A stretch of 64,000 bases of DNA. Origin: Bacteroidota bacterium (GTDB taxonomy: Bacteria > Bacteroidota > Bacteroidia > Flavobacteriales_E > Vicingaceae). The DNA lies in contig JABFGJ010000001.1 of the NCBI GenBank assembly GCA_013112545.1, positions 434,001 through 498,000 on the forward strand. The letters are read 5' to 3'. Positions 1 to 64,000 of the stretch are shown in pieces. Under the pieces are notes generated by a model. That model had not been told where the DNA came from, did not search any database, and saw nothing but the letters and a program-made list of their open reading frames with translations. Position numbers and translations under genes: made by a program. Position 1 is the first letter of the stretch. Every line of letters begins with the position of its first letter.

Positions 1-1
1 G

Positions 2-283
2 GACCTTTCTCCTCAAGTTTATCTTTCGCCGAGAGGCTTAATTACAATCCTATTGTTTTTTGCAATTCCCGCAGAATATCAATCGGAAAGTTTTGACTCT
101 GGTATCTTATTATACACCATTATTATTTCGAGCTTAATCATGGCTGTGGCGCTTGTAGCAAGTGGCAAAAAGGTAATACCCATTGAAGACATGTCTTTTA
201 TTTATTCTCCAACTAAATCGGAGCAAGCAAAAATAGACGAAATAGATTTGGATACTATAGAAGAAAAAAAGGGTGAAGAATAA
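2..283 (+). CDS. C-terminal end of a cation:proton antiporter (partial, cut by the window edge)
   Basis: The frame is open to the left edge, so this is the last 93 codons of a longer gene. An internal TTG near position 53 is not its start. The visible part opens with the motif SPRGLITILLFFAIP, which is typical of a late transmembrane helix in CPA-type Na+/H+ antiporters of Bacteroidota. One more hydrophobic helix follows (TIIISSLIMAVALVASG), then an acidic, lysine-rich cytoplasmic tail. Such proteins exchange protons for Na+ or K+ across the inner membrane. Family assignment rests only on the C-terminus, so subfamily and substrate are not determined. The next gene lies 7 bp away on the opposite strand and converges with it. 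Confidence 0.7.
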   Translation, partial: DLSPQVYLSPRGLITILLFFAIPAEYQSESFDSGILLYTIIISSLIMAVALVASGKKVIPIEDMSFIYSPTKSEQAKIDEIDLDTIEEKKGEE

Positions 284-290
284 GTCAGGT

Positions 291-1775
291 CTATTGCTTC
301 ACAACTTTCCGATTCAAAACCTGCCCTTTTTCTGTTTCAATTCTAATTAAATACAAGCCTTTTTCTGTTGGTAGTTCTAACTGTCTCAGACTTCCCTTAA
401 TATGTTTTAAAAAGCTGCCTTGCATATCATAAACACTTATACTCTTTATTCCTTCTTCACTTTCTATGTTTACAATTCCAGTGCTTGGGTTTGGATATAA
501 GTCTATTGTCTTTTTACTAAACTCTAAACTCTTTTCTCCCACCAAACAATTGCTTATAATACAACCATTACTATCTACCCGAATTACCCAAGCATCTTGT
601 TTATAAGGTAAAGCAGGTGGCAAGGCGATTACTTCTCCTGCTGCCATAAAACCACCATCATCCATCAAAACAACATCCCATAAATAATTCTGACTGTCAA
701 CTCCATTGGGATTGTTTTCGTAAGTAGCCACAAACAAACTATCTCCGTTTTTATCGGTGTGCACCATTAGGCCTTTTATAACTGGCGATGTACTTTCTTT
801 TCTTCTGCCTACGGCTATTAAACTACTATCTGGCAATTCTAAAACTCGCTGAAAACTATGGTTATTAGAAATAAATCCATACTCTTTGTGCCACATTAAA
901 TTACCAGAACTGTCTATTTTTAGCAAACTCGCTTTGCCAAAACCATTGCCAGTGCCACCAGAAGCATGAGATGTACTGGCACCAAATACATAATTGCCAT
1001 CTAATGTTTGAATAACATAAGCCACTGCATCGTTGAATTGGGTATTGTGTATATAAGTCCATTGATGTACTCCCATGGCATTTACTTTTATAATCATGGG
1101 GTCAAAATTGAGTACTTGTGGATTGGGATTAGTGCCAAAATGCCGCCTACCGCCGCCTAAAATATAGCCCCCATCGCGGCATTGATATACCGAACTTAAA
1201 CGCTCTGTTAATGAAATTTGTCCGTAATTCCTTTCCCAAAGTTTATTGCCCAATGAATCTGTTTTAACTAACCAGCCATCACTAAAAGTGCCATGCGGAT
1301 AAGAAGTTTCTCCAACCGCTACATAACCACCATCGCTGCTTTGAATAGCCATGCGAAAAGTATAATAATCGGTGGTATCTCCAAAGGTTTTGGTCCATAA
1401 TGTATCTCTTAGTTTGTTTAATTTAATCAGAAAACCAAAACCAGAGGTATCGGCGATTCCTCCACCAATAATAAACCCTCCATCTTTTGTAGGACTGGTA
1501 GAATTAGCCCACCCAAGGTAAATATTTCGGTTATTTATAAAAATAAAGTTTGAGTCTAACAATACACCATTGCTGGTAATACTAAATGTGTTAATGCCTA
1601 AGAACACCCCGGCACTATCTCTTGTACCAGAAAAAAACAAAAAATTAGAATCCAAATGCTCTATATTAAGCACTCCGTCAATGTTATTAAGAAAATCATA
1701 GCTTTTATTAAAATATTGCCCAAAACCATTAAGGTTAAGGGCAATACTTAAAGTCAATAGAAAAACAATTTTCAT
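291..1775 (-). CDS. Secreted propeller-like protein with T9SS type A sorting domain
   Basis: A 494-residue protein with an N-terminal signal peptide (MKIVFLLTLSIALNLNGFG). The body carries repeated blades with the pattern DGGYIIGGG / DGGYVAVGE / DGNYVFGAS, about 50-60 residues apart, as in Bacteroidota exported proteins predicted to fold as beta-propellers. The last ~75 residues (from DLYPNPSTG) form a Por secretion tail, the signal for export through the type IX system and attachment at the cell surface. The start ATG lies 2 bp after the stop of the larger gene upstream, so the two are probably co-transcribed. No enzymatic motif was recognised. The function is unknown; an adhesin or surface-exposed binding role is a guess. 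Confidence 0.8.
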   Translation of the reverse strand: MKIVFLLTLSIALNLNGFGQYFNKSYDFLNNIDGVLNIEHLDSNFLFFSGTRDSAGVFLGINTFSITSNGVLLDSNFIFINNRNIYLGWANSTSPTKDGGFIIGGGIADTSGFGFLIKLNKLRDTLWTKTFGDTTDYYTFRMAIQSSDGGYVAVGETSYPHGTFSDGWLVKTDSLGNKLWERNYGQISLTERLSSVYQCRDGGYILGGGRRHFGTNPNPQVLNFDPMIIKVNAMGVHQWTYIHNTQFNDAVAYVIQTLDGNYVFGASTSHASGGTGNGFGKASLLKIDSSGNLMWHKEYGFISNNHSFQRVLELPDSSLIAVGRRKESTSPVIKGLMVHTDKNGDSLFVATYENNPNGVDSQNYLWDVVLMDDGGFMAAGEVIALPPALPYKQDAWVIRVDSNGCIISNCLVGEKSLEFSKKTIDLYPNPSTGIVNIESEEGIKSISVYDMQGSFLKHIKGSLRQLELPTEKGLYLIRIETEKGQVLNRKVVKQ

Positions 1776-1777
1776 TT

Positions 1778-4700
1778 TTATTGGATACTAATTTTATGGC
1801 TTTCTGTTTCTCGGCCATTTGTAATAAGACGAACTAAATAGATTCCAGTTGCCCAGTTTTCTGTACTAATCTGGTATTTATTTTGTTTCGAATTTAAATC
1901 TATGCTTTTTATCTTTTTGCCATCTATGTTGTAAACATGAAGTTCTCTTAATGTTTCATCGCTAGGTGTCGAATTTTCGGAAATCGCTATGTAAAATTGA
2001 TTCTTCGCTGGATTGGGATAAAGCGAGATTTGACTTCCTTTTAAGCTCTTGTTTATTTCCTGATTTTCTCGATTGGGTAAATTGACTGGAGCGGGAATGT
2101 TGCTGCCATTTTTTTGTTTTTCAGCCGATTTTGCCCAAATATAATAGGGATGAGTATTGTCTTGCTTGGCGATATCGTATATTTTGCCACTTCCCTGTTT
2201 CAATTCTTGCTGAAAAGAGACATAGGTTTTAGCTTCTTTAGACATGCCCTGAATACTTTTCGTATTAAAAAACTCGGCGCCTCTGCGCGACATGGCAGCT
2301 AACATACGCACTTCATTGTTCGCATTGGCCGATTTTGCTAGCATAGCCACAATGCTATCTATGGAAATGGTATCTGACAATAATTGCAAACGCACGTATT
2401 CGTTAATTAAATATTCTGCGCTATCGTTTATTGATTTTTGACCTGCTGATATGCCACTTAATCGGTTTCTAATTTCGGTTACCCTTCTTTGTCTTGCACC
2501 ACCAGGTTGATTGCCACCACTGCCTCCTGAGCCTAAGTTAGTAGGACAGGCATCTTGTTTATTTGAATATGAAATTAGACCATCTATATTTGTGACTCTA
2601 TTTGTTGTTCTACAAACTGGTGTCGTAATGTTATCGCTGTGGTGGTAGTAATTGAAAGGACTACCGCCAGCGTCAACATGTATATCACTAGTGGCAGAAC
2701 CACTGCATAAATCATTAAAGGTATTTCCAGCTGGGTCAGAAATACCTGCATTACCGCCTTGGTTTACAGCAATTTCTGGGTTAATTGTGCCAAACATACT
2801 GCTTACCGAAGTTAATGCGATGTGATAATCGTCGTTGTCGTAATCGTTGCATTTTAATACAAGCCCTGTTCCATTGCTCAATTTATTATCGCCTTGTACC
2901 AAACTGGCTACTTCAAAATCTTCAAAACTGTTGTTGTACAATTCATTTACCGTAGAATAAGATTGGTTAATTAAAATACCTACGGCACTTTGTGCCGTTC
3001 CACTGCCTATTGTAGTAAATTCATTTTCTTCAATTTGGTAGGCATTGCAATAGTTCATATAAATACCCAAAGGCTTTAAATTACTTGCTAAATCAGGTAC
3101 TTCAAAGGTATTTTCAACAATAAACGCATAGTCATTCCCATTCAAACTAATGGCTTGTACATTATTTACAAAATCGCACTTCCGTATATATGGGCTATAC
3201 AGTGGGTTTTGAGTATAGCTGTATATCGCTTGGTCGAAACCTTTGAAACTAGAGCGAGTACTTTGATAATCAAAAACACTAAAACTTGAAGTAATCGCTT
3301 CTATAGCAGTCCCTCTTATTGGATAGTTATTAAACGACAATTGGTTATCAAACCTACAGCCACCGAACTTTATGCCATCTACCCCTTCCATCTCAATACG
3401 ATTTTGGGTAAAAAATAAATTTTTAGCCAATTGATCGTCAGATATAAAATCGGTATCGTATATTTCTGTTTTGTCTTTGATTAAAGTGGATGGGTTTGCG
3501 GCTTGGAAGTTTTGATACGGATGAAATTTAATGTCAATAAAATTGTTTCTAAAAGTACTTCCTACGCTAGTAAAATAAGCTCCTGCGGTACCTTCAATAA
3601 ATTGACCTTGCATATTTGTTTGCCCAGTTCTTATCCCAACTTTTGCATCTGAAATTTCTACCCCATTTATCAATTCTAAGCTTTTAGCCATGTTTTGTTG
3701 GGATGTTGTATCTTGCGAACACAATTCAATTCCATGCCAGAGTCTGGTTTTACAAGTTGAAATACTTGTTCCATCCAAAATTAATCTATTGTTAAATGCT
3801 ATTGTATTATCTACAACAATTTTTCCTTTTTCATCGGCATAAAATGAACAATTTTTAAATGTTAAGGGTTCGCCATCAATTAGCTTATCAACGGTTAATA
3901 AGCCCCCTAAATAAATTTCATAATTCTCGAACACATTACTAGTCCCCGACTTAGGAGTCATGTTGGCTTTTATCCAATCCACGTCCGATCCATGTGGGAT
4001 ATTGTAATCTGTATTTCTATAAGTCATGTAATCATGGAAGTTACCTTTATGAAGAACAACCGTATCTGAAAGTGAACAAGTGCTACCAGCAATGCTGACT
4101 GTTAGGGTATGTTTTTGATAAAACCATGTTAATCCGCTGCCATAAGTAGAATGGGGGTTTGGACTGTTTGGATCAGACAACCCTGTGCTTGGCGACCAAG
4201 AATAGGTCGTATTAGGAAAAACACAATCCGGTCCAATTGTTATTGGTAAATGACAATAATTATCTATCCCGATATAAGGATCTACATCTAATCTCTCAAA
4301 CTCTCTAAGGCTGATATTGTCTAAGCCAATAAATTTCAATTTATAATTTCCAGTATTACTAATGGCAACAAAAATGATGACATCGTAATCATCGTTTGCA
4401 TTAAAACAAAAATTATAAGGATGAAACGTAGAATGCATCTGAGATGAACTAATACTTGCTACTAATTGCTTGTTGCCCAAGCTATCAATAAATTTTTGGT
4501 AATATCTAATGGGGTCATATAGTCTATTAGGATTATTGCTAGTTACAGAGTCGAGTATCGAATCTAGAGAAATTTGAGTGGTTAGAAAAACATGAAAAGT
4601 ATCCGGTTTTTGATTTGTAGAACGAAAATTAATCTTGTACAAGTAATCAAATCCCGCTTTCAAGTCATAAGCTAAAGAATAGTTTTTTGTTGCTGTTACA

Positions 4701-5401
4701 TTTATTCTTTGCAATAAAGCACCAGGTGCTTGCTCTGTGTTTCCATACTTAGTTGCATATAGCACCGCATAAGCACTATCTTCTGGTCCCGAATGGTAAT
4801 ATGGGGCATAATAACCAAAAGCGTTTTCGTATTCACAAACTAAGGTATCCCGAAAAAAAGTATGACTCAAGTTTCCAGATGTATGTTCAGTTTTAGCATA
4901 AAAAAACTCACCATTTTTAATGATCTCGCCACATTCAGACGTAAATTCAGGGCATGGATAACTGTATGAACGATTTATCAAAAAATTAAAGCTTTTCTCC
5001 CCTAGTCCTGAACTTTCTGTTCTTTCTAATCGAATCAAATAATTATTTTCTTCAATTAATTCCGTGAAAATAAAATTATCTGATGGGAAGTAATCTGTCA
5101 AACCTCTTTGATATTTTAATTCTAAATCGCCGCAATCTGAAAAAGCATACAATTTTACATTATCAATTGTGGTTATGGGTTCTTCTTCGAATGGACTCAA
5201 ATTCAAGGTCAATTCTGAATTATTTGCTAGAAATGAAATAAAATATTCCGTTTGTCCTTCTTCAAAGTCATATTTTTCTTCATTCCCAATCGTGTATTCA
5301 ATTGCTTCTTCACAATTGGTTTGTGCAACCACAGTAGTAGTGCTTGTTGTTAAAAGCCCAATCAATAGAGCAGTTTTAACATAGTGTCTAAGTTTGTTCA
5401 T
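1778..5401 (-). CDS. Large secreted protein with right-handed parallel beta-helix region and T9SS sorting domain
   Basis: A 1207-residue protein. It has a signal peptide ending near residue 26 (TTTVVAQ), then an N-terminal region of about 450 residues that includes a segment resembling surface-protein Ig-like or PKD modules (YSWSPSTGLSDPNSPNPHS). Residues ~500-900 are rich in short Asn- and Gly-containing repeats that suggest a right-handed parallel beta-helix. The C-terminal ~80 residues (from SLYPNPAKN) are a T9SS type A sorting tail. No catalytic residues were recognised, so glycan binding or adhesion is only inference. It is the first gene of a two-gene unit with the 494-residue T9SS protein 2 bp downstream. 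Confidence 0.8.
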   Translation of the reverse strand: MNKLRHYVKTALLIGLLTTSTTTVVAQTNCEEAIEYTIGNEEKYDFEEGQTEYFISFLANNSELTLNLSPFEEEPITTIDNVKLYAFSDCGDLELKYQRGLTDYFPSDNFIFTELIEENNYLIRLERTESSGLGEKSFNFLINRSYSYPCPEFTSECGEIIKNGEFFYAKTEHTSGNLSHTFFRDTLVCEYENAFGYYAPYYHSGPEDSAYAVLYATKYGNTEQAPGALLQRINVTATKNYSLAYDLKAGFDYLYKINFRSTNQKPDTFHVFLTTQISLDSILDSVTSNNPNRLYDPIRYYQKFIDSLGNKQLVASISSSQMHSTFHPYNFCFNANDDYDVIIFVAISNTGNYKLKFIGLDNISLREFERLDVDPYIGIDNYCHLPITIGPDCVFPNTTYSWSPSTGLSDPNSPNPHSTYGSGLTWFYQKHTLTVSIAGSTCSLSDTVVLHKGNFHDYMTYRNTDYNIPHGSDVDWIKANMTPKSGTSNVFENYEIYLGGLLTVDKLIDGEPLTFKNCSFYADEKGKIVVDNTIAFNNRLILDGTSISTCKTRLWHGIELCSQDTTSQQNMAKSLELINGVEISDAKVGIRTGQTNMQGQFIEGTAGAYFTSVGSTFRNNFIDIKFHPYQNFQAANPSTLIKDKTEIYDTDFISDDQLAKNLFFTQNRIEMEGVDGIKFGGCRFDNQLSFNNYPIRGTAIEAITSSFSVFDYQSTRSSFKGFDQAIYSYTQNPLYSPYIRKCDFVNNVQAISLNGNDYAFIVENTFEVPDLASNLKPLGIYMNYCNAYQIEENEFTTIGSGTAQSAVGILINQSYSTVNELYNNSFEDFEVASLVQGDNKLSNGTGLVLKCNDYDNDDYHIALTSVSSMFGTINPEIAVNQGGNAGISDPAGNTFNDLCSGSATSDIHVDAGGSPFNYYHHSDNITTPVCRTTNRVTNIDGLISYSNKQDACPTNLGSGGSGGNQPGGARQRRVTEIRNRLSGISAGQKSINDSAEYLINEYVRLQLLSDTISIDSIVAMLAKSANANNEVRMLAAMSRRGAEFFNTKSIQGMSKEAKTYVSFQQELKQGSGKIYDIAKQDNTHPYYIWAKSAEKQKNGSNIPAPVNLPNRENQEINKSLKGSQISLYPNPAKNQFYIAISENSTPSDETLRELHVYNIDGKKIKSIDLNSKQNKYQISTENWATGIYLVRLITNGRETESHKISIQ

Positions 5402-5609
5402 GGCATTATTTGTTTTAGTTAATAGATTAAGAAAGTTATAACATTAATAATCAATCAGTTAAACCATTCAATTAAAATGTATGTTTTTTTCAAAAAATAT
5501 TCTTTGGTTTTTACTTTCTGTTTGGTCTGGTTTCTATTCTGTGTCTCCTGAATTCCAGAGCTTAGTTTTTAAAGTTGATTTCCAAAGGGTTACTTTAAGA
5601 AAGAATAAA

Positions 5610-5693
5610 TGTAGAAAAATTTTACATAAATGTAAATTATATGTAAAATATTTAATACAAGGTGAGGTACATTTTTGTAAAATGGCTTTACAT
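5610..5693. promoter_or_regulatory. Cluster of TTTACAT/ATGTAAA words before a small HTH gene (putative operator array)
   Basis: Within about 85 bp the word TTTACAT or its complement ATGTAAA occurs four times: 5621-5627, 5630-5636, 5641-5647 and 5687-5693. The first two form an inverted repeat with a 2-bp spacer (TTTACATAAATGTAAA). A further inverted repeat, TACATTTTTGTA, lies at 5668-5679, right against the ATG at 5682, and the last copy sits inside the first codons. This is the layout expected of an autoregulatory operator. That the HTH protein binds it is inference. Confidence 0.5.
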
Positions 5694-6062
5694 AAAGGTG
5701 CAATTATAGAAAAAGCAGTCCGCTCAGTAGAATATCCGATTTCCTTATTGGCTAAAAAAATGGGTAAAAGTAGAAGGCATATCTACGATTTATTCGCCAT
5801 GCCTAATGTTTCAATGGATACCATATTAAAAATTGGGCTTATAATAAATTATGATTTCTCCAAAGACTTTAAAAGGCTAGTTAATATCCCTAAAGATTAC
5901 CAATACGCTGTACTCCAAGAATCAAGCAGTACTGAAAATTCTACAGCGTATTGGAGAAATAAATATTTAGAATTGCTTGAAAACCATCAGATTCTATTGG
6001 AAAAACATCAATTACTTCTAGAAAAAAATTTTAAATCCTATTTTGGAAAAAAAGAAGAATAA
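5682..6062 (+). CDS. Small helix-turn-helix DNA-binding protein with C-terminal coiled coil
   Basis: The frame is open from 5481, but the first 67 codons look non-coding and contain the operator-like repeats. I therefore start at the ATG at 5682, which gives 126 residues and has GGTGAGG about 15 bp upstream. Residues ~1-60 resemble an XRE-like HTH (ISLLAKKMGKSRRHIYDLF) of a kind common in Bacteroidota. The C-terminus has heptad-like leucine repeats (LLENHQILLEKHQLLLEKN) that should form a coiled coil and a dimer. It is probably an autoregulated transcription factor; targets are unknown. A perfect 13-bp inverted repeat lies inside the gene at 5900-5954. The upstream neighbours are divergent T9SS cargo genes, and a holin-like gene follows on the same strand. 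Confidence 0.65.
   Translation: MALHKGAIIEKAVRSVEYPISLLAKKMGKSRRHIYDLFAMPNVSMDTILKIGLIINYDFSKDFKRLVNIPKDYQYAVLQESSSTENSTAYWRNKYLELLENHQILLEKHQLLLEKNFKSYFGKKEE
5900..5954. repeat. Perfect 13-bp inverted repeat inside the HTH gene
   Basis: CCAATACGCTGTA at 5900-5912 is repeated in exact inverse complement at 5942-5954 (TACAGCGTATTGG), 29 bp apart. The 8-bp palindrome CAGTACTG (5927-5934) lies between the arms, near the centre. It falls in the linker between HTH domain and coiled coil. It could form an mRNA hairpin or be a protein-binding site. Confidence 0.8.
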
Positions 6063-6100
6063 AAGTTCTTACTTTAAATGCTTTATTCAAAACATTCAAC

Positions 6101-6433
6101 ATGAGCTTAATCGTAAAACTTTTAATTAATGCCGCTGCCGTATTTCTAGGTGCCAAATTTTTAGAGGGAGTTAAAGTAAAAAATTTCTTAAGCGCTGTGT
6201 TAGTCGCAGCCATAATAGGAATAGTCAATGCCACAATAAAACCAATCTTAATTTTTTTAACCATTCCTGCAACTATTTTAACGCTTGGGCTTTTCTTGTT
6301 TGTGATTGATGCCCTTATGATTTTATTAGTCGATAAACTCTTAACTGGCTTTGAAGTCAAAAACTTCGGCTGGGCTATACTTTTTAGTATTGTTTTATCT
6401 GTTATAAATGCCATTTTTTATTGGATTATATAG
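6101..6433 (+). CDS. Holin-like (phage holin family / DUF360-type) four-helix membrane protein
   Basis: A 110-residue protein that is almost entirely four hydrophobic helices with short polar links (around residues 3-20, 28-47, 52-78, 87-108). Features such as GIVNATIKPI and the repeated NF-AVL/NFGWAIL segments match the PF04020 family, called phage holin family IV in databases. In free-living Bacteroidota these genes occur in ordinary chromosomal settings, so the name should not be read as evidence of a prophage, and no phage genes are nearby. Its biochemical role in these bacteria is unknown. It lies 38 bp after the HTH gene and 24 bp before the DUF4197 lipoprotein gene on the same strand. 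Confidence 0.75.
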   Translation: MSLIVKLLINAAAVFLGAKFLEGVKVKNFLSAVLVAAIIGIVNATIKPILIFLTIPATILTLGLFLFVIDALMILLVDKLLTGFEVKNFGWAILFSIVLSVINAIFYWII

Positions 6434-6457
6434 ACCTTTGCCCCTCTATATATCCCT

Positions 6458-7201
6458 ATGAAAACAAAAATTATTGTTGCCTCTCTTTGCCTTAGTGTTT
6501 TATCTGCTTGTGGCAATCTCGATCAAATTATAAAAGAAATTGAAAACACGACAAATGGCACGGGCGTTTCTATGATACCCAGTGAGTTTGAGATGGCTAG
6601 TGGCTTAAAGGAAGCCCTTGAAAAAGGCACTAACTCGGGAGTTAATAAATTGAATGTGGCTGGAGGTTTTTTAAACGACCCACAAGTTAAAATTCCTTTC
6701 CCAAAAGAGTTAGTTAAAGTTGAAAATACATTGCGTGATATTGGTTTAAGTAGTGAAGTAGATCGTGTTGTCAACTCATTAAATGAAGCTGCTGAAAAAG
6801 CAGTAATTGAAGCAAAACCTCTATTTGTGAATGCCATTAAAGAAATGACTTTTCAAGATGTAAAAAACATTTTAATTGGTTCCGATAGTGCAGCAACAAC
6901 TTACCTAAATAGCAAGACGAGAGGCGATTTAGTAAATGCATTTCAACCAAAAATTAAAAACTCACTTGATCAAGTTAACGCTACAAAATATTGGACCGAT
7001 ATCATTGGTACTTACAATAAAATTCCTTTTGTAAATAAAGTAAACGAAGACTTACCTGCTTATGTGACCGGAAAAGCTATTGACGGTTTGTTTTTACAGA
7101 TTGCAAAAGAAGAATTGGCGATAAGACAAAATCCGATTGAGCGAACAACCAGTTTGTTGAAGAAAGTATTTGGGTATGCTGATTCAGCTGCTTCAAACTA
7201 A
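6458..7201 (+). CDS. DUF4197 domain lipoprotein
   Basis: A 247-residue protein whose N-terminus is a type II signal sequence with the lipobox LSAC, lipidation expected at Cys18. The rest is mainly helical, with the DUF4197 pattern: a short segment naming the ALEKGTNSGVNKL region, then DVKNILIGSDSAATTYLNSKTR and a C-terminal helix (ERTTSLLKKVFGYAD). DUF4197 proteins are periplasm-facing lipoproteins of unknown function found in Bacteroidota and Proteobacteria. Probably transcribed together with the upstream holin-like gene. It converges with the metallophosphoesterase gene, whose stop codon is 1 bp away. Confidence 0.8.
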   Translation: MKTKIIVASLCLSVLSACGNLDQIIKEIENTTNGTGVSMIPSEFEMASGLKEALEKGTNSGVNKLNVAGGFLNDPQVKIPFPKELVKVENTLRDIGLSSEVDRVVNSLNEAAEKAVIEAKPLFVNAIKEMTFQDVKNILIGSDSAATTYLNSKTRGDLVNAFQPKIKNSLDQVNATKYWTDIIGTYNKIPFVNKVNEDLPAYVTGKAIDGLFLQIAKEELAIRQNPIERTTSLLKKVFGYADSAASN

Positions 7202-7202
7202 G

Positions 7203-8450
7203 CTAAGCTGATTGTAAAGTTAGGATAGTTATTTCTGGCAATATGCCAAAACGACCAGGATAACCTATATATCCAAAACCCCGATTGACATATAAATATT
7301 GATTTTTTGATTGATATAAACCTGCCCACTCGTCATACATATATTGAACTGGACTCCATTTAAATCCAGGAATTTCTACACCAAATTGCATCCCGTGAGT
7401 GTGTCCTGAAAGAGTTAAATCTATTTCAGGGTATTTTGGTAATACTTCGGCTTGCCAATGACTTGGGTCATGTGATAATAAAACCTTAGTACTACCCTCG
7501 GGAACTCCCATCATGGCAACATCCATTTTACCATATTTAGGAAAATTAGCTTTCGCTCCCCAGTTTTCTATGCCTATAACAGAAAGTTGTTCTCCATCAA
7601 TTTCTATAATTCTATTCTCATTTATTAATAATTCCCAACCCATGTTTTTATGAATACTTGACAAATTTGCTATATTCTTTTGTTTGGCTTGGGGCGACTC
7701 CCATTGGGTATAATCTCCATAATCGTGATTTCCGAAAACAGAATATGTTCCTAAAGGTGCTTCAACTTTAGAAAAGATACTACCCCATTCGCTCATTTCT
7801 GTTGCTTTATTATTAACTAAATCTCCTGTAAAAAGCGCCAAATCTGGTTTTTCCTTTAACAACATTTCTACCCCTCCTTTTACAGCAGTTTTGTTCCAAA
7901 AACTACCAGAATGTATATCGGAAATTTGTGCAATTTTAATTCCTTCTAATGCCCTAGGTAAGCCCTTAATTGGAACGTTAATTCTACGAACACGATAATC
8001 ATGAGCTCCAGAAATAATACCCCAGCTTAAACTTATAATGGGCGCAGCAGCTACAATAATTCCTGTTTTAGCAATAAATTCTGACCTTGTAATTCCAGAA
8101 GTATTTGTTTCTGCAACTGGGTTTGAAAATTTAAAAACTGCCCACCTAACTCCTCTTTGTATATCATCAATAAAAGCAAAAAGCATCAATACCACTTTTG
8201 ATAAATAATGCATAAAAACCACTGTCATCAAAAAAGTGCGTGCATGCTTGCCCAATGTGTCTGGATTTCCAAAATGATAATAAAAAAATGAGGCTAGAGC
8301 CAAAAGCATAAAAGCAAGGTAAAGCCAATTTAGAATTTGCCGTGTTGTTGCTGAAAAGCCCAAAAAAGCTGTTCTAAACAGTTGAAATGCGTACCAATCG
8401 ACAAATAAAAAAACGATTGCTATGATAGGTACTATAAATGCTTTTCCCAT
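7203..8450 (-). CDS. Membrane-anchored metallophosphoesterase (YkuE/YaeI-like)
   Basis: A 415-residue protein. The first ~145 residues hold several transmembrane helices. The C-terminal domain is a calcineurin-like phosphoesterase with all metal-binding blocks: D178-x-H180 in ISDIHSG, D210 in FTGDLVN, N241-H242 in FGNHDYG, H327 in LLSHDPSHW and H350/H352 in SGHTHGMQFG. This arrangement matches the YkuE/YaeI group, implicated in removing phosphate groups from lipids or envelope substrates such as UDP-diacylglucosamine-type compounds. The exact substrate is not shown by the sequence. It stands alone on its strand and is divergent from the mechanosensitive channel gene. Confidence 0.85.
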   Translation of the reverse strand: MGKAFIVPIIAIVFLFVDWYAFQLFRTAFLGFSATTRQILNWLYLAFMLLALASFFYYHFGNPDTLGKHARTFLMTVVFMHYLSKVVLMLFAFIDDIQRGVRWAVFKFSNPVAETNTSGITRSEFIAKTGIIVAAAPIISLSWGIISGAHDYRVRRINVPIKGLPRALEGIKIAQISDIHSGSFWNKTAVKGGVEMLLKEKPDLALFTGDLVNNKATEMSEWGSIFSKVEAPLGTYSVFGNHDYGDYTQWESPQAKQKNIANLSSIHKNMGWELLINENRIIEIDGEQLSVIGIENWGAKANFPKYGKMDVAMMGVPEGSTKVLLSHDPSHWQAEVLPKYPEIDLTLSGHTHGMQFGVEIPGFKWSPVQYMYDEWAGLYQSKNQYLYVNRGFGYIGYPGRFGILPEITILTLQSA

Positions 8451-8499
8451 ATTGACAATATTAATGCTATTAATTAACTCAATTAGTCGATAAATGTTC

Positions 8500-8507
8500 T
8501 AATTTTG
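8500..8507 (+). promoter_or_regulatory. Bacteroidota-type -7 element TAATTTTG before the MscS gene
   Basis: TAATTTTG fits the Bacteroidota -7 consensus TAnnTTTG and lies 26 bp before the ATG at 8534. A clear -33 TTTG box was not seen. Confidence 0.4.
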
Positions 8508-8533
8508 TCGCCTAATTTTTAAAAAAATATTTT

Positions 8534-9349
8534 ATGGAAGATTTAACTACTTATACTGACCTATTTATGGAATTTGTATTCTCCTATGGGCCCAAATTAA
8601 TTGGTGCAATCATAACATTAGTTATTGGGCTTTGGGTTATTAAAACAATAATGAAGGGGATTAGTAAAGGATTTGAAAAAAGAGAGATGGATCCATCTTT
8701 AATCCCATTTTTAAAGAGCTTAATCGGCACTCTTTTAAAAGCTCTACTGGTTATTTCAGTTATGTCTATGTTGGGCATTGCAATGACCTCTTTTGTAGCG
8801 ATTTTAGGTGCTATGGGTTTGGCTGTTGGTATGGCCCTGTCGGGAACTTTACAGAACTTTGCTGGAGGAGTCATCATTTTAATTTTAAAGCCATTTAAGG
8901 TTGGAGACTTTGTTGAAGCACAAGGTTATTCTGGTACTGTGAACTCAATTATGATTTTTAACACTATCCTTAAAACCCCTGACAACAAGACAATTATTAT
9001 CCCAAATGGCGGTCTATCAACTGGGTCGTTAATCAACTATTCAACAGAATCAACTAGAAGAGTAGATTGGACTGTAGGAATTGGATATGGGGATGACATT
9101 CAAAAAGCAAGACAAATTTTATTGGATATATTAACAACAGATAGCCGTGTATTTAAAGATCCAGCTCCATTTATTCAAGTTTCTGCCTTAGCAGATAGCT
9201 CAGTAAACTTAGCAACACGAGTTTGGGTAAATTCTAGTGATTACTGGGCGGTTTACATGGAAACCAACGAAAAAATATACAATGAATTTAACAAACAAGG
9301 CATAAACATTCCATTTCCACAAATGGATGTACATGTTCATAAAGACTAA
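8534..9349 (+). CDS. Small-conductance mechanosensitive channel, MscS family
   Basis: A 271-residue protein of typical minimal MscS length. It has three transmembrane helices; the third is the Gly/Ala-rich pore helix (VAILGAMGLAVGMALSG) followed by the conserved NFAGGVIILILKPFKVGDFVE beta-domain entry, broken here only by my numbering at about residues 110-130. The cytoplasmic part has the PDNKTIIIPNGGLSTGSLINYS segment and a C-terminal alpha/beta domain. It should open under membrane tension to release solutes during hypo-osmotic shock. The DUF3078 gene follows after 11 bp and probably shares the transcript, which ends at the terminator at 10381. Confidence 0.93.
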   Translation: MEDLTTYTDLFMEFVFSYGPKLIGAIITLVIGLWVIKTIMKGISKGFEKREMDPSLIPFLKSLIGTLLKALLVISVMSMLGIAMTSFVAILGAMGLAVGMALSGTLQNFAGGVIILILKPFKVGDFVEAQGYSGTVNSIMIFNTILKTPDNKTIIIPNGGLSTGSLINYSTESTRRVDWTVGIGYGDDIQKARQILLDILTTDSRVFKDPAPFIQVSALADSSVNLATRVWVNSSDYWAVYMETNEKIYNEFNKQGINIPFPQMDVHVHKD

Positions 9350-9360
9350 AAACAACTACA

Positions 9361-10356
9361 ATGATTAATATGAAAAAAATATTTCTATTTACAGCTTTAA
9401 TTACCTGCTTAGGTGTCACAGCTCAAACGACAGAAGCTGAAAAAAAACTTAAAGCACAAAACTCAGATACTACACAAGGTTGGAAAACTGGCGGTGTGTT
9501 TGGTGCTAATTTTTCCCAAGTTTCTTTGACAAATTGGGCTGCTGGTGGTCAAAGTTCAGTTACTGTTAGCGGTATTTTAGATGTATTCGCAAATTATAAA
9601 AAAGGAAATTCCGCTTGGGACAACAACTTAACTTTAGGTTATGGTGAAGTAAAACAAGGTGTAGCAAGTTGGATTAAATCTGATGACCGTATTTTGCTAA
9701 CTTCTAAGTATGGAAAAAAGGCGAGTGAAGATTGGTATTATGCTGGTTTAATGAACTTCAAATCTCAATTTACAAGAGGTTATAGTGACCCTAGTAAAGC
9801 TAATGTAATCTCTGACTTCTTGGCTCCTGGGTATTTACTTGGAGCACTAGGAATGGACTATAAGCCCAACGATAACTTCACCATGTTTATTTCTCCATTT
9901 ACTGCTAAATTAACCATGGTAACCATTCAAGAATTAGCAGACGCAGGTGCATATGGCGTAGAAGCTGCCGAATACAACAATTTGGGAGAAAAAACTAAAA
10001 GCGGTGAAAATACTCGACTTGAAGTTGGGGGATATATGAGAATGTTGTACAAAAAGCAATTAATGGAAAACATTACTTTTCAAACAAATGTTGATTTATT
10101 CTCTAATTATTCTGAGGAACCAACCCACATTGATGTAAACTGGGATAACTTGCTTTCGATGAAGGTAAACAAATACATAACCACAACTATATCTACTTCA
10201 TTGATTTATGATCATGATATTGATATTGCAGAAACTGATTCAAAAGGAATTCAAAAAGTTGATTCAAATGGCCTTCCTATTATTGGGCCAAGAACACAGT
10301 TTAAATATGTTTTAGCGGTTGGCTTTCAATACCAATTTGGTGCTAAGAAAAAATAA
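9361..10356 (+). CDS. DUF3078 family outer-membrane protein
   Basis: A 331-residue protein; the functional start may be the Met at 9370, where the signal peptide begins (MKKIFLFTALITCLGVTAQ). The mature start WKTGGVFGANFSQVSLTNWA is the signature of DUF3078, a Bacteroidota-specific family of predicted outer-membrane beta-barrels. Alternating hydrophobic strands and the C-terminal VGFQYQFGAKKK agree with that. The function is unknown. The gene is 11 bp downstream of the MscS channel, which suggests, without proving, a shared role in the response of the envelope to osmotic change. Confidence 0.85.
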   Translation: MINMKKIFLFTALITCLGVTAQTTEAEKKLKAQNSDTTQGWKTGGVFGANFSQVSLTNWAAGGQSSVTVSGILDVFANYKKGNSAWDNNLTLGYGEVKQGVASWIKSDDRILLTSKYGKKASEDWYYAGLMNFKSQFTRGYSDPSKANVISDFLAPGYLLGALGMDYKPNDNFTMFISPFTAKLTMVTIQELADAGAYGVEAAEYNNLGEKTKSGENTRLEVGGYMRMLYKKQLMENITFQTNVDLFSNYSEEPTHIDVNWDNLLSMKVNKYITTTISTSLIYDHDIDIAETDSKGIQKVDSNGLPIIGPRTQFKYVLAVGFQYQFGAKKK

Positions 10357-10380
10357 ATAAATTATAGCTTTAACTCATGT

Positions 10381-10418
10381 AAAAGCCCTCATTTTCATTG
10401 GAGAATGAGGGCTTTTTA
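10381..10418 (+). terminator. Intrinsic terminator after the MscS-DUF3078 unit
   Basis: Inverted repeat AAAAGCCCTCATT ... AATGAGGGCTTTTT with a 10-nt loop and T-run, 25 bp after the DUF3078 stop. The stem is nearly symmetrical with A and T flanks, so it may also stop the convergent thioredoxin-like gene. Confidence 0.85.
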
Positions 10419-10462
10419 GTTTTTAATCCTTATTCAGGAAAATATGAGTTTGTTATACTTTA

Positions 10463-11086
10463 CTATCCTGCACTTCTTTTAATACTACAACCAAGCGCAT
10501 TTGTATTTTTAGGATTTATCTCTTCTCCTTTAGCTAAGTTTTGTAACGCATTCTCTAAATACTTCTTAGTTACTCCTTCGGCATCTTTATGATTATCATC
10601 AATTGCGCCTTCATATACTAGCTTCCAATCTTTGTCAAATAAAAAAACATGGGGTGTTGATTTTGCTCCAAAAGCATTGGCCAATTTTGATCTTTGATCT
10701 ACTAAATAGGGTATATTAGAATAGCCTTTTACTTTAGCATGAGCAATCATTTCTTCCATGGAATCTTCGCTATTTCTTTTAGCTTCGTTTGAGTTTATTA
10801 AAGCAAAACCAATTTGATTTTCATTCGCCATGTTTGCAATTTCTGGGTATCTTCCTTCCCATGCAATTACAAATGGACAAGTATTACAAGAAAAAATAAC
10901 TAGTGTGCCATTCACCTTTTTTAATTGATTTAAACTCATACTCTCTCCTGAAGTGCTTTTCATTTCATAATCAAGTAAAGTTGCTTTTTCGCCTATTTTT
11001 AAGGTTTCATATTGGCCACCATTTGTAAAAGCTAATAAACCAACAGTAGCTATAATCAAACCCATTATCGTTTTAATGTCCTTCAT
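10463..11086 (-). CDS. Thioredoxin-family redox protein (AhpC/TSA-like fold)
   Basis: A 207-residue protein with an N-terminal hydrophobic segment (TIMGLIIATVGLLAF) that anchors or exports it. A thioredoxin fold follows with the active-site pair C67-x-x-C70 in IFSCNTCPFV, and the cis-proline region STPHVFLFDKDWKLVYEG. The middle insertion (NSNEAKRNSEDSMEEM) is typical of the redoxin/AhpC-TSA group of Bacteroidota periplasmic proteins annotated only as thioredoxin family. It probably reduces or isomerises disulfides outside the cytoplasm; its partner is unknown. Single gene, convergent with the DUF3078 gene. Confidence 0.82.
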   Translation of the reverse strand: MKDIKTIMGLIIATVGLLAFTNGGQYETLKIGEKATLLDYEMKSTSGESMSLNQLKKVNGTLVIFSCNTCPFVIAWEGRYPEIANMANENQIGFALINSNEAKRNSEDSMEEMIAHAKVKGYSNIPYLVDQRSKLANAFGAKSTPHVFLFDKDWKLVYEGAIDDNHKDAEGVTKKYLENALQNLAKGEEINPKNTNALGCSIKRSAG

Positions 11087-11167
11087 ATTTTTTTTGTTTA
11101 AAAATATAGAAAAAAAATTTGCTGAGATTGGCTAGTTTAATTTAGACATATAAAATGACACTAATTA

Positions 11168-13096
11168 TTAATTCTCCAAAATAACAAACTCCGTTCTTCT
11201 GTTGGTTTTTCTACCTTCTTCCGTTTCATTATCTGCTACTGGTTGTGTTTCGCCATATCCCTTTGCTTGTAGTTTTTCTGATTTAATTCCAGCCTTAACT
11301 AAATAATCTCGAACCGACTTAGCTCGTTCGTGAGACAACTGCATGTTAGCATCATCTGAGCCAACATTATCGGTATGGCCGCCTACCTCAACAACCATTT
11401 TCGAATTGGCTTTCAATAATTCAACTGCTTTGCCCAACTCTATATAGCTATCTTGAGTTAATACAGCGCTTCCTGTCTCAAAGAATATATTGTTTAATAC
11501 TACGCGAGCCCCTTTCTCTATTGGTTCAAGTTTTATGTGCTTTATAAACTCCTCATATTTAGCAGTTTCCTCCACCTCAAACTTATTGGAATAAAAGAAA
11601 AACCCTTCTTTGTTTGCCGACACACTATAATTTCTTCCTGAAGGCAATACTACTAAGTACTCTCCAGATTCAGAATTGCTTTTGGCTGTTGCGATTAACT
11701 CGCCAGTATTAATATCTTCTACCAACACCCAAGCGTCTATATATTCATTGTTTTTGGCATTTTTTACCTCGCCTTTTACAATTACCGATGGTTTTGGTCT
11801 TAGTTCGTCGGGCAAATCAATGGAATATATATCCAATTTTCCGGCTCCACCTCTATTGGATGCAAAAAAAGCGCTTTCTCCACTAGCCGAAATCGTAAAA
11901 TAAGTGTCTTCTCCAGATGAGTTTAAAGGTGCTCCAAGATTTTTAGGACTTGACCATCTCCCATTCTCAAACACACTAACAAATAAATCATAAGAACCAT
12001 AACCTGGGTGTCCTTCAGAAGCAAAATATAAGGTTTTCCCATCTGGAGCCAAATAAGGGCTTTTTTCACCAAAAGGTGTATTAATAATCGGCCCTAAATT
12101 TTCAGGCACCCCCCATTGTCCAAATTTGTTTTTTCGGCTTATAAAAATATCCATGCTTTCGTTATACGTCCCTTTTCTACCCGACACAAATGCCAATGTT
12201 TGACCATCAGAAGCTAAGCAGGGTTGAGAATCCCATTCTTCATTGTTTACTACGTTTCCCAAGTTAATCGGCTTACTCCATTCGTTACCGTTAAGTTCAC
12301 ACAAGTATAAATCACAACTACCAATTCCTTCATCGTCACCACATTTAACATAAATCATTTCTTGTCCATCTGCCGAAAAAGTTGAAGTTCCATCATTATC
12401 GTATGAATTAATTGGCTCTGGTAATAATTTCGGAACAGACCATTGTCCGTTTACTTTTTCTACAAAATATAAATCTTCGCCCCAGTCATTTTCTTCGTCT
12501 TCATCAACTTTATCTAGGCCGCCTTTTCTGTTGCTGGTAAAGTATAACCTGGTTCCCGTTGGGTCAATTTGGGGCATCATGTCATCAGAAACGGAATTAA
12601 TCGCTGAACCGAGATTAACAGGATCAGGCATGCTATTTTTTAATTTCCTAACTGCAATGGATTGCTTGGCATAATTTAATTTATATGCCGCTTTGTGATG
12701 ATAAACTGTCAAGTTTGGTTTTTGCGAATATCCATCTAAAAACTTCTGAAAATCAATACTTGCATTTTCTAAGTCACCTATTTCTATATTTGAATTTCCT
12801 CGAATATAAAAGTACCATGCCGAATAGTCCGGATTAGATTGCTCTAAACGATTAAATGCCTCTACAGCTTTAGCGTGCTTCCCTAAATCCGAATAGGAAT
12901 AACCTAAATAACACAGAGCGTCGCCATGCGTTGCATCTTTTTCAAGTGCTTTTTCAAATTGTTCTATCGCTGCTTCATAATCATCATCTTCATACAAAAC
13001 TTTACCTTGCTGAAAATAATAATTCCCCATTTGGCTTTGAGCATTCAAAGACAATGAAATTAGAACTATACCGTAGAAAAATAATATCCTTTTCAT
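11168..13096 (-). CDS. TPR / PD40 propeller / CarboxypepD-like / OmpA protein, PorE-like
   Basis: The frame is open to 13129, but the signal peptide starts at the ATG at 13096 (MKRILFFYGIVLISLSLNAQ), giving 642 residues. Domain order: three TPR repeats (from YYFQQGKVLYEDDDYEAAIE), a PD40/WD40-like propeller with repeats such as GTRLYFTSNRKGG, GKTLYFASEGHPGYGSYD and GESAFFASNRGG, a carboxypeptidase-regulatory-like beta domain, and a C-terminal OmpA peptidoglycan-binding domain (VVEVGGHTDNVGSDDANM, LSHERAKSVRDYL). This is the architecture of PorE, the T9SS component that ties the machine to peptidoglycan. Bacteroidota carry several paralogues with the same layout, so the assignment to PorE itself is uncertain. 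The mature N-terminus lacks the lipobox cysteine of P. gingivalis PorE. Confidence 0.75.
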   Translation of the reverse strand: MKRILFFYGIVLISLSLNAQSQMGNYYFQQGKVLYEDDDYEAAIEQFEKALEKDATHGDALCYLGYSYSDLGKHAKAVEAFNRLEQSNPDYSAWYFYIRGNSNIEIGDLENASIDFQKFLDGYSQKPNLTVYHHKAAYKLNYAKQSIAVRKLKNSMPDPVNLGSAINSVSDDMMPQIDPTGTRLYFTSNRKGGLDKVDEDEENDWGEDLYFVEKVNGQWSVPKLLPEPINSYDNDGTSTFSADGQEMIYVKCGDDEGIGSCDLYLCELNGNEWSKPINLGNVVNNEEWDSQPCLASDGQTLAFVSGRKGTYNESMDIFISRKNKFGQWGVPENLGPIINTPFGEKSPYLAPDGKTLYFASEGHPGYGSYDLFVSVFENGRWSSPKNLGAPLNSSGEDTYFTISASGESAFFASNRGGAGKLDIYSIDLPDELRPKPSVIVKGEVKNAKNNEYIDAWVLVEDINTGELIATAKSNSESGEYLVVLPSGRNYSVSANKEGFFFYSNKFEVEETAKYEEFIKHIKLEPIEKGARVVLNNIFFETGSAVLTQDSYIELGKAVELLKANSKMVVEVGGHTDNVGSDDANMQLSHERAKSVRDYLVKAGIKSEKLQAKGYGETQPVADNETEEGRKTNRRTEFVILEN

Positions 13097-13110
13097 CTGT
13101 TTTATAATTA

Positions 13111-13147
13111 AAAAAAGGGGAGCCAACATCTAATGTTTAACTCCCCT
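13111..13147 (-). terminator. Terminator between the propeller operon and the PorE-like gene
   Basis: On the minus strand AGGGGAG pairs with CTCCCCT (13141-13147 with 13116-13122). A second short helix (ACAT/ATGT) lies closer to the loop and a run of T follows. It lies 18 bp after the stop of the PQQ-propeller gene, so that operon likely ends here and the OmpA gene uses its own promoter or read-through. Confidence 0.7.
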
Positions 13148-13164
13148 CATAAATGTGCACTAAC

Positions 13165-14796
13165 CTAGCGCGTTTTTAATTTTGTAACTTCTTTTTTCTC
13201 ATATGCCCAAACAAATTTTCCGTCTTGACTTAATTCTTGTTCAGAATCTTTTTTGGCATTGTACATCACATAAGAGCAATCGTCTAAATTAAATGCAGCA
13301 AAGTCGTTTTTCTCAGTTCTCATTAACAAGATATTGTCAACAAGGCTTTCCGATTTCGATCTTTTATATTTATTGGCCGCAATTAGCTTCCCATCAGAAA
13401 TTTTAAAGGTTGACACACCTTTCTCTCCAACAACAACAATTTTATCTTTGTATTTTAAAATTTCAACTGCTAGTCCTACTCCACCATTTTTAACATCTTC
13501 TTCATAATTTACATTACCATCAGAATAGCGAATAGAGTACAAGGACTTTCCACTACAAACAATTAGATTTTCTCCATCAACAAAAGCATTGGTAATCCCT
13601 TTTTTGAATTTCTCAGAATCCCAAGCTGGTGTTCCATCGCTTACATTAAATGCCATTAAACCAAAAGGTTTAATGTTTGTTGTTCCAACTGTTCGAGTTA
13701 TCGTAGTTGTACCATCTGAGTTTTTTGATATAGAAATACTTTGAAACTCAACAGCTCCCCCTACTTGTGCAATTAATTTATCGTTAATTACAAAAATATT
13801 AGGAATTGCCTCAGCAGCTTTAAACTCTGGTGAGGACCACAAGTTTTTTCCAGTATTAACATCATATTTGTTAATTACAAATTTCTTTTTCTTTGTTTTC
13901 TCAACAATATAAACATCTCTCCCAACTCTTAATGGATCTGCAACTGTTCCATAAAGCGCATAAGAGCCATTGGCTCCTTTTGAACCACCTTGTGTATTAT
14001 CAAATGCAGCAGACCACAAAGTTGCACCTGTTTTTAAATCAAATACTTGAAGTCCATTCATGGTTAAAAAAACTTTATCCCCTTCAATATTCATTTTGTA
14101 AACTTGCTCACCAGTTACAATTTTTCGCTCAGGTATCCCAATATAAGTTTGTGTCCATTTTAAATCTCCATTAGCCATATCAATTCTGGCAATTTGATTT
14201 TTAAAGCCTTTAAAAAGCCCTTTTAATCCGGGAGGAGATACGTTTAAGGCAACAAGGTCGCCGTCAACAAAAGTAGAAGTTGCAATAGAACCCTTAAACG
14301 CAGTTGTTTCCCACTTTTCTTCTCCTGTTCTTGCATCTACGAAAGTTAAATTACCTTCTAATGATAAAATAAATCCTTTTTTCTCAGCGATATAGGTAAT
14401 ATTACTGCTTGAAAGCCCTTGATAAATAGTGCTTTCCCACAATACATCTCCAGTATTTAAATCAACAACAGCCAACTGGTCCTTTCCCAACTTATAGTCA
14501 AATAAAAAGATGGCGTCGGACTCCCAAAATGGTGCAAATGCATCAATTTTTCTCAACCTTGGAACCATTTCCTTGTAACGTTTACTCCAAACAATTGAGC
14601 CATCGGAGGTTTTAAAAACCGTTATTTCTTTGTCGGTGGCTATATAGCTGACTTCGTTTGGGCCTTCTAATCCAGTGCCCACTCGCTCCGCTTTATGTTC
14701 GAATTTTTTTGTCCACTCAACTTTCATGTCTTCTTGAGCGAATAGACCAATACTCAATAAGAGACCGGTGCTAATAGCGATTAATTGCTTTTTCAT
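13165..14796 (-). CDS. Exported PQQ-like beta-propeller protein
   Basis: A 543-residue protein with a signal peptide (LIAISTGLLLSIGLFAQ). Repeats of the form TGDVLWES, TGEEKWETTAF, NGDLKWTQTY, TGATLWSAAF, TGKNLWSS and DGTPAWDS mark an eight-bladed PQQ_2-type propeller. No residues for bound quinoprotein catalysis were evident, so a structural or binding role is likelier than dehydrogenase activity. It is the last gene of a tight run of three minus-strand genes (gaps 27 and 7 bp) that all encode exported proteins, and a terminator follows at 13111-13147. The start ATG gives the usual signal peptide length. Confidence 0.75.
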   Translation of the reverse strand: MKKQLIAISTGLLLSIGLFAQEDMKVEWTKKFEHKAERVGTGLEGPNEVSYIATDKEITVFKTSDGSIVWSKRYKEMVPRLRKIDAFAPFWESDAIFLFDYKLGKDQLAVVDLNTGDVLWESTIYQGLSSSNITYIAEKKGFILSLEGNLTFVDARTGEEKWETTAFKGSIATSTFVDGDLVALNVSPPGLKGLFKGFKNQIARIDMANGDLKWTQTYIGIPERKIVTGEQVYKMNIEGDKVFLTMNGLQVFDLKTGATLWSAAFDNTQGGSKGANGSYALYGTVADPLRVGRDVYIVEKTKKKKFVINKYDVNTGKNLWSSPEFKAAEAIPNIFVINDKLIAQVGGAVEFQSISISKNSDGTTTITRTVGTTNIKPFGLMAFNVSDGTPAWDSEKFKKGITNAFVDGENLIVCSGKSLYSIRYSDGNVNYEEDVKNGGVGLAVEILKYKDKIVVVGEKGVSTFKISDGKLIAANKYKRSKSESLVDNILLMRTEKNDFAAFNLDDCSYVMYNAKKDSEQELSQDGKFVWAYEKKEVTKLKTR

Positions 14797-14823
14797 TTTT
14801 TTAAAATTTAGGTTAGTGTATAA

Positions 14824-15198
14824 TTAAAATTTGAATTCATATCGAAACTTATAGCTTCTATCTTTTGGTAATTTAAAGGGCATGCGCATTAACTTTACAT
14901 AGTTTTTTAAGCTGTTTTGATGTCCTATTTCTCCATCTTCACTTCTTTCGATGGTGCTTACAGTATATACTTCACCTTTTTTACCACCTATGGTAATGTC
15001 AAAAGTATAGCTCCCTTTAATTCCCTTACTAGTAGCCCATTCTTTTAGCTCACCTGAATTCATCTCGTTGTCAAACGCTATATATGCAGCTTCAATGGCT
15101 TGCTCCTGCGTATTATAATAAGGTGTTTTTTGAGCGTTTGCTGAGATACTCAAAAAAAGAATCAGACTCATTAATATTGTTTTTGTTATGTTTTTCAT
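14824..15198 (-). CDS. Small exported protein of unknown function, middle gene of a propeller operon
   Basis: A 124-residue protein with a clear signal peptide (TILMSLILFLSISANAQ). The mature part (about 100 residues) has one helix (NTQEQAIEAAYIAFDNEM) and then alternating strands (GSYTFDITIGGKKGEVYTV), ending in RSYKFRYEFKF. It resembles no family I can name. The beta-strand pattern with a final aromatic residue suggests a small periplasmic beta-sandwich rather than a barrel. The genes on both sides encode exported propeller proteins, with gaps of 7 and 27 bp, so it is probably a partner in the same complex. Confidence 0.6.
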   Translation of the reverse strand: MKNITKTILMSLILFLSISANAQKTPYYNTQEQAIEAAYIAFDNEMNSGELKEWATSKGIKGSYTFDITIGGKKGEVYTVSTIERSEDGEIGHQNSLKNYVKLMRMPFKLPKDRSYKFRYEFKF

Positions 15199-15205
15199 CG
15201 TCGTG

Positions 15206-16303
15206 TTATTTATTAAATCTCCATTTTATTACTGAATTGCCATAGGCAATTAATACATGTTTGTTGTCTGGCAAAAACACAAAACTGGTATTGGTACCGG
15301 CAAAAATGTTGTTTTTAATGTTTTTCCATATTTTCATGCGGGTATCATATTGGTCAATTGTGCTTCCAGTTTCTACATTATAAATATTTACAACAGGAAA
15401 CTTTTCGTAAGTTGCAATCCCAAAATATTCTCCTGTGGCATTGTAAGAAAAATCTGGCTGCATGGTTGACCTGCCTGAATAGCCTTCTCGTGTTGGCTGG
15501 TAATTGTTTTTAGGTAAAGCAATGTTTACATAAGAATTTTGAGCCACATTAAAACTGACCAACTTTTCGCCATTTTGCATGTAATACAACTGGTTGATGT
15601 TGTCGTAAAAATCTGGCACTAAGTTTATTAATTCAAAGGTTTCTAAATCGTAAATGGATATTAGAAACTTGATTTTTGCAACTGCTTTTATAACTTTTTT
15701 GCTCACATTTTTACTGGCAAGCATCGCCACTTCTTTTTTACTAGGCTTTTTTACTATTGCCAATTCTTTACCGTCAGGACTAACTGCCAATACATTGGTG
15801 GCATCCTCTGGTTCAAACTTCTTTTTAATTTCCCCTGTAATTAAATCCCGAATATATACTTTGCCTTTTTCTAATGTGAAAAGCTCTTTTTCATCGGCAG
15901 AGATTTTGGCATCACTTATTTTATCAAATGAATGGATTGCTTTATTGCTGTTTAAATCTATTATAGTGTAATCTCTTGTTGAGGATTTTTTTGTTGAATA
16001 ATCAGACACACGCTCTTGAAGCAATAAGTAATTCCCCTTTGTTGAATAGTTAACATTGAAACCTCCATAATCCTTTGTAATAGGGATTTCCTTTATAATT
16101 GACTTATTGGAATAGTCGTAGATGATAACATTTTTCATTTTCCCCCCTACCAGGGCTACCTCTTTGCCATCAGGAGAAATGTCTATTCCAGTGATATTAA
16201 TTGGTTCTTCAATTACTGGCCATTTTTCAAAGTTTTCATTAATATTTTGTGTGTACACTAATGTGGCAAACAAAAGCAATGTGATTGTTATACTTTTTTT
16301 CAT
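15206..16303 (-). CDS. Exported WD40/YVTN-like propeller protein
   Basis: A 365-residue protein with a signal peptide (ITITLLLFATLVYTQ). Repeats of the WD40-like or YVTN kind follow: ITGIDISPDGKEVALVGG, KISADEKELFTLEKGKVYIRDL and VLAVSPDGKELAIVKKPSK, consistent with a seven-bladed propeller. It carries no sorting tail and no lipobox, so it is predicted to be periplasmic. It is the first gene of the three-gene run with the 124- and 543-residue exported proteins. A function cannot be assigned from sequence; a scaffold or sensor role in the envelope is an inference from the fold. Confidence 0.7.
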   Translation of the reverse strand: MKKSITITLLLFATLVYTQNINENFEKWPVIEEPINITGIDISPDGKEVALVGGKMKNVIIYDYSNKSIIKEIPITKDYGGFNVNYSTKGNYLLLQERVSDYSTKKSSTRDYTIIDLNSNKAIHSFDKISDAKISADEKELFTLEKGKVYIRDLITGEIKKKFEPEDATNVLAVSPDGKELAIVKKPSKKEVAMLASKNVSKKVIKAVAKIKFLISIYDLETFELINLVPDFYDNINQLYYMQNGEKLVSFNVAQNSYVNIALPKNNYQPTREGYSGRSTMQPDFSYNATGEYFGIATYEKFPVVNIYNVETGSTIDQYDTRMKIWKNIKNNIFAGTNTSFVFLPDNKHVLIAYGNSVIKWRFNK

Positions 16304-16385
16304 TTATGTCGTTTTTTATTCAAATTAACTTGCGTTTTTACTCCTTAGCAATAGAGTGATTACCCAGTTTAATCTATTGATTTTC

Positions 16386-16607
16386 CTATTGAATTAATCC
16401 TGTTTTTAGAGCATACTTAATCATACCAGCAAGGCTGTTAACTCCTAGTTTATTTCTAATGTTTGTGCGGTGTGTATCTACAGTTCGGTGACTAATTTCC
16501 AATAACTTACCAATTTGGGTATTTGAATACCCACCACCAATTAGTTTTAAAATTTCGATTTCTCTTTTAGTGAGGATTTCGCTCGGTAATGTTTGAATTG
16601 TATCCAT
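16386..16607 (-). CDS. Stand-alone LuxR/GerE-type HTH protein
   Basis: Only 73 residues: a nine-residue leader and one complete LuxR C-terminal domain (LTKREIEILKLIGGGYSN, then HRTVDTHRTNIRNKL). There is no receiver domain and no open frame upstream that would supply one. It is very similar to the C-terminal domain of the NarL-type regulator 100 bp upstream on the same strand, so it probably arose by partial duplication. It should bind DNA without phosphorylation control, perhaps competing for the same sites. ATG start; leader MDTIQTLPSEI. Confidence 0.75.
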   Translation of the reverse strand: MDTIQTLPSEILTKREIEILKLIGGGYSNTQIGKLLEISHRTVDTHRTNIRNKLGVNSLAGMIKYALKTGLIQ

Positions 16608-16655
16608 GGTATTATTTTATACCACGAAATAAGTCAAGAAAACAAGGGTGAAAAA

Positions 16656-16692
16656 TAGAGGATATAACGGATTTTACATCCGTTGTTTACCC
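16656..16692 (-). terminator. Hairpin after the NarL-type regulator, possible terminator or operator
   Basis: AACGGAT (16666-16672) and ATCCGTT (16678-16684) form a 7-bp stem with a 5-nt loop, nested inside AGGGT / ACCCT (16656-16660 and 16688-16692). It lies just after the regulator stop and before the solo HTH gene. No clean T-run follows, so a protein-binding site is an alternative. Confidence 0.4.
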
Positions 16693-16700
16693 TAGATGAA

Positions 16701-17357
16701 TTAACTAGCTAAGCCATTCTTGATGGCAAATTTGATCAAACCAGCAATATTATGTGCGTCTAACTTCTTCATTAGGTTGGTTCTATGAGTGTCAACAGTT
16801 CTATGAGAAATAAACAATTGATCTCCAATTTCTTTGTTGGAAAAACCTTCGGCAATTAGTTTTAATACTTCAATTTCTCGCTCAGTTAATTTTGAAAGTT
16901 GTATAGTGTCTGGGTCGATTTCAAAATGTGAGTGCTTTTTAGAATTAGGGTCTAATAGCGTTTGAGTGACTTCTGAGCTAAAGTATGATTTGCCTTTTGA
17001 AACCATATTTAATGCATCACTAAACTCTTGGCGATCTGCGTTTTTTAATAAATATCCATCCGCACCAATCTCCATTACTTTTTTAATCAAAGAAACTTCA
17101 TTATGCATGGTAAGAATAATAATTTTTGAAGCTATTTTAAACTCTTTAATTCTTCTAGTAGCCTCCAATCCATTCATAATAGGCATATCTATATCCATTA
17201 ATACGATATCGGGAATTAAATTCTGAACCAACAAGGCTCCTTCTTTTCCATTTCTTGCAGTGCCGATAATTTCAAATTCCTTCATCTCAGCAACAATGGA
17301 AGTTAGTCCATCTAAAACCAATTGATGGTCATCTACTATGATTATCGACTTAGGCAA
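16701..17357 (-). CDS. NarL/FixJ-type response regulator
   Basis: A 218-residue protein. An N-terminal receiver has the acidic pair in IIIVDDHQ and the phosphoacceptor D55 in VLMDIDMPIMNG, with the usual signalling residues in KIIILTMHNE and GYLLKNADRQ. A C-terminal LuxR HTH follows (LTEREIEVLKLIAEGFSN). The frame offers no ATG before the receiver, so I take the TTG at 17357 as start. The likely partner is the TPR histidine kinase at 18662-20617, whose HisKA_3 type is the one that pairs with NarL regulators. A glycosyltransferase gene on the other strand lies between. Two identical 12-bp AT-rich repeats 22 bp apart lie just upstream. Confidence 0.88.
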   Translation of the reverse strand: MPKSIIIVDDHQLVLDGLTSIVAEMKEFEIIGTARNGKEGALLVQNLIPDIVLMDIDMPIMNGLEATRRIKEFKIASKIIILTMHNEVSLIKKVMEIGADGYLLKNADRQEFSDALNMVSKGKSYFSSEVTQTLLDPNSKKHSHFEIDPDTIQLSKLTEREIEVLKLIAEGFSNKEIGDQLFISHRTVDTHRTNLMKKLDAHNIAGLIKFAIKNGLAS

Positions 17358-17364
17358 ATTAGTG

Positions 17365-17398
17365 TATATAAATATTTAAGCTAAAATATATAAATATT
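17365..17398. repeat. Direct repeat TATATAAATATT, 22-bp period, upstream of the response regulator
   Basis: TATATAAATATT occurs at 17365-17376 and again at 17387-17398. The 22-bp period is close to two helical turns and the copies start 8 bp upstream of the regulator's TTG. This is a possible autoregulatory site. Because the word is AT-only, chance is not excluded. Confidence 0.4.
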
Positions 17399-17446
17399 CT
17401 GGTTTATTACATCGCACTTACTAAGAATTGAGTTTATAGTTTTCTT

Positions 17447-17454
17447 TATCTTCG
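17447..17454 (+). promoter_or_regulatory. -7-like element TATCTTCG before the glycosyltransferase
   Basis: TATCTTCG is one base from the TAnnTTTG consensus and lies 19 bp before the ATG at 17474, leaving a leader of about a dozen bases. Confidence 0.4.
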
Positions 17455-17473
17455 CAAGCCATTTAATTGGAAT

Positions 17474-18670
17474 ATGCCCTCAACAAAGATCCTTTTTTTA
17501 ACGACTCAACTTCCCTATCCTCCAACTAGTGGAGGGACAGTAAAATCGTGGAATTATGTAATGCATCTAGCTCGAAACTATAGCCTTTCTGTGGCTTGTC
17601 TATTAAAAGACGATGATGAAAAATATGAAAAAGAGTTTTTGTCTTCTGTAAATCTAGACAACTATATTTCCGAACCCTTAAATACTCCTAGATCTGCAAT
17701 TAATTTATTGAAGAGTTATTTTTCTGCTCCATGTTTAAATGTGTTTCGAAATCAGTCTAACTCTTTTAACAAAAAAATAGAAGCCGCCTCTTTATCGGCA
17801 GACATTATTTTAGTTGATCACTATGAAGTTTTTCAATTTGTACCAAAAAACTATAAGGGAAAAGTAATTATGCATACGCATAATGCCGAATTTATGCTTT
17901 GGCAAAGAATGGCAGATTTATGCAACAACCCTTTCAAAAAAATAGTTTTAACCCTTGAAGCTTCCCGAGTAAAGAAATATGAGAAGCTGTTGTTTAGTCA
18001 GTCCGACTTAATTTTTTCAACACCATCAGATATTGATTTGTATAAAACGCATGGGTTTAATACTCAAAAACACCATGTTACTTATCATTTAGGCAACGAT
18101 ACCTTGTTGGATTTACCCGATTTGAACTTTAATGAAACCCAAAAAGCAATTAGCTTTATGGGCACCTTAAGTTGGGAGCCTAACATTGATGGTTTAATTT
18201 GGTTTTTAGAACAAGTATGGCCTTTGATTATTAAACAAGAACCAGAAGTATTGTTTTACATTATGGGAAAAAACCCAAATGAGAGAATAGTAAAAGCATG
18301 TAAAAACGACAAAAGAATAATTTTAACAGGCTTCGTTAAAGATTTAGATTCCTATTTGCAAAAAACTCGCGCCTATATTGCCCCCTTGCGATTTGGCAGC
18401 GGAATGAAAGTCAAAGTTTTAGAAGGCTTATACAGAGGCGTTCCTAGTGTTGCTACGCCTGTTGCAGCAGAAGGTTTAGAATTAACAAATGGAAGAGATA
18501 TATTCATTCATGAAAATGCAAAAGATTTTGCTGAAGCTTGTATCAAATTGCTTAGAAACGAATCCATTTGGAATCAATTTAGAGATAACACTAGAAAAAT
18601 CGCTGCTGAAAAATACACCTGGAAAGAGCTTTTTAAAAGCATGGACAAAGTGATGGAAGAATTAACTTAG
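17474..18670 (+). CDS. Glycosyltransferase, GT4-like (GT-B fold)
   Basis: A 398-residue protein with the two Rossmann halves of a GT-B enzyme. The N-terminal half starts KILFLTTQLPYPPTSGGT. The C-terminal donor-binding half has FMGTLSWEPNIDG and the conserved block PLRFGSGMKVKVLEGLYRG, with the second glutamate in AAEGLEL. It should transfer a sugar from an activated donor in the cytoplasm, probably in surface polysaccharide or glycolipid synthesis. Donor and acceptor cannot be read from the sequence. It is a single gene between the two halves of a presumed two-component system, and its 3' end overlaps the convergent kinase gene by 9 bp. Confidence 0.82.
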   Translation: MPSTKILFLTTQLPYPPTSGGTVKSWNYVMHLARNYSLSVACLLKDDDEKYEKEFLSSVNLDNYISEPLNTPRSAINLLKSYFSAPCLNVFRNQSNSFNKKIEAASLSADIILVDHYEVFQFVPKNYKGKVIMHTHNAEFMLWQRMADLCNNPFKKIVLTLEASRVKKYEKLLFSQSDLIFSTPSDIDLYKTHGFNTQKHHVTYHLGNDTLLDLPDLNFNETQKAISFMGTLSWEPNIDGLIWFLEQVWPLIIKQEPEVLFYIMGKNPNERIVKACKNDKRIILTGFVKDLDSYLQKTRAYIAPLRFGSGMKVKVLEGLYRGVPSVATPVAAEGLELTNGRDIFIHENAKDFAEACIKLLRNESIWNQFRDNTRKIAAEKYTWKELFKSMDKVMEELT

Positions 18671-20617
18671 TGGAATTCTAATTGTCGCTAAAGTGCCTGA
18701 GTTTGGACTTGGTTCTAAATTTATTTCTCCGTTTAATGTGTTCACTCTACTTTTTATGTTCAATAAGCCGTGTCCATTGTTTTCCCCAGCTTTTATTCCC
18801 AAACCATTGTCTTCAATAACAAGTATTATTTTGCCAGCATTTTTAAACAACTGAACAGACACATGGCTGGCCTTTGCATGTTTAATGATATTATTAATTA
18901 GCTCTTGAGCAACCCGATACAAACTAATTTCAATTTTCTCGCTTAACCTTTCATGTAAACTAAAATGTTCGAATTGATAATCAATTTTGCTAATGCCCAA
19001 AGACTTATTCAACATATCTTCTATGGCCTCAATCAATCCCAGTTCTGTTAGAGCTTTAGGCATCATTTGATGCGAAATAGACCTGACCTCATCTGCCGAT
19101 TCCGATAGTATTTTGCTCAGGTTTTCAACTTCTACCGATTTGTCTGGAATTAAACTTTGAATTTCTGTTCCTAGCTTTTGAAATGCCATTTTAAGCCCAC
19201 TTAATTGTTGGCCCACTCCATCATGCAAGTCTTTTGAAATGCGTTTGCGTTCTTCTTCTTGTGCATTAAATACCGCTTGTGTGCCTTTGTCTCTTTCTGC
19301 AATAATCGCCGCATCCTTTTCTGCCTGAGACTTTCTTTTATTCTTTTGCATAATTACAAGAGAACCCAGAACAGCAACTATAATTAGGGCGGCAAAAAGC
19401 AACATCCAGTTTTTGCGATTTGCTGCTATTAGCTCTGCTTCAGCTTTTTCTTTCGCTAATGATTCTGACTTTATTTTTTCTTCAGCCAAAGCTTTTTCTT
19501 TTTCAACGGTTTCATATTTGGTCCTCAACTCAGCAAAACTTTTTGCGTTTTCTTCGTTCAGCAAGCTGTCTTTATAATTCAAGTGCAATACCAAATTATC
19601 ATAAGCAATTTCAAAGTTTCCTTGCAGTTTATTAGTCTCAGCTAGCCCAGCATAAGCCGAACTTATTATGTTCATATACCCATGCTCTTTTGAAATGTTT
19701 AAAGCATCAGTATAATACACTTTCGCTTTAGGGTATCTTTTTTGATTTTTTAATAGCTCTCCCAAATTGACAAATTCTAAAGCAATTCCCCGCTTATTTT
19801 CAAATTTTTCGTGAAAGGCCAATGCTTTTAGATAATAATCTTCTGCTTTTTCATAATCTCCAAAATCATCATACACCCCGCCCAAATTATGGTAAGCTAT
19901 TGTAATATCGCTTAAGTCATTTAATTCTTTACTAATTTCTAATCCTTTCTCATAATATTCTATCGCTTCTTTGTATTCTTTATTATACAAATGAATAGCT
20001 CCAATATTCATATACGACTTTTTAAGTACTTGTTTGTCGCCTATCTCCTCCGTAATCTCTGTTGCCTTTTTTAGGTAAACCAAAGTGTTTTCCATGTCGC
20101 CCATGTAATAATGAACTACACCAACATTATTATACCCTTCTGCTAATCCCTTTTTGTCTCCAATCTTTTTTTCATAATCTATCGCTTCCAAATAGTCTTT
20201 TAATGCTTCATTGTATTCTCCTCGTTGAGTATGAATAATTCCAATGTTGTTAAGCACTATCGCCATTCCTTTATCGTCTTTAGTTTCTATCGAAATCTTT
20301 TTTACAATTTCATAATAAGACATGGCTTCATCAAAATCCCCCTTTCGTTGAGCGCAATTTCCCAATAGGTTGTTGATTTTAATAATCCCTCGGGTATAGT
20401 TTAAGTCTTCGCTTGGTTTTTTTGCTTTTAGAGCATAATGTTTTGTTGAGTCTATATTGATATCAATATAAGCTGATGACAAATTGATGTGAATGTTTAT
20501 TTGAGTGGTATCGCTAACAATTGGGTTTATTAAACCTCTCAAACTGTCGATGTGTGAGCCATTTGCTAAAGCGAATTGGAACGCACAAAAAAGGCTGATA
20601 AAAAGAATTTTTTTCAT
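18662..20617 (-). CDS. TPR-containing sensor histidine kinase (HisKA_3 type)
   Basis: A 651-residue protein. It has a signal peptide (FISLFCAFQFALANG), about seven TPR repeats (residues ~80-345; e.g. GYNNVGVVHYYMGDMENTLV), a coiled coil, one transmembrane helix (residues ~404-422) and a cytoplasmic kinase. The HisKA_3 phosphoacceptor is H465 in SKDLHDGVGQQ and the ATPase domain ends in GHGLLNIKSRVNTL. The TPR region is predicted to lie outside the inner membrane and sense a periplasmic partner. Probable partner: the NarL-type regulator at 16701-17357. The start codon lies inside a terminator-shaped hairpin (20586-20623). Confidence 0.88.
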   Translation of the reverse strand: MKKILFISLFCAFQFALANGSHIDSLRGLINPIVSDTTQINIHINLSSAYIDINIDSTKHYALKAKKPSEDLNYTRGIIKINNLLGNCAQRKGDFDEAMSYYEIVKKISIETKDDKGMAIVLNNIGIIHTQRGEYNEALKDYLEAIDYEKKIGDKKGLAEGYNNVGVVHYYMGDMENTLVYLKKATEITEEIGDKQVLKKSYMNIGAIHLYNKEYKEAIEYYEKGLEISKELNDLSDITIAYHNLGGVYDDFGDYEKAEDYYLKALAFHEKFENKRGIALEFVNLGELLKNQKRYPKAKVYYTDALNISKEHGYMNIISSAYAGLAETNKLQGNFEIAYDNLVLHLNYKDSLLNEENAKSFAELRTKYETVEKEKALAEEKIKSESLAKEKAEAELIAANRKNWMLLFAALIIVAVLGSLVIMQKNKRKSQAEKDAAIIAERDKGTQAVFNAQEEERKRISKDLHDGVGQQLSGLKMAFQKLGTEIQSLIPDKSVEVENLSKILSESADEVRSISHQMMPKALTELGLIEAIEDMLNKSLGISKIDYQFEHFSLHERLSEKIEISLYRVAQELINNIIKHAKASHVSVQLFKNAGKIILVIEDNGLGIKAGENNGHGLLNIKSRVNTLNGEINLEPSPNSGTLATIRIPLS

Positions 20618-20623
20618 CAGCCT
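20586..20623 (-). terminator. Terminator-like hairpin covering the start codon of the histidine kinase
   Basis: On the minus strand AGGCTGAT pairs with ATCAGCCT (20616-20623 with 20592-20599). Five A-T pairs extend the stem inside, and a run of six T follows. The kinase ATG (20617-20615) is inside the 5' arm. It is well placed to end transcription from the acyl-CoA carboxylase gene, but it lies in the first 11 codons of the kinase, so it may act as an attenuator or block ribosome entry. Confidence 0.6.
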
Positions 20624-20705
20624 AAAGTAATATTTAGTATCCTAAAAATAAAATACGTTGATAGTCGTAGATTTAGAATTCTACTTTTTCTGGTTTTTAC
20701 TTATT

Positions 20706-22247
20706 CTACAAAGGAATATTCCCATGCTTTTTCTTTGGTAAAACAGCCACCTTGTTCTCTAACATTTTAAATGCGCGAATCAATTTTTCTCTAGTTTGGT
20801 CTGGTCGTATTACCTCATCAACATAACCTCTTGCAGCAGCATTATATGGATTTGCAAACATCTCAGCATATTCGGCTTCTTTCTCTTTCCATTTAGCTTC
20901 TGAATCCTCTGCTTCTTTTATTTCTTTTTTGAAAATAATTTCGGCCGCTCCTTTAGCTCCCATAACTGCAATTTCAGCAGAAGGCCAAGCATAATTCATA
21001 TCTGCGCCAATGTGTTTCGAGTTCATCACATCATAAGCTCCACCATAAGCCTTTCTTGTAATTACTGTAATTCTTGGAACTGTAGCCTCACTAAAAGCAT
21101 ACAACAATTTCGCCCCATTAGTAATGATGGCATTCCACTCTTGATCTGTTCCTGGTAAAAACCCTGGTACATCCTCAAAAACTAAAAGGGGAATATTGAA
21201 ACAATCGCAAAAACGAACAAATCGCGCCCCTTTAGTTGAACTTTTTATGTCTAATACTCCTGCTAAATAAGCTGGTTGATTGGCAACAATTCCTATTGAT
21301 TTTCCTGCTAATCTGGCAAATCCAACGACAATGTTTTCAGCAAAATCTTTATGAACTTCATGAAAACTATCTCCATCAACTGTATTTGAAATAACTTCAC
21401 GAATGTCGTAAGGTTGATTTGGGTTATCGGGAATTATACTATTTAATTTTTCTCGTTTCTCATTGCCTGCAGTATATGCGATAGATGGAGCATCTTCTTC
21501 ACAGTTTTGAGGAACGTAAGAAAGCAGTTTTTTCAATCCATTGATGCATTCAATTTCATTGGCATAAGTAAAATGTGTAACCCCAGATTTAGTTGAATGT
21601 GCAGACGCACCTCCTAAATCTTCTGAACTTACTTCTTCGTGTGTTACCGTTTTAACCACATTTGGCCCTGTTACAAACATGTATGCAGAACCTTCAACCA
21701 TGCTGATAAAATCGGTTAATGCAGGTGAATAAACTGCCCCACCAGCACAAGGACCCATAATGGCAGATAATTGTGGTATAACCCCACTTGATAAGGTATT
21801 TCTATAAAAAATATCAGCATAAGCGCCTAATGAAACCACCCCTTCTTGAATTCGCGCTCCACCTGAATCATTTAAACCGATAATTGGGGCTCCATTCTGC
21901 ATGGCTAAATCCATCACTTTAACAATTTTTTCAGCATGAGCTTCTGCCAATGATCCTCCCATAATGGTAAAATCCTGAGCAAAAACATAAGTTAACCGCC
22001 CATTAATTGTTCCATACCCAGTAATTACTCCATCGCCTAGGGGTTTGCTTTTATCCAAACCAAAATTATTGCTCCTATGTGTAACAAACATTCCAATTTC
22101 TTCAAAAGAGCCTTCATCCATCAAAAAATGGATGCGTTCTCGTGCAGTTAATTTATTTTTATCGTGCTGAGCCTTAATTCTTTTTTCTCCTCCACCTTGC
22201 TGAGCTTCTTCAATCTTATTGTTTAAGGCATTAATTTTATCTTGCAT
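20706..22247 (-). CDS. Acyl-CoA carboxylase beta (carboxyltransferase) subunit, propionyl-CoA type
   Basis: The frame is open to 22328, but the family starts at the ATG at 22247 (MQDKINALNNKIEEA), giving 513 residues, the usual size. The N-terminal carboxyltransferase half has NDSGGARIQEGV and GPCAGGAVYSPALTDF; the C-terminal half has VFEDVPGFLPGTDQE and ARGYVDEVI. It moves a carboxyl group from biotin to an acyl-CoA, most likely propionyl-CoA, in the cytoplasm. The biotin carboxylase and carrier subunits are not in this window. It is divergent from the carbonic anhydrase gene, which supplies bicarbonate chemistry but need not be linked. Confidence 0.9.
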   Translation of the reverse strand: MQDKINALNNKIEEAQQGGGEKRIKAQHDKNKLTARERIHFLMDEGSFEEIGMFVTHRSNNFGLDKSKPLGDGVITGYGTINGRLTYVFAQDFTIMGGSLAEAHAEKIVKVMDLAMQNGAPIIGLNDSGGARIQEGVVSLGAYADIFYRNTLSSGVIPQLSAIMGPCAGGAVYSPALTDFISMVEGSAYMFVTGPNVVKTVTHEEVSSEDLGGASAHSTKSGVTHFTYANEIECINGLKKLLSYVPQNCEEDAPSIAYTAGNEKREKLNSIIPDNPNQPYDIREVISNTVDGDSFHEVHKDFAENIVVGFARLAGKSIGIVANQPAYLAGVLDIKSSTKGARFVRFCDCFNIPLLVFEDVPGFLPGTDQEWNAIITNGAKLLYAFSEATVPRITVITRKAYGGAYDVMNSKHIGADMNYAWPSAEIAVMGAKGAAEIIFKKEIKEAEDSEAKWKEKEAEYAEMFANPYNAAARGYVDEVIRPDQTREKLIRAFKMLENKVAVLPKKKHGNIPL

Positions 22248-22345
22248 TCTTAATAATTTAGGTTGGTAAAAATAGAAAAAAGGGTGAGATTTCTCTTCAA
22301 ATCTATTATTTTTAACCTTTTTAATCAAAAAACTAAAATTTAAAA

Positions 22346-22975
22346 ATGGACATTAAGCAAATTTTTGAAAACAATAGGAATTGGGTCAACGACAAATTAA
22401 ATAAAGATCCTAATTATTTTAACGAATTATCTGAAGGTCAAAGTCCCCAATTATTATACATAGGTTGCTCTGATAGCCGAGTAACAGCCGAAGAGTTAAT
22501 TGGTGCAAATCCTGGGGACGCTTTTGTGCATCGAAACATCGCTAATATGGTTTCTAACTTAGATTTAAGTGCTATGTCTGTGATTAATTATGCAGTGGCT
22601 CAACTTAAAGTAAAACACATTGTTGTGTGCGGCCATTATTACTGCGGTGGTGTAAAAGCCGCCATGCAATCGCAAGATTTAGGAATACTAAACCCCTGGT
22701 TAAGAGGAATTAGGGACGTATATCGTATTCATAGAACTGAATTAAATGCCATCGAAAACGAAGAAGAAAAATATAAAAGATTGGTGGAATTAAATGTACA
22801 AGAACAGTGCATAAACGTTTTAAAAACTGCCGAAGTTCAACTGGCTTATCGCTCTAGAGGTATTTCTGTTCACGGATGGGTTTTTGATATCCACAGTGGT
22901 AGATTAATTGATTTGGAAATTGATTTTGCTAAAAAATTAGAAGGTATTTCTGAAATTTATCGTTTAGGGGAATAA
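22346..22975 (+). CDS. Beta-class carbonic anhydrase
   Basis: A 209-residue protein of the usual size. The zinc ligands are C41 (in LYIGCSDSRV, with the D43-R45 dyad), H97 and C100 (in IVVCGHYYCGG). FVHRNIANMV and the C-terminal GWVFDIHSGRL are also typical. It interconverts CO2 and bicarbonate in the cytoplasm, supporting carboxylases such as the divergent acyl-CoA carboxylase gene upstream. Monocistronic, followed by a strong terminator at 23176-23216. Confidence 0.95.
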   Translation: MDIKQIFENNRNWVNDKLNKDPNYFNELSEGQSPQLLYIGCSDSRVTAEELIGANPGDAFVHRNIANMVSNLDLSAMSVINYAVAQLKVKHIVVCGHYYCGGVKAAMQSQDLGILNPWLRGIRDVYRIHRTELNAIENEEEKYKRLVELNVQEQCINVLKTAEVQLAYRSRGISVHGWVFDIHSGRLIDLEIDFAKKLEGISEIYRLGE

Positions 22976-23175
22976 ATTCAGTTTAAACGAAACCTTGTTT
23001 TTCTGAAATAAGTATCAGTTGCAATCTCTATTCAAGGAATTAACGTTAATTGCTTCAGTGTACTTTAAAAATTAACATTATACCAATTAAGTTTTTAAAT
23101 GCTGTATAAAATAAGGAGTTGATTTTTTTAAAAACGTAGATTTTGATAGCTAAATCGGTATTAATTAAACTGACA

Positions 23176-23216
23176 TTAAAAACAGCCCATGAATTTGATT
23201 CATGGGCTGTTTTTAA
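23176..23216. terminator. Strong bidirectional terminator between carbonic anhydrase and tyrosine phenol-lyase
   Basis: A perfect 19-bp stem (TTAAAAACAGCCCATGAAT and its complement) with a 3-nt loop, flanked by A on one side and T on the other. The two neighbouring genes converge here. The remaining ~200 bp between it and the anhydrase stop (22976-23175) shows no gene. Confidence 0.9.
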
Positions 23217-23239
23217 TTTTTAAATATTAGGACAAAGAA

Positions 23240-24637
<1,398 letters not shown>

Positions 24638-24668
24638 TTATTGATAAAAATTTTTTGTTTTAATGTGG

Positions 24669-24676
24669 CAAAAGTA
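24669..24676 (-). promoter_or_regulatory. -7 element TACTTTTG for the tyrosine phenol-lyase gene
   Basis: On the minus strand TACTTTTG matches TAnnTTTG and predicts a leader of roughly 40 nt. A matching element for tryptophanase in the same 142-bp space was not clear. Confidence 0.4.
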
Positions 24677-24761
24677 AGATTTTTATGTAATTTCGGACAT
24701 ACTTATCCAATTTAACGAAAAGCCCATTTTATTTGGGAAATATTATATAAAAACAAGCATT

Positions 24762-26141
24762 ATGAGTTTTAAAACGATTATCGAACCTTTTAGAATAAAA
24801 TCAGTTGAGCCTATTAGCATGACCACCGAAAAACAACGAAAAAAGCTATTGAGTCAAGCGAATAACAACTTATTTTTATTAGATGCCGAACATGTAATTA
24901 TTGACTTATTGACCGATAGTGGTACTTCTGCCATGAGTGCAGAACAATGGGCTGGAATTATGCGAGGAGATGAATCTTATGCTGGCGCTAAAAGCTGGAA
25001 AAGAATGAAGGCCGTTATCAGCGATTTAACTACTTACGATAATGTAATTCCTACACATCAAGGGAGAGCTGGTGAAAATATTTTATACTCTATGCTTGGT
25101 GGAAAAGGCAAAGTTTTTATCAGCAATACTCATTTTGATACTACACGAGCAAACATAGAATATTCTGGAGCTACCGCCATTGATTGTGTCATTAAAGAAG
25201 GTAAGTCACCCGAAGTTATTCATCCATTTAAGGGAAATATGGATGTAGAATTGTTGGAAAAAAATATTGTAAAATACGGTGCAAAAAATATAGGTGCTGT
25301 AATTTTAACAGTTACCAACAACAGTGGCGGTGGACAACCTGTGAGCATGGAAAACGCAAAAGCAGTTCAAAAGGTCTGCAAAAAACACAAAGTTCGCTAT
25401 TTTTTAGATTGCTGTAGAATTGCCGAAAACGCTTATTTTATTGGGGAACGTGAAGAAGGTTATGCCAACAAAGATTACAAGCAAATTGCCCAAGAAATGT
25501 TTTCATTGGCCGATGGCGCTGTGATGAGTGCCAAAAAAGATGGATTGGTAAACATGGGAGGATTTATCGCATTAAAAGATAAAAAACTAGCCGACAGCTG
25601 CACCAACACCTTGATTATAAAAGAAGGTTTTGTAACCTATGGTGGGCTTTCAGGAAGAGACATGGAAGCCATTGCCATTGGTTTGGTTGAAGTTTTTGAT
25701 CGTGATTATTTGAACTATCGAATTAAGAGCACTACCTATTTAGGTGAAAAACTTTCGGAGCTTGGGGTTGCAGTTATTTTGCCTATTGGAGGACATGCAG
25801 TCTATGTTGATGCTAAATCTTTTTATAATCACATTCCTGTAGAGCAATTTCCTGGTCAAGCGCTTGCTTGCGATTTATACTTAAAAGGTGGAATTCGAGC
25901 TTGTGAAATCGGATCAGTAATGTTTGGAAAATACGAAAAGTCTGGAAAGTTAATACCAGCTTCCATGGAACTTGTACGCTTGGCTATTCCACGAAGAGTA
26001 TATACCCAAAGCCACATAGATTATGTTATTGAAGTATTTGAACAGTTAATTAAGGAAAAAGAGAAATCTAAAGGCTTTGAAATTACCTGCGAACCAGAGT
26101 TTTTAAGACATTTTACAGCACATTTTAAACGAGTTGATTAG
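24762..26141 (+). CDS. tnaA: Tryptophanase (tryptophan indole-lyase)
   Basis: A 459-residue PLP enzyme that splits L-tryptophan into indole, pyruvate and ammonia. The PLP lysine is K259 in MSAKKDGLVNMGG. Diagnostic positions have the tryptophanase form: D126 in HFDTTRA (Asp137 of E. coli) and H450 in FLRHFTA (His463). GIRACEIGS replaces the RSMERG block of tyrosine phenol-lyase. It is clearly related to the divergent tpl gene but differs at every specificity position. The upstream 142 bp encode no visible TnaC leader peptide, so tryptophan induction by the enteric attenuation route is not supported. Indole is a known intercellular signal. Confidence 0.92.
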   Translation: MSFKTIIEPFRIKSVEPISMTTEKQRKKLLSQANNNLFLLDAEHVIIDLLTDSGTSAMSAEQWAGIMRGDESYAGAKSWKRMKAVISDLTTYDNVIPTHQGRAGENILYSMLGGKGKVFISNTHFDTTRANIEYSGATAIDCVIKEGKSPEVIHPFKGNMDVELLEKNIVKYGAKNIGAVILTVTNNSGGGQPVSMENAKAVQKVCKKHKVRYFLDCCRIAENAYFIGEREEGYANKDYKQIAQEMFSLADGAVMSAKKDGLVNMGGFIALKDKKLADSCTNTLIIKEGFVTYGGLSGRDMEAIAIGLVEVFDRDYLNYRIKSTTYLGEKLSELGVAVILPIGGHAVYVDAKSFYNHIPVEQFPGQALACDLYLKGGIRACEIGSVMFGKYEKSGKLIPASMELVRLAIPRRVYTQSHIDYVIEVFEQLIKEKEKSKGFEITCEPEFLRHFTAHFKRVD

Positions 26142-26154
26142 GGTTTAGTTTTTT

Positions 26155-26913
26155 TTAAATATCAAATTCATTTTCCATCTCTTCCGTAATCTCCATGTTG
26201 TGAAAAACATGGTTCACGTCATCGTCTTCTTCAAACTTTTCAATGATGCGCAGTACTTTTTTTGCGGTTTCAAAATCTAATTCTTGTCTTGTTTTAGGAA
26301 TTCTTTCTAATTCTTGGCTTTCGGGTTCTAGGTTTAATTCTTCTAGTTTCTTCTGCATGTTTCCGAAATCTTCAAAAGCCGTATAAATGGTCAAAAACAC
26401 CTCGTCTTTATCCAATTCGTCGGCACCACCATCAATGAGTTCCATTTCTAATTCATCTAAATCTCGCTCACTTAATACAGACATTGGGATGGAAAAAACT
26501 CCTTTTCGATCAAACAGAAATTCTAATGAGCCGTTCGTGCCTAAGCTCCCCTCGTATTTCGAAAAAATGGCTCTCACATTGGCAACTGTGCGTTTTATGT
26601 TATCGGTAGTTGCTTCTACAAACAAAGCGATTCCACCAGGCCCATAACCCTCATAAGTCACTTCGTTGTAGTTTTCGCTGTCTTTGTCTCCAGCTTTTTT
26701 AATAGCTCGGTTTATGTTGTCTTTAGGCATATTCACCCCTTTGGCATTTGCTATTGCTACCCGAAGCCTTGGGTTTGCATCTGGGTCTGCGTTTCCTCCT
26801 TCTTTTATTGAAATGTTTATTTCTTTAAGAATACGCGTAAAAATCTTGCCTCGCTTAGCATCGTTTGCTCCTTTTTTTCGCTTGATAGTTGACCACTTAC
26901 TATGTCCTGACAT
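26155..26913 (-). CDS. YebC/PmpR family transcriptional regulator or translation factor
   Basis: A 252-residue protein of the standard length for this family. It starts with GHSKWSTIKRKKGANDAKRG and contains the NPRLRVAIANAKGVNMPKDNI and YEGYGPGGIALFVEATTDN blocks. The acidic C-terminal domain (EEDDDVNHVFHNME) is also typical. Members are described as DNA-binding regulators, and some act on ribosomes stalled at proline runs; the role here is not resolved by sequence. It converges with tnaA, with only 13 bp between stops. Confidence 0.93.
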   Translation of the reverse strand: MSGHSKWSTIKRKKGANDAKRGKIFTRILKEINISIKEGGNADPDANPRLRVAIANAKGVNMPKDNINRAIKKAGDKDSENYNEVTYEGYGPGGIALFVEATTDNIKRTVANVRAIFSKYEGSLGTNGSLEFLFDRKGVFSIPMSVLSERDLDELEMELIDGGADELDKDEVFLTIYTAFEDFGNMQKKLEELNLEPESQELERIPKTRQELDFETAKKVLRIIEKFEEDDDVNHVFHNMEITEEMENEFDI

Positions 26914-27123
26914 AATCTATTTTATTCAATTCTACTGTAAATCGAATGTACCAATTTATTTAAGAAAGTGTAGGGTTTTGAAGGTTGGAATAAGTGTTTT
27001 TAACACTCTTGAATTGGAGTTTGTGGAAGGTAAAATCATTATCAACCAATTCCAGAGCTAAAATGGTACTTAAAAACTTGAATTACATACAGTAAAAAAC
27101 AAAACAGCTTTTTATTATAAAAA

Positions 27124-27153
27124 AATCCATTCCAAATAAATTTGGAATGGATT
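27124..27153 (-). terminator. Terminator downstream of the sigma/anti-sigma/OMP unit
   Basis: A 13-bp perfect stem AATCCATTCCAAA / TTTGGAATGGATT with a 4-nt loop and a T-run on the minus strand, 23 bp after the OMP stop. The other ~200 bp of this gap (26914-27123) hold nothing I can identify. Confidence 0.85.
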
Positions 27154-27175
27154 CGACCCTAATTCTGTAGTTTAA

Positions 27176-28006
27176 CTAAAACGCTGCTAAAGAGATACCA
27201 ACCGTAAAAGGATAAATCTCAGGGCCGTCATTGTCTTCAAACATTTCGGTGAGGCTATAAGAAGCGAACATGGTAAATTGTCCATAACCAACTCTAGCTG
27301 TTAAATTTGCTCTAAAGGGATTCATGTTAAAATCATTGCGGTTTTTCACTTTAAACTCTTTGCCGCCTTCCTCATAAATTTGTTTTGTTTTAGATCCTAC
27401 TCGGTAACTTAACATAACACCAGCGGCTAAGTGAAATGAATGCCTTGCATCTTTGCCAATGTTAGTTTCTAACATAACTGGCCAATTCAACATGGTGGAT
27501 TTGAATTTGTTTTTTTCTATCGATTTTGAAGCGATGTCCACACCAAAAGTGGTGTCTTTATCTGTAAAAATGGTTACATCTCTGTCTAAGTCGTAGTTGT
27601 TAAACTCAAAACCCAAACCCGTCATTATTCCGAATTTCTCTTTGGCTATTGGAATGTACTTCTCCCAAAAGTTCAAGCTGACAGCAATTGATTTTCCATA
27701 GTTTAAATCCATAAACTCAGCTTCTTTCTGCAGGTTTGTTCCCATGTCGGGATTTAAAAATCCATTTACACCAATGTCTATCCCCGCAAAATGATTGTAA
27801 CGTTGTTTTTTACTATCATCTTCTTTTGAATCTTCTTCATTGTCTCCTCCCACAATTATAACTTTGCTATTTCCCCAAGAAAACTTAATGGAGTCTGACT
27901 TTACTTGTTTAATCGTGTCAGTTTTTTCTTGTGCCATTAACCCAGCTCCAAACATCATTAAAACTGCAAATGCAATTGTTTTTCTATATTTCATATTTGT
28001 TTTCAT
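27176..28006 (-). CDS. Outer-membrane beta-barrel protein (porin family)
   Basis: A 276-residue protein with a signal peptide (KTIAFAVLMMFGAGLMAQ); translation may begin at the Met at 28006 or at the Met at 27994. After an acidic linker (GGDNEEDSKEDDSKKQ) the chain has alternating strands such as FGIMTGLGFEFNNYDLDRD and LNWPVMLETNIG, ending in FTVGISLAAF, as expected for an 8- or 10-strand barrel. It follows the ECF sigma and anti-sigma genes on the same strand, an arrangement in which the membrane protein is often a target of the sigma factor. Its ligand is unknown. Confidence 0.72.
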   Translation of the reverse strand: MKTNMKYRKTIAFAVLMMFGAGLMAQEKTDTIKQVKSDSIKFSWGNSKVIIVGGDNEEDSKEDDSKKQRYNHFAGIDIGVNGFLNPDMGTNLQKEAEFMDLNYGKSIAVSLNFWEKYIPIAKEKFGIMTGLGFEFNNYDLDRDVTIFTDKDTTFGVDIASKSIEKNKFKSTMLNWPVMLETNIGKDARHSFHLAAGVMLSYRVGSKTKQIYEEGGKEFKVKNRNDFNMNPFRANLTARVGYGQFTMFASYSLTEMFEDNDGPEIYPFTVGISLAAF

Positions 28007-28121
28007 CGTTTCTATTTTTTCCCTTTTGTTTGAATTTTAATTGCCCTCGAGTGAAATTTCAAATCCGTTTTTAAGGCGTTTGTATTGTGACGTACAAGTA
28101 ATTGTTTTGTTACAGCTCGGC

Positions 28122-29159
28122 TTATTTTTTTCTTGAAAAACTGAATTTTCCGATGTTAATAGCAAGTTGTTCTGTTTTTCCTTCTTGGTTTTTTACTGCC
28201 TCAAAACTAATCTTTTGATTTGTCGCCGCGGCTAATTCTTCGGCCAAGGTTTCTGTTAAGGTTTTATTTTTAAGTACTTCCTCCTTAAACTTATTTTTGG
28301 CAAATTGGACTAGTGGAACAAATTCTTCAGATGCTGAAACTTGTGCTATTTTTTCTTCCTGTTTTTCTACTTCATTCGGTTCCATCCGTTGGTTTTCTGT
28401 TTCTTTTGGCGTTTCCTTTGCTGGTATTTCGGCTAGACTCTCCGCTTCCGAAATTTTTATAACTGGCTCTTGTTCTTTAAATGATGCTGGTATTATTGGT
28501 TTTTCAAGCTTTTGGGCTGCATAAATAATAGTTGAAGGTTTGTTCTTTTTCAAGGTTTTAGGCTCTTTTGCTTTTTGCTCTTCAAAAATTACATAAGCCG
28601 CTTTCATTGGAATTTCCTTTTCAATTTCACTATTCGCGAACTCTATTTTTCGAGGTTCATATTGGTCATCCGGAAAATTTAAATTGAAAAGAAACAAGGC
28701 CAAAACTGCTGCTGCTACAGATGCAGCATATCGATAAAAATAAATCAGCTTTGCTGGCTTTTTAATCATTCTTGCCTTGTTGGGAAAAAGCACAACTTCA
28801 TCCTTATTCAGTTTTGTTTTTGAATAGAATGCTCGTTCTTTGTCCACCTTACTGCTTTCAAAATTTAATCGTATTAGGCTCTGTTTATCTTCTTCAGAAA
28901 GGGTGTTCTCCAATTCGGAAATCAACAAATAGTCCATTTCGTTTAAGCCGGTTTCTTCATTTCGAATTAGTTCGCTTTTAGCAATCTTATCCACGCATTC
29001 TTCTTTGGGCAAAATCACTTCGTCAAAAGAATCTAATTCAAATTTTAAGTCTGGGTTTACTGCTAAAAATAAATCCAATTCTGCTTGTTGATTTGCAGTG
29101 AGCTTGCCTTCTACAAAATCTAAAAAATATGCTTCGTAATTGCTTTTATTTATCTTCAT
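28122..29159 (-). CDS. Predicted transmembrane anti-sigma factor
   Basis: I start at the ATG at 29159, whose A overlaps the TGA of the sigma gene (TGATG); a GTG one codon earlier is possible. The 345-residue product has a cytoplasmic N-terminal zone (NYEAYFLDFVEGKLTANQQ) typical of Bacteroidota anti-sigma proteins, one transmembrane helix near residues 145-163 (YRYAASVAAAVLALFLF) and a long Lys/Glu/Pro-rich periplasmic part. No zinc-binding HxxxCxxC was seen. It should hold the ECF sigma factor inactive until a signal arrives. The neighbouring barrel protein may be part of the regulon. Confidence 0.7.
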   Translation of the reverse strand: MKINKSNYEAYFLDFVEGKLTANQQAELDLFLAVNPDLKFELDSFDEVILPKEECVDKIAKSELIRNEETGLNEMDYLLISELENTLSEEDKQSLIRLNFESSKVDKERAFYSKTKLNKDEVVLFPNKARMIKKPAKLIYFYRYAASVAAAVLALFLFNLNFPDDQYEPRKIEFANSEIEKEIPMKAAYVIFEEQKAKEPKTLKKNKPSTIIYAAQKLEKPIIPASFKEQEPVIKISEAESLAEIPAKETPKETENQRMEPNEVEKQEEKIAQVSASEEFVPLVQFAKNKFKEEVLKNKTLTETLAEELAAATNQKISFEAVKNQEGKTEQLAINIGKFSFSRKK

Positions 29160-29644
29160 CACACTACCGTTTCTATACTTACTAAATAATCTTTCAAGTA
29201 TTTTCTCGCTCTAAAAATATACACTTTCACTTGCGATAGAGAAAGGTTAGTTATTTCACTTATCTCATTGTAATCATATCCTTCGTAATCTCGTAGCATA
29301 ATAACCGAGCGTTGCACTTCTGTCAGCTGAGCTAAGGCCGATTGTAATATTTCGCTTAAATCAGAATAATGACCACTGTGCGAATAGGACTTTTCAGAAA
29401 CTTCGTTCCAATTACCTTGCTTTTTTTCTCTTCTAATAATGTCAATCATTCTGCGATAAGCGGTTGTAAATAAATAAGCCTTGCATTTTAATGCGTCAAC
29501 TTCTTCAACCTTGTGCCACAACTTTTCAAAAGCATCTTGCACAATGTCTTTCGCCTTTTCTTGATCGCGAATGCTTTTCAGTATAAACCGAAAAACATGA
29601 TCAGAATGAAGCTCAACAGCATTATTATATTCTTTAACAGTCAT
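29159..29644 (-). CDS. ECF-type RNA polymerase sigma factor
   Basis: A 161-residue protein. Region 2 has QEKAKDIVQDAFEKLWHKV and KAYLFTTAYRRMIDIIRR; region 4 has VQRSVIMLRDYEGYDYNEISEITNLSLSQVKVYIFRARKYLK. The length and lack of regions 1 and 3 mark it as ECF (group IV). It is the first gene of an operon with a predicted anti-sigma protein, with stop and start overlapping by one base, and a barrel protein. The divergent neighbour is rluB with its own promoter. Confidence 0.92.
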   Translation of the reverse strand: MTVKEYNNAVELHSDHVFRFILKSIRDQEKAKDIVQDAFEKLWHKVEEVDALKCKAYLFTTAYRRMIDIIRREKKQGNWNEVSEKSYSHSGHYSDLSEILQSALAQLTEVQRSVIMLRDYEGYDYNEISEITNLSLSQVKVYIFRARKYLKDYLVSIETVV

Positions 29645-29733
29645 TTTATTTGGTAAAACTACAACCTTGTGACGGATAGCAATTTCATTTTGTTACAGCT
29701 TGTCTAATCTTTATATCAACTCTTTATTATACT

Positions 29734-29741
29734 TAACTTTG
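29734..29741 (+). promoter_or_regulatory. -7 element TAACTTTG before the pseudouridine synthase gene
   Basis: Exact match to TAnnTTTG, ending 16 bp before the ATG at 29758, so the expected leader is about 10 nt. Confidence 0.45.
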
Positions 29742-29757
29742 CCCCTTTATAATATTC

Positions 29758-30627
29758 ATGGAAAAGAAATTCAACAGCAATAAATTTCAAGGGAAAAAGA
29801 CCGTTTCTTTTTCTAAAGATAAACCAAAAATTGTAAGCAAAGAAAAACGAGTGATAGAAAAATCTAAATCGACAACTTCTGCGTCATCCGAGCAAGATAT
29901 AGTTCGTTTAAATCGATTTATCGCAAATGCTGGCATCTGCTCCAGAAGAGAAGCGGACACTTTGATTTCGGATGGAGTTGTTGAAATTAACGGAAAAATT
30001 GTAACCGAATTAGGAACCAAGGTTTTGTTGAGTGATGTAGTTAAAGTAAATGGCAAAAAAATCGAAGGAGAAAAAAAGCAATATTTATTGCTAAACAAAC
30101 CCAAGGATTATATCACAACCATGGATGACCCTAAAGACCGGAAAACGGTGTTGGATTTAGTAGGTAAAGCTTGTATGGAACGTGTTTATCCTGTTGGAAG
30201 ATTAGACCGTGCAACAACAGGCTTATTACTATTTACCAACGATGGCGAAATGACTAAAAAGCTAACGCATCCCAGTAGCAATATCAAAAAAGTATATCAA
30301 GTTGGTTTGGATAAAAACGTAACACAAAAAGACATGATGCGCATGGTTGAAGGTGTTGAGTTAGAAGATGGCGTAGTTGCGGTTGACAAAGTGATGTATG
30401 TAAAAGAAGGCTTAGACAAAAGTGTAATTGCTTTAGAGTTGCACTCCGGTAAAAATAGAGTTATCCGAAGAATGATGGAAGCATTAAGTTACAAAGTATT
30501 GCGCTTAGATCGAGTTCAATTTGCGGGTTTAACTAAAAAAGATATTCCTCGTGGTCGATTTCGTTTCTTAACTGAAAAAGAAATTGGCTTTTTACATCGA
30601 ATTACTGGAATTAAACAACAATCGTAA
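29758..30627 (+). CDS. RluB-type 23S rRNA pseudouridine synthase
   Basis: A 289-residue protein with a basic N-terminal extension (~45 residues), an S4 RNA-binding domain (IVRLNRFIANAGICSRREAD) and an RsuA/RluB catalytic domain whose motif GRLDRATTGLLLFTNDG holds the catalytic aspartate. It isomerises uridine in rRNA; the S4 type and the C-terminal block (GKNRVIRRMMEALSYKV) agree with the RluB/RluF group. Which base it modifies is not settled by sequence. Followed by the AsmA-like gene after 21 bp. Confidence 0.9.
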   Translation: MEKKFNSNKFQGKKTVSFSKDKPKIVSKEKRVIEKSKSTTSASSEQDIVRLNRFIANAGICSRREADTLISDGVVEINGKIVTELGTKVLLSDVVKVNGKKIEGEKKQYLLLNKPKDYITTMDDPKDRKTVLDLVGKACMERVYPVGRLDRATTGLLLFTNDGEMTKKLTHPSSNIKKVYQVGLDKNVTQKDMMRMVEGVELEDGVVAVDKVMYVKEGLDKSVIALELHSGKNRVIRRMMEALSYKVLRLDRVQFAGLTKKDIPRGRFRFLTEKEIGFLHRITGIKQQS

Positions 30628-30648
30628 ATAGAGATTCGTTTTAGCCTC

Positions 30649-33276
30649 GTGAAAGCGTTAAAATATTTTTTTTATTCGATCCTTTTTCTAATCAGTCTTA
30701 TTCTGGTTGGCTCCTTTATTATCGTTCGTTTTTACGGGGACGACATCAAAGCTTTTGTGGTTCAAGAAATAAACAAAAACTTACTGACTAAAGTTGATGT
30801 CGAACAAGTTGACTTTAAAATTTTAGAAACCTTCCCTCTTGCATCGGTTCAGTTTTCCAATGTGGTTATTTACTCAAGTACAAACGAGAATGACACTCTA
30901 TTACATGCAGCGAAGTTGAATTGTAAATTCAATTTAATAGATCTGTATCAAGAAAAATATGAGCTTCTAGAAATTGAATTAAAGCAAGGTATGTGCAGGC
31001 TTCAAATCGATAAATATGGGCATGAGAACTACTTGTTTTGGAAATCTTCAGATAGTAGTTCTACAAACTTCAAGGTAAACTTACAACAAGTAGAGATTCA
31101 TGAAGTTGCATTCAGCTATTCTGATTCTTCTCGAATTTTCTATACGGATTTTAATATACAAAAAGCCACGTCTAAAGGTTCATTTTCAGCTGATGATACC
31201 GATTTGGAAATAAAAACACAGCTTAAAAATGCGAATTTAGTTAGCGGCACATTTAAAGCGATAGACAATCGTAATCTGTACATTTTTGCTCAAGGAAACA
31301 TCGATCAAATTAAAGATGAATTGATGTTGAAAGATGTAACTATTGGTATCGGAGAATTAAATTTTGGATTAACTGGCACTGTAAATTATCAAGATGAAAC
31401 TTACATCGACCTATCGGTTAACAGCAAAGAAACGGACTTAGAAAAAACCATTACCATTTTACCACAATCCATCCAAAACTCTTTAGCAGACTATAAAATA
31501 AAAGGAGAAGCCAGTATAAACGGCAGCATAAGTGGGAAAGTTGGTCCATTAAATAATCCATCTTTCAATATCAGTTTTGCCATAAAAAACGGAGCTTTTG
31601 AAAAGAGAAACACTGACCTCGTTTTTAGCAATAGTTTCTTAATGGGAAGTGTTAGTAACGGGGCTGAAAACAAATTGGAGACAACACAAATAATCGTTGA
31701 GAACTTTTCTACACAATTGAACAAAAGTAAAATTGAAGGTTCTGTAAAAATTGAAAACCTCGTCATGCCAGAATATGTTTTTAATGGCTCATTGAATTTT
31801 CAGTTGGCCGATGCAATCGATTTTTTTGAGATTAAAGAATTGACAAACAACAAAGGCAGTATATCTGCAAACCTCAGCTTAACAGGAAAACTAGAGCAAT
31901 TTGAAAAATACAGCCTTGCTGATTTTAAAAAATCAACGGTTGAAGGTCAAGTAAAACTGCAGCAGATTACTACTAATATTTCCAAAGAACAACTCAACAT
32001 AGATTCTTTGTCAGGACTAATTAACCTTCAAAATGCAAATTTTAAAATCTCTAAATTGAACAGCATTTTAAACGGCAACAAACTGTCTGTTTCTGGTAAG
32101 CTTTTCAACATAGTCCCTTACTTACTTTCAGAAAAAGAACATCTAATCTGTGATTTGGCTATACAATCTAAATCACTTAACATAAATAATTTCATTAAAG
32201 AATCGAGTTCCAAAGATTCAACTCCTTTTCAGTTTTCTGAGCGCTTGACTTTGTATCTTGAAAACCAATATAATCATGTAAAATACAAAGACATTGATTT
32301 AACTGACCTAAAGGGTGATTTAATGGTAAAAGGTGGACGATTAGATTTTAGAAACCTTAGTTTTAAAAGTCAAGGAGGAGAAATTAAAGGGGACTTTTTC
32401 TTGCATGAGAAAAATGAAAAACTGGCCTTTTTTACAAAAACTCAGTTGCTCAACATTGACATCAATCAGGTTTTTAAAACTTTTAATAACTTCAATCAAA
32501 AAACCGTTTTAGCTGAAAACATTAGTGGTTTAACTAGTTCTGATTTAAATGTGTCCTTTTATATGGATCGCTATTTCAATATAGACTTGGCTTCATTGAA
32601 AATTGATGCCGACATTATAATAGACAATGGAGAGCTAAAGGATGTTAAAGCCCTAGAGGCGCTTTCTGATTATGTGGATTTAAATGAACTTAAACGAATC
32701 AGATTTAAATCATTGAGAAATCAATTAAGCGTTCAAGATTGTACCTTAACTATTCCGCAATTTGAAATACAATCTTCGGCTTTAAACCTAAGTGTATCAG
32801 GTAAGCATAAGTTTAACAATGCCTTGGATTATCATTTTGTGATTTTATTGAATGAAATATTAGGTAAAAAAGTAAAAAAGCCAAAAAACAACGAATTTGG
32901 ATATGAAGAAGATGATGGTTTAGGAAGAACAAAGCTGTTTTTGAAATTGTATGGAACGACTGATGAGCCCAAGTTTGGATATGATAAATCAGAACTAAAA
33001 TTACATTTAAAAAATGAAGTAAACCAAGAGAAAAAAACCATCAAAAAGATTTTAAATGAAGAGTTTGGATTGTTTAAAAAAGATACAACAATTAAAGATA
33101 TAAATACGAACCCAAAACCTAAAAAGAACCCTTTTGAAATAGAGTGGGAAGAAGGAAATAAGAAGAAAGAAAATGAGGAAGAAAAGAAAAGTGAAAAAAA
33201 AGGAAAATTTGGAAAATTTATTGATAAAATTGCAAAGCCCAACGAAGAAGAATACGTAGCTCCTATTGAAAATTAA
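30649..33276 (+). CDS. AsmA-like membrane-associated protein
   Basis: An 875-residue protein starting at GTG. It has an N-terminal membrane anchor (FYSILFLISLILVGSF), then a long beta-rich chain with AsmA-type repeats (e.g. LKIDADIIIDNGELKDVKALE near residue 650) and a very basic/acidic C-terminal tail (KKKENEEEKKSEKK). AsmA-type proteins are bridge-like periplasmic lipid carriers; this role is carried over from the family, not proven here. It sits between rluB and a histidine kinase on the same strand, with gaps of 21 and 59 bp. Confidence 0.8.
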   Translation: MKALKYFFYSILFLISLILVGSFIIVRFYGDDIKAFVVQEINKNLLTKVDVEQVDFKILETFPLASVQFSNVVIYSSTNENDTLLHAAKLNCKFNLIDLYQEKYELLEIELKQGMCRLQIDKYGHENYLFWKSSDSSSTNFKVNLQQVEIHEVAFSYSDSSRIFYTDFNIQKATSKGSFSADDTDLEIKTQLKNANLVSGTFKAIDNRNLYIFAQGNIDQIKDELMLKDVTIGIGELNFGLTGTVNYQDETYIDLSVNSKETDLEKTITILPQSIQNSLADYKIKGEASINGSISGKVGPLNNPSFNISFAIKNGAFEKRNTDLVFSNSFLMGSVSNGAENKLETTQIIVENFSTQLNKSKIEGSVKIENLVMPEYVFNGSLNFQLADAIDFFEIKELTNNKGSISANLSLTGKLEQFEKYSLADFKKSTVEGQVKLQQITTNISKEQLNIDSLSGLINLQNANFKISKLNSILNGNKLSVSGKLFNIVPYLLSEKEHLICDLAIQSKSLNINNFIKESSSKDSTPFQFSERLTLYLENQYNHVKYKDIDLTDLKGDLMVKGGRLDFRNLSFKSQGGEIKGDFFLHEKNEKLAFFTKTQLLNIDINQVFKTFNNFNQKTVLAENISGLTSSDLNVSFYMDRYFNIDLASLKIDADIIIDNGELKDVKALEALSDYVDLNELKRIRFKSLRNQLSVQDCTLTIPQFEIQSSALNLSVSGKHKFNNALDYHFVILLNEILGKKVKKPKNNEFGYEEDDGLGRTKLFLKLYGTTDEPKFGYDKSELKLHLKNEVNQEKKTIKKILNEEFGLFKKDTTIKDINTNPKPKKNPFEIEWEEGNKKKENEEEKKSEKKGKFGKFIDKIAKPNEEEYVAPIEN

Positions 33277-33335
33277 GACTAAATTCGCAACCTTCTAAAA
33301 GGGATACTCGTCTAAAGAATAAACAAGGGAAGATT

Positions 33336-34883
33336 TTGAACATTTATTCAAAAAAGCAGCGTTGGAAATTTGTATTAGCTACTATAGCAGCTATCATTGT
33401 GTTAGTTTCTTTATGGTACACCAGCATATTGGTTGGGCAAATAGCCGAGGAAGAGAAAAACAAAGCAAAATCATGGGCTGAAGCAATACAGCGAAAGGCT
33501 GAATTGGTAAGCTATACTCAAGATCTTTTTGAAAAAATAAGCGAAGAAGAGCGCAAACGTGTCGAGATTTGGGCCGAGGCAAACCGAAGAGTTGGCCTTT
33601 CTGATGTTGACGAAGATCCTACTTTTTACACTCAAATTTTATTCAGCAACACAACCATTCCCATGATTCTTACCGATCAGGCTGGTAAAATTATAACCTA
33701 TTCCAACTTAGATGAAGATCAGGTGTCGGATACTTCGTATTTGAGAAAGCGCCTTGCCAATATGAAGGAACAAGAAAAAGTAATTGAAATAAAATATTAC
33801 AAGAACAATTCAAACCTTTTATATTACGATCAATCAACGATTTTCTCTGAATTAAAAAATGTGTTGGGCGAACAAATTGAAACCTTTAACAAAGACATCA
33901 TTACCAACTCGGCATCTGTTCCAGTCATTTATACAGACTCTGCAAGAAATGTAATTGCTTTTGGAAACATTGACTCTACTAAGATTTTAAACCTCGGCTA
34001 TTTAAATCAGTTAATTGCAGAAATGTCAGAAGCAAACACACCGATAGAAGTAAATTTAGGCGATGACCACACACATTTTATTTTTTATAATGACTCTCCA
34101 TTATTAATAAAACTAAAGTTTTACCCTTTTATTCAACTTGGTGTTATTGCTTTGTTTTTATTGATTGCTTATTCCTTATTTAGCACAGCCAGAAACGCTG
34201 AACAAAATCAAGTTTGGGTAGGCATGGCAAAAGAAACAGCCCATCAATTAGGAACTCCATTATCCTCATTATTAGCCTGGATAGAGGTTTTAAAATCCAG
34301 AGATGTTGATGAGAAAACCATTGCCGAAATGAGTCGTGATTTAGGAAGGCTTGAAACGGTAACCGAGCGTTTTTCTAAAATTGGGTCAGCTCCTAACTTA
34401 GAGCAGCAAGACATCAATAAAGTAATTGAAAATACATTAGCCTATTTAAAAACCAGGCTGTCTAAAAAGGTTAATTTTTCGCATACAAGCACAAATGGCA
34501 ATAAAATTCATGCAAGTATAAACGTGCCTTTATTGGAGTGGGTCTTAGAAAACATTATAAAAAATGGGGTGGATGCTATTGGAGGAGAGGGAAACATTAG
34601 CATACACGTAACAGATCAATCTCAGTTTGTTTATATCGACATTAGCGACAATGGGAAAGGAATTCCTAAAGGTGAGCGTAAAACGATTTTTGAACCTGGA
34701 TTTACAACAAAAAAACGTGGTTGGGGTTTAGGGCTATCACTAACAAAACGAATCATCGAGAATTACCATTCAGGTAAGGTTTTCGTGAAACAATCAGAAA
34801 TAAACGAAGGCACAACTTTTAGAATAGTACTCAATAAAGTCACACAAAATGGCAGGAATATACATTCATATTCCTTTTTGTAA
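33336..34883 (+). CDS. Sensor histidine kinase with duplicated periplasmic sensor
   Basis: A 515-residue protein starting at TTG (no nearby in-frame ATG). Two transmembrane helices (residues ~12-33 and ~264-283) flank an external region. That region has a pair of similar 70-residue units (about 104-174 and 190-261), each with a NxxxPxIxTDxxxxxIxxxNxD core. The phosphoacceptor H303 is in KETAHQLGTPLSSLLAW and the ATPase has GNGKGIPKGE-like and WGLGLSLTKRI motifs. This variant HisKA motif is common in Bacteroidota kinases. Its last 35 bp overlap the hemW start, so the two genes should be co-translated. No adjacent response regulator. Confidence 0.85.
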   Translation: MNIYSKKQRWKFVLATIAAIIVLVSLWYTSILVGQIAEEEKNKAKSWAEAIQRKAELVSYTQDLFEKISEEERKRVEIWAEANRRVGLSDVDEDPTFYTQILFSNTTIPMILTDQAGKIITYSNLDEDQVSDTSYLRKRLANMKEQEKVIEIKYYKNNSNLLYYDQSTIFSELKNVLGEQIETFNKDIITNSASVPVIYTDSARNVIAFGNIDSTKILNLGYLNQLIAEMSEANTPIEVNLGDDHTHFIFYNDSPLLIKLKFYPFIQLGVIALFLLIAYSLFSTARNAEQNQVWVGMAKETAHQLGTPLSSLLAWIEVLKSRDVDEKTIAEMSRDLGRLETVTERFSKIGSAPNLEQQDINKVIENTLAYLKTRLSKKVNFSHTSTNGNKIHASINVPLLEWVLENIIKNGVDAIGGEGNISIHVTDQSQFVYIDISDNGKGIPKGERKTIFEPGFTTKKRGWGLGLSLTKRIIENYHSGKVFVKQSEINEGTTFRIVLNKVTQNGRNIHSYSFL

Positions 34884-35973
34884 GCAGGCTTGCTCCTATT
34901 GCGATTTTCATTTTTCTACCAATCTTAAAAATCGATCTAGAATAATAGAAAGCATAATTCAAGAAATGATTATGCGGCAAAACTATTTAGAAGAAGAGCC
35001 CATAGAAACTATTTATTTTGGCGGAGGCACACCATCTCTGTTAACAAAAAAAGAACTTGATGTTGTATTAAATCAAGTTTATAAAACATTCCCAATTGCA
35101 AAAGAAGTAGAGGTTTGCTTAGAAGCAAATCCCGATGATTTGAATAAACAAAAGCTGATAGATTTAAACGATTTAGAAATAAACCGTTTAAGTATTGGTG
35201 TGCAATCTTTTCACAATGAAGACTTAATATTCATGAATAGAGCACATAACAGCGATGAAGCAAAAACTTGCATAAAAACAGCACAAGATGTTGGTTTTAA
35301 AAACATTAGTATTGATTTAATTTTTGGAAGTCAAACCACAAGCAATCAAATGTGGGAAGAGAACTTAAATGTGTTTTTTAGTTTAGATATTCCTCACCTT
35401 TCATCTTATTCATTAACGCTAGAAGAAAAAACAAAACTGGATTATTTAATAAAAACTGGAAAGGCAAACAAGCTTGATGAAGACAAAAACTTCCAACAAT
35501 ACTTAATTTTACAAGACAGTATAGACAACAATGGCTTTGAGCAATATGAGCTTTCAAATTATTGTAAAAATCAAGCCATTTCAAAACACAACACATCATA
35601 TTGGAGTCATGTTAAGTACCTTGGCTTAGGCCCTTCTGCTCATTCATTCAACCTAAAGGAAAGGCAGTGGAATGTTTCAAATAATTCACTTTATATTAAA
35701 GGAATAGCAGAAAATAATTTAGCATTTGAAAAGGAACTTTTAAGCGAAAGAGATCGTTATCACGATTATTTAATTACCCGACTTAGAACCAAGTGGGGAA
35801 TTCTTTATAAAGACTTAGAGACTTTATTTTCAAAGCAATTAATTGAACATTTTAAGAATAAATCTAATTTGATAAACCCCGAATTAGTTAAGAAAGAAAG
35901 TTCTGGAATAAAAATTCCTCGTCAGCATTTATTTCAATCTGACGAAGTCATTAGAAGTCTTTGGTTAGATTAA
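34849..35973 (+). CDS. hemW: HemW, radical SAM heme chaperone
   Basis: A 374-residue protein with the radical SAM cluster motif C11-x3-C15-x2-C18 in PFCKQACSYCDFHF. TIYFGGGTPSLL and RLSIGVQSFHNEDL are typical of the HemN/HemW group, and LGLGPSAHSF of the heme-binding part. HemW binds heme and delivers it to respiratory enzymes; it was long mis-annotated as oxygen-independent coproporphyrinogen oxidase. It lacks the extra N-terminal cysteine and region that define HemN. It overlaps the preceding kinase gene by 35 bp. Confidence 0.92.
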   Translation: MAGIYIHIPFCKQACSYCDFHFSTNLKNRSRIIESIIQEMIMRQNYLEEEPIETIYFGGGTPSLLTKKELDVVLNQVYKTFPIAKEVEVCLEANPDDLNKQKLIDLNDLEINRLSIGVQSFHNEDLIFMNRAHNSDEAKTCIKTAQDVGFKNISIDLIFGSQTTSNQMWEENLNVFFSLDIPHLSSYSLTLEEKTKLDYLIKTGKANKLDEDKNFQQYLILQDSIDNNGFEQYELSNYCKNQAISKHNTSYWSHVKYLGLGPSAHSFNLKERQWNVSNNSLYIKGIAENNLAFEKELLSERDRYHDYLITRLRTKWGILYKDLETLFSKQLIEHFKNKSNLINPELVKKESSGIKIPRQHLFQSDEVIRSLWLD

Positions 35974-35988
35974 CTCAATTAAGAACGG

Positions 35989-35996
35989 TATTTTTG
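35989..35996 (+). promoter_or_regulatory. -7 element TATTTTTG before the first barrel gene
   Basis: Matches TAnnTTTG, 14 bp before the ATG at 36011. A TTTG at 35960-35963 is a possible -33 box, with a slightly long spacer. Confidence 0.4.
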
Positions 35997-36010
35997 CAAA
36001 AAACATAATT

Positions 36011-36625
36011 ATGAAAAAGTCTATACTATTTTTAGGATTTGCCCTTTGGGGTTTTATTAGTAATGCTCAAGAAACGAGTTTTGGAGTTAAAGCCGGTTTA
36101 AATTATGCTTACATCAATGGTAGTGATGTAAAAGACATCAATCCCACTTTTAAGTATCATGCTGGGGCCTTAATAAATATAGGCATCACTCAGTTTTTTT
36201 CTATACAACCTGAATTTTTATATTCTGTCAAAGGATATAGTAGCGATCAAGTTGACTTAGACTTAACATATTTAGATCTTCCTATTTTAGTAAAGGTGAA
36301 ATTCTCGGACCAAATAAGCCTTCACGTTGGCCCGCAGTTAGGTTATTTAATCTCTGCAAATCAAAAAAGTGATTTAGGTGAAGATGACGTAAAGGATCAA
36401 TTGAGATCTTTTGATTTGGCCTTAGCTTCTGGCTTAGAATACGAAATGAATTCTGGTCTTTCTTTTGGTGTAAGATATACTTTTAGTGTAGAAAGCATCG
36501 GTGATGACTATGAAGAAGAAACAACGACAACAGTTAATGGTGTTACAAATACTGTTAAAACAAATGTAAAAGCCCCTGATTATAAGAATGGCGTTATCCA
36601 GCTTTTTGCCGCTTTTAAATTTTAA
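36011..36625 (+). CDS. Porin-family outer-membrane beta-barrel (tandem copy 1)
   Basis: A 204-residue protein with a signal peptide (FLGFALWGFISNAQ) and eight predicted strands of the OMP_b-brl type: TSFGVKAGLNYAYI, FSIQPEFLYSVKGYS, LTYLDLPILVKVKF, LHVGPQLGYLI, GLSFGVRYTFSVES, with a final VIQLFAAFKF. It is closely related to the third protein of this cluster (37334-37939) and less so to the second. The ligand is unknown. Gene order and strand suggest shared transcription with the second copy after a 16-bp gap. Confidence 0.8.
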   Translation: MKKSILFLGFALWGFISNAQETSFGVKAGLNYAYINGSDVKDINPTFKYHAGALINIGITQFFSIQPEFLYSVKGYSSDQVDLDLTYLDLPILVKVKFSDQISLHVGPQLGYLISANQKSDLGEDDVKDQLRSFDLALASGLEYEMNSGLSFGVRYTFSVESIGDDYEEETTTTVNGVTNTVKTNVKAPDYKNGVIQLFAAFKF

Positions 36626-36641
36626 TTAATCCACTTCCGAT

Positions 36642-37238
36642 TTGAAAAAAACAATATTCGTTTCACTGATAATTTTATTGAGTTATACAAACCTCAAGGC
36701 TCAGTATTCAGCTTTTGCAATTAAAGTTGGCAATAACTTTTCTACCTTAAAAGGCTCAGACGCCGATGGCTTAAAAACAAAATCAGGTTTATATATAGCG
36801 ACGTTATATCGTATTCAAACATCAGATTTCTTTTCTATCGATTTTGGTTTAGATTATTCCAGTTTGGGTGCTAATGGGCCAAACGACTCTTTAAGCATCA
36901 GATTAGGATATTTAGATTACCCCATAATGTTAAAATATAATGTTTATTATGGCTTAACTATAGAAGCAGGGTTAGAGTTGGGCATGATGATTTATTCAAA
37001 GTATGGGAACAAAGAGTTTGATTATGCTGAAGATTTTAAGTTTTTTGATGCTAGGTATGTCGCAGGGTTTGGTTATCATCATGATTCTGGCTTAGCTGTC
37101 GATTTAGTTTATAAAGCGGGGTTTTCTTCAATAGGTAAAGAGTCTGAGGATTATAGCACGTATGCTACAACCACCAAACCAGCACTAGATCTAAAGCATA
37201 GTGCCTACATGATATCACTTACCTATTATTTTGATTAA
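36642..37238 (+). CDS. Porin-family outer-membrane beta-barrel (tandem copy 2, divergent)
   Basis: A 198-residue protein starting at TTG directly before the signal peptide (KKTIFVSLIILLSYTNLKAQ). The strand pattern is the same as its neighbours (FSIDFGLDYSSLGA, LGYLDYPIMLKYNV, YGLTIEAGLELGMM, and a final HSAYMISLTYYFD), but identity is clearly lower. The TTG start and weaker similarity suggest older duplication or lower expression. Same strand as, and 16 bp after, copy 1. Confidence 0.72.
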   Translation: MKKTIFVSLIILLSYTNLKAQYSAFAIKVGNNFSTLKGSDADGLKTKSGLYIATLYRIQTSDFFSIDFGLDYSSLGANGPNDSLSIRLGYLDYPIMLKYNVYYGLTIEAGLELGMMIYSKYGNKEFDYAEDFKFFDARYVAGFGYHHDSGLAVDLVYKAGFSSIGKESEDYSTYATTTKPALDLKHSAYMISLTYYFD

Positions 37239-37280
37239 TCTAAGTAAAACAACGGATTCCATTTAGGGTCTTTACATTTC

Positions 37281-37309
37281 TTGCTTATTAATATTTTTTC
37301 ATATGTTTG
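37281..37309 (+). promoter_or_regulatory. Promoter for the third barrel gene: TTG, 18-bp spacer, TATGTTTG
   Basis: TATGTTTG (37302-37309) is an exact TAnnTTTG match, and TTG at 37281-37283 gives a spacing near that known for Bacteroidota. The start codon lies at 37334. Confidence 0.5.
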
Positions 37310-37333
37310 TTAAAACTAAAAAACTAATATATT

Positions 37334-37939
37334 ATGAAAAAATTATTTATGGTTGCAGCAATGTCTTTAGGATTAATTGCAGCAACAAATGCTCAAGAAA
37401 CTTATTTTGGTGCTAAAACTGGTTTAAACTTAGCAAACGTAACTGGTGATGTTGAAGAAAACTCAATGCTGATTGGGTTTAGTGTTGGAGGTTTTGTAAG
37501 TGTTGGAATCTCTGATGCGTTTTCTCTACAACCTGAATTATTATACTCTACAAGAGGTACTAGCTATGATGGAGGTAATTTTGTAACTAGTTATTTAGAT
37601 ATTCCAATTTTAGCAAAATACAATTTTAGCGATGAAGTTCATGCTGAATTAGGACCACAAATTGGATTGTTAATGGGTGCAAGTGCTGATGGTACTGACG
37701 TTAAAGATGGGTATAAAAGTATGGATCTTGGGTTAGCTATTGGTGGAGGTTACACCTTAGAGTCTGGAATTGATATCTCTTTAAGATATGTGACAAGTTT
37801 GTCTTCTTTTGCTGAAGATTTTGAAAGTACTGAAATTACTTATGATGCAGCGGGTATGCCAAATGGCACTAAAGTGGTAACAAAAGAAGTTGATCTTAAG
37901 CATTCTGTTATTCAAATTGCAGTTGGTTACAAGTTCTAA
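37334..37939 (+). CDS. Porin-family outer-membrane beta-barrel (tandem copy 3)
   Basis: A 201-residue protein with a signal peptide (FMVAAMSLGLIAATNAQ). The strands (ETYFGAKTGLNLANV, FSLQPELLYSTRGTS, TSYLDIPILAKYNF, HAELGPQIGLLMG, GIDISLRYVTSLSS, IQIAVGYKF) are close to copy 1. Unlike copies 1 and 2 it has its own recognisable promoter and a strong terminator at 37958, so it may be the most highly expressed. The function is unknown. Confidence 0.82.
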   Translation: MKKLFMVAAMSLGLIAATNAQETYFGAKTGLNLANVTGDVEENSMLIGFSVGGFVSVGISDAFSLQPELLYSTRGTSYDGGNFVTSYLDIPILAKYNFSDEVHAELGPQIGLLMGASADGTDVKDGYKSMDLGLAIGGGYTLESGIDISLRYVTSLSSFAEDFESTEITYDAAGMPNGTKVVTKEVDLKHSVIQIAVGYKF

Positions 37940-37957
37940 AAACAAATTATTTTATTT

Positions 37958-37987
37958 AAAAGCCTGTTTTCGAACAGGCTTTTTTTT
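37958..37987 (+). terminator. Terminator after the tandem barrel genes
   Basis: AAAAGCCTGTT-TTCG-AACAGGCTTTT with a seven-T run, 18 bp after the last barrel stop; the tetraloop TTCG is a typical stable loop. Confidence 0.9.
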
Positions 37988-38067
37988 GCTTTAAACTGAA
38001 AACATTATGCTTGACAAAGAAACTACATGTAGAATTTGCTTGGCAAAGTTGAAATAAGAAACTTAAA

Positions 38068-39108
38068 CTAAATAAATTTCTTACTGTCCTTTCCTAACCA
38101 AGCCAATACATTTTTACACCAAATATCTTTTCCATCCTGCTCTGTTAGGATACCAACTTCAATAGCATAATCTACAACCCTTCCAGGGTAAGAGGTTCCA
38201 ACACCCTGCATTTCTCCTAGAGGGTATGGGTCGTCTAAGCCCATCATTATTTGACTAACCCCTACTCGCTTTTTAAGTAATTCTAAAGTGAATGAATCAT
38301 GCACCAAGGTATCATAATAGAGGTTTTTGTGTCCTAAAGTTGTTCGAGGGTCTTCTAAGCCTTTAAAAATATCTGGACGGCCGTCAAAGCCTTGAATTCT
38401 TCTTCCATAATTTGCAATACCAAGCATTCCTCCATGAGCAAAGCTGGTTCTAATATTAGCGTATTTATTGGGCAAATTGCGTAAGGTAAAAAGGTGTAAA
38501 GTATCTGCGCATTGCGCCATCATCCAAACTAGGTGAAACCTCCAATATTGATCTTTTAGATTAATCATCTTCTCCCCATCGTAAGGGTGTATTTGGACCG
38601 CTAATCCATATTTATCTGCTAACTCATAAATTGGATCTACATCTGCTTCTGCAACAGAAAGCCACTCACCTTGCTTATTTAAAAAGTGTGTTGGTAAACA
38701 AAGTACACTAAGATTTAGCTCTTTCACGCACCTTTCTATCTCATTTAGAGCCATGTCCATATATAATGGCTGAACAACGAACCCGCAAGTGAACTTATCT
38801 GGATATTCAGCCTGCACAGAAGCGTTAAAATCATTTTGGAAACGTATTCCATCTGCACAACTTTGTTCGTCCCATCCGTTGCAATATAGCTGCGAAAGGC
38901 AGAGAATTACTGAATGGTCTATTCGATTGTTTTCCATCCAAAGCAACTTCTCCTTAATGAAAAAACTAGGGTCTGTAATTGGTCTTGACCAATTACCTTG
39001 TCTCATAAATTTTTTATTCTCATCAATCCAAAAGAGCTTTTTGTCTTTCATAAATTGAGGAATCTGAGAAGGCTCAGGTAATAAATGTCCGTGTCCGTTA
39101 ATTCGCAT
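38068..39108 (-). CDS. Amidohydrolase of the ACMS decarboxylase type (kynurenine branch)
   Basis: I start at the ATG at 39108 (346 residues). The longer frame would begin with a TTG inside the dioxygenase gene. It begins RINGHGHLLPEP, where the HxH pair supplies metal ligands of the amidohydrolase superfamily. LCLSQLYCNGWDEQ, LAVQIHPYDG and FAHGGMLG follow, with the late metal aspartate in MMGLDDPYPLGEMQG. The fold and neighbour, 3-hydroxyanthranilate dioxygenase 7 bp upstream, identify it as probable 2-amino-3-carboxymuconate 6-semialdehyde decarboxylase. It would remove CO2 from the unstable dioxygenase product and divert carbon from quinolinate. Function is inferred from context and motif, not exact identity. 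Confidence 0.82.
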   Translation of the reverse strand: MRINGHGHLLPEPSQIPQFMKDKKLFWIDENKKFMRQGNWSRPITDPSFFIKEKLLWMENNRIDHSVILCLSQLYCNGWDEQSCADGIRFQNDFNASVQAEYPDKFTCGFVVQPLYMDMALNEIERCVKELNLSVLCLPTHFLNKQGEWLSVAEADVDPIYELADKYGLAVQIHPYDGEKMINLKDQYWRFHLVWMMAQCADTLHLFTLRNLPNKYANIRTSFAHGGMLGIANYGRRIQGFDGRPDIFKGLEDPRTTLGHKNLYYDTLVHDSFTLELLKKRVGVSQIMMGLDDPYPLGEMQGVGTSYPGRVVDYAIEVGILTEQDGKDIWCKNVLAWLGKDSKKFI

Positions 39109-39115
39109 AACTTCC

Positions 39116-39640
39116 CTATACAAATCTTTCGTCAACTTCCATTACATGATTGCATTTGTCACAAGTTCTCAATTCTTCTGAACCATAGAATTTTTTAAAG
39201 ACAGGAAGAAAATCTTTAACAATGCTGGTTAAATCGAAATACTCTTCATACAACTTGTGATTACATTTATCACAAAACCATAGTAGTCCATCTTTTTCGT
39301 TGTCCTTCCGTTTAAGTTCAATGACTAAGCCAACTGAGTTTTCAGAACGATTTGGGGAATGGGGAACTCTAGCTGGAAGCAAAAAAATATCCCCTTCCTT
39401 AATAGGCACATCCACGGCTTTTCCATCTTCTTGAATTCGGACTACGATGTCTCCTTCTAATTGGTAAAAAAACTCTTCTCCTTCGTTGTAGTGGTAATCT
39501 TTTCTTGCATTCGGACCACCAACAACCATCACAATTAAGTCTGCATCTTCATAAACCAACTTGTTGCCAACAGGAGGTTTTAAAAGGTGTCGGTGTTCAT
39601 CTATCCATTTCTGGAAATTAAAAGGTTTTCGAATAGCCAT
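39116..39640 (-). CDS. 3-Hydroxyanthranilate 3,4-dioxygenase
   Basis: A 174-residue cupin of the bacterial length class. Iron ligands H50, E56 and H94 and the substrate arginines R46 and R98 are in place in NARKDYHYNEGEEFFY and PARVPHSPNR. The C-terminal zinc site has two CxxC pairs (C123/C126 and C160/C163). It opens the ring of 3-hydroxyanthranilate, the product of tryptophan degradation through kynurenine. The ACMS decarboxylase-like gene follows after 7 bp. The other pathway genes (tryptophan dioxygenase, kynureninase, kynurenine 3-monooxygenase) are not in the window. A TAnnTTCG-like -7 element (39660-39667, minus strand) precedes it. Confidence 0.93.
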   Translation of the reverse strand: MAIRKPFNFQKWIDEHRHLLKPPVGNKLVYEDADLIVMVVGGPNARKDYHYNEGEEFFYQLEGDIVVRIQEDGKAVDVPIKEGDIFLLPARVPHSPNRSENSVGLVIELKRKDNEKDGLLWFCDKCNHKLYEEYFDLTSIVKDFLPVFKKFYGSEELRTCDKCNHVMEVDERFV

Positions 39641-39759
39641 TGTATTAAATTTTAGATTCCGAAGGTAAATATTCTATTTAGAATTTGCGAATTTGAGTAG
39701 AAGTCTTTTGAAACAGCTTGTCATAGATTAATAATCCACTTTTGATTAACTTTACGTTT

Positions 39760-40068
39760 ATGAATCATGTATTAAAAGGGAAAACAAATAAACTAAAAGC
39801 CTTGTGCAAAAAGCACCATGTTTTAAGTTTGTCCTTATTTGGTTCATCAGCAGGGAGTTACACCCACGATAATAGCGATATAGATTTTTTAATTCGATTT
39901 AAACCCAGCTTATCGTTATTAAATTATGCAGATAATTATTTTGATTTACTAGAAAGCCTAACGCTTTTATTCAATAAAAAAATCGACCTAGTTTCAGAAA
40001 AGGCACTAAAGAACCCCATTCTTATTGAAGAAATAAATAAAACTAAAATTCCTGTCTATGAATTTTAG
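39760..40068 (+). CDS. MNT-type nucleotidyltransferase (MntA-like antitoxin)
   Basis: I start at the ATG at 39760, not the TTG at 39742, giving 102 residues. The motif GSX10DXD (G28-S29 ... D40-I-D42) is intact in FGSSAGSYTHDNSDIDFL. Proteins of this type pair with HEPN toxins; some inactivate the toxin by adding AMP to its active-site tyrosine. The stop codon overlaps the downstream HEPN start by 11 bp, the usual order and coupling for this system. The short length fits the MntA group. It is the first gene of a unit of three with HepT and the SDR. Confidence 0.82.
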   Translation: MNHVLKGKTNKLKALCKKHHVLSLSLFGSSAGSYTHDNSDIDFLIRFKPSLSLLNYADNYFDLLESLTLLFNKKIDLVSEKALKNPILIEEINKTKIPVYEF

Positions 40069-40393
40069 GGCGTTAAAATATATACTTGACATTGAAAGTA
40101 TCATTATTGAAATAGAGCAAATTCTTCAAAAAACAGAAAATAATTTTACAGTTTATTCGAATGACTTTATTATTAAAAGAGCCTTAGAAAGGGATCTAGA
40201 AATTATTGGGGAAGCAATTAGCAAACTAATTAAGTTAGAACCTCAACTAAATCTCACTAACTATAAGAAGATAATTGTGTTAAGAAACTTAATTATTCAC
40301 TCGTATGATTCGATAGAAGACGAGTTGATATGGAGCATTGTTCAAAAAGACATTCCTTTGCTAAAGGGAGAAATAATAAAATTAAAATTATGA
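40058..40393 (+). CDS. HEPN-domain RNase toxin, HepT-like (DUF86)
   Basis: A 111-residue all-helical protein. The catalytic RX4HXY motif is intact at R76-N-L-I-I-H81-S-Y83, and RALERDLEIIGEAISKL is the conserved DUF86 helix. HepT toxins cut RNA and are neutralised by the neighbouring MNT protein, which here overlaps it by 11 bp. Its TGA overlaps the ATG of the downstream SDR gene (ATGA), so all three genes are translationally coupled. Whether the pair is an active toxin-antitoxin system was not tested by sequence. Confidence 0.82.
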   Translation: MNFRALKYILDIESIIIEIEQILQKTENNFTVYSNDFIIKRALERDLEIIGEAISKLIKLEPQLNLTNYKKIIVLRNLIIHSYDSIEDELIWSIVQKDIPLLKGEIIKLKL

Positions 40394-41169
40394 ATTTAGA
40401 CTTAACAGGAAAAAACGCATTAATCTGCGGCAGTACAGCAGGTATTGGAAAAGCGATTGCAATTGAACTTGCTTTACTGGGTGCAAATTGCTTTTTGATG
40501 GCAAGAAATGAAGATAAGTTAAAAACCGCTGTGCGTGATTTAAGTAAAACTGTCAATCAAAATCACAGTTATGTCGTTGCCGATTTCTCGAATGTAGGTT
40601 CCGTTAAAACAGCTGTTGAGTCTATTCAAAACCCCATTCATATTTTAATAAACAATACCGGAGGGCCTCCTGGAGGACCTATTGTTGATGCTAAAGTAGA
40701 AGAGTTTGTTTCTGCTTTTTCCATGCATTTATTATGTAACCACATCTTGGTTCAAGGTGTGAAACAAGGAATGATTGACTCGGGCTATGGGCGTATAATT
40801 AACATTATTTCCACTTCAGTAAAAATCCCGTTGAATGGATTGGGCGTTTCAAATACCGTAAGGGGAGCTGTCGGAAACTGGGCAAAAACGATGGCTAACG
40901 AATTGGGTATTCACGGTATAACAGTTAACAATGTTTTACCTGGTGCAACCGCTACAGAACGATTAAGCTCAATTGTAGGTAATAAAGCCGAAAAACTCGG
41001 AAAGTCACAAGATGAAATAATGGCTCAATTTGAAAATGCAGTCCCTATGAAGCGAGTTGCAGAACCTCATGAAATAGCTGCTGCTGCTGCTTTCTTAGCT
41101 TCTCCTGCTGCTTCATATATTAACGGAATCAACGTTCCTGTTGATGGAGGAAGAACAGGGAGTTTGTAA
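40390..41169 (+). CDS. Short-chain dehydrogenase/reductase with atypical active site
   Basis: I start at the ATG at 40390, which overlaps the HepT stop (ATGA); the longer frame reads through HepT sequence. The 259-residue protein has the nucleotide-binding motif CGSTAGIGKAIA, INNTGGPPGG in the NNAG position, IISTS with candidate catalytic S141, and the C-terminal PVDGG. At the position of the classic Tyr-x3-Lys pair the sequence reads S154-N-T-V-R158, so both residues are replaced. This pattern marks a divergent SDR branch. Similar SDR genes are found near kynurenine-catabolic genes in Bacteroidota, as here, but the reaction is unknown. Confidence 0.85.
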   Translation: MNLDLTGKNALICGSTAGIGKAIAIELALLGANCFLMARNEDKLKTAVRDLSKTVNQNHSYVVADFSNVGSVKTAVESIQNPIHILINNTGGPPGGPIVDAKVEEFVSAFSMHLLCNHILVQGVKQGMIDSGYGRIINIISTSVKIPLNGLGVSNTVRGAVGNWAKTMANELGIHGITVNNVLPGATATERLSSIVGNKAEKLGKSQDEIMAQFENAVPMKRVAEPHEIAAAAAFLASPAASYINGINVPVDGGRTGSL

Positions 41170-41342
41170 AGCAATACCAATTGAAAAATTAACTTTTTTG
41201 CTTTTGATAAAGTATTTGCTCATGTATTTTGCATAGTTCCTTTTTCCTCAGAAAAGCAATTCTTAGAAACTGGAGCATAATAAACTCTTAGTTGTCACGA
41301 ACTGTGATTTCGTTTTCATAATTTTAGGAAAAAGTATCATCC

Positions 41343-41906
41343 ATGGGTCTATTAAACTCCATTCGCTGGGCAATTCTATTTGAGAAGCAATTAAATGCTT
41401 TTCCGAATTTTTCTAGTGCTCAGCTTTTAAAAGCAAAAAACTTAAAAGATGCTCATATCGATCGTGTAAACCAAGAGGTTTATAACCGAATCGATGGAAA
41501 AATTTTATCTTTTTCAAAAGCTGAGAAAGCTGAAATTTGGCCGAAGTTTCTAGAGTTCTTGGCATGTTTAGGTTGGGAAAAAGATGCTTTTCTTTTTAAA
41601 GAACTTTTCGAAATTGAGATGACATTAGCAGAAAAAAATGACCTCAATAGAAAAGAAATGATATTGAAAGGCATTAAAAATGATAAAATAAACAATGCCA
41701 ATGCAGATAAAGTTGCTAGTGGATTTAAGTACATGAAAGCTATCGTAATTGCAGGAATAATAATCCTTGGAATTGTTTATTGGGAAATTGCAGTTGGTAT
41801 ATTAGGACTATTGTTTTTATTAGCACTCTTTTTTGGTCTATTGTCTTTAGTTATGCCTCGGGCTGGCAGTTTATTTCGACTATTTCTTATTTGGCGATAT
41901 TGGTAA
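41343..41906 (+). CDS. Hypothetical membrane protein, possibly frameshifted near its end
   Basis: A 187-residue protein that I do not recognise. The first ~120 residues are charged and helical (QLLKAKNLKDAHIDRVNQ, ELFEIEMTLAEKNDLNRKEM), then two hydrophobic helices follow (residues ~128-148 and ~150-170). The last residues, MPRAGSLFRLFLIWRYW, break the pattern, while an overlapping frame continues to 42007 with a hydrophobic stretch (ISYLAILVIGMNVILDASHLVLIL). A single base change around 41850 would join the two into a longer membrane protein. No partner genes are apparent. The 172-bp gap before it shows nothing. Confidence 0.5.
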   Translation: MGLLNSIRWAILFEKQLNAFPNFSSAQLLKAKNLKDAHIDRVNQEVYNRIDGKILSFSKAEKAEIWPKFLEFLACLGWEKDAFLFKELFEIEMTLAEKNDLNRKEMILKGIKNDKINNANADKVASGFKYMKAIVIAGIIILGIVYWEIAVGILGLLFLLALFFGLLSLVMPRAGSLFRLFLIWRYW

Positions 41907-42003
41907 TTGGAATGAATGTTATTTTAGATGCTTCTCATCTTGTTCTTATACTAAAGAACAAAATTAATTGCAGCATTTTTGATGTTTTTAGTTCAATACA
42001 TAG

Positions 42004-42594
42004 TTAGGCATCTAACCAGTTTTTCAACATTTCTTTCCCGAATTCTGTCAATATGCTTTCGGGGTGAAATTGAACTGAGCTAATTGGTAGTTTTTTGTGT
42101 TGGATTGACATGATGTTTCCTTGCTCGTCTGTAGAGGTAATTTCAAAGTCTGTACTCATGCTTTCTGGTTCAATCACCCAAGAATGATAACGGCCTACGG
42201 TCAAGTTTTTTGGTAAACCTTTAAATAATCCAGATTCTTCTTTTTCCCCTCTATTAACTTGAAGAACTTCTATTTTTCTAGCTTGACCATGAACGACCTC
42301 GCCTAAGTTTTTTAAGCGCATTCCAAAGTGCTCTGCAATTGCCTGTTGACCTAAACAAATACCCAGTATTTTCTTATGATTGGCAAAGGCTGCTAAAAAA
42401 TCCATTAATAAACCGGCTTGCTTAGGCAAACCTGGTCCTGGCGAAATAACAACAGCATCGTATTGATCCATCTTAGAAAAATCGATTTCATCATTCCGAA
42501 CTACTACAATTTTGAGGTCTGTCAAAGATTCCAAGTAATGAACCAAGTTAAAGGTAAAAGAGTCGTAGTTGTCGATGAGTAAGATTTTGGACAT
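42004..42594 (-). CDS. pabA: Glutamine amidotransferase of aminodeoxychorismate/anthranilate synthase
   Basis: A 196-residue class I glutamine amidotransferase of the TrpG/PabA type. It begins ILLIDNYDSFTFNLVHYLE; the catalytic cysteine C80 is in GICLGQQAIAEHFG and the His-Glu pair in VQFHPESILTEFG. It supplies ammonia to a chorismate-using synthase for folate or tryptophan synthesis. No PabB or TrpE gene is adjacent, so which is not clear; the stand-alone form commonly serves both. It is 5 bp downstream of the broken toxin gene on the same strand, which is probably chance. Confidence 0.88.
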   Translation of the reverse strand: MSKILLIDNYDSFTFNLVHYLESLTDLKIVVVRNDEIDFSKMDQYDAVVISPGPGLPKQAGLLMDFLAAFANHKKILGICLGQQAIAEHFGMRLKNLGEVVHGQARKIEVLQVNRGEKEESGLFKGLPKNLTVGRYHSWVIEPESMSTDFEITSTDEQGNIMSIQHKKLPISSVQFHPESILTEFGKEMLKNWLDA

Positions 42595-42599
42595 AGAGT

Positions 42600-42913
42600 T
42601 TAGCTCGATTTTAATAGTTGTAATAATTTTTCTGGGTTTTGTCTATTGTCCCAGAACCCAACAATAAATAAAAAGTTTTTTGCTGTTTTATAATGAATCC
42701 CATAGTTTAAGTAATACAAAACCCGAAAGTCTTTTCTTGTTGTTTCAACCCCAAGCTTGGGGTTGGTTTTAAGTAATTCTAACCTTGCTCTAATTCCTCG
42801 ATTTAATTTTGTTGTATGTGTTTTTTGTTACCGTTTCTATTATTCCAATAATTAAAAACGTTTGTTCTTTGGTTTATGGCAGCTTGGGTCCAAGTAATTT
42901 TTAAACCATCCAT
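42600..42913 (-). pseudogene. Frameshifted RelE/ParE-type toxin gene
   Basis: On the minus strand an ATG at 42913 starts within the antitoxin's last codons (the usual TA coupling) and encodes KITWTQAAINQRT and NVFNYWNNRNGNKK before a stop. In the neighbouring frame the sequence goes on as KLNRGIRARLELLKTNPKLG, then FRVLYYLNYGIHY and FIVGFWDNRQNPEKLL, ending in TAA at 42602-42600. Together these are the full core of a ParE/RelE-type toxin, including the C-terminal WDNRQNP block of the family. The break lies in a run of six A; seven would restore the frame. It is either a natural decay product or a sequencing error. Confidence 0.75.
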
Positions 42914-43134
42914 TCATCGTCCTTCTTATCGAGTTCTTCTTGAGAAATTACTCGACCATACTTAATGTCTTCTTCTGCTAAATTTAAAAGTTCATTTTCA
43001 GCATCTGACAATTGATAAACCTCTTCAGAAACCGCTTTCTTTAATATCTTATCAAGCTCTTTTAATACGGCTTTGTTTTGAGATACATTTACCATATTGT
43101 TAATTCTAGCCCGAAGTAATTCAATTGTGTTCAT
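42901..43134 (-). CDS. Antitoxin of a RelE/ParE-type toxin-antitoxin pair
   Basis: A 77-residue acidic, helical protein (LKELDKILKKAVSEEVYQL; ENELLNLAEEDIKYGRVISQEELDKK). It resembles the small antitoxins that precede ParE-type toxins in Bacteroidota, with a C-terminal EDIKYGRVISQEELD segment that binds the toxin. It overlaps the toxin frame by 13 bp, giving the expected coupling. The toxin gene itself is interrupted (see 42600-42913), so the locus may be inactive. Confidence 0.7.
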   Translation of the reverse strand: MNTIELLRARINNMVNVSQNKAVLKELDKILKKAVSEEVYQLSDAENELLNLAEEDIKYGRVISQEELDKKDDEWMV

Positions 43135-43248
43135 AAAAGAATTTATTTATCTTATAAAATTACTTGTTTTTAATTAACGCTCGTTAATTTAACTGAATGG
43201 CCAAATCTATTTGCTTAAATTTTTAAACGTTGATTTATTACGCTCTTT

Positions 43249-43339
43249 CGTGCTTCGATTAATGGTGCTTTTCTCCTAAGCTTCATTTCGGCGGACAAGC
43301 AATACTTTTGCAAAAGCACTACGTGCTCATTTTTTGTTT
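43249..43339 (+). repeat. Imperfect 91-bp direct repeat, copy 1
   Basis: CGTGCTTCGATTAATGGTGC through TGCTCATTTTTTGTTT. It matches copy 2 (43388-43478) at 87 of 91 positions. It contains CTTTTGCAAAAG (a 12-bp palindrome) and AGCAC-TAC-GTGCT followed by a T-run. It gives a spurious ORF fragment in the shadow frame. The surrounding stretch from 43135 to 43525 has no gene. Confidence 0.85.
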
Positions 43340-43387
43340 TTGATATACGCTTATGAGTAAAATTCTCGCGGATTCCCTGAGGGCATC

Positions 43388-43478
43388 CGTGTTTCGATTA
43401 ATGGTGCTTTCCTCCTACGCTTCACTTCGGCGGACAAGCAATACTTTTGCAAAAGCACTACGTGCTCATTTTTTGTTT
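43388..43478 (+). repeat. Imperfect 91-bp direct repeat, copy 2
   Basis: Same sequence as 43249-43339 with four substitutions, starting 139 bp downstream. Weak similarity continues for another ~25 bp past the right end. Possibly an interspersed repeat family, given its position beside a tRNA gene. Confidence 0.85.
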
Positions 43479-43525
43479 GTCATATTCCGCTTACAAACAA
43501 GTTTGACGCAAAACATGACAAACAA

Positions 43526-43557
43526 AAAACCCATCCGACTAGCGTCGGATGGGTTTT
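43526..43557 (-). terminator. Terminator of tRNA-Cys
   Basis: AAAACCCATCCGAC / GTCGGATGGGTTTT with a 4-nt loop and a T-rich run on the minus strand, beginning 12 bp after the tRNA 3' end. Confidence 0.85.
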
Positions 43558-43568
43558 GCATTTTATTG

Positions 43569-43639
43569 AGGTCTCGAGCGGATTCGAACCGCTGTGGATG
43601 GTTTTGCAGACCACTGCCTAGCCACTCGGCCACGAGACC
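43569..43639 (-). tRNA. tRNA-Cys (anticodon GCA)
   Basis: A 71-nt cloverleaf read on the minus strand: acceptor GGTCTCG pairs with CGAGACC, the anticodon stem-loop contains CTGCAAA, the T-loop is GGTTCGAATCC, and the discriminator is U, as expected for tRNA-Cys. The CCA end is not encoded (CAA follows). It lies 55 bp after folB and has its own terminator. Confidence 0.93.
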
Positions 43640-43694
43640 TTTTTTATAGGATTGACAAAATTAAGCAATTCATATAGTTTAGCAAGCTAAAAAT

Positions 43695-44045
43695 TTATTC
43701 TTCTATAACTATACTTACCCTTCCCACTTCTCCTGAAATTGGTGGGTTTAATTTGCTGATTTTTAATTTCACGAATTGAACGGTCGGAAAGCTTTTATAA
43801 ATGCCATCTACGATTCTCCCACCAAGGTTTTCTAACAATTTAGCCGGAACAGACATTTCTAAAGCAATTAAATCATACACCTTTGAATAATCAATTGTGC
43901 CCGACAATTCATCTTCTTTTAAGCCTTGCTGAAAATCTGTTTCTATTTCGAGGTTTACCTCAAATTTTCCACCAATAATGTTCTCTTCTTCAAAGAAGCC
44001 ATGCTTGGCATGAAATATCATATTTTCAAGCAGAATTTTATGCAT
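43695..44045 (-). CDS. folB: Dihydroneopterin aldolase
   Basis: A 116-residue protein of the usual size. The family signature MIFHAKHGFFEEENIIGG, the active-site stretch TIDYSKVYDLIALEM, LLENLGGRIVDGI and the C-terminal VKISKLNPPI are all seen. It splits 7,8-dihydroneopterin in folate synthesis and works as an octamer in the cytoplasm. Its ATG begins one base after the gltX stop, so the two are co-transcribed. Confidence 0.92.
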   Translation of the reverse strand: MHKILLENMIFHAKHGFFEEENIIGGKFEVNLEIETDFQQGLKEDELSGTIDYSKVYDLIALEMSVPAKLLENLGGRIVDGIYKSFPTVQFVKLKISKLNPPISGEVGRVSIVIEE

Positions 44046-45584
44046 TTATCCGAGTTTACTAATTCCGCCTTTTATTCTTGAAACCGTTTCGGATTTACCC
44101 AACAGGGCTGCAATCTCAAACATAGAAGGCCCCATTCCTTTACCCGTAACTAACAATCTAAATAATGGTAATACAGCTCCAATTCCTAAGTTTTTCGTTT
44201 CAATGAAAGCTTTGAAAGCATGCTCTATCGCTTCAGCATTGAATGGTGATATGTTTTCAAGTTGAACAAGCCATTCGTTCATTAAAGCAGCAGATTCTGC
44301 TTTCCATTTCTTATTGACTGTTTTTTCATCAAACTCTGTTGGAACTCCAAAAAAGTAATCGCCCTCACTAACAATTTCCGTTAAAAAAGTAGCTCTTTCT
44401 TTCATCATACCACATACATCAGCTAAATAATCAGCTTCAAAACTAGCAACTTGATTTGCTGTTGATGAATCTGATTTTAACATCTTAGCGAGCTCCGTAT
44501 TGCTTGTTGCTCGAAGATACTGTTGATTAAACCACTTTGCTTTCTCTGGGTCGTATTTAGCGCCTGCTTTACCTACTCTTTCTATTGAAAAAGCTTCTAT
44601 CAACTCTTCCATACTAAATACTTCTTGGCTGGTTCCAGGGTTCCAACCCAAAAGCGATAAAATATTGATAAAGGCTTCTGGAAAATATCCTTTTTCTCGA
44701 TACCCTGAAGAAACCTCATTAGTTTGTGGATCTTTCCATTCTAATGGAAAAACAGGAAACCCTAGTCTATCGCCATCTCTTTTGCTCAACTTTCCGTTGC
44801 CATCTGGTTTTAACAATAATGGCAAATGCGCAAATTGAGGCATGCTGTCTTCCCAGCCAAATGCTTCGTATAAATAAATATGCAATGGTGCCGATGGCAA
44901 CCATTCTTCTCCTCGAATTACATGAGAAATATTCATTAAATGATCATCCACAATGTTGGCTAAATGGTAGGTTGGCATACCGTCCGACTTAAACAAAACT
45001 TTATCGTCTAAGTTCGAAGAGTGAACCATCACATAACCTCGAATCATGTCCTTAAACTTGATTTCTTCATTTCTTGGGATTTTTACACGAATTACATAGG
45101 GGTCTCCTTTGTCTAATCGCTCTTTCACTTCTTCAGCAGAAAGCGAAACAGAGTTTTTCATGGTACCACGAGTTATGGCATTGTATTGTGGTGCAGCAAC
45201 GCCAGCCTTTTTCATATTCTCCCGCATGACATCCAACTCCTCAGGCGTATCAAATGCGTAATAGGCTTTGTCTTCAGCAATTAACTGATCAGCATATTTT
45301 CTATAAATATCTAGTTCTTTTCGCTCAGATTGTTTGTATGGGCCTAAATCACCACCAAAACCTTGACCTTCATCAGGTATGATTCCACACCATTTTAAAG
45401 ATTCGGTAATGTACTGTTCAGCACCTTCTACAAATCGTGTTTGGTCAGTATCTTCTATTCTCAATAAAAAATCGCCGCCGTGTTTTTTGGCAAATAAATA
45501 ATTATACAAGGCCGTTCTAACTCCACCCATGTGCAATGGACCAGTCGGACTTGGCGCAAAACGAACTCTAACTCTTCTTTCCAT
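44046..45584 (-). CDS. gltX: Glutamyl-tRNA synthetase
   Basis: A 512-residue class I aminoacyl-tRNA synthetase. It begins RVRVRFAPSPTGPLHMGGVR with the HIGH-type motif, and the KMSKS-type motif is GKLSKRDGDRLGFPV. It attaches glutamate to tRNA-Glu and probably also mis-charges tRNA-Gln. The latter is consistent with the GatA gene at 60939, part of the amidotransferase that corrects it. folB follows directly. Confidence 0.95.
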   Translation of the reverse strand: MERRVRVRFAPSPTGPLHMGGVRTALYNYLFAKKHGGDFLLRIEDTDQTRFVEGAEQYITESLKWCGIIPDEGQGFGGDLGPYKQSERKELDIYRKYADQLIAEDKAYYAFDTPEELDVMRENMKKAGVAAPQYNAITRGTMKNSVSLSAEEVKERLDKGDPYVIRVKIPRNEEIKFKDMIRGYVMVHSSNLDDKVLFKSDGMPTYHLANIVDDHLMNISHVIRGEEWLPSAPLHIYLYEAFGWEDSMPQFAHLPLLLKPDGNGKLSKRDGDRLGFPVFPLEWKDPQTNEVSSGYREKGYFPEAFINILSLLGWNPGTSQEVFSMEELIEAFSIERVGKAGAKYDPEKAKWFNQQYLRATSNTELAKMLKSDSSTANQVASFEADYLADVCGMMKERATFLTEIVSEGDYFFGVPTEFDEKTVNKKWKAESAALMNEWLVQLENISPFNAEAIEHAFKAFIETKNLGIGAVLPLFRLLVTGKGMGPSMFEIAALLGKSETVSRIKGGISKLG

Positions 45585-45701
45585 AATCTAAATCGCTAAG
45601 TATTTTAGGGGTGCAAAGGTAATTGATTCTTAGATTATAAACAGCGCATATTTGAAAAACACCAATGCCAATTATTTACAGTAGTTTACTGCTGTTTTAG
45701 T

Positions 45702-45709
45702 TAAGTTTG
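45702..45709 (+). promoter_or_regulatory. -7 element TAAGTTTG next to the methyltransferase start
   Basis: Exact TAnnTTTG match only 5 bp before the ATG at 45715. The expected transcript start falls on or at the start codon. Confidence 0.4.
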
Positions 45710-45714
45710 TGTTT

Positions 45715-46611
45715 ATGAAAGCGAATACAAATCAACAAGCTGGTCGGTTTATTTTTCCGAATCAAGGCTTAGATTATGAGCTGATTGATTCGGGAAACAG
45801 AAGAAAGTTAGAACGTTTTGGGAAGGTTTTGTTGAATAGACCAGAATCAATTGCTACATGGAAACCCAATTTGGGAAAAGGGACTTGGGAAAAAGCACAG
45901 TGGTATTTCTTTGAAGAAAAAGGCAAAACTGGGGTTTGGAAACAAAACCACCCTGCCGAAAAAGAATGGGAAGTCGGTTATGCCCTTGAAGATATAAGTT
46001 TGAAGTTTTATCTAGAATTAACCTCCTTTAAACACGTAGGTTTATTTCCCGAACAAGCCGCCAATTGGTTTTATATTCACAAGCAAATTAAACGAATACA
46101 AGCTGAGGAAGTAAAGGTTTTAAACCTTTTTGCTTATACGGGTGCAGCTAGTATTGTTACTGCAAAAAGCGGCGCCAAAGTAACTAATGTAGATTCAGTT
46201 AAACAAGTACTAAACTGGGGTAGAAAAAATGCTGGCATTAACCAAGAAGAAAACATTCGTTGGATTTTAGAAGATGCTCGAAAATTTGTTGAAAAAGCCA
46301 TTCGAAGAGATGAAAAATTTCATGGAATCATTTTAGATCCTCCCATATTTGGCATGGGTGCAAAAAAAGAAGTTTGGAAACTAGAGCAAGACTTAAAACC
46401 TTTGCTTGAATCCCTTATGCAGGTGATAGATAAAAACCAAAACTTTTTTGTTTTGAATACCTATTCACCAAAACTTCCTATGCCTTTATTAAAAAACATG
46501 CTAAAAGAAACTCGAAGATTCCCTAAGCAATTTGAAAGCGGAACGCTCGGTTTGGTATCCTCAAGCAAACAACAACTTGGCTTGGGGAATTTGATTCGGT
46601 TTTATACCTAA
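45715..46611 (+). CDS. SAM-dependent methyltransferase, RlmI/RlmK-like
   Basis: The frame is open to a GTG at 45709; I take the ATG at 45715 (298 residues). The SAM motif is VLNLFAYTGAASIVTAKSG and the catalytic segment ILDPPIFGMG resembles the DPP motif of rRNA cytosine methyltransferases. The N-terminal part (RFIFPNQGLDYELIDSGNRRKLERFG) agrees with the RlmI/RlmK group, though the PUA domain is missing. It probably methylates rRNA; the target base is unknown. Single gene between gltX (divergent) and the DUF4175 operon. Confidence 0.78.
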   Translation: MKANTNQQAGRFIFPNQGLDYELIDSGNRRKLERFGKVLLNRPESIATWKPNLGKGTWEKAQWYFFEEKGKTGVWKQNHPAEKEWEVGYALEDISLKFYLELTSFKHVGLFPEQAANWFYIHKQIKRIQAEEVKVLNLFAYTGAASIVTAKSGAKVTNVDSVKQVLNWGRKNAGINQEENIRWILEDARKFVEKAIRRDEKFHGIILDPPIFGMGAKKEVWKLEQDLKPLLESLMQVIDKNQNFFVLNTYSPKLPMPLLKNMLKETRRFPKQFESGTLGLVSSSKQQLGLGNLIRFYT

Positions 46612-46658
46612 ATATTGTGTAATTTTTTGCTGTTTTTCTAGTTCACTTCAGAAGACGC

Positions 46659-46666
46659 TAGCTTTG
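46659..46666 (+). promoter_or_regulatory. -7 element TAGCTTTG before the DUF4175 gene
   Basis: Exact TAnnTTTG match, ending 7 bp before the ATG at 46674, so the transcript is expected to be almost leaderless. Confidence 0.45.
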
Positions 46667-46673
46667 CATAAAT

Positions 46674-49600
46674 ATGAGTCATTCTAATTATCAAAATTTA
46701 ATCAATAAACTCGATCAGTTTATACGTAAATACTACGTTAATCAATTGATTCGTGGAGCAATATACTTTTTTAGTATTGCTTTAGCAGCCTTTTTATTGG
46801 TTGTTGTTTTAGAGTATTTTGGTCAATTCAATTCACAAGTTAGAACGGTGCTTTTCTACAGTTTTACTGTGCTTACCGTACTTGTTTTTGCGAAATACAT
46901 CTTTATTCCAGTTTTAAAAATCCTTTCCATAGGTAAAAAAATAAGCCATGAACAAGCGGCTAAAATCATTGGAACTCATTTTAAAGAAATTCAAGACAAA
47001 CTGGAAAACATCCTTCAATTAAAAAATGGATTAGCTTATGGCTCTCCTAATTTGTTAGAAGCGAGCATCAATCAAAAGATTTTTGAACTAAAACCCATCA
47101 CATTTTCTTTGGCAATTAATTTCAGAGAAAATACAAAGTATTTTAAATTTCTAGCTGTCCCATTGAGTTTAGTGCTATTCCTATTTTTGTTTTCCCCATC
47201 TATTATCACCGATAGCACCAATAGGTTGGTTGCCCATCAAAAAGATTTTATTCCTCAAGCTCCATTTAGTTTCAACATAGTAAATGAAAAATTAAGTGTA
47301 TTTCAAAATGAAGATTACTTGCTAAAAATTAAACTTACAGGCAAAGAATTCCCCACTCAGCTTTCTGTTATTGCAAACGGACAAGCCTTTTTAATGAAAA
47401 AGACAGAAAACAATCTGTTTTCTTATAATTTCAAAAATGTTCAAAAAAACATCGCATTTACCCTAAAGGGAAATGAGATAGAATCCATGAAATATGAGAT
47501 TAAAGCATTGCCTAAGCCCATTATAAGCGACTTTAGGCTTAGTCTAGATTTTCCGAAATACCTAAATAAAAAAAGCAAAACACTTGAAAATACTGGAGAT
47601 TTCTCTGCTCCAGAAGGAACTCGAATTACATGGTTATTTCAAACAAATGCAACTGAACAACTGAGCTTTGCAACAGCAGATAGTGTTTACGACTTGGTTA
47701 AGATTTCAGAAAATGAATATCGTTACACTCAAACCATTAGAAAAAGTTTTGCTTATCAACTAATCGCTAAAAACCAATTTGTTAGCAATGGAGACACCAT
47801 TCGTTATCAGGCAGAAGTGATAAAAGATAAATTTCCTCAAATTGAGTTGGATGTAAAAACAGATAGCGCCGCTTTTAATGTCCTTTATTTTAGCGGTTAT
47901 GTTAAGGATGATTATGGTTTTAGCCGGCTTGTTTTTTACAGTCAGGTTAGTCGCGCTAATGGCGAAAAGGAACAACCAATGCAAACGAACATTCCAATCA
48001 ATTTGTCCTTACCCGAAAGTGACTTTTATTATACGCTTAACCTAAGCGATTTTCAATTAAAAAGTGAAGATGAACTAGAATATTACTTTGAAGTTTGGGA
48101 TAATGACGGCGTGAATGGAAGTAAACCTGCAAGAACACATAAAGTGACTATTAAGGCACCTAGCGCAAAAGAACTTGCTGAAAAAGAAAAAGAGAGTAAT
48201 CAAGCAATTAAGGAAGATTTAAAAGAAAACATAGAACTAGCAAAAGAAATTAGAGCTGATTTAGAAAACCTAAAACTGAAGATGCTTAATAAAAAAACAA
48301 TTGGTTTTCAAGAGAAGCAATTATTGGAGGAGTTATTGAAAAAGCAAAAACAAATTCAAAACTCCATTGAGAAGTCGAAACAACAAAACGAGCAAAAGAA
48401 CAAATTCCAACAGGAATATAGTAAGCAAGATGAGGCATTATTGGAAAAGCAAAAATTACTCGAAGAGCTTTTTGACAAAGTAATGACAGACGAAATGAAA
48501 GAGATGCTTGCAGAACTTGAAAAAATGATGGATGATCTTAAAAAAGATGATTTGGAAAAAACCATTGAAAAAATGGAGTTGAGCAATGAAGAGCTGGAAA
48601 AAGAATTAGATCGAAACTTAGAGCTTTTCAAGCAATTGGAATTAGAAAAGCAAGTAGCAGAAGCCATAGAAAAGCTCGAAGAAATAAAAGAAAAACAAAA
48701 GGATTTAAAAGAGAAATCACTGGATAAGAAAAGTGATGATTTGGCTAACAAAAAAGAACAAGACAAACTAAATGAGGAGTTTAAAGAACTAGAAGAGAAG
48801 CTGGAAGATATCAAAAAGAAAAATGAGGAGCTGGAAGAGCCAAATGAAATGAAAGACACTGATTCTTTGGAAGAAGAAATCAAAAAAGACATGAAGGAGA
48901 GTTCTGAAGCGCTAGAGAAAAAACAAAGCAAGAAGGCCGCTGAAGAACAAGAAAGTGCGGAAGAAAAAATGGAAGAAATGGCTGAGCAACTGAGCGACCT
49001 TCAAATGCAAATGGAGTCGGATGCGAATGTTGAAAACCTCGAAGATTTGCGTTTTTTATTAGAAAACCTTATCCACCTTTCTTTTGAGCAAGAACGAGTA
49101 ATGCTAGAGCTAAAACAAAGTGACAGAAACGACCCACAATATGTTGCCTTGGCTCAAGTTCAAAAGAAACTTAAAGATGATGCTAAAATAATTGAAGACT
49201 CTCTTTTCGCGTTGAGCAAACGAGTTATTCAGCTGGAATCTATTGTGAACAAAGAAATCACAAGCATCAATTACAACATGGATAAAGCCATCGAAAACTT
49301 AGGCAACAGAGAAACTCCACAAGCAAATCAAAGGCAACAACTTTCGATGACATCGATAAATAATTTAGCGCTATTGCTCGATGAAGCCATTCAAAATATG
49401 CAAGCTCAAATGCAAATGAAAGGCAGTGGAAAAGGATCTTGCAAAAAACCTGGCCAAGGAAAACCTTCTCCAGGAAGCATGAAAAAAATGCAAGAGGCCC
49501 TGAATAAACAAATGGAAGAAATGAAAAAAGCCATGGAAAATGGTGAGAAACCTGGAGGAAAAAAGGGCAAAAAACCTGGAGAAACTGGAAGTGGAGGACA

Positions 49601-50033
49601 AGGTGGCATGAGCAAAGAATTAGCACAAATGGCTGCCAAACAAGCTGCAATTAGAAAAGCATTAAAGGAAATGCAAGAGCAATTAGAAGGAGAAGGAAGT
49701 GGTGGCGGTGGACAGTTAGAAAAGCTTGGCGACCTTATGGAACAAAACGAAATTGACATCGTAAATAGACAAATTACAAATCAAACTATTCTTAGGCAAC
49801 AAGAGATTTTAACCCGATTATTAGAATCTGAAAAAGCAGAAAAAGAAAGGGAAAAAGAAGAGAAAAGAGAGTCGAAAGAGTTTACCGAACAATTTATTCG
49901 TAACCAAACTAACTTTTTAGAGTATAATAGGCAAAAGAACAAAGAAGTAGAATTACTAAGAACATTGCCTCCTAGTTTTAATCAATTTTACAAGCAAAAG
50001 GTTTCAGAGTATTTTAAAACATTAAAGCAATGA
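46674..50033 (+). CDS. DUF4175 family membrane protein with long coiled coil
   Basis: A 1119-residue protein. Two transmembrane segments are near residues 25-45 and 60-80, and a third near 160-180. A beta-rich region follows (to ~500). The C-terminal half is very rich in Lys, Glu and Gln in long helices (e.g. KLEDIKKKNEELEEPNEM), with a Gly/Lys/Pro-rich low-complexity stretch around residues 920-975. This matches the DUF4175 family of Bacteroidota. It is the first gene of a conserved run with an RsbW-like ATPase (overlap 4 bp), YbeY and MnmG. The function is unknown, presumably an envelope-associated scaffold. Confidence 0.78.
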   Translation: MSHSNYQNLINKLDQFIRKYYVNQLIRGAIYFFSIALAAFLLVVVLEYFGQFNSQVRTVLFYSFTVLTVLVFAKYIFIPVLKILSIGKKISHEQAAKIIGTHFKEIQDKLENILQLKNGLAYGSPNLLEASINQKIFELKPITFSLAINFRENTKYFKFLAVPLSLVLFLFLFSPSIITDSTNRLVAHQKDFIPQAPFSFNIVNEKLSVFQNEDYLLKIKLTGKEFPTQLSVIANGQAFLMKKTENNLFSYNFKNVQKNIAFTLKGNEIESMKYEIKALPKPIISDFRLSLDFPKYLNKKSKTLENTGDFSAPEGTRITWLFQTNATEQLSFATADSVYDLVKISENEYRYTQTIRKSFAYQLIAKNQFVSNGDTIRYQAEVIKDKFPQIELDVKTDSAAFNVLYFSGYVKDDYGFSRLVFYSQVSRANGEKEQPMQTNIPINLSLPESDFYYTLNLSDFQLKSEDELEYYFEVWDNDGVNGSKPARTHKVTIKAPSAKELAEKEKESNQAIKEDLKENIELAKEIRADLENLKLKMLNKKTIGFQEKQLLEELLKKQKQIQNSIEKSKQQNEQKNKFQQEYSKQDEALLEKQKLLEELFDKVMTDEMKEMLAELEKMMDDLKKDDLEKTIEKMELSNEELEKELDRNLELFKQLELEKQVAEAIEKLEEIKEKQKDLKEKSLDKKSDDLANKKEQDKLNEEFKELEEKLEDIKKKNEELEEPNEMKDTDSLEEEIKKDMKESSEALEKKQSKKAAEEQESAEEKMEEMAEQLSDLQMQMESDANVENLEDLRFLLENLIHLSFEQERVMLELKQSDRNDPQYVALAQVQKKLKDDAKIIEDSLFALSKRVIQLESIVNKEITSINYNMDKAIENLGNRETPQANQRQQLSMTSINNLALLLDEAIQNMQAQMQMKGSGKGSCKKPGQGKPSPGSMKKMQEALNKQMEEMKKAMENGEKPGGKKGKKPGETGSGGQGGMSKELAQMAAKQAAIRKALKEMQEQLEGEGSGGGGQLEKLGDLMEQNEIDIVNRQITNQTILRQQEILTRLLESEKAEKEREKEEKRESKEFTEQFIRNQTNFLEYNRQKNKEVELLRTLPPSFNQFYKQKVSEYFKTLKQ

Positions 50034-50443
50034 TGTCAAACGCACAAATCATATCACATCAGCTACCTTCTAGCATTGAAAGCCTAAGTCTTCTTGAAAA
50101 CATAATTGAAGAGATTAAATCGCTTCATCATGTGCCCGAAGAACTATATGGCAATATTTTGGTTTCTGTAACAGAGGCTGTAAATAATGCCATAAGACAT
50201 GGCAATAAATTTAAAGAGGCTTTGCTTGTGGATTTGCAATTTGAGTTAAATGACGAGGCTTATTCATTTCAAATTAAAGATCAAGGAGAAGGGTTTGATT
50301 ATACTAACATACCAGACCCTACTCATCCTGATAATTTAGAAAAACCCGACGGAAGAGGCATTTTTATCATGGAAAGCCTTTCTGATGAGGTGAAGTTCCA
50401 AGATAAGGGTAGTGTCGTAAACATTAAGTTTTTAAGAAAATAA
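50030..50443 (+). CDS. RsbW-like ATP-binding protein (HATPase_c_2)
   Basis: A 137-residue single-domain ATPase of the anti-sigma regulatory type: VTEAVNNAIRHGN (N-box), IKDQGEGFDYTNIPDP (G1) and GRGIFIMESLSDEVKF (G2). Proteins of this type phosphorylate STAS-domain antagonists and bind sigma factors. Here no STAS protein or sigma factor is adjacent, so the partner is unknown. The start ATGATG overlaps the DUF4175 stop by 4 bp. Confidence 0.83.
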   Translation: MMSNAQIISHQLPSSIESLSLLENIIEEIKSLHHVPEELYGNILVSVTEAVNNAIRHGNKFKEALLVDLQFELNDEAYSFQIKDQGEGFDYTNIPDPTHPDNLEKPDGRGIFIMESLSDEVKFQDKGSVVNIKFLRK

Positions 50444-50449
50444 TCATTT

Positions 50450-50863
50450 GTGATAAATTATTTTTACGAAGATATTGATTTTCAAATAGATGAAAGTCAA
50501 AAACTCAATTTGTGGGTCGAAAAATCTATTCTTAATGAAGGGAAAATATTAGGCGACTTGAATTATATTTTTTGTTCCGATGATTACCTTTTAACAATGA
50601 ATCAAGATTACCTTAACCACGATACTTATACCGATATAATCACGTTTAATTATTGCGAAACTAACATCATATCGGGAGATCTTTTCATAAGTATAGATCG
50701 TGTGATAGATAATGCCAAAAAAGCTAAAGTGAGTTTTATTCATGAATTAAAAAGAGTGATGATACATGGAGTTTTACACTTAATAGGGTATAATGATAAA
50801 ACTTCTAGTCAAGCTAAAGAAATAAGAGCCAAAGAAGATTTTTATTTAGCTTTGCAGTCCTAA
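50450..50863 (+). CDS. ybeY: YbeY, endoribonuclease for rRNA maturation
   Basis: A 137-residue protein with GTG start. The metal motif is IHGVLHLIGYND, with H106 and H110 in the usual places. The third histidine of the classic H-x3-H-x5-H is replaced by aspartate (D116), as I recall in other Bacteroidota. YbeY takes part in 16S rRNA 3'-end processing and ribosome quality control. It lies in the conserved order DUF4175 - ATPase - ybeY - mnmG, with 6 bp from the preceding gene. Confidence 0.88.
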   Translation: MINYFYEDIDFQIDESQKLNLWVEKSILNEGKILGDLNYIFCSDDYLLTMNQDYLNHDTYTDIITFNYCETNIISGDLFISIDRVIDNAKKAKVSFIHELKRVMIHGVLHLIGYNDKTSSQAKEIRAKEDFYLALQS

Positions 50864-50869
50864 TTTTCT

Positions 50870-50885
50870 TGTTCCACGTGAAACC
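50870..50885 (+). other. parS-like ParB-binding site 1 (upstream of mnmG)
   Basis: TGTTCCACGTGAAACC differs from the parS consensus TGTTNCACGTGAAACA only at the last base. It lies in the 30-bp gap between ybeY and mnmG. A second site at 52755 lies just after mnmG. Confidence 0.75.
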
Positions 50886-50893
50886 TAAAAAAT

Positions 50894-52756
50894 ATGCTTA
50901 AAGAATATGATGTAATCGTTGTTGGCGGAGGCCATGCAGGCTGTGAAGCAGCAGCAGCAGCAGCAAATACCGGCTCATCGGTTTTGTTAGTAACTATGAA
51001 TATGTCAACAATAGCACAAATGTCATGCAACCCTGCAATGGGAGGAGTGGCCAAAGGACAAATTGTAAGAGAAATAGATGCAATGGGTGGTTATAGTGGC
51101 ATCGTTTCTGACAGAACAGCGATACAATTTAGAATGTTAAATTTATCTAAGGGGCCTGCAATGTGGAGCCCAAGAGTACAAAGTGATCGTTGGTTGTTTG
51201 CTCAGGAGTGGCGCTTAATGTTAGAAAAAACACCTAATGTAGATTTTTGGCAAGATACAGTAGTTGGTATTTTAGAAGAAAAAGGGATAGTTAAGGGCGT
51301 CAAAACTTCTCTTGGTTTAGATATAAAAGGCAGTTCGGTTGTATTAACAAATGGAACATTTTTAAATGGATTAATACATGTAGGACAAAAGAATTTTGGT
51401 GGCGGAAGAGCTGCTGAAAGAAACTCCACAGGAATAACAGAGCAATTGATAGACCTTGGATTTGATCATGGAAGAATGAAGACTGGAACACCTCCAAGGG
51501 TGGATGCTCGTTCTTTAGATTATTCAAAAATGGAAGAGCAAAAGGGAGACATAAATCCAAGTAAATTTTCTTTTACAGACACAAAACCATTAGCAAAACA
51601 ACTCAGTTGTCACATAACTTATACTAACGATACCGTTCATGATATTTTAAGAAGTGGATTAGACCGATCTCCAATGTTTAGTGGAATGATAGAAGGAACT
51701 GGTCCTAGGTATTGCCCTTCAATTGAAGAAAAAATTGACCGTTTTTCAGAAAAAGAAAGACACCAAATATTTGTAGAACCAGAAGGATGGAACACAGTTG
51801 AAGTTTATGTGAATGGTTTTTCTACATCTCTTCCAATGGATGTTCAATTCAATGCAATTAAAAGAATTGCTGGATTTGAGAATGTAAAGTTGTTTAGACC
51901 TGGCTATGCCATCGAATACGATTATTTTCCTCCAACACAATTGAAGCACACTTTAGAAACCAAGTTGATTGAAAACTTGTATTTTGCTGGACAGATAAAT
52001 GGTACAACTGGTTATGAAGAAGCGGGTGGACAAGGTTTAATGGCAGGACTAAATGCAAGCTTAAAGGTAAAAGGAAAAAGCCCCCTTATCTTAAGAAGAG
52101 ACGAAGCTTACATAGGAGTGCTAATAGATGATTTAATAACTAAGGGCACAAAAGAGCCTTATCGCATGTTTACTTCTAGAGCCGAATATCGAATTTTATT
52201 AAGACAAGACAATGCGGATATTCGGTTGACACCTTTGTCTCACGCAATAGGTTTTGCTAGTGATGAGCGTTTAAAATTAGTTGAGCATAAAAGAAATGAA
52301 ACAAATAAAATAATTAAACACCTATCTACATCAAGCATAACTCCAGAGGAAGCCAACCCGTATTTAGAAAAGTTAAACACTAGCGCAATAAAACAAAAAG
52401 TAAAAATTTCTACTATCATTTCTAGACCACAAGTTAGTTTAAACAGCTTTATAGAAAATGATAAAAATCAAAAATTTGGATTGAGTAATTTTTCAAATGA
52501 GTGTTTAGAACAAGCTGAAATTAAAATAAAATATTCGGGGTACATAGACAGGGAAAGAGAAACTGCGAAAAAATTAACAAGACTCGAAGGAATTAAGCTT
52601 AACCCTGATTTCGATTATTCTAAAATGAATTCCATTTCATCTGAAGCTCGTGAAAAACTTTCAAAAATTAAACCTGAAAGCATAGGTCAAGCCTCAAGAA
52701 TTAGTGGGGTTTCTCCTTCAGACATCTCTGTGTTATTAATCCATTTTGGTAGATAG
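50894..52756 (+). CDS. mnmG: MnmG (GidA), tRNA uridine 5-carboxymethylaminomethyl modification enzyme
   Basis: A 620-residue FAD protein of the usual length: the N-terminal dinucleotide site VIVVGGGHAGCEAAAAAA is followed by MSCNPAMGGVAKGQ and the substrate block PAMWSPRVQSDR. With MnmE it modifies the wobble uridine of several tRNAs in the cytoplasm. It is flanked on both sides by near-perfect parS sites (8 bp before the start; the second overlaps the end of the stop). gidA is often near the replication origin, and this supports that here. Confidence 0.96.
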   Translation: MLKEYDVIVVGGGHAGCEAAAAAANTGSSVLLVTMNMSTIAQMSCNPAMGGVAKGQIVREIDAMGGYSGIVSDRTAIQFRMLNLSKGPAMWSPRVQSDRWLFAQEWRLMLEKTPNVDFWQDTVVGILEEKGIVKGVKTSLGLDIKGSSVVLTNGTFLNGLIHVGQKNFGGGRAAERNSTGITEQLIDLGFDHGRMKTGTPPRVDARSLDYSKMEEQKGDINPSKFSFTDTKPLAKQLSCHITYTNDTVHDILRSGLDRSPMFSGMIEGTGPRYCPSIEEKIDRFSEKERHQIFVEPEGWNTVEVYVNGFSTSLPMDVQFNAIKRIAGFENVKLFRPGYAIEYDYFPPTQLKHTLETKLIENLYFAGQINGTTGYEEAGGQGLMAGLNASLKVKGKSPLILRRDEAYIGVLIDDLITKGTKEPYRMFTSRAEYRILLRQDNADIRLTPLSHAIGFASDERLKLVEHKRNETNKIIKHLSTSSITPEEANPYLEKLNTSAIKQKVKISTIISRPQVSLNSFIENDKNQKFGLSNFSNECLEQAEIKIKYSGYIDRERETAKKLTRLEGIKLNPDFDYSKMNSISSEAREKLSKIKPESIGQASRISGVSPSDISVLLIHFGR

Positions 52757-52770
52757 TTCCACGTGAAACA
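52755..52770 (+). other. parS-like ParB-binding site 2 (downstream of mnmG)
   Basis: AGTTCCACGTGAAACA differs from the parS consensus only at the first base and overlaps the mnmG stop codon by two bases. The methyltransferase gene starts 7 bp later. Confidence 0.75.
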
Positions 52771-52776
52771 TTAAGC

Positions 52777-53670
52777 ATGAAAGAATACAAAAATTGTCCC
52801 ATCTGTAATTCAGAAGGGTTTAATCCCATTCGAAACTGTATTGATTATACCGTATCGAAAGAAACTTTTAAGATCGTAGAATGTGAATCTTGCCATTTTC
52901 AGTTTACGAACCCTATTCCATATGAAAATGAAATAGGGAAGTATTATGAGTCTGATGAATATGTATCACATAGTAACACAAGAAAAGGCTTAATATTTAG
53001 CTTATATCAAAAGGTTAGAAACAAAACACTACAAGATAAATTAGGTTTAGTTAAACATTATTCAAAAGCAAAAACTCTTTTGGATATAGGCTGTGGCACA
53101 GGCGAATTTTTAAATGTTTGTCAAAAAAGTGGAATAAAGGTGAGTGGGATTGAGCCCTCAGAAAATGCTAGAAATAGTGCAATACATAACTATGACTTAA
53201 ATGTTCAAGAAGAAGAACATTTACAGCATATAAAAAATGAGTCATTTGATGCGATAACCATGTGGCATGTACTTGAACATGTATATCATTTAAATGAAAG
53301 AATAGAAACTATAAAAAGGTTGCTAAAAAAAGAAGGAAAGCTTTTTGTAGCAGTACCAAATAGAAGTTCATACGATGCTATCAAATATGGTAATTTCTGG
53401 GCAGCTTATGACTTACCAAGACATTTATATCACTTCACTCCAAAAGACATAGAACATATATTTAGATTACATAATTTTAAGGTTGAAAAGGTTTTGCCTA
53501 TGAAATTTGACAGCTATTATGTCAGCATGTTGAGTGAAAAATATAAGAAGGGAAGCATAAAATATTTCAGTGCATTTTTAACAGGGCTGAAATCAAACTA
53601 CCTTGCAAAAAGAAACAAGAATAATACATACTCCTCTCAAATATATATTTTGAGTAAAACAGAGATTTAA
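52777..53670 (+). CDS. Class I SAM-dependent methyltransferase with N-terminal zinc ribbon
   Basis: A 297-residue protein. An N-terminal zinc ribbon is marked by NCPICNS and VECESCHFQF. The methyltransferase domain follows with the SAM motif TLLDIGCGTGEFL and the motif DAITMWHVLEHVYHLNER. This form, a zinc ribbon in front of a small methyltransferase, is often found with sugar or polysaccharide biosynthesis in Bacteria. The substrate is unknown. It follows mnmG after the second parS site and is probably transcribed with it. Confidence 0.8.
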   Translation: MKEYKNCPICNSEGFNPIRNCIDYTVSKETFKIVECESCHFQFTNPIPYENEIGKYYESDEYVSHSNTRKGLIFSLYQKVRNKTLQDKLGLVKHYSKAKTLLDIGCGTGEFLNVCQKSGIKVSGIEPSENARNSAIHNYDLNVQEEEHLQHIKNESFDAITMWHVLEHVYHLNERIETIKRLLKKEGKLFVAVPNRSSYDAIKYGNFWAAYDLPRHLYHFTPKDIEHIFRLHNFKVEKVLPMKFDSYYVSMLSEKYKKGSIKYFSAFLTGLKSNYLAKRNKNNTYSSQIYILSKTEI

Positions 53671-53939
53671 TTCGTTTTAATTAGCTCTAACATTAAAAAT
53701 GGCGTTTTGAATGTCTTTATCCATTTTTCTGCAAACCCTTTTTAAAACCAATAATTTAAAGCCAAGACAAAAAAGAGTTAGCTTGTTGGTTTTTAATTAC
53801 TTATCGAGTTATTTGCTTGTTACTTAATTTAATAGCGTATTATTTACAAAAGAACTTTGTCTAAATGTTAAATTAATTGTTTAGGAAGCGTTTTATTGTT
53901 ATCTAATACAAATTATGCATTATGCACATAAAACTTTGT

Positions 53940-53950
53940 TTCGAACCCTC
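53940..53950 (-). repeat. Orphan tRNA T-arm-like fragment
   Basis: The 11 bases TTCGAACCCTC also occur in tRNA-Arg (54029-54039), on the same strand. It is followed by GGATTCTCATCCTTCCCC and has no matching acceptor half. It may be a remnant of a tRNA or of an integration site. The rest of the gap (53671-53939) shows no gene or structure I can support. Confidence 0.3.
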
Positions 53951-53975
53951 GGATTCTCATCCTTCCCCTAAATAA

Positions 53976-54007
53976 AAAAACCAAAATCGGAATTGAATTT
54001 GGTTTTT
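53976..54007 (-). terminator. Terminator of tRNA-Arg
   Basis: AAAAACCAAA / TTTGGTTTTT with a 12-nt loop and a T-run on the minus strand, 8 bp after the tRNA 3' end. Confidence 0.75.
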
Positions 54008-54014
54008 ATACTTG

Positions 54015-54088
54015 TGACTCCGGAAGGATTCGAACCCTCAACCAACAGAGCCGAAATCTGTTATTCTATCCAGTTGAACTACGGAGCC
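54015..54088 (-). tRNA. tRNA-Arg (anticodon TCG)
   Basis: A 74-nt cloverleaf on the minus strand: acceptor GGCTCCG pairs with CGGAGTC (one G-U), the anticodon loop is TTTCGGC between ACAGA and TCTGT, and the T-loop GGTTCGAATCC is complete. Discriminator A; CCA is not encoded. The anticodon TCG reads CGN arginine codons. Confidence 0.93.
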
Positions 54089-54157
54089 ATTTCAAAATGC
54101 AAATATAAGCGATAAGAAAACAATAAAAAGCTCACTTTTGTGTTAAGATTGGTCAAT

Positions 54158-56467
54158 ATGAAAAAAACATTATTAACTTCTTTTTTACTGCTAACTTTAA
54201 TTGTGCTATCTGCTCAATCAAAACCCATAGGTTCCTGGTCAGACCATCTTCCATATCAAGTAGGGACTTCAATAACTACAAATGGAAACTTGGTTTATGT
54301 TGGAACAAAAACAGGTTTGTTTACTTATAATACTTCTGACCAATCAATTAATCGATATTCTAAAGTTAATTTATTAAATGATGTAAATATTGCATTGCTT
54401 AAATACAATAACTTTAATTCGACTTTAGTCGTTGTTTACGAAAATTCAAACATTGACCTCATTAAAGATAATCACGTTTTTAACATCCCTTTTATAAAAG
54501 ACAAACAAGGCTTGGGAAGCAAAAAAATTAATGACATTAACTTTAATAATGAAACTGCTGTTTTGTCTTTTGCCTTTGGAATAGTTGAAATTAACACCAA
54601 TAAAAAAGAAATCTCAGACACTTATTTATTTGGAGAAAATGGGACAGAGATAAATGTAAACTCTTCTGCAAGGACGCAAGACGCTATTTATGCTGGTGGA
54701 GTAAATAATTTATATAAAGCAAATACGACAAGCAATTTGTTGGATTATAACTCATGGAAAAAAATAGGTCAAAGAAACAATTCAAACTTTACTAAGGTTT
54801 TTAGTTTTTCTAATAAAATCTACACCCTAATAAAAGGAAAAACCAACGAATCTGATAGTTTATTTGAAATAAACAACAACACTTTATTAAGTATTCAAGC
54901 TTTTACAAACGAAACCTTTATAGATCTTTTTATAAGTTCAAATAAGCTTTATATCGTTACGGATATTAATATAAAAACCTACGACAGTAATCTTAGCTTA
55001 ATTTCAAGTTTTCCTCATTCTTTTTATAACATTAGAGGCATTGTTGCCACAACCAACAATCAAATTTATCTTATAAATACTGATCAACCCCTAATTCAAT
55101 ACAGTGGTACAAGAATAACACAAACTATAAAGCCAAATGGTCCTATAGGTAAAGATGTGTTTTCAATAGAAGCACATGAAGGAACCGTTTGGGCTGTTCC
55201 AGGGAGTTATACTGCAACTTACAATAGCTCTTTTAATAGTGGTAAAATATACCGTTACGAAAATGGTGTGTGGAGTTCGTATATACATTATAGCGAGCCT
55301 TCTCTTAATGGGTCATTTGATTTCGTTAATATAAAAATAAACCCTGAAAACAAAAACGATGTTTATTTTGGAACTTTTGGTTCTGGAATGTTTCAATACA
55401 ACCAACAGACGCCGTTTATAAAATACGATGAAAACAATTCTAGTTTAACACAAAGACAAGATGTTGTCTGGGATTGGACTGGTGTGGCTGGAATTGATTT
55501 TGATGAAGACAATAACCTCTGGTTGACCAACAGCTATACTTCAACCTGTTTAAAAGCAAGGGTAAATGGAAATTGGTTAAGTTTTGACTTATCAAGAGAA
55601 GTAACTAAAAGCACAGCTAGCACACAACTTATTATAACCCAATCGGGGCACAAATGGATTGTTTTGCCGAGAGATAATGCAATTGTGGTATATGATGACA
55701 ATGGAACATATAATAACCCTTCTGATGACAGATATACTAAGTTGACTTCAGAAAAGGGCAATGGGTCTATACCTGGAATTGTCGGATTAACAATAGAAGA
55801 AGATAAAAAAGGACAGATTTGGGTTGGCACAACCGATGGTATTGCCGTTTTTTATAATCCTGAAAGTGTTTTTGAAACAGGCAAAAAAGATGCACAAAGA
55901 GTCTTGATTGAAGGAGGGGAAAATGTCGAAGTATTGCTTGCTGGAACAACCATTAAAGACATTGCCATAGATGGTGCAAACAGAAAATGGATAGCAACTG
56001 AACAGTCAGGGGTGTATTTAGTTTCTGAAGATGGAACTGAAACAATCCACCACTTTACAAGTGAAAACAGCCCACTTTATTCCAATTCGGTTTTAACAAT
56101 TGGTATTGATCAAGAAAGTGGAGAAATCTATTTTGGAACTACAGAGGGAATTATTTCTTACAAAGGAACATCAACAGCGGGTAAAGAAGACTTTTCGAAA
56201 GTTAAAATTTTTCCAAATCCAGTAAGAGAAAGCTACAAAGGGCCAATAGCAATCAGTGGTTTAATGGATAATTCAACTGTTAAAATAACTGATATAAATG
56301 GTAATTTAGTAAATGAATTAAGATCTATTGGTGGACAAGCAATATGGTACGGTGAAACATTTAATGGCGAAAGAGCAAGTACTGGTGTTTATCTAATTTT
56401 TAATAGTGCCGTTAACAAAGACGAAGAATTAAAAACTCAAATAGGTAAAATACTATTTATCAATTAA
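54158..56467 (+). CDS. porZ: PorZ-like T9SS surface protein with propellers and sorting tail
   Basis: The frame begins at a GTG at 54140, but the signal peptide starts with the ATG at 54158 (MKKTLLTSFLLLTLIVLSAQ), giving 769 residues. The mature start (IGSWSDHLPYQVGTS) and two propeller domains with repeats like GNLVYVGTKTGLFTY and GQIWVGTTDGIAVFYN match PorZ, which delivers anionic lipopolysaccharide to T9SS cargo at the cell surface. The C-terminal domain (FPNPVRESYKGP) is a T9SS sorting tail, as in PorZ. recO starts 1 bp after it, the common Bacteroidota neighbourhood for porZ. Confidence 0.82.
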   Translation: MKKTLLTSFLLLTLIVLSAQSKPIGSWSDHLPYQVGTSITTNGNLVYVGTKTGLFTYNTSDQSINRYSKVNLLNDVNIALLKYNNFNSTLVVVYENSNIDLIKDNHVFNIPFIKDKQGLGSKKINDINFNNETAVLSFAFGIVEINTNKKEISDTYLFGENGTEINVNSSARTQDAIYAGGVNNLYKANTTSNLLDYNSWKKIGQRNNSNFTKVFSFSNKIYTLIKGKTNESDSLFEINNNTLLSIQAFTNETFIDLFISSNKLYIVTDINIKTYDSNLSLISSFPHSFYNIRGIVATTNNQIYLINTDQPLIQYSGTRITQTIKPNGPIGKDVFSIEAHEGTVWAVPGSYTATYNSSFNSGKIYRYENGVWSSYIHYSEPSLNGSFDFVNIKINPENKNDVYFGTFGSGMFQYNQQTPFIKYDENNSSLTQRQDVVWDWTGVAGIDFDEDNNLWLTNSYTSTCLKARVNGNWLSFDLSREVTKSTASTQLIITQSGHKWIVLPRDNAIVVYDDNGTYNNPSDDRYTKLTSEKGNGSIPGIVGLTIEEDKKGQIWVGTTDGIAVFYNPESVFETGKKDAQRVLIEGGENVEVLLAGTTIKDIAIDGANRKWIATEQSGVYLVSEDGTETIHHFTSENSPLYSNSVLTIGIDQESGEIYFGTTEGIISYKGTSTAGKEDFSKVKIFPNPVRESYKGPIAISGLMDNSTVKITDINGNLVNELRSIGGQAIWYGETFNGERASTGVYLIFNSAVNKDEELKTQIGKILFIN

Positions 56468-57160
56468 ATGCTTCTTACTACAGAAGGTATTGTTTTAAAT
56501 ACTACTAAATACGGTGACTCATCTTATATAAGCAAGATATTTACTCTAGAAAAGGGTATTATATCGACCATAACAAATAGGTCTAAGTCTAGCAAAAAAC
56601 ACCTTTATCTTCAAGCTTTTGTTTGTGTTGATCTTACCTGTTATGTAAAGCAATCAAAAAACATACATCGAATAAAAGAAATTGGTTTTTCAAAGTTGTT
56701 TAACTACGATTCTAACAACGTTGTTAAAACATCAGTTTCGTTTTTTATTGCTGAATTTTTAAGTAAAATAATTAAAGAGGAGGAACAAAATACTGTTCTA
56801 TACCATTATCTAAAATCTGTGCTTTATAGTTTAACAAGCTCAGAAAAAGTAGATTCTTGGTTTTTAGTCAATTTTTTAACTTTACTCACAAAGCATTTGG
56901 GAATTGTGCCCGAACTTAATAAGCCCTTTATTTGTTTCGACCTTCTAAACGCTGAATTTATTTCTAAATTTCCCAATCACAAAACTTATATCTCAGGAGA
57001 AGAAGCGATAGCATTTTATAAAGCTTTTTCATCTGAAGGAGAGTTATCTAGTTCCGAAAGAAAAGGGTTAATTAAAAATTTATTACACTATTATTCTATA
57101 CAATTAGACAACACAATACATTTAAAGTCTCTCCCCATAATTGAAGTTATCTTCACTTAA
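56468..57160 (+). CDS. recO: DNA repair protein RecO
   Basis: A 230-residue protein of the standard length. It starts LLTTEGIVLNTTKYGDSSYI, the N-terminal OB fold of the RecO family, and the helical C-terminal half contains NFLTLLTKHLGIVPELN. RecO works with RecR to load RecA at gapped DNA. Bacteroidota RecO commonly lacks the zinc-binding cysteines of enterics, as here. The gene follows porZ directly and precedes the MFS gene after 1 bp. Confidence 0.9.
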   Translation: MLLTTEGIVLNTTKYGDSSYISKIFTLEKGIISTITNRSKSSKKHLYLQAFVCVDLTCYVKQSKNIHRIKEIGFSKLFNYDSNNVVKTSVSFFIAEFLSKIIKEEEQNTVLYHYLKSVLYSLTSSEKVDSWFLVNFLTLLTKHLGIVPELNKPFICFDLLNAEFISKFPNHKTYISGEEAIAFYKAFSSEGELSSSERKGLIKNLLHYYSIQLDNTIHLKSLPIIEVIFT

Positions 57161-57161
57161 A

Positions 57162-58370
57162 ATGATAAAAAAAGAAAAAGCTATACTATTTACATTAGCA
57201 ATTATTCAATTCTCACACATAACAGATTTTATCATTTTAATGCCGCTTGGGCCACAATTGATGAGAAACTTCAATATAGTTCCAAGTCAATTTGCCTTAT
57301 TAGTTTCTGCCTATACATTTAGTGCAGGTATTTTTGGTTTTGTCGGTGCTTTTTTTATCGATCGCTTTGATAGAAAACATGCTTTAACCTTTATGGCTAC
57401 AGGGTTTGCATTAGGAACCCTTGCTTGTAGTTTTTCCAATAGTTATTACATTCTCTTATTTACACGTTCACTTACGGGTGCATTTGGCGGGGTTTTAGGA
57501 GCTTTAATTTTAGCAATTATTGGAGATATTATTCCAAATGAAAGACGAGCAAGTGCAATGGGTGTCGTTATGGCTTCATTTTCTGTTGCGTCAGTTGTAG
57601 GTGTTCCATTGGGATTATATATTGCTACCATTTCCAGCTGGCATTTACCATTCTTTTCTTTAGGGTTAATTGGCTTGTTAACCTTGGTTCCAATTTACTT
57701 TTTTATACCCCGAATAAATGGGCATCTTTTATCAAAAGAACTAAAACCTAGTCCAATTCAAATTATAAAAAATGTTTTTCTAAACAAGAACCAATTATAT
57801 GGATTAACTTTTGGCATCATTATCATGTTTAGTCATTTTACGATTGTTCCATTTATTAGCCCATATATGGTATCTAATGTTGGTTTTGCTGAAAAAGAAC
57901 TTGCCTATATTTACCTTATTGGAGGTGGTTTAACAATCTTTACAGCGCCTTTAATCGGTCGCTTGGCTGATCGGTTTGGCCGCTTTAATGTTTTTACAAT
58001 TACAGTTATATTGGCTTCTATACCTGTTTATATTATTACCAATATGGGACATATTCCTAGGTGGCAAGTTTTAGTTGTTACCTCTATGTTTTTTGTCTTT
58101 GGTTCGGGCAGAATGATTCCTTCAACTGCTATGGTAACATCTGCTGTAAAACCCAAAAATCGCGGAAGTTTTATGAGTTTTAATGCCTCTTGCCGCCAAC
58201 TCACAAATGGCACAGCCGCTTACCTTGCAGGGCTTATTATTGTGAAAGGAGATACCGGTTTACTGGAAAACTATGATTATGTTGGATATGCAGCCATATT
58301 GGCTGGAGTAGTTTCAATTTTTATTGCAAAAAAAATGAAAGTTGTTGATGACAATGACTACTCTAATTAA
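57162..58370 (+). CDS. MFS transporter
   Basis: I start at the ATG at 57162 rather than the TTG at 57141, giving 402 residues. Twelve predicted transmembrane helices, with the MFS motif between helices 2 and 3 (GAFFIDRFDRKHAL) and its second copy between 8 and 9 (GRLADRFGRFNVF). LTGAFGGVLGALILAI is a typical helix 4. It resembles the drug/proton antiporter or sugar-exporter branch. Substrate unknown. Its stop overlaps the convergent DUF4837 gene by 4 bp. Confidence 0.85.
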   Translation: MIKKEKAILFTLAIIQFSHITDFIILMPLGPQLMRNFNIVPSQFALLVSAYTFSAGIFGFVGAFFIDRFDRKHALTFMATGFALGTLACSFSNSYYILLFTRSLTGAFGGVLGALILAIIGDIIPNERRASAMGVVMASFSVASVVGVPLGLYIATISSWHLPFFSLGLIGLLTLVPIYFFIPRINGHLLSKELKPSPIQIIKNVFLNKNQLYGLTFGIIIMFSHFTIVPFISPYMVSNVGFAEKELAYIYLIGGGLTIFTAPLIGRLADRFGRFNVFTITVILASIPVYIITNMGHIPRWQVLVVTSMFFVFGSGRMIPSTAMVTSAVKPKNRGSFMSFNASCRQLTNGTAAYLAGLIIVKGDTGLLENYDYVGYAAILAGVVSIFIAKKMKVVDDNDYSN

Positions 58371-59356
58371 AGTACTTTAACTGACTTTAATATTGCTTCC
58401 ACCTCTCTAAGATACTCGCGTTTATTAAACTTGGGAGCATACACAAAACCATCTAAATTAACTACTCGGTTTCTTTTTTCGTCAACCAAGGTATAATGTA
58501 TAAAAGGACCTCCCATAAAATCATTTTTCATGTTCCACAATCCTCTATATTCAATGGAATAAACGCCATTAAGGTTAATTTCTTTTTCCAAAGGAACAAA
58601 TTCAGAATAAACTTGCATATAAGAGCTATCCCTAGAGCCTTGAATAAAGTCAGAGCAGAAACTATCTCTGTTTTTAATTAAATATGCGCTTTTAAATACA
58701 CTATCCGATGTATATGGAGTCGTATAAATGGAAACTCCTTGAATAATTTGATGCTGTCCAACTCTTTTCTCCATTTTATACCAAACACCATTCTCTTTTT
58801 CTTGCATTTTAACGAAGCCCTTTGGAATTGTAATTTCAATGTGTTTATTCGCTTTTAATGAGTCAACCAAAGCTGTTTGATTGTTTTTACTGAAGTACCC
58901 TTGTAAACGAGCAACTTCTTCTTCATTAAAGTAATTTCTGATTGTTTCTGTATTTTTCTTCAAAATCCTTGCAGCATCCTCATCACTAGCCGCGCTAATT
59001 TGAATCATCAGTTGATCTTTTGCCCAAACATCTTTGACAATTTTTATGTTCGTTTTATTTGTTTTCTTGATGTTTAATTTCAAGATGTTTCTACTTCGCT
59101 GTAGAATTGATTTGAAAGCATTAGAAGGCACGGTAGAGGCCCTAAATTGATATTCTTGTTGTGGAAGGCCTGGCATAGCTTGAAAAAAGATTTTATCTAT
59201 TGCTTCTCCAGTTTTTCCATTTTCATAAGTTGAATCTACTACAACTAAAACTTCTCCATATTTACCAGAGCTTGAAGGGAGTAGTTCATTGTCTTTTTTT
59301 ATGTTTTCACAAGAAAAAAAAACCATTAAAAGAGCTATGTATAAGAAGGGTTTCAT
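58367..59356 (-). CDS. DUF4837 family lipoprotein
   Basis: A 329-residue protein with a lipoprotein signal (FLYIALLMVFFSCEN, lipidated Cys at position 16). The mature part begins SSGKYGEVLVVVDSTYENG and then has the conserved FFQAMPGLPQQEYQF and YSIEYRGLWNMKNDFMGGPF. DUF4837 is a Bacteroidota family of unknown function; the protein should face the periplasm or the surface. Its ATG starts directly after the transglycosylase stop. Confidence 0.85.
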   Translation of the reverse strand: MKPFLYIALLMVFFSCENIKKDNELLPSSSGKYGEVLVVVDSTYENGKTGEAIDKIFFQAMPGLPQQEYQFRASTVPSNAFKSILQRSRNILKLNIKKTNKTNIKIVKDVWAKDQLMIQISAASDEDAARILKKNTETIRNYFNEEEVARLQGYFSKNNQTALVDSLKANKHIEITIPKGFVKMQEKENGVWYKMEKRVGQHQIIQGVSIYTTPYTSDSVFKSAYLIKNRDSFCSDFIQGSRDSSYMQVYSEFVPLEKEINLNGVYSIEYRGLWNMKNDFMGGPFIHYTLVDEKRNRVVNLDGFVYAPKFNKREYLREVEAILKSVKVL

Positions 59357-60823
59357 TTAGCCAATCTCCTTAACCTTAACTTGCATGCCTGGTTTTAAGC
59401 GTTTAAAGTCAAGGTTGCTATTTAATTTTTTTAGATCATTTACGCTTGTTCCATTGTATTCCTTTGCAATATCCCAAAGTGTATCACCCGACCTTACAAT
59501 GTGAACCTTATACTTTCCGTCCTTTTTTAATGTTGCTGGCTCTTTCTCTTTAGGTACATCACTTACAAATGATTTTCCATTGGTGTATATGATTAGTTTA
59601 TCCCCTGGATTTAACCTAGTTGACCTTCTGTTGTTCCACGTCATTAACTGACTAACAGTACAATTGTATTTATTGGCAATTGAGCCCAAAAACTCTCCGC
59701 TTCTAACGATGTGTTGTATTGATTCTGGAAGGATTTCTTTTTGTTCTTTTCCTGCAATGCTATCTGCAATTTCAATTCTTCTAATGTCAGCAACGATTGC
59801 TTCTTCATTTGCCAAAAACAAACCTACTTTTTCAATAGGGAGGCAAAGGCTTTGTGTTGATTTCGTTTTTGGAATGTATTTTAATTTATATGCAGGATTT
59901 AAAAATACCAGCTTTTCTTCTGAAATGTCAATATACTCAGCAATTTGGCTAAATTTATAATCTCTATTCAATTGAATAGTATCAGTTAAAAACGCATATT
60001 CATTTAGCACGTTTGCCGAAATCTGGTGCTCCTTGTAATAATTCATAATGTAATTAACAGCGATAAAAGCAGGTACATAACCTCTTGTTTCTCTTGGAAG
60101 GTATTGACTTATTTCCCAGAAATTCTTTTTCCCTCCAGACCTTCTAATGGCTTTGTTAACATTACCTGGCCCACTATTATAGGCAGCTAATGCCAATTGC
60201 CAGTCACCATACATACCGTACAAATCATTAAGGTATTCGCAAGCAGCAACTGTTGCTTTATATGGATCCATTCTTTCATCGTAATATGATGTAACATTGA
60301 GGTTATACATTTTTCCTGTTCGGTACATGAACTGCCATAAACCCTGAGCTCCAACTCTAGATTTAGCAACTGGATTTAAAGCAGACTCTACAACAGCTAA
60401 ATGTTTTAGCTCCAGCGGCATATTGTATCTATCTAATACCTCTTCAAACATGGGATAATAAATTGGTGCAAGCCCTAATACATTGGACACCAATGCTCTT
60501 TTCTTAACGGCATAAAGATTAATAAACGCTTTTACATAATCGTTATAGTCTAACGCTATTGGCGACTCTTGATTGAGTAAGCTTATTCGTTCTTCTAATA
60601 AAGAATCGATGAGCTCTGTACTGCTGTTTTCAATAATATTGGAATCTAAAACAATTCCTATTGATTCGTAATACTTACTTGCTAACATACTGTCCACCAT
60701 TTTTAAAATAGCGTCATCTGAAGAGATAACATAAGTCGTGTCTTTCTTGACAGTTTCAGAAACCGTTGCAAAAGTTAAACTAACCGAACATAAATAAACA
60801 GACAGAAGTAAAGTAAGGCGCAT
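59357..60823 (-). CDS. Membrane-bound lytic transglycosylase D-like with two LysM domains
   Basis: A 488-residue protein with a signal peptide (SVYLCSVSLTFATVS). An SLT domain has AVVESALNPVAKSRVGAQGLWQFM with the catalytic glutamate in VVESAL, and LALAAYNSGPGNVNKAIRR. Two C-terminal LysM domains (HIVRSGEFLGSIANKYNCTV and HIVRSGDTLWDIAKEYNGTS) bind peptidoglycan. It should cleave the glycan strand with formation of anhydro-muropeptides. The DUF4837 gene follows directly, and gatA and tatA are upstream on the same strand. Confidence 0.92.
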   Translation of the reverse strand: MRLTLLLSVYLCSVSLTFATVSETVKKDTTYVISSDDAILKMVDSMLASKYYESIGIVLDSNIIENSSTELIDSLLEERISLLNQESPIALDYNDYVKAFINLYAVKKRALVSNVLGLAPIYYPMFEEVLDRYNMPLELKHLAVVESALNPVAKSRVGAQGLWQFMYRTGKMYNLNVTSYYDERMDPYKATVAACEYLNDLYGMYGDWQLALAAYNSGPGNVNKAIRRSGGKKNFWEISQYLPRETRGYVPAFIAVNYIMNYYKEHQISANVLNEYAFLTDTIQLNRDYKFSQIAEYIDISEEKLVFLNPAYKLKYIPKTKSTQSLCLPIEKVGLFLANEEAIVADIRRIEIADSIAGKEQKEILPESIQHIVRSGEFLGSIANKYNCTVSQLMTWNNRRSTRLNPGDKLIIYTNGKSFVSDVPKEKEPATLKKDGKYKVHIVRSGDTLWDIAKEYNGTSVNDLKKLNSNLDFKRLKPGMQVKVKEIG

Positions 60824-60902
60824 AGTTTTAAAAATAATTACAATTTAAACGCAATTTTAGTTTAAATCGTATGATTAACAATTAACGAAATTCTGATTAA
60901 TA

Positions 60903-60934
60903 AAAAGGGGAAAAAGTTATTTCTAACCCTTTTA
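60903..60934 (-). terminator. Possible terminator after gatA
   Basis: On the minus strand AAAAGGG pairs with CCCTTTT (60928-60934 and 60903-60909 region), with an imperfect inner helix and T-rich flank; weak. Confidence 0.35.
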
Positions 60935-60938
60935 TCAA

Positions 60939-62366
60939 CTAGTTTATGTTTATTAAATATTGTGAAAAATTAAGCAATTTTCCTTCTTCAAAAGGGCTTC
61001 CCATTAGTTGTATTCCAAAAGGTAATTTTTCTTTTGTTATACCCAAGGGTAAAGAGATTGCTGGTAATCCAACTAAGTTAGCTTGTACAGTAAAGATATC
61101 CTCTAAATACATTTTAATTGGGTCTTCGTTTTGAGACCCTATATCAAATGCAGGGTGTGGAGTTGTTGGAGATAAAACGAAATCATAGTCTTTTAAAATT
61201 TCTTGAGTTCGCTCTTTTATTAATCTTCGTATTTTTTGAGCTTTTGAATAATATGCATCATAATAACCCGCACTCAAAACATAAGTTCCAAGCATAATTC
61301 TACGCTTTACTTCTTTTCCAAATCCTTCTGACCTAGATTTTACATAAGTAGAAAGCAAATCGAAAGCTTGTGGGCTTCTATATCCAAAATGAACACCATC
61401 ATATCGCGCTAAGTTTGACGATGCTTCTGCTGTTGTCAAAACATAATAAGCGGGCACTAACTGCTCTAAATAGTCAAAGTTAATTTCATCAACTTGATGC
61501 CCCTTTTGTTTTAAGTTTTCTATTATCGCTAAGGTTTTTTCTTTTACCTCTGGGTTTAATCCCTCATGATTTACATAACAAGATAAATAAGCAATTTTTT
61601 TGGAGCTTACTTCTTGTACTATATCGTCTGTATAAGAGTTTGGTTTTTTTTGACTTAATGTGCTATCGTATTCATCAGGACCAGACATTATTTCTAACAA
61701 AGCAGCTGTATCTTCAATTGAGTTAGCAAAGGTTCCTATTTGATCGAAAGAACTTGCATAGGCGATTAAGCCATGTCTGGAAACTCTTCCATAAGTAGGT
61801 TTTAAGCCTATGTTGCCACAAAAAGAAGCTGGCTGTCTTATAGAACCTCCGGTGTCTGAACCTAAAGAAGCCAAACACATCCCTGCTGCTACAGATGCTG
61901 CAGATCCACCACTTGATCCTCCTGGCACTTTATTGCTAGAAATAGGGTTTTTTACAATTCCAAAAGCTGAGTTTTCATTTGAGCTTCCCATGGCAAACTC
62001 ATCGCAGTTTGTTCTTCCAATTATTATTGCATCTTCTTGGATTAACCGCTCTACAACGGTTGCAGAAAAAAGGGATTCAAACCCTTCGATAATTTTTGAT
62101 GAAGCGGATACTTTATGCCCTTTATAACAAATATTGTCTTTTAAAGAGATTACCATTCCGGCTAATTTACCGGCATTTCCAGCTTTAATTTTTTGATCTA
62201 TTTTTTGAGCGCTTTCTAGTGCTTCGTCTTTAAAAACTTCTAAAAATATATTCAAGCCGCTGTTTTCTTCTATTTTTTCTATATAGTTTAAAACAAGGGT
62301 TTTACAAGAAATTTGGCCAGACTGAATGTCTGCTTGTATTTCTTTTAAGCACTGGTAATTTTTCAA
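60939..62366 (-). CDS. gatA: Glu-tRNA(Gln)/Asp-tRNA(Asn) amidotransferase subunit A
   Basis: A 475-residue amidase-signature protein. The catalytic triad is K76 (ISLKDNICYKG), S151 (GGSSGGSAASV) and S175 (SDTGGSIRQPA). It releases ammonia from glutamine for transamidation of mis-charged tRNA on the GatCAB complex. gatB and gatC are not in this window. tatA lies 12 bp upstream on the same strand. It fits with the non-discriminating GltX at 44046. Confidence 0.93.
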   Translation of the reverse strand: MKNYQCLKEIQADIQSGQISCKTLVLNYIEKIEENSGLNIFLEVFKDEALESAQKIDQKIKAGNAGKLAGMVISLKDNICYKGHKVSASSKIIEGFESLFSATVVERLIQEDAIIIGRTNCDEFAMGSSNENSAFGIVKNPISSNKVPGGSSGGSAASVAAGMCLASLGSDTGGSIRQPASFCGNIGLKPTYGRVSRHGLIAYASSFDQIGTFANSIEDTAALLEIMSGPDEYDSTLSQKKPNSYTDDIVQEVSSKKIAYLSCYVNHEGLNPEVKEKTLAIIENLKQKGHQVDEINFDYLEQLVPAYYVLTTAEASSNLARYDGVHFGYRSPQAFDLLSTYVKSRSEGFGKEVKRRIMLGTYVLSAGYYDAYYSKAQKIRRLIKERTQEILKDYDFVLSPTTPHPAFDIGSQNEDPIKMYLEDIFTVQANLVGLPAISLPLGITKEKLPFGIQLMGSPFEEGKLLNFSQYLININ

Positions 62367-62378
62367 GAGAGATGGTAT

Positions 62379-62567
62379 TTACTTTTTCTTAGATTCTTCG
62401 TTTTTATCTTCGTTAGTTGCATCTTTAAATTCTTTGATGCCTTTTCCTACACCTTTCATTAGTTCAGGAATTTTTTTTGCTCCGAATAATAAAACCAAAG
62501 CTAAAACGATAAGAATAATTTGAGGCATACCAATCATGCCAGCTTCGTATATAACAACGTTTTCCAT
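62379..62567 (-). CDS. tatA: TatA/TatE-type twin-arginine translocase subunit
   Basis: I start at the ATG at 62567 (62 residues); the frame extends to a TTG at 62582. One transmembrane helix (IILIVLALVLLFGAKKIPEL) is followed by the amphipathic segment with GVGKGIKEFKD, and a charged tail. It forms the pore of the Tat system for folded proteins. The gene lies directly upstream of gatA, an order I recall as common in Bacteroidota. No tatC is nearby. Confidence 0.9.
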   Translation of the reverse strand: MENVVIYEAGMIGMPQIILIVLALVLLFGAKKIPELMKGVGKGIKEFKDATNEDKNEESKKK

Positions 62568-62633
62568 GTTGAATAATTTCAAACAAAATTAGTCATTTAA
62601 TAAGCAACAAAAACATACTTAAGCATAGATTAA

Positions 62634-62641
62634 TATCTTTG
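62634..62641 (+). promoter_or_regulatory. -7 element TATCTTTG next to the FAD oxidoreductase start
   Basis: Exact TAnnTTTG match only 5 bp upstream of the predicted TTG start at 62647, so the transcript would be nearly leaderless or the start further downstream. Confidence 0.45.
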
Positions 62642-62646
62642 TTCTC

Positions 62647-63702
62647 TTGAATAAGCAAGTTGATTATATAATTGTAGGGCAAGGAATCGCTGGAACTATT
62701 CTAGCTTATCAATTACTAAGTCGGAATTTTAAGGTTATATTAATCGATCAAGGCTTTGAAAAAGCGTCTTCTTATGTTGCTGGTGCCCTAATAAATCCTA
62801 TCGTTTTAAAGCGAATTACCAAAACTTGGCGAGCCGATGATTTTGTAAAATATAATCGTCCTTTTTACAAGCAACTCAGTTTATATTTAGGCAACACCTT
62901 TTATCACGATATGCCTTTTGAAAAACTTATCTATTCTGATGATGAAAAATATTTTTGGAAATTAAGATACAATCAAGAAGATTTAAAAAAATACATAGCT
63001 CCTGAGCTTAGTCCGATTAAAAACTCAACCCCATTTAGTAAAGAATTTTTTTCTGGAATTGTAAAAGAAACCGCTTGGCTAGATATTAAGCTATTGCTTG
63101 AAAGTTTTCGGACACATTTAAAGAATTTAAGTTGTTTAATTGACTCTGAGTTTGAATATGACAAAATCATTTTTCAAGAAGATTCAATTATTTATAAATC
63201 AATTAAAGCCAAAAAAATCATTTTTTGTGAGGGATCTCAACTAACCAACAACCCGTTTTTTAATGATATTCCGATGAGCTTAAATAAAGGAGAATTAATC
63301 ACAATAAAATCCAATGAAATCCAGACAAAAAGTATATTAAAAAAGTCAATCTTTATTTTACCAATTGACAAAGACACTTATAAAGTCGGTGCAACATTTG
63401 AATGGAAATGGGAAAATGAAAATCCTAGCGAGTCAAAAAAACTATGGCTAATCAAGCAATTAACTGAATTAACAAAAGCTAAGTTCACTGTGATAAACCA
63501 TGAAGCAGGAATTAGGCCTTCTACTAAAGATAGGAGACCAGCAATAGGGCTACATAAAAATTACAAAACTTTAGCTCTGTTTAATGGCTTAGGGTCAAGG
63601 GGTTGTTTTACGGCCCCTCTTTTAGCTGAGGAGTTCATTCGCTTTTTAGAAAATAAAGAGGCTTTAGATAAGGAGGTGGACATTAATCGTTTTTACGATT
63701 AA
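62647..63702 (+). CDS. FAD-dependent oxidoreductase (DAO-like)
   Basis: A 351-residue protein starting at TTG. The N-terminal dinucleotide site is DYIIVGQGIAGTILAYQLL, and the C-terminal part has AGIRPSTKDRRPAIG and LFNGLGSRGCFTAPLLAEEF, typical of D-amino-acid-oxidase/MnmC-like flavoproteins. The substrate is unknown. It converges with the LytTR gene at the right edge, overlapping it by 4 bp. Confidence 0.83.
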   Translation: MNKQVDYIIVGQGIAGTILAYQLLSRNFKVILIDQGFEKASSYVAGALINPIVLKRITKTWRADDFVKYNRPFYKQLSLYLGNTFYHDMPFEKLIYSDDEKYFWKLRYNQEDLKKYIAPELSPIKNSTPFSKEFFSGIVKETAWLDIKLLLESFRTHLKNLSCLIDSEFEYDKIIFQEDSIIYKSIKAKKIIFCEGSQLTNNPFFNDIPMSLNKGELITIKSNEIQTKSILKKSIFILPIDKDTYKVGATFEWKWENENPSESKKLWLIKQLTELTKAKFTVINHEAGIRPSTKDRRPAIGLHKNYKTLALFNGLGSRGCFTAPLLAEEFIRFLENKEALDKEVDINRFYD

Positions 63703-64000
63703 GCCATATTAAGTCTGTTAAATAAGTTTTCTTTGTATGATCCGCCTATTGGGATAGCTTTTTTATAATCTTCTAGCATTACAAACGAACTATCAATCGA
63801 ACTAATTTTCTTCAAATTGATTATGAATGAACGATGAACTCGAATGAAATATTCATCTGGTAGTTTCTTTTCGATGTCTTTCATGGTAGAATGGATAGTA
63901 AACTTCTCTGTTAAAGTGTGAAGAATAACATAATCCTTTAAAGCTTCAATAAATATTATTTTATTGTTGTCAACTTTTACTAATCTAGAGTTTGACTTAA
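63699..64000 (-). CDS. C-terminal LytTR DNA-binding domain, partial at the right edge
   Basis: The frame is open to the right edge. The last 100 residues are a LytTR domain: RLVKVDNNKIIFIEALKDYV, then FIRVHRSFIINLKKISSID. An internal Met at 63884 is not the start. Proteins ending this way usually carry an N-terminal receiver; that part would lie outside the window. Confidence 0.8.
   Translation of the reverse strand, partial: KSNSRLVKVDNNKIIFIEALKDYVILHTLTEKFTIHSTMKDIEKKLPDEYFIRVHRSFIINLKKISSIDSSFVMLEDYKKAIPIGGSYKENLFNRLNMA

Follow-up and report, generated by a model that had tools for sequence, protein, structure and literature searches.

A terminator-like hairpin across the start codon of a Vicingaceae sensor kinase gene, nested with a probable leaderless promoter

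In a 64,000-nucleotide stretch of a Vicingaceae (Bacteroidota) genome (contig JABFGJ010000001.1, positions 434,001 to 498,000; hereafter the window), the gene for a sensor histidine kinase follows that for the beta chain of a biotin-dependent carboxylase, which we take to be propionyl-CoA carboxylase-like, and a T-tailed hairpin lies across the kinase start codon. We interpret this hairpin, with a probability of roughly 60%, as an intrinsic terminator that closes the carboxylase unit while lying nested across the kinase gene's promoter and start codon, and from which the native, leaderless kinase mRNA would escape. The parts are ordinary; the arrangement, a stem holding an ATG over a probable leaderless promoter, is unusual and selected. 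Coordinates are given in Table 1.

Table 1. Features of the carboxylase-kinase junction (window coordinates)
Feature	Position	Strand	Basis and remarks
Sensor histidine kinase, TPR / HisKA_3 / HATPase_c, 651 aa	18662..20617	minus	ORF and domain search
T tract, six T	20587..20592	minus	Sequence
Stem-loop of terminator	20592..20623	minus	Terminator scan, folds, covariation; spans kinase ATG
3' arm	20604-20592	minus	
Loop	20610-20605	minus	
5' arm	20623-20611	minus	
Predicted 5' end of a leaderless kinase mRNA (A of ATG)	20617	minus	From box spacing
-7-like promoter box TACTTTAG	20622..20629	minus	Sequence; 7/8 to TAhhTTTG; exactly 4 nt before ATG
Dyad TACG-N8-CGTA	20654..20669	minus	Pattern search; 36 nt before ATG; putative LuxR-type operator
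Biotin-dependent carboxylase beta chain (Carboxyl_trans)	20706..22247	minus	ORF and domain search; upstream of kinase, codirectional

The hairpin within its own genome

The carboxylase gene, taken to start at the first ATG of its frame (22247), ends in a stop codon at 20708-20706, leaving a gap of 88 nt to the kinase gene and 82 nt between stop codon and stem. The kinase ATG (20617-20615) lies inside the hairpin; alternative kinase starts were rejected, as the N-terminal signal peptide (MKKILFISLFCAFQFALA, a by-eye reading) begins at ATG 20617 and no in-frame ATG lies upstream. The response regulator partner of the kinase is probably encoded at 16701-17357. In two other genomes (G009 and G019; loci L160 and L172) a LuxR-type response regulator gene with 55 and 64% identity to this gene directly follows the carboxylase, and the carboxylase neighbourhood of the two-component system is therefore conserved.

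The stem comprises 13 pairs, 12 of them Watson-Crick and one G-U, with four of the 13 being G-C, closed by a 6-nt loop; its last base (20592) is also the first T of the six-T tract. Its 5' arm comprises the ATG together with the six untranslated bases before it and parts of codons 2-3, and its 3' arm parts of codons 5-9. Folding of 20586-20630 yields -16.6 kcal/mol, compared with a mean of -3.89 (sd 1.84) for shuffled sequences (z -6.9; 0 of 200 shuffles as good), and the same hairpin forms part of the best fold of the surrounding 131 nt, beside unrelated stems. A sequence-only reading of this DNA had described a six-T hairpin running through the kinase ATG and first codons, and that description is borne out by the stem of 13 pairs at 20623-20592. 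A generic terminator scan proves nothing by itself, returning 7 sites between 15000 and 26000 where 7.3 were expected; the start-spanning hairpin is the second longest of the seven, and the scan found no second terminator-like site in the 88-nt gap. The window also holds a very long terminator-like hairpin (20 pairs, T-rich tail) on the plus strand at 23175-23217, downstream of an ORF that by eye resembles carbonic anhydrase.

Within a sample of its genome the hairpin is typical in energy and singular in position. Our own-genome sample consisted of 40 stretches plus the window (858 kb) and contained 661 ORFs of at least 100 aa. Hairpins of -12 kcal/mol or lower cluster in it shortly after stop codons: tests centred at distances of 20-40 nt gave 25, 36 and 26 of them, whereas nine other distances (up to 110 nt) gave 0-5 each. 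Of 182 codirectional gaps of 40-400 nt, 15 hold such a hairpin, with a median of -16.1 kcal/mol. The kinase hairpin, at -16.1, is the median of those 15 terminators (itself counted) and the only one to reach the next start codon among the 182 gaps. T-tailed hairpins covering an ATG were found at 2 of the 661 ORFs, the second at window position 13129, where the ATG is probably wrong: ATGAAAAGG, 33 nt downstream, is a likely start, and the hairpin looks like an ordinary terminator. The kinase hairpin is the sole convincing start-spanning terminator among these ORFs. As for the hairpin at the rejected site, it is strong (minus strand, 13096-13148, about -18 kcal/mol), terminator-like, and directly precedes a TPR/PD40/OmpA gene whose start is likely 13096 rather than 13129.

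Such stems are not given by MKK-type starts by themselves, since among the 62 of 661 ORFs that begin with one of four common MKK/MKR codings the median energy of the segment from -6 to +32 is -1.3 and the next best -5.5, compared with -16.2 for the kinase. Upstream hexamers that pair fully with the 3' arms of the five hairpin copies described below occur at 0, 0, 1, 1 and 3 of the 661 ORFs, the kinase's own hexamer counted.

Distribution among relatives and covariation of the stem

The kinase was searched for in 60 genomes and in 46 genomes of the order, and the carboxylase in the same 46, of which 42 matched, with 30 of these 42 loci read downstream. The carboxylase gene stands directly before the kinase gene in five genomes of the family: our own (G000), G002, G036, G033 and G018. 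In the first four of these the hairpin covers the kinase ATG, with kinase identities to the window protein of 62% (G002), 60% (G036) and 45% (G033); the G018 pair has no start-spanning terminator. A covariance model built from the four hairpins and run on the 46 order genomes recovered a fifth copy, in G011 (58.5 bits), along with 20 weaker matches (at most 40.7 bits), 15 of which were inspected and proved to be mostly ordinary-looking terminators, a few of them weak. The G011 copy spans the start of what is now a decayed remnant of the kinase gene, situated about 0.7 kb past the carboxylase gene. The remnant carries an early stop and a frameshift and aligns with the G033 kinase at 46% across 67 aa and at 74% across 23 aa; in it (L225:1501-2000) the start-spanning hairpin is still intact. 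All five copies sit below a codirectional carboxylase gene, with small ORFs intervening in G011. The T run measures 6-8 in G000, G002, G036 and G033, exceeding six in the latter three, and is broken by an A in the G011 remnant.

The orthologue in G019 has no hairpin and no carboxylase gene before it; its upstream gene is divergent, so that no carboxylase-type read-through can reach the kinase. This single case is more readily explained by a terminator serving the upstream gene than by an attenuator within the mRNA of the kinase itself. A tree of ten kinase sequences groups G000, G002, G036, G018 and G019 together (100/100) and gives G033 no firmly supported place (67/54). The G005 kinase was considered as an orthologue and rejected as a paralogue, since it groups (100/100) with the kinase that G002 and G019 each carry as a second copy; its divergent neighbour and its box TATTTTCG were left out of all counts, and the divergent-neighbour comparison consists of the one orthologue.

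Carboxylase-kinase pairs in four genomes of other families (G045, G098, G251, G040) have by eye no T-tailed start-spanning hairpin, G040 showing an irregular ATG-spanning fold (-16.8) without a T tract; in these four genomes and in G018 the two genes may be cotranscribed. Inspection by eye of 14 kinase starts from other families, some of them uncertain as starts, revealed no T-tailed start-spanning hairpin. Family kinases with E values of 1e-145 to 1e-101 (G062, G067, G024, G031, G010, G020, G029) were treated as more distant and not counted; in G024, G010, G020 and G031 the kinase start has by eye neither hairpin nor promoter box. A strict hairpin pattern was found in our own genome alone among 295 genomes of the class, which says little on spread because that sample is without G002, G033 and G036. 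A contig search for kinase homologues, from which near relatives may be absent, gave no close orthologue, the best full-length identity being 39%; 48 of its 79 loci were used, for the dyad count only. The relatives in that search, the promoter box and the gene content all point to Bacteroidota.

Alignment of the five hairpins reveals standard pairs in all 65 cells (five sequences by 13 pairs), with both-sided changes in three pairs (six cells) and nine of the 13 pairs invariant, the five sequences being few and related. The covariation score is 0.323, compared with 0.128 in shuffles, and was reached by 1 of 500; slid versions of the alignment pair in 42-63% of cells. Two of the five measures, the number of double-change pairs and of further pair types, were reached by 42 and 87 of the 500 shuffles. 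Exchanging 5' arms between genomes whose arms differ reduces the fold from between -14.9 and -16.8 to between -7.9 and -11.1 kcal/mol, a cost of 3.8-8.2. The stem changes cross codons 7-8 and alter the protein (ATC AGC, GTG AGC and ATA GGC, with ATT GGT in the G011 remnant). Because all pairs form, double changes are compensatory and 5' arm swaps are costly, the alignment indicates that the RNA fold itself is kept by selection.

Promoter box, predicted leaderless start and upstream dyad

The final two bases of the box TACTTTAG are the first two of the stem. At its seventh place the box has an A rather than a T, and a possible reason is that this A is kept as half of the stem's outermost pair. 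By eye, TAhhTT occurs at -12 to -7 in all seven family starts of this kinase that were examined, namely the five with a hairpin and two without one (G019 and G018), and the final G of the box in six of them; across the five hairpin sequences the invariant columns upstream of the stem are A1 and A3 plus T12, A13, T16 and T17, the latter four being the box. One kinase start from another family (G078) has TACATTTG 4 nt before its ATG.

The published Bacteroidota promoter, TAHHTTTG, is reported to have in many cases 4-5 nt to the RNA start (PMC6847099) and to place its box at -12 to -5 (PMC9723704), so that the spacing of the kinase box corresponds to a start at the A of the ATG. Leaderless mRNAs are given as 5.5% of 890 genes in Flavobacterium psychrophilum (PMC9723704), and leaders longer than 10 nt as 87% of the transcripts with a probable promoter in Flavobacterium johnsoniae (PMC6847099), from which leaderless starts appear to be a minority. 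Within our 661-ORF sample, TAhhTTTG is absent at each of 0-3 nt before the ATG (0, 0, 0, 0) and occurs 9 times at 4 nt, the highest count of positions 0-44 and to be compared with 0, 0 and 1 for three controls; a relaxed box likewise peaks there among positions 0-29, with 17 occurrences at 4 nt after 3, 2, 4 and 0 at 0-3 nt. This jump at 4 nt suggests that some genes in the genome are probably leaderless. The nine ORFs themselves (e.g. near 128070, 147369, 235403 and 530224 of G000 C1, 0-based), which by eye include tryptophanyl-tRNA synthetase, TatD-like, glycyl-tRNA synthetase and UvrC-like genes, are probably leaderless genes. The class TAhhTTAG is not clearly enriched upstream of genes (45, versus 25, 51 and 53 for controls), and a generic scan for promoters of the E. 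coli sigma-70 type was uninformative, with 39 sites where 41.6 were expected.

The predicted start has a large effect on the fold. RNA beginning at the ATG would keep -0.8, -4.1, -1.5 and -3.2 kcal/mol in the four genomes, versus -16.6, -15.4, -17.3 and -16.7 for the longer RNA. Were the start just 4 nt upstream of the ATG, a hairpin of -10.8 to -12.7 kcal/mol would remain.

The dyad TACG-N8-CGTA at 20654-20669 is the sole copy in the window, where 0.11 are expected; counted by eye, it stands 35-36 nt before the ATG in four genomes (our own, G002, G036 and G033) and further up, at about 60 nt, in G019. In a set of 83 loci of kinase homologues (555 kb), 19 loci together hold 21 copies with a spacer of 8, compared with 0 to 6 copies for each other spacer from 0 to 19. 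This count is not independent, the 83 loci including those that suggested the motif and some related pairs, and other half-sites reach 25 at spacer 8; what speaks for the dyad is therefore its profile over spacers and not the number of copies. It often lies close to a response regulator gene, and we read it as a putative operator of the LuxR-type response regulator partner. At spacer 8 it is not enriched in the own-genome sample (2 occurrences), and a genome-wide regulon was rejected, with 10 sites in the genome (20654-20669 among them), about 6 expected by scaling and 49 for a reversed control pattern. A six-row alignment of the whole upstream region is poor outside the close genomes. Across Bacteroidota the dyad, often in the form TACGGTAAAAnnCGTAG nn aATTACG, accompanies TPR-kinase / LuxR-regulator pairs (L055:4359, L063:6078, L066:6030, L070:6076, L071:6163, L088:5489, L096:4823, L137:3477), frequently just past the regulator's stop codon and in several cases with a TAnnTTTG-like box about 60 nt on; it is likely a shared operator.

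Proposed mechanism, alternatives and significance

What the sequences themselves show is a hairpin with its T tract, the compensatory changes in it, a box and a dyad at fixed places, and the box peak in the genome sample; from these we infer termination, the start site at the ATG and binding at the dyad. Polymerase reading through from the carboxylase gene would make the whole hairpin and stop 26-31 nt into the kinase gene, on the six T, and in any longer read-through mRNA the kinase start codon would be locked in the stem. The kinase would be transcribed from its own promoter, with the dyad at about -44 and the -7-like box at -12 to -5, and its mRNA would begin at the A of the ATG; lacking the 5' arm, that mRNA could not form the terminator. 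The same 32 bases would thus block foreign transcripts and pass native ones. The sequence-only reading had also considered the hairpin well placed to end carboxylase read-through, and this is supported by the lack of any other terminator-like site in the gap and by covariation among five copies, all below a codirectional carboxylase gene. More tentatively, at odds we would put just short of even, the sequences may describe a filter on transcript origin, in which one element serves as terminator arm, promoter box, start codon and signal-peptide codons and sorts transcripts by the six bases before the ATG, in which selection on the RNA fold has steered codons 7-8, and in which terminating polymerases may pass to the promoter on the same bases. 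Such a hand-over is conceivable because a polymerase that has terminated is reported to be able to remain on the DNA and initiate anew, in most cases in the opposite direction (PMC6978322).

The remaining suggestion of the sequence-only reading, an attenuator in which ribosomes at the kinase start hold the terminator open and so couple translation of the kinase to its own transcription, did not find support, and we regard it as improbable. Leader-peptide attenuators of the trp and pyrBI type place a T-tailed hairpin near a translation start. The kinase hairpin resembles them in this respect, and by covering the ATG it would block both translation and transcription were the mRNA to begin upstream; it differs in that no leader peptide or competing fold is seen and that the translated gene would itself be the regulated gene. 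The minimum and centroid folds of the 131 nt contain no competing antiterminator, and among ORFs of at least 60 aa there is no leader ORF whose ribosome reaches the hairpin; ribosomes on the upstream gene, which stops 82 nt above the stem, should have left. The conserved box predicts an RNA start at the ATG, leaving the kinase's own mRNA without the 5' arm, and the absence of the hairpin from the G019 orthologue, one case, is not predicted by an attenuator of that mRNA. For an attenuator to operate, a ribosome would already have to sit at the kinase ATG by the time polymerase has moved 31 nt on. An E. coli terminator lying 30 bp into an ORF under translation is reported to have lost only about 10% of its efficiency, because the ribosome cannot catch up in time, and terminators more than 30 bp past a stop codon to be at about maximal efficiency (PMC4824070); by this analogy, coupling to kinase translation is unlikely.

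Two further explanations concern the hairpin without any escape or without any function. A plain overlap, in which the hairpin ends carboxylase RNA and the kinase is expressed by read-through or from a promoter further up, its output cut to a fixed fraction as in polar operon attenuation, draws equally on the hairpin, T tract and covariation; the carboxylase-kinase order in other families without a terminator suggests cotranscription there, and a box TATTTTTA stands 25 nt before the ATG in our own genome. That box, however, was not seen by eye in G002, G033 or G036; the one at 4 nt, in contrast, is shared by all, and the G019 kinase, which lies below a divergent gene, retains TAhhTT at 4 nt. 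We consider plain overlap unlikely, while giving it appreciable weight. Chance would have the A/T-rich signal-peptide codons (AAA AAA ... CTT TTT) form a fortuitous hairpin; the inner A-T pairs do derive from the MKK...LF codons and never vary, but covariation of the outer pairs, the modest best energy (-5.5) of the 61 other MKK/MKR starts and the z of -6.9 make this highly improbable.

We return to the nested terminator. It resembles intrinsic (Rho-independent) terminators in its G-C-containing stem, short loop, T tract, position behind a stop codon and an energy equal to the sample median, and departs from them in lying across the start codon of the next gene. The probable promoter resembles those of leaderless Bacteroidota genes (TAnnTTTG, with 4-5 nt to the RNA start) in having a box spaced for a start at the A of the ATG; unlike them, it carries an A at place 7 of the box, and two of its bases double as terminator stem. 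E. coli test constructs in which a terminator lies no more than 100 bp into a coding region (PMC4824070) are similar in that the terminator is close behind the AUG and is expected to work despite translation, although the construct reported there is plasmid-borne and 30 bp after the AUG, whereas here a natural stem contains it. Our literature searches returned no title or abstract opening describing a terminator that spans a start codon or overlaps a promoter; as evidence of novelty this is weak.

If the proposed mechanism is true, compact genomes would be able to keep two codirectional genes apart at the cost of hardly any extra DNA, and leaderless initiation would exempt a native mRNA from a terminator. 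A constraint of RNA structure would act on a signal peptide. The proposal also predicts a searchable class of elements in Bacteroidota and other leaderless groups, namely terminators whose 5' arm straddles an ATG or ends just before it.
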